Under the pieces are notes generated by a model. The model was not told where the DNA came from and made no database searches. It was given only the letters and a program-made list of their open reading frames with translations. DNA of 8,112 bases, from NCBI GenBank assembly GCA_947484105.1, contig CANKON010000060.1:1-8112 (forward strand), given 5' to 3'. The DNA is from Methylococcaceae bacterium (GTDB lineage: Bacteria; Pseudomonadota; Gammaproteobacteria; Methylococcales; Methylomonadaceae). This document shows, one piece after another, positions 1 through 8,112 of this stretch. Made by a program: the position numbers and the translations under genes. The first letter of the stretch is position 1, and every line of letters starts with the position of its first letter.

Positions 1-1097
1 ACACCGATTTATGTGAACATTTCGCTTATACCCGCCAAGAATTGTTCAGTTTGATTCAAGTCGAAAAAATCAAAACGTTCGATGATTTAATCAGCAAACA
101 CGGCAAAGGCTTAGGTTGTGATATTTGCAAACCCACCGTTGGCAACATTTTAGCGTCGCAATGGAACGAACACATTTTGGAAAAATCGCATCTCGGTTTG
201 CAAGAAACCAACGACACATTTTTAGCGAATATCCAAAAAGATGGCACTTATTCCGTTGTACCTCGCGTCACAGGCGGTGAAATTACACCTGATCAGCTCA
301 TTGTTTTAGGGCAAGTCGCTAAAAAATATAACCTTTACACCAAAATCACAGGTGGTCAGCGCGTCGATTTATTCGGCGTTCGCGTTGAACAATTACCGCT
401 CGTTTGGGAAGAGTTGATTACAGGCGGTTTTGAATCAGGTCACGCCTATGGTAAATCACTTCGCACCGTAAAATCCTGTGTCGGCAGTACTTGGTGTCGT
501 TACGGTGTGAATGACAGCGTAGGTTTGGCGGTTGAACTCGAAAACCGTTACAAAGGTTTGCGTTCACCACACAAAATAAAATTCGGTGTTTCAGGTTGCA
601 CGCGAGAATGTGCTGAAGCACAAGGCAAAGACGTTGGCATTATCGCAACTGAAACGGGCTGGAATTTATATGTTTGCGGCAACGGCGGTATGAAACCACG
701 TCACGCGGATTTATTCGCCTCGTCACTCGATAAAGAAACGCTCATCAAATACATCGACCGATTCTTGAGTTTTTATGTTGCCACCGCAGACCGTTTGCAA
801 CGGACTTCGGTTTGGATGGAAAACATGGAAGGCGGTTTGGATTATTTGAAAGCGGTGGTTATCGACGACAAATTGGGCTTGTGTGAACAGCTCGAAAACC
901 AAATGCAATACGTCATCGACACTTATCAATGCGAATGGAAAACCGTGATTGAAACGCCTGAAAAACGCGCTCGATTCACGCATTTTGTGAACAGCGATAC
1001 GCCAGACAGCAACATTATTTTTGTACCAGAACGTGGGCAAATTCGCCCTGCGAATTCGGAAGAAAGAAAACATTTTGTGTTAGCGGAGATGAAATAA
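1..1097 (+). CDS. nirB: Nitrite reductase [NAD(P)H] large subunit NirB, C-terminal part (5' end outside window)
   Basis: This is the cytoplasmic sirohaem enzyme that reduces nitrite to ammonium with NAD(P)H. The reading frame is already open at base 3 (residues TDLCEHFAYTRQELFS...), so the gene begins upstream and the TTG at 42 is not the true start. In order one sees the end of a BFD-like [2Fe-2S] region (CEHF, then LGCDICKP with a CX2C pair), the nitrite/sulfite reductase ferredoxin-like half domain, and the sirohaem/[4Fe-4S] domain. The four cluster cysteines are CX5C (codons at 477 and 495, CVGSTWC) and CX3C (codons at 597 and 609, SGCTREC); the last is expected to bridge to sirohaem. About 365 residues are visible of the roughly 850 usual for the family. 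The N-terminal FAD and NAD domains would lie upstream. The stop codon overlaps the nirD start (TAATG), implying translational coupling. No key residue appears lost. Confidence 0.97.
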   Translation, partial: TDLCEHFAYTRQELFSLIQVEKIKTFDDLISKHGKGLGCDICKPTVGNILASQWNEHILEKSHLGLQETNDTFLANIQKDGTYSVVPRVTGGEITPDQLIVLGQVAKKYNLYTKITGGQRVDLFGVRVEQLPLVWEELITGGFESGHAYGKSLRTVKSCVGSTWCRYGVNDSVGLAVELENRYKGLRSPHKIKFGVSGCTRECAEAQGKDVGIIATETGWNLYVCGNGGMKPRHADLFASSLDKETLIKYIDRFLSFYVATADRLQRTSVWMENMEGGLDYLKAVVIDDKLGLCEQLENQMQYVIDTYQCEWKTVIETPEKRARFTHFVNSDTPDSNIIFVPERGQIRPANSEERKHFVLAEMK

Positions 1098-1429
1098 TGA
1101 ACTGGTTAAATGTCTGTAAAGTGTCTGATTTACAAAAAAATAGCGGTGTGTGTGCGTTAGTTTCAGATAAACAAATTGCACTGTTTTATTTTTCTAAGGA
1201 AAACACGGTTTATGCGATTAGTAATTTTGACCCGTTTGGCGAAGCGAATGTGTTATCGCGTGGGATTGTTGGCGATTACCACGGTGAAATTGTCGTAGCT
1301 TCGCCGTTGCACAAAGAGCATTTCAATCTTAAAACAGGCGAATGTTTAGAGCATCCAGAGGTAAAAATTCCTGCTTATGCGTGTCGTATTGATAATGGTT
1401 TTGTTCAAATTCCTGCTGAATCGTTATGA
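1097..1429 (+). CDS. nirD: Nitrite reductase [NAD(P)H] small subunit NirD
   Basis: At 110 residues this has the usual NirD length and follows nirB with a one-base overlap, as is standard for this pair. It has a Rieske-like ferredoxin fold pattern: W-x-x-V near the N-terminus, a middle strand ending in FYFSKENTVYAISNFDPFG, then SPLHKEHFNLKTGEC where a true Rieske protein would have CPxHGxxF. Neither the CXH nor the CX2H ligand pair is present, so it should not bind a [2Fe-2S] cluster; this is the known state of the NirD family rather than a defect. It is an accessory subunit of NirB in the cytoplasm. Its end overlaps the next gene by ATGA. The only real alternative is another Rieske-fold protein, which the context makes unlikely. 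Confidence 0.94.
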   Translation: MNWLNVCKVSDLQKNSGVCALVSDKQIALFYFSKENTVYAISNFDPFGEANVLSRGIVGDYHGEIVVASPLHKEHFNLKTGECLEHPEVKIPAYACRIDNGFVQIPAESL

Positions 1430-2655
1430 AACAAAAACAAAGATTAGTTGTCATTGGCAACGGCATGGCGGGAATGCGAACAATTGAAGAATTATTGAGC
1501 GCGTCGCCTGATCAATATGAAATCACCGTTTTTGGCGCAGAACCTTACGGTAATTACAATCGCATTATGTTATCAGCGGTTTTGGCAGGTGATAAAACGG
1601 TTGAAGACATCGTTATCAATCCGCGTGAGTGGTATGTTGAAAATAAAATCAAACTTCATGCGGGTGAAAAAAAAGCCGTGGCGCGAATTGAACGCGGTTA
1701 TAAAAAAGTGATTGCCGTTGATGGCACAACGGCGAGTTATGACCGTTTGCTTATTGCAACAGGTTCAAAAGCGATTTTTCCTGAAGTGGAAGGCAGTGAC
1801 TTAGATGGTGTGATTAGTTTTAGAGACATTGTTGATGTTAATAAAATGCTCGATTACAGTCGAAAATATAAAAAAGCGATTGTGTTAGGGGGCGGTTTAT
1901 TAGGCTTAGAAGCGGCAAATGGTTTAGCGTTGCGCGGAATGGAAGTCACGGTTATTCATCGAAATGAGGTTTTGCTTAATCGTCAGCTTGATCAAACTGC
2001 TGCAAAATTATTGCAATCCGAACTTGAGCAACGTGGCATTACATTCAAAATGGCAACCAAATTACAGAAGTTAATTGGCAACGAAGACAGGCACATTACC
2101 GCCGCGCAATTTCAAAACGGTGGCGAATTAGAGTGTGATTTATTGATTTCTGCCATTGGTATTGAGCCGAATATCGCTATCGCAAAAAATGCGGGTTTGT
2201 ATTGTGAGCGCGGCATTGTGGTGAACGATACGTTGCAAAGTTATGATCCCAGTATTTACGCAGTTGGTGAATGTATTCAACATCGTGGTGGGACATTTGG
2301 TTTAGTCGCGCCACTTTTTGAACAAGCGAAAGTATGTGCCAATCATCTTAGTTCACATGGCGTTGCCGAATACATCACTTTACCTACGGCAACAAAACTT
2401 AAAGTCACAGGCATTCAATTATTTTCAGTCGGCGATTTTTTAGGAGATGCAGAAAGTGAAAACATTACGTTTTCTGATCCTGCGCTGGGTATTTATAAAA
2501 AATTAGTATTGAAAGCCAATCAGTTAATCGGTGCTGTTTTATATGGTGATACCGCTGATGGAAATTGGTATCAAGAATTGCTTGAAAAGAAAATCAGCGT
2601 TTTTGAAATGCGTGACAAACTAATTTTTGGCAAGGCTCATAATACGATTTTTTAA
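1426..2655 (+). CDS. Stand-alone FAD/NAD(P)H oxidoreductase related to the NirB N-terminal module; probable electron donor to nitrate reductase
   Basis: This 409-residue flavoprotein is of the pyridine nucleotide-disulfide oxidoreductase class 2 type. An FAD-binding motif is at residues 10-16 (IGNGMAG), ATGS follows near residue 110, an NAD(P)-binding motif is at 155-162 (GGGLLGLE), and the second FAD motif with IYAVGE ends at 282. The C-terminal part up to about residue 400 (GDFLGD, LIGAVLYGDTADGNWY, MRDKLIFG) matches the C-terminal cap of the flavin module of NirB. The protein stops where NirB would continue into its BFD [2Fe-2S] region; no CX2C pair is visible, so it probably carries FAD only. 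Similar separate reductases accompany NasA in other bacteria, called NasC in Klebsiella and NasB in Bacillus; because the names conflict no symbol is given. The ATGA overlap with nirD places it in the same operon. The role as NasA electron donor is an inference from context; a duplicate reductase for NirBD is the main alternative. Confidence 0.86.
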   Translation: MKQKQRLVVIGNGMAGMRTIEELLSASPDQYEITVFGAEPYGNYNRIMLSAVLAGDKTVEDIVINPREWYVENKIKLHAGEKKAVARIERGYKKVIAVDGTTASYDRLLIATGSKAIFPEVEGSDLDGVISFRDIVDVNKMLDYSRKYKKAIVLGGGLLGLEAANGLALRGMEVTVIHRNEVLLNRQLDQTAAKLLQSELEQRGITFKMATKLQKLIGNEDRHITAAQFQNGGELECDLLISAIGIEPNIAIAKNAGLYCERGIVVNDTLQSYDPSIYAVGECIQHRGGTFGLVAPLFEQAKVCANHLSSHGVAEYITLPTATKLKVTGIQLFSVGDFLGDAESENITFSDPALGIYKKLVLKANQLIGAVLYGDTADGNWYQELLEKKISVFEMRDKLIFGKAHNTIF

Positions 2656-2792
2656 AATACTGCCCTTTTCAGAAATTTATAAGCGTGTCGATAACGAAGA
2701 TAGGCGTGATTTTTTAAATCTAAAATCTGACGCAAACCCGCTTAGTGAGTCGGGAAATTTACCGAAAATATAATTTTAGAGAATAAACTTTT
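2656..2792 (+). promoter_or_regulatory. Structured 137-base leader before the chemoreceptor gene (two hairpins)
   Basis: This is the only sizeable gap in an otherwise overlapping gene cluster. Hairpin 1 pairs 2704-2707 (GCGT) with 2730-2733 (ACGC) and 2708-2713 (GATTTT) with 2722-2727 (AAAATC), with a two-base bulge at 2728-2729 and an eight-base loop. Hairpin 2 pairs 2737-2740 (CCCG) with 2751-2754 (CGGG) and 2741-2743 with 2747-2749, with a bulged T at 2750 and a three-base loop. Hairpin 2 is followed by AAATTT rather than a T run, so it is not a classic intrinsic terminator. The string GACGCAAA at 2729-2736 resembles the conserved core of c-di-GMP-I (GEMM) riboswitches, which often precede chemotaxis genes, but other parts of that consensus are missing. 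A weak Shine-Dalgarno-like AGAGA lies at 2778-2782. A regulatory role is inferred from structure and position only. Confidence 0.35.
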
Positions 2793-5009
2793 ATGTCAAT
2801 CACAACACGATTTGCAGTCATTTTGCTGACTTTAATACTCGGTTTTTCATTATTTGGGTTTGCTACCAACACATCCATGAAAAAATTGAATATCAACGGT
2901 GAAATTTATCGCCAAATTATTCAAGGTAAAGATTTAGTGGCTGACATCTTACCGCCGCCTGAGTACATTTTAGAATCTTATTTAGTGACATATCAGCTTA
3001 AAGAAGCCAAAACGCCTGAAGATATTTCAACATTAGTTAAACGTTTTCAAACCTTAAAAAATGATTACGATGCGCGTCATCTTTATTGGGAGCATGAAAA
3101 CAATCTTGATAATTCTTTGAGAACACCTTTGCTGGAGGAATCATATCGGCATGCCAAAGACTTTTACAACGAAGCACAAAGCGTTTTTATTCCCAGTATT
3201 CAAAGTAATAATTCATTTGCCGTTTCTGAAAGTTTCAAAAAAATGAATGCGAGCTACGCAAAACACCGCGCGGCAATTGATTTACTTGTTGAACGAGCGA
3301 CCAAATACCATTCCGATAACGAATCTCAAGCACAACATATTTTGAGTGTAAATAAACTTTCGTTGGTCATTATTTTTCTGCTCAGTATTGGTATATCAGT
3401 ATTGTTAACGTTTTTTATCAGTCGTCGAATTATTGGAGAATTAGGTGCTGAACCTTTTGAACTTATCAAATTAGCCAAAAACATTGCGGCAGGAAAATTA
3501 GATAACCCGATTGATATGACAAACAAAAATCGTGATAGCGTCATTTTCAATATGAAAATAATGCAAGACCAAATTTTGGAGCGACGTGAAAACGCAACCC
3601 GTTTAAACAATGAAATTTCACGAATCAAATCAGCGTTAGATAACGTTAGCACAGGCGTGATGATTGCCGATAATGATTTGAATATCGTTTATGTGAATAA
3701 GTCCGCGATTCAAATTTTGCATGAAGATGAAACCGCTATCCAGAATAAATTTGAAAACTTTGATAGTAGCCATTTAATCGGCGCAAATATCGATAGTTTT
3801 CATAAAAATCCTGCTCATCAACGTCAATTACTCAAAGAATTAACACAAAAATATAAAGCCACCATGATGCTTGGTAGTCGAGAAATGGTTGTGTTTGCCA
3901 ATCCTGTGATTGATGAACAAGGCATTCGATTAGGAACGGTTGCCGAATGGTATGACCGCACAGCAGAAGCACAAACAGAAAGAGACGTTGCAGAGATTGT
4001 AACCGCAGCAGGCAATGGTAATTTTTCTAAACGTTTAAAAATTGAGGATAAAGAAGGCGTGCTGCATGATTTGGGAATGGGCATTAACCAACTGATGCAA
4101 ACAAACGAATCGAGTTTGGCTGAAATTGCTCACGTTTTACAAGCCTTGGCACAGGGTGATTTGACTCAAATTATCACTAATAACTACGCGGGAACATTTG
4201 GGCAATTAAAAAATGATGCAAATATGACGGTTGAAAAACTAAAAAGCATTGTTTATCAAATTCAATCCGCATCAAATTCTATCAATTCTGGCGCACAAGA
4301 AATTGCGTCAGGAAATAATGATTTATCACGCCGTACCGAAGAACAGGCAAATAGCCTTGAAAAAACAGCCGCCAGCATCACGCAATTAACCAGCACCGTG
4401 CAACACAACGCCGAAAATGCGAAATATGCCAATCAATTAGCTAATTCTGCGACAACCATTGCCAAAAAAGGCAGTGATGTTGTCGGTCAAGTGGTTGAAA
4501 CAATGGATAGCATTAACGAATCGTCACGCAAAGTCGTTGAAATTATTTCTGTTATCGACAATATCGCGTTCCAAACCAACATTTTGGCGTTGAACGCGGC
4601 AGTTGAAGCGGCAAGAGCAGGTGAACAAGGACGGGGCTTTGCTGTGGTTGCAACAGAAGTGCGAAATTTAGCACAACGCGCCGCTTCAGCGGCTGGTGAA
4701 ATTAAATCCTTAATTGGAGATTCGGTTGATAAAGTTGAAGGCGGTAGCCAATTAGTTGCTCAAGCAGGTGCAACGATGAATGAAATTGTGCAAGCAATTC
4801 AAGGTGTGACGACAGTCATGACAGAAATTTCAGGAGCATCGATTGAACAAAGTTCAGGTATCGAACAAGTAAATCGGGCGATTTCACAAATAGATGAAGT
4901 GACACAACAAAATGCGGCTCTCGTCGAAGAAGCTGCTGCCAGTGCAGAATCACTCGAAGACCAAGCCCAAAAATTATTAGTCACGGTATCACATTTCAAA
5001 ACGACTTAA
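2793..5009 (+). CDS. Methyl-accepting chemotaxis protein with HAMP and PAS domains
   Basis: This 738-residue inner-membrane chemoreceptor would pass a signal to the CheA/CheW array. Transmembrane helix 1 is at about residues 7-25 and helix 2 at about 189-210, enclosing a roughly 160-residue, mostly helical periplasmic domain with a [14 protein letters not shown] segment. I see neither a clear NIT-domain signature nor the PilJ-type nitrate N-box in it. A HAMP domain follows (about 209-262, with the GELGAEP turn), then a PAS domain (about 280-390, [19 protein letters not shown] to EWYDRT) with no recognised cofactor ligand. A second HAMP-like linker covers about 391-486, and the signalling hairpin runs from about 488 to the end. 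Its conserved tip is near residues 590-628 ([20 protein letters not shown]), and no CheR/CheB-tethering pentapeptide is seen at the C-terminus. The ATG has a weak AGAGA ribosome site ten bases upstream. The stop lies 3 bases before nasA. A nitrate, nitrite or redox ligand is inferred from context. Confidence 0.96.
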
Positions 5010-5012
5010 ATT

Positions 5013-6908
5013 ATGACAAAAACCATTCAAACCACTTGTCCGTATTGCGGCGTAGGCTGTGGCATCAGTGTAAAAATTGATGAGTCAAACCGTCAAATAA
5101 AAATTAGTGGTGACAAATTACATCCTGCTAATTTTGGGCGGTTATGTTCAAAAGGTTCTGCGCTAGGTGAAACGATTGAACTGAAAGGTCGATTGTTACA
5201 ACCCAAAGTTTATGGACGCGAAACCTCTTGGACGGAAGCATTAGATTTAGTCGCCGATTCTTTTAAAAGCGTGATTGAGAAATACGGTGCTGATGCCGTG
5301 GCGTTTTATGGTTCTGGGCAATTACTCACCGAAGATTATTACGTTGCTAATAAATTGATGAAAGGTTTTATCGGCAGCGCAAACATGGATACAAATAGCC
5401 GTTTGTGTATGTCATCATCGGTTGCAGGACACAAACGCGCTTTCGGGGCGGACGTTGTACCAAATTGCTACGAAGATTTTGAATACGCCGATTTAATTCT
5501 GCTGATTGGTTCAAATACTGCGTGGTGTCATCCTGTGAGTTTTCAACGGATTCGCGCGGCTAAAGAAAAAAATCCCAATTTAAAAATCGTTGTGATTGAC
5601 CCGCGTAAAACAGCCAGTTGTGATATTGCGGATTTACATTTATCGCTTGCAAGCGGAACAGATGCGATTTTATTTAATGGTTTGTTCCAGTTTTTACACG
5701 AAAAAAATAAGTTAAATTTAGATTTTGTTGAACATCACACCGAAGGGGGGGAAGCTGTTTTAGATGGTTTGAAATTGGACAATTACAGCGTTGAAAATGT
5801 GGCAAACCGTTGTGATTTAAAAATCGAAAACGTAAGACAATTTTTCAGTTGGTTTGCAAATACTGGAAAATCGTTAAGTTTATACAGTCAAGGCATCAAT
5901 CAATCTTCATCTGGCACAGATAAAGTAAATGCAATATTGAATTGTCATTTAGCAACAGGACGCATTGGAAAAGTGGGTTGTGGCGCGTTTTCATTGACGG
6001 GACAACCGAATGCAATGGGCGGACGTGAAGTGGGCGGACTGGCTCATCAACTCGCCGCACACATGGATTTTTCAAATTCTGACGAAATCGACTTGGTTTC
6101 ACGTTTTTGGAATGCCCCGAATATCGCACAAAAAGGCGGTTTGCCTGCAATTGATTTATTCGATGCGATTTATGATGGCAAAATTAAAGCGGTTTGGATT
6201 ATGGGAACAAATCCCGTTGTCAGTTTGCCCAATGCAGATAAAGTCAAAGAAGCCTTAAAACGCTGTGAATTTGTGGTCGTTTCTGATTGCATCGAAAAAA
6301 CAGATACGACGGCATTGGCTCATGTTTTGTTGCCCGCACAAGGTTGGAGCGAAAAAGACGGAACGGTAACAAATTCCGAGCGTTGTATTTCACGTCAACG
6401 GGCGTTGCTTTCACCAGCAGGTAGTGCAAAACCTGATTGGTGGATTTTAACGCAAGTCGCGCGACGTTTAGGTTTTGAGCAAGCGTTTCATTATCAAAGT
6501 CCTGTTGAGATTTTTCGAGAACACGCCGCGTTATCAGGTTTTGAAAATAATGGTGAACGCGCTTTTAACATTTCGGATTTAGCGCAAATTAGCCAGCATG
6601 ATTACGATAATTTTTCGCCGACGCAATGGGGTGGCATACGTTTTTTTGCAGATGGACAGTTTTTTACAAAATCAAGCAAAGCGCAGTTAATTCCCGTTAT
6701 TGCTCGTTTGCCAATTAACGCGCCGAATGAAAATTATCCGTTAATTTTAAATACGGGGCGAATTCGTGACCAATGGCACACGATGACACGCACAGGCATT
6801 GCTGCGAAATTGAATCAACATAAACCCGAACCGTTTGTTGAAATTCATCCCGAAAACGCAAAACGTTTTGAACTTAAAACAAATCAATTAGGATACGGTC
6901 AAAAATAA
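5013..6908 (+). CDS. nasA: Assimilatory nitrate reductase catalytic subunit NasA, 3'-truncated by an insertion sequence
   Basis: This encodes the cytoplasmic molybdopterin enzyme reducing nitrate to nitrite. The N-terminal [4Fe-4S] motif has cysteines at residues 9, 12, 16 and 45 (CPYCGVGC, then RLCSKG), with the conserved Lys47 after the last. Cys132 in NSRLCMSS is the expected molybdenum ligand. GQPNAMGGREVGG and the WIMGTNPVVSLPNAD segment are typical of the NasA/NapA group. The C-terminal dinucleotide-binding domain begins (NTGRIRDQWHTMTRTG) but the frame is family-like only to residue 626 (FELKTNQL). The last five residues, GYGQK, and the TAA come from the insertion sequence. Family members are commonly about 870-900 residues, so some 250 are missing: most of the molybdopterin-binding domain and the usual BFD [2Fe-2S] tail. 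The protein is very probably inactive. The ATG is 3 bases after the receptor stop, so it is in the same operon; no clear Shine-Dalgarno is seen. The remaining 3' part may lie beyond the element, outside the window. Confidence 0.95.
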   Translation: MTKTIQTTCPYCGVGCGISVKIDESNRQIKISGDKLHPANFGRLCSKGSALGETIELKGRLLQPKVYGRETSWTEALDLVADSFKSVIEKYGADAVAFYGSGQLLTEDYYVANKLMKGFIGSANMDTNSRLCMSSSVAGHKRAFGADVVPNCYEDFEYADLILLIGSNTAWCHPVSFQRIRAAKEKNPNLKIVVIDPRKTASCDIADLHLSLASGTDAILFNGLFQFLHEKNKLNLDFVEHHTEGGEAVLDGLKLDNYSVENVANRCDLKIENVRQFFSWFANTGKSLSLYSQGINQSSSGTDKVNAILNCHLATGRIGKVGCGAFSLTGQPNAMGGREVGGLAHQLAAHMDFSNSDEIDLVSRFWNAPNIAQKGGLPAIDLFDAIYDGKIKAVWIMGTNPVVSLPNADKVKEALKRCEFVVVSDCIEKTDTTALAHVLLPAQGWSEKDGTVTNSERCISRQRALLSPAGSAKPDWWILTQVARRLGFEQAFHYQSPVEIFREHAALSGFENNGERAFNISDLAQISQHDYDNFSPTQWGGIRFFADGQFFTKSSKAQLIPVIARLPINAPNENYPLILNTGRIRDQWHTMTRTGIAAKLNQHKPEPFVEIHPENAKRFELKTNQLGYGQK

Positions 6909-6973
6909 CTTCCCGATTATTTGAATTTAAATGAGATAATTCGACCAAAGAATTTTTCATTACGATTTCAAAA

Positions 6974-7219
6974 ATGATCAGCTACGAAAAAAATATTGAA
7001 CTCAAAATGAAGCGTTTATTCAAAACGCTATCAGAAAAAGACAAACGTCGCTATGCTGCAATTGAAGTTGAAAAACTCCCAAATGGTGGAATAAATTACA
7101 TTTCAAAATTGTTTGGAATTGATCCAAAAACAATACGATGTGGCATGGAAGAATTAGAACAACAAGAAGATACGACCCAAGGTCGAATCAGAAAAAAAGG
7201 GGCGGACGAAAATGTGTGA
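6974..7219 (+). CDS. ISAzo13-family transposase, N-terminal frame (before the frame change)
   Basis: This 81-residue frame encodes the N-terminal DNA-binding part of the transposase. A helix-turn-helix-like stretch is visible in LPNGGINYISKLFGIDPKTI, followed by the ELEQQE and RIRKKG segments that in this family lead into a GGGRK motif. Here the frame instead reads KKGADENV and stops at 7217-7219, while the continuation (GGRKCVTLKCPELELNF) is in the -1 frame from about 7199. The ATG at 6974 gives the usual N-terminus for the family; no good ribosome site is visible before it. It can be a real short product or the 0-frame portion of a frameshifted protein. On its own it lacks every catalytic residue. 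Confidence 0.8.
   Translation: MISYEKNIELKMKRLFKTLSEKDKRRYAAIEVEKLPNGGINYISKLFGIDPKTIRCGMEELEQQEDTTQGRIRKKGADENV
7192..7202 (+). other. Possible -1 frameshift site in the transposase (A7 then G4)
   Basis: Seven A at 7192-7198 followed by four G at 7199-7202. In the 0 frame the codons are AAA (7193-7195) and AAA (7196-7198), so A AAA AAA is an in-phase X XXY YYZ slippery heptamer, and a -1 slip there gives RKK-RGGRK and opens the whole catalytic frame. Alternatively, one extra G in the run would give RKK-GGGRK, the family-typical motif, so a one-base loss from a G5 run is equally able to explain the break. I see no strong stimulatory hairpin just downstream; only a weak GGAC/GTCC pairing (7204-7207 with 7229-7232). 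Confidence 0.5.
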
Positions 7220-8112
7220 CGTTAAAATGTCCCGAATTAGAGCTTAATTTTTTATCACTGCTAGAAGAGTTCAAAGCAGGTGATCCAATGCGTGTAGGCG
7301 TGTTATGGATGAATTTATCACGTTGTGAAATCAGTCTGCGTTTAGCTGAAATGGGAACACCTTGTAGTCGAAATTCGATAAAGAAATTATTGAAAAAACA
7401 CAACTTGGGACACCGTAAAGCGTGCAAGAAAAAATCAGTGGGAAATCATCCAAATCGTAATGAACAGATTGAAAACATTGGTAAGATAAAAGCCAAGTAC
7501 ATTGCCGCTGGCAATCCCGTCATCAGCATTGATACGAAAAAGAAAGAGTTGATTGGTAATTTTTCCCGCGATGGAAAAACGTATACACAAATTCCTGTTG
7601 AGACGTTTGACCATGACTTTCCAAGTCTAAGTGAAGGCAAATTGATTCCGCATGGTATCTACGATATTGCTCGAAATGAAGGTCATTTGAATCTCAATAC
7701 CAGTCACGATACCAGCGAATTTTGCTGCGATAGTATTGCTCATTGGTGGAAATTATACGGACATAAAAATTACCCCGATGCCACGTCAATACTGATTTTA
7801 TGTGATGGTGGAGGCAGTAATTCGAGTCGGAGTCATTTGTTCAAAAAAGCGTTGATTGAACTTGCTCAAAAACTCAATTTGGAAATTCGGATAGCCCATT
7901 ATCCACCTTATTGTTCAAAGCATAATCCGATTGAACATCGCTTGTTTTCTCATGTGACAAGAGCTTGTCAGGGCGTTGTTTTTCATTCTGTCTCAATTGC
8001 AAAACAATTCATGCTCAAAGCTAAAACCAATACGGGCTTGAAAGTGACTGTTGATGTTTTGACAGGGATTTATGAAACAGGAAAAAAATGTACAGCCGAT
8101 TTTGTTCTGGGT
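7199..8112 (+). CDS. ISAzo13-family transposase, catalytic DDE part (-1 frame, 3' end outside window)
   Basis: This frame has no start codon near its beginning but is open without a stop from about 7199 to the window end (over 300 codons), codons in phase with base 7201. It encodes the DDE catalytic core of the ISAzo13/Rhodopirellula-type transposase: FLSLLEEFKAGDPMR, KAKYIAAGNPVISIDTKKKE with the first Asp at codon 7531, GIYD, TSHDTSEFCCDS, LCDGGGSNSSR with the second Asp at codon 7804, and IAHYPPYCSKHNPIEHRL with the Glu at codon 7933. All three catalytic acids are present, spaced 91 and 43 codons apart, so the core looks intact. The final residues seen (ETGKKCTADFVLG) are near the usual C-terminus; I expect only a few tens of residues more. 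It joins the preceding frame by a -1 shift at the A7/G4 run, or by a one-base deletion. Confidence 0.88.

Follow-up and report, generated by a model that had tools for sequence, protein, structure and literature searches.

A chemoreceptor with a predicted four-helix-bundle sensor and an Aer2-type PAS domain in a methanotroph nitrate assimilation cluster

The stretch of DNA analysed here (the window, 8,112 nucleotides) comes from a bacterium that probably belongs to the methane-oxidising order Methylococcales. The window carries a nitrate assimilation cluster in which all genes lie on the + strand. It starts with the 3' part of nirB (3..1097), which runs off the contig start and encodes the siroheme/4Fe-4S half of assimilatory nitrite reductase (Pfam models NIR_SIR and NIR_SIR_ferr; NirB models in NCBIfam). 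This is followed by nirD, for the nitrite reductase small subunit (1097..1429; TIGR02378 above its cut-off, and Rieske_2), by an FAD/NAD(P) reductase gene (1426..2655; Pyr_redox_2 and NirB N-terminal models), by a gene for a chemoreceptor (MCP) of 738 residues identified by domain scans (2793..5009) and by nasA, for the assimilatory nitrate reductase (5013..6888), which is truncated by an insertion sequence. A preliminary description of this DNA had given the same order and strand, with overlaps of 1 base (nirB/nirD) and 4 bases (nirD/FAD reductase) and a 3-base gap between the MCP stop and the nasA start; sequence and domain scans agree with it. Across the family, relatives of the FAD reductase precede nasA: of 40 nasA loci read in other genera than that of the window, 36 have one 5' of the gene.

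Tight coupling holds only for nirB-nirD-FAD reductase and for MCP-nasA, since the flavoprotein and the MCP are 137 bases apart (2656..2792), a distance that the preliminary description did not mention. The MCP could have a promoter of its own in this gap, and no homologue of the gap was found in the loci fetched from other genomes. A sigma-70-type scan of positions 2600-2850 returned one promoter-like site, on the - strand, and none on the + strand; no terminator-like site was found in the same interval. From the 3-base spacing we infer that the MCP and nasA are co-transcribed.

The nasA frame had been taken to end at 6908. The stop at that position belongs to the insert, and nasA is cut near 6888: in alignments with the nasA of four relatives the match to the window ends at 6886-6887. 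The bases past the cut match the edge of another contig of the same bin (C105; 82% over 134 bases), and beyond them come the frames of an ISAzo13-family transposase (6974-7219 and 7138-8112, + strand; NF033519, PF07592). The insertion sequence (6889..8112, + strand), assigned to this family with the same two models, has its left end near 6889 and runs off the contig. The window nasA frame has 631 codons compared with 883 in an uncut relative, to which it is 86% identical across the first 635 of the 883 residues, and it has lost part of the molybdopterin-dinucleotide domain together with the BFD [2Fe-2S] domain. Because this element cuts nasA, it is doubtful that the MCP is co-expressed with a functional nitrate reductase in the window contig. 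A second contig of the bin (C94) carries the nasA 3' part with no insert (96.8% identity over 218 bases) and with an in-frame TAA just 5' of the insertion point.

The receptor is built, in order, of a transmembrane segment, a periplasmic helical sensor, a second transmembrane segment, a heme-type PAS domain, a HAMP_2 domain (4068..4238, + strand; PF18947) and an MCP signalling domain (4434..4904, + strand). The latter matches PF00015 above its cut-off (residues 548-704, E 1.7e-51), which places the protein in the MCP family, and the receptor is predicted to feed the chemotaxis kinase and to steer swimming. The N-terminal 211 residues (2793..3425, + strand) comprise TM1, the sensor and TM2, as defined by an alignment of 52 members, an AlphaFold model and fold matches. 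A structure prediction for the periplasmic part had been suggested earlier; the model (pLDDT 87.7 for the N-terminal sensor part) and its fold matches predict a four-helix bundle. In Pfam the periplasmic domain of the window receptor, at residues 33-188, has no match at or near any curated cut-off. The models 4HB_MCP_1 and TarH match 7 and 2 of the 52 relatives, respectively, at E up to 0.01, and the window in neither case. The alignment of 52 contains a conserved ADxLPP..Y..ESY stretch, with the motif LPP..Y..ES, and, besides this motif, Tyr, Trp, His and Arg residues that do not vary. Tyr39, Asp51, His158 and Arg159 of the window receptor are among the conserved positions.

The PAS domain (3609..4016, + strand) was delimited by alignment to 3vol and 4hi4, with an E of 1.6e-38 against 3vol. 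His337 (codon 3801-3803) aligns with the heme-ligand His234 of PaAer2 and Trp386 (codon 3948-3950) occupies the position of the pocket Trp. The heme-ligand His is kept in all 29 PAS rows compared, window included; these rows were chosen by the Trp motif, so that conservation of the Trp is circular but that of the His is not. One protein with the His motif (L180) was omitted from the rows for lack of the Trp motif and is labelled PAS-less in the tree discussed below. By these similarities the window PAS is predicted to be an Aer2-type heme PAS sensing O2, and it would be expected to bind heme. A signal through the PAS domain, named earlier as a possible route, thus takes on a more concrete form as predicted oxygen sensing. 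The best NCBIfam model for the MCP is the aerotaxis transducer Aer2 (NF041847), which covers residues 271-737 only and scores 479.9 bits, below its whole-protein cut-off of 1200 bits.

We compared the sensor with those of known nitrate receptors. The preliminary description had recognised neither a NIT signature nor a PilJ-type N-box in the periplasmic domain, and wider scans confirm both points. The NIT domain (PF08376) has no match in the sensor or in the scan of 52 members. The PilJ domain (PF13675) has no match in the window sensor at E up to 1 and, with E up to 0.01 allowed, none across the 52. The N-box pattern given in PMC6381276, [IVL]-[ND]-x-A-G-x-Q-R-M-L-[ST]-Q, occurs in none of the 52. 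NarX/NarQ-type sensors are described in PMC8199190 as having a P-box with GxxR nitrate contacts. Unlike these kinases and the receptors that share their sensor domain, all 52 members lack the P-box core (N.AG..R); GxxR is absent from the first 215 residues of the window receptor and occurs in the first-helix region of a single, distant member (L066).

According to PMC6381276, McpN of Pseudomonas aeruginosa mediates nitrate chemotaxis only in nitrate starvation, its transcript being lower with nitrate. The paper presents McpN as the first reported receptor to bind nitrate directly in the periplasm for chemotaxis, whereas previous examples had been ascribed to energy taxis. Like this PilJ-type receptor, the window MCP combines a helical periplasmic domain with a link to nitrate. 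It differs in having no PilJ match or N-box, in carrying a heme-type PAS and in lying inside a nitrate operon, and nitrate binding is only putative in its case; need-driven control comparable to that of mcpN would be expected. With the Aer2-type PAS-heme receptors of P. aeruginosa, Vibrio and Leptospira it shares the positions of the heme-ligand His and pocket Trp, as well as a HAMP and an MCP signalling domain C-terminal to the PAS. It is unlike them in that its single PAS comes after a large helical sensor in the periplasm, and in its nitrate operon; PaAer2, in contrast, contains five HAMP domains and is described as soluble. The predicted fold resembles that of the four-helix-bundle receptors MCP2201, PcaY_PP, Vc1313 and Tar/Tsr, but sequence identity is only about 6-9% and the conserved ADxLPP..Y..ESY stretch sets the window family apart.

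An absence of association between homologous MCPs and nitrate genes in other genomes had been named as evidence against a nitrate link. The association was found in two genera, with different paralogues. In the window's genus, a sensor-family MCP lies directly upstream of three of the seven readable nasA genes, the receptors coming from two paralogue groups; the other four loci have no receptor in this position. In a second genus, Methylobacter by contig match, 13 of 16 genomes have such an MCP upstream of nrtA at a distance of at most 3 kb, and one more has it beside nirBD, giving 14/16 near nitrate-uptake or nitrite-reduction genes (the 16 are sensor carriers only). The chance expectation for such placement is 0.07 of 16 genomes, far below the observed counts. 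Fisher values come out too strong because of relatedness. Among the PF00015 matches listed and the nrtA stretches fetched (all but those of G015, G173 and G228), no other MCP lies beside nrtA. The 32 sensor-bearing proteins of Methylobacter include one (L082) with no MCP signalling match. PAS-less receptors hold the nitrate locus in 12 of 13 cases and PAS-bearing ones in 3 of 17; the nitrate link therefore follows the periplasmic domain.

The association has limits. In other genera of the family, 49 genomes carry nasA; the gene's neighbourhood was fetched for 40 of them, and none contained an MCP. Sensors that diverge further (26-49% identity) were examined at 33 loci, which gave no nas, nir, nrtA or nrtB match. 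In the window's genus, six of the 13 genomes with the sensor, all six being 88-97% complete, yielded neither nasA nor nrtA in a search for these two genes, and narG was found in none of 18 genomes of the genus. The tie to nitrate proposed earlier is thus upheld by gene neighbourhoods in two genera but is weakened by these genomes, in which the receptor is present with no nitrate use seen; this counts against a simple nitrate-only role.

Given the recurrent placement beside nitrate-uptake and nitrite-reduction genes, the signal reported by the window receptor is likely nitrate or a nitrogen or oxygen cue linked to it, and the receptor would do so without the binding motif of known nitrate sensors. 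We tentatively favour a reading, to which we give somewhat less than an even chance, in which the periplasmic four-helix bundle would report nitrate or nitrite, either by itself or by way of a partner protein, while the Aer2-type heme PAS would add an oxygen signal, both inputs then reaching the chemotaxis kinase. A nitrate uptake or assimilation locus carrying its own receptor would make it when the cell needs nitrate, and the cell would swim towards places with favourable nitrate and oxygen. Members that lack the PAS would be left with the periplasmic input alone, and the EAL protein adjoining them would tie the same condition to c-di-GMP. In this scheme we infer the ligand and the direction of the swimming response, as well as the fold, which comes from the model only.

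Other explanations deserve consideration. The receptor might serve oxygen or energy taxis, with the heme PAS as main input, the operon position reflecting shared nitrogen/oxygen control and the bundle binding another ligand or being structural. The strong match to PaAer2 with its heme His, and an Aer2 model as best NCBIfam match, if far under its cut-off, speak for this. We nevertheless consider it unlikely: 12 of 15 Methylobacter nitrate-locus members have no PAS, which cannot then account for the placement, and 14 of 17 PAS receptors of that genus are located elsewhere. There may also be no functional link at all, multicopy receptor genes having drifted between loci and ended up in the nitrate cluster either accidentally or because expression there is convenient. 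The sensor family does occupy several unrelated loci, the gene directly before nasA in G147 and G274 encodes a chromate transporter or a DEAD-box helicase, and the six genomes with a receptor and no detected nasA or nrtA fit this picture; that the placement recurs in two genera and involves different paralogues, so far above chance, makes it distinctly unlikely. Finally, nitrate could be sensed at second hand, the bundle docking loaded NrtA. Receptors of the Tar and Tsr family engage other binding proteins in this way, the predicted fold is of their kind, and the MCP adjoins nrtA in most sensor-bearing Methylobacter genomes. However, nrtA was found neither in the window genome (72.5% complete) nor in G203, a 95% complete genome that retains the MCP-nasA pair, and we think docking very unlikely.

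The favoured reading, of a bundle reporting nitrate or nitrite, can be extended to a new receptor class of methanotroph nitrate loci. Here LPP..Y..ES and the invariant Tyr, Trp, His and Arg would replace the P-box and N-box, receptors with and without an oxygen-sensing heme PAS would be interchangeable, and pairing with a c-di-GMP phosphodiesterase would let nitrate steer both swimming and surface life. This extension is somewhat unlikely as a whole. If true, the known ways in which bacteria find nitrate would be extended by a second sensor type, unrelated to the first and recurring at nitrate loci, and methane oxidisers, which need both oxygen and nitrate, would possess a guidance system for the two. 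PAS-less and PAS-bearing receptors at the same locus provide natural controls, and the ligand question is open to direct test on one soluble domain with few candidate ligands.

The receptor tree was built on the first 235 residues of each receptor. Its nitrate labels were set by hand, P0002-P0006 being labelled 'other' with their neighbours unread. P0002-P0005, which come from JGI metagenome contigs, are the closest orthologues of the window receptor (83-90% identity).

The window is the entire contig C60 (8112 bases) of a draft genome of 1.5 Mb that is 72.5% complete. It carries, on the forward strand, the end of nirB (3-1097), nirD (1097-1429), a gene for an FAD/NAD(P) reductase (1426-2655), the chemoreceptor (MCP) gene (2793-5009) and nasA, which starts at 5013. 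The order nirB-nirD-flavoprotein-MCP-nasA on one strand, as proposed in the preliminary description, is borne out by the sequence and by domain scans, and its 1- and 4-base overlaps and the 3 bases between MCP and nasA hold to the base. The preliminary description did not give the 137 bases between the reductase and MCP genes or the interruption of nasA (see below). With these two corrections the observation is real and likely to be meaningful.

The preliminary description also proposed examining whether homologues are unlinked to nitrate genes elsewhere. This was done, and homologues do adjoin nitrate genes both in the window's genus and in a second genus (inferred to be Methylobacter). Among 301 genomes sampled from the order, probably Methylococcales, the periplasmic N-terminal domain of the receptor (the 'sensor') was found in 66. 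Within the window's genus, nasA is present in eight of the 18 genomes searched and its upstream side is readable in seven (nasA of genome G287 runs off its contig and was left out). A same-strand MCP of the sensor family lies directly upstream in three of these seven: the PAS-type MCP of the window, 3 bases before nasA, and PAS-less MCPs in G155 (24 bases) and G203 (19 bases). The G155 run comprises FAD reductase, nrtA, nrtB, nrtCD, porin, EAL, MCP, nasA and histidine kinase. The gene next to nasA is a DEAD-box helicase gene in G274 and a chromate-transporter gene in G147, while G169 and G209 have no same-strand upstream neighbour (in G169 a PAS-less MCP is tail to tail with nasA). In the G147 locus (L052, 1034-8121), the transporter gene lies between porin and nasA, the MCP slot of G155 and G203, and nrtA is broken by in-frame stops.

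All 16 sensor-bearing Methylobacter genomes contain nrtA. In 13, a same-strand sensor-family MCP lies upstream of it, with 0.6-2.9 kb between the MCP signalling domain and nrtA; an EAL gene occurs further upstream on the same strand in nine of these 13 loci and the contig ends there in two others. In G015 an EAL-MCP pair adjoins divergent nirBD. In total, 14 of the 16 have a sensor MCP at nitrate genes; none was seen there in G173 and G228. These genomes encode 32 sensor-bearing proteins and give at least 251 MCP-domain matches. Thirteen of the 32 adjoin nrtA, as does none of the other MCPs among the matches listed; by chance, an nrtA-adjacent sensor MCP is expected in about 0.07 of 16 genomes. 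Loci L156, L162 and L175, which vary individually in content and exact order, combine to give divergent nirBD, an ANTAR (NasT-like) regulator, then a GAF protein (this one on the opposite strand), EAL-YkuI_C, MCP, DUF2721, nrtA, nrtB, nrtCD and porin. The GAF protein, DUF2721 membrane protein and ANTAR regulator lie near the EAL-MCP pair in L175 (10525-15755) and L156 (6270-10942), and L003 has a DUF2721-like frame (judged by eye) between two sensor MCPs.

In both genera, many of the PAS-less receptors have upstream an EAL gene belonging to a single family; scans of the copies in L009 and L173 confirmed the YkuI_C portion. In a third genus a relative (56%) directly follows nasA in five of nine loci read (L147, L148, L149, L150 and L153). 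This recurrence suggests that an EAL-MCP signalling pair, rather than the MCP alone, is tied to nitrate genes. The nasA-EAL adjacency of the third genus is possibly an MCP-independent link from nitrate assimilation to c-di-GMP.

Which part of the receptor carries the association can be approached through the 30 close-clade Methylobacter receptors. Of the 13 PAS-less receptors, 12 occupy nitrate loci (nrtA for 10, nirBD for two); of the 17 with PAS, three do so, and the gene for one of these, in L171, is broken. In each of the three genomes where a PAS receptor lies at nrtA, the sensor matches include no PAS-less receptor. The nitrate label requires eight changes on the tree of sensors, at least four forced by well-supported branches, and the window receptor, G155/G203 and G229/G285 form separate lineages. 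Together, these counts and lineages indicate that the nitrate-locus slot retains the sensor and swaps the cytoplasmic half, which points to the periplasmic domain as a putative nitrate-related input and to the PAS of the window protein as a predicted additional oxygen input.

Pfam identifies PAS, HAMP_2 and MCP signalling domains in the window protein; for the periplasmic region, none of its families comes close to the cut-off. The PAS matches solved Pseudomonas aeruginosa Aer2 PAS structures (3vol, E 1.6e-38; 4hi4, E 2e-34) and a third chain, 6ceq (E 1.1e-13). Trp386 (in AEW) aligns with the Aer2 tryptophan W283, which steadies O2. His337 (in FHKNPAHQR) aligns with the Aer2 heme-ligand histidine, and a histidine occupies this position in all 29 PAS-bearing rows compared, including the window. 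PaAer2 is described as binding heme b through H234 (PMC13401364).

Several observations argue against a strict nitrate association. In searches of the window's genus for nasA, nrtA and narG, six of the 13 genomes that carry the sensor showed neither nasA nor nrtA and none of the 18 genomes had narG, so the receptor is kept there without any nitrate use seen. No MCP occurs in 40 nasA neighbourhoods outside this genus (6 kb per side where the contig allowed). In the 33 loci with more divergent sensors (L076-L108, 26-49% identity), nothing matched nas, nir, nrtA or nrtB, and there were only two weak ABC-transporter matches. On these grounds, the sensor may respond to more than nitrate alone, or its ligand may instead be nitrite, ammonium, NO or a redox signal. 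The protein is best read as a chemoreceptor of the nitrate locus that takes two inputs, a putative periplasmic one and a predicted heme-oxygen one.

The window's nasA itself is interrupted. Alignment with nasA of four relatives ends at 6886-6887, and the bases beyond match the edge of contig C105 (82% over 134 bases). Positions 6889-8112 are an ISAzo13-family element within nasA. Judged from an 883-residue relative, nasA is missing the last part of the molybdopterin-dinucleotide domain along with the BFD [2Fe-2S] domain. A second nasA 3' part, insert-free and 96.8% identical over 218 bases, is found on contig C94 of the same bin (L072, 1-966) and has an in-frame TAA near the site of insertion; the two versions reflect either a strain variant or mixed bin, or decay of nasA. 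The transposase occupies two overlapping frames (6974-7219 and 7138-8112) split at an A-run followed by a G-run; the split reflects a frameshift signal or else a misassembly.

Many Methylobacter receptors (L109, L156, L162 and others) end in a WxxF-type pentapeptide, presumably a CheR/CheB tether; the receptors listed from the window's genus, including the window's own, have FKT-type or similar tails and no such pentapeptide. A fused PP2C phosphatase/Ser-Thr kinase gene lies near nitrate genes in two genera (L109, 7223-8953, the copy scanned with Pfam; L047, 7210-8931).
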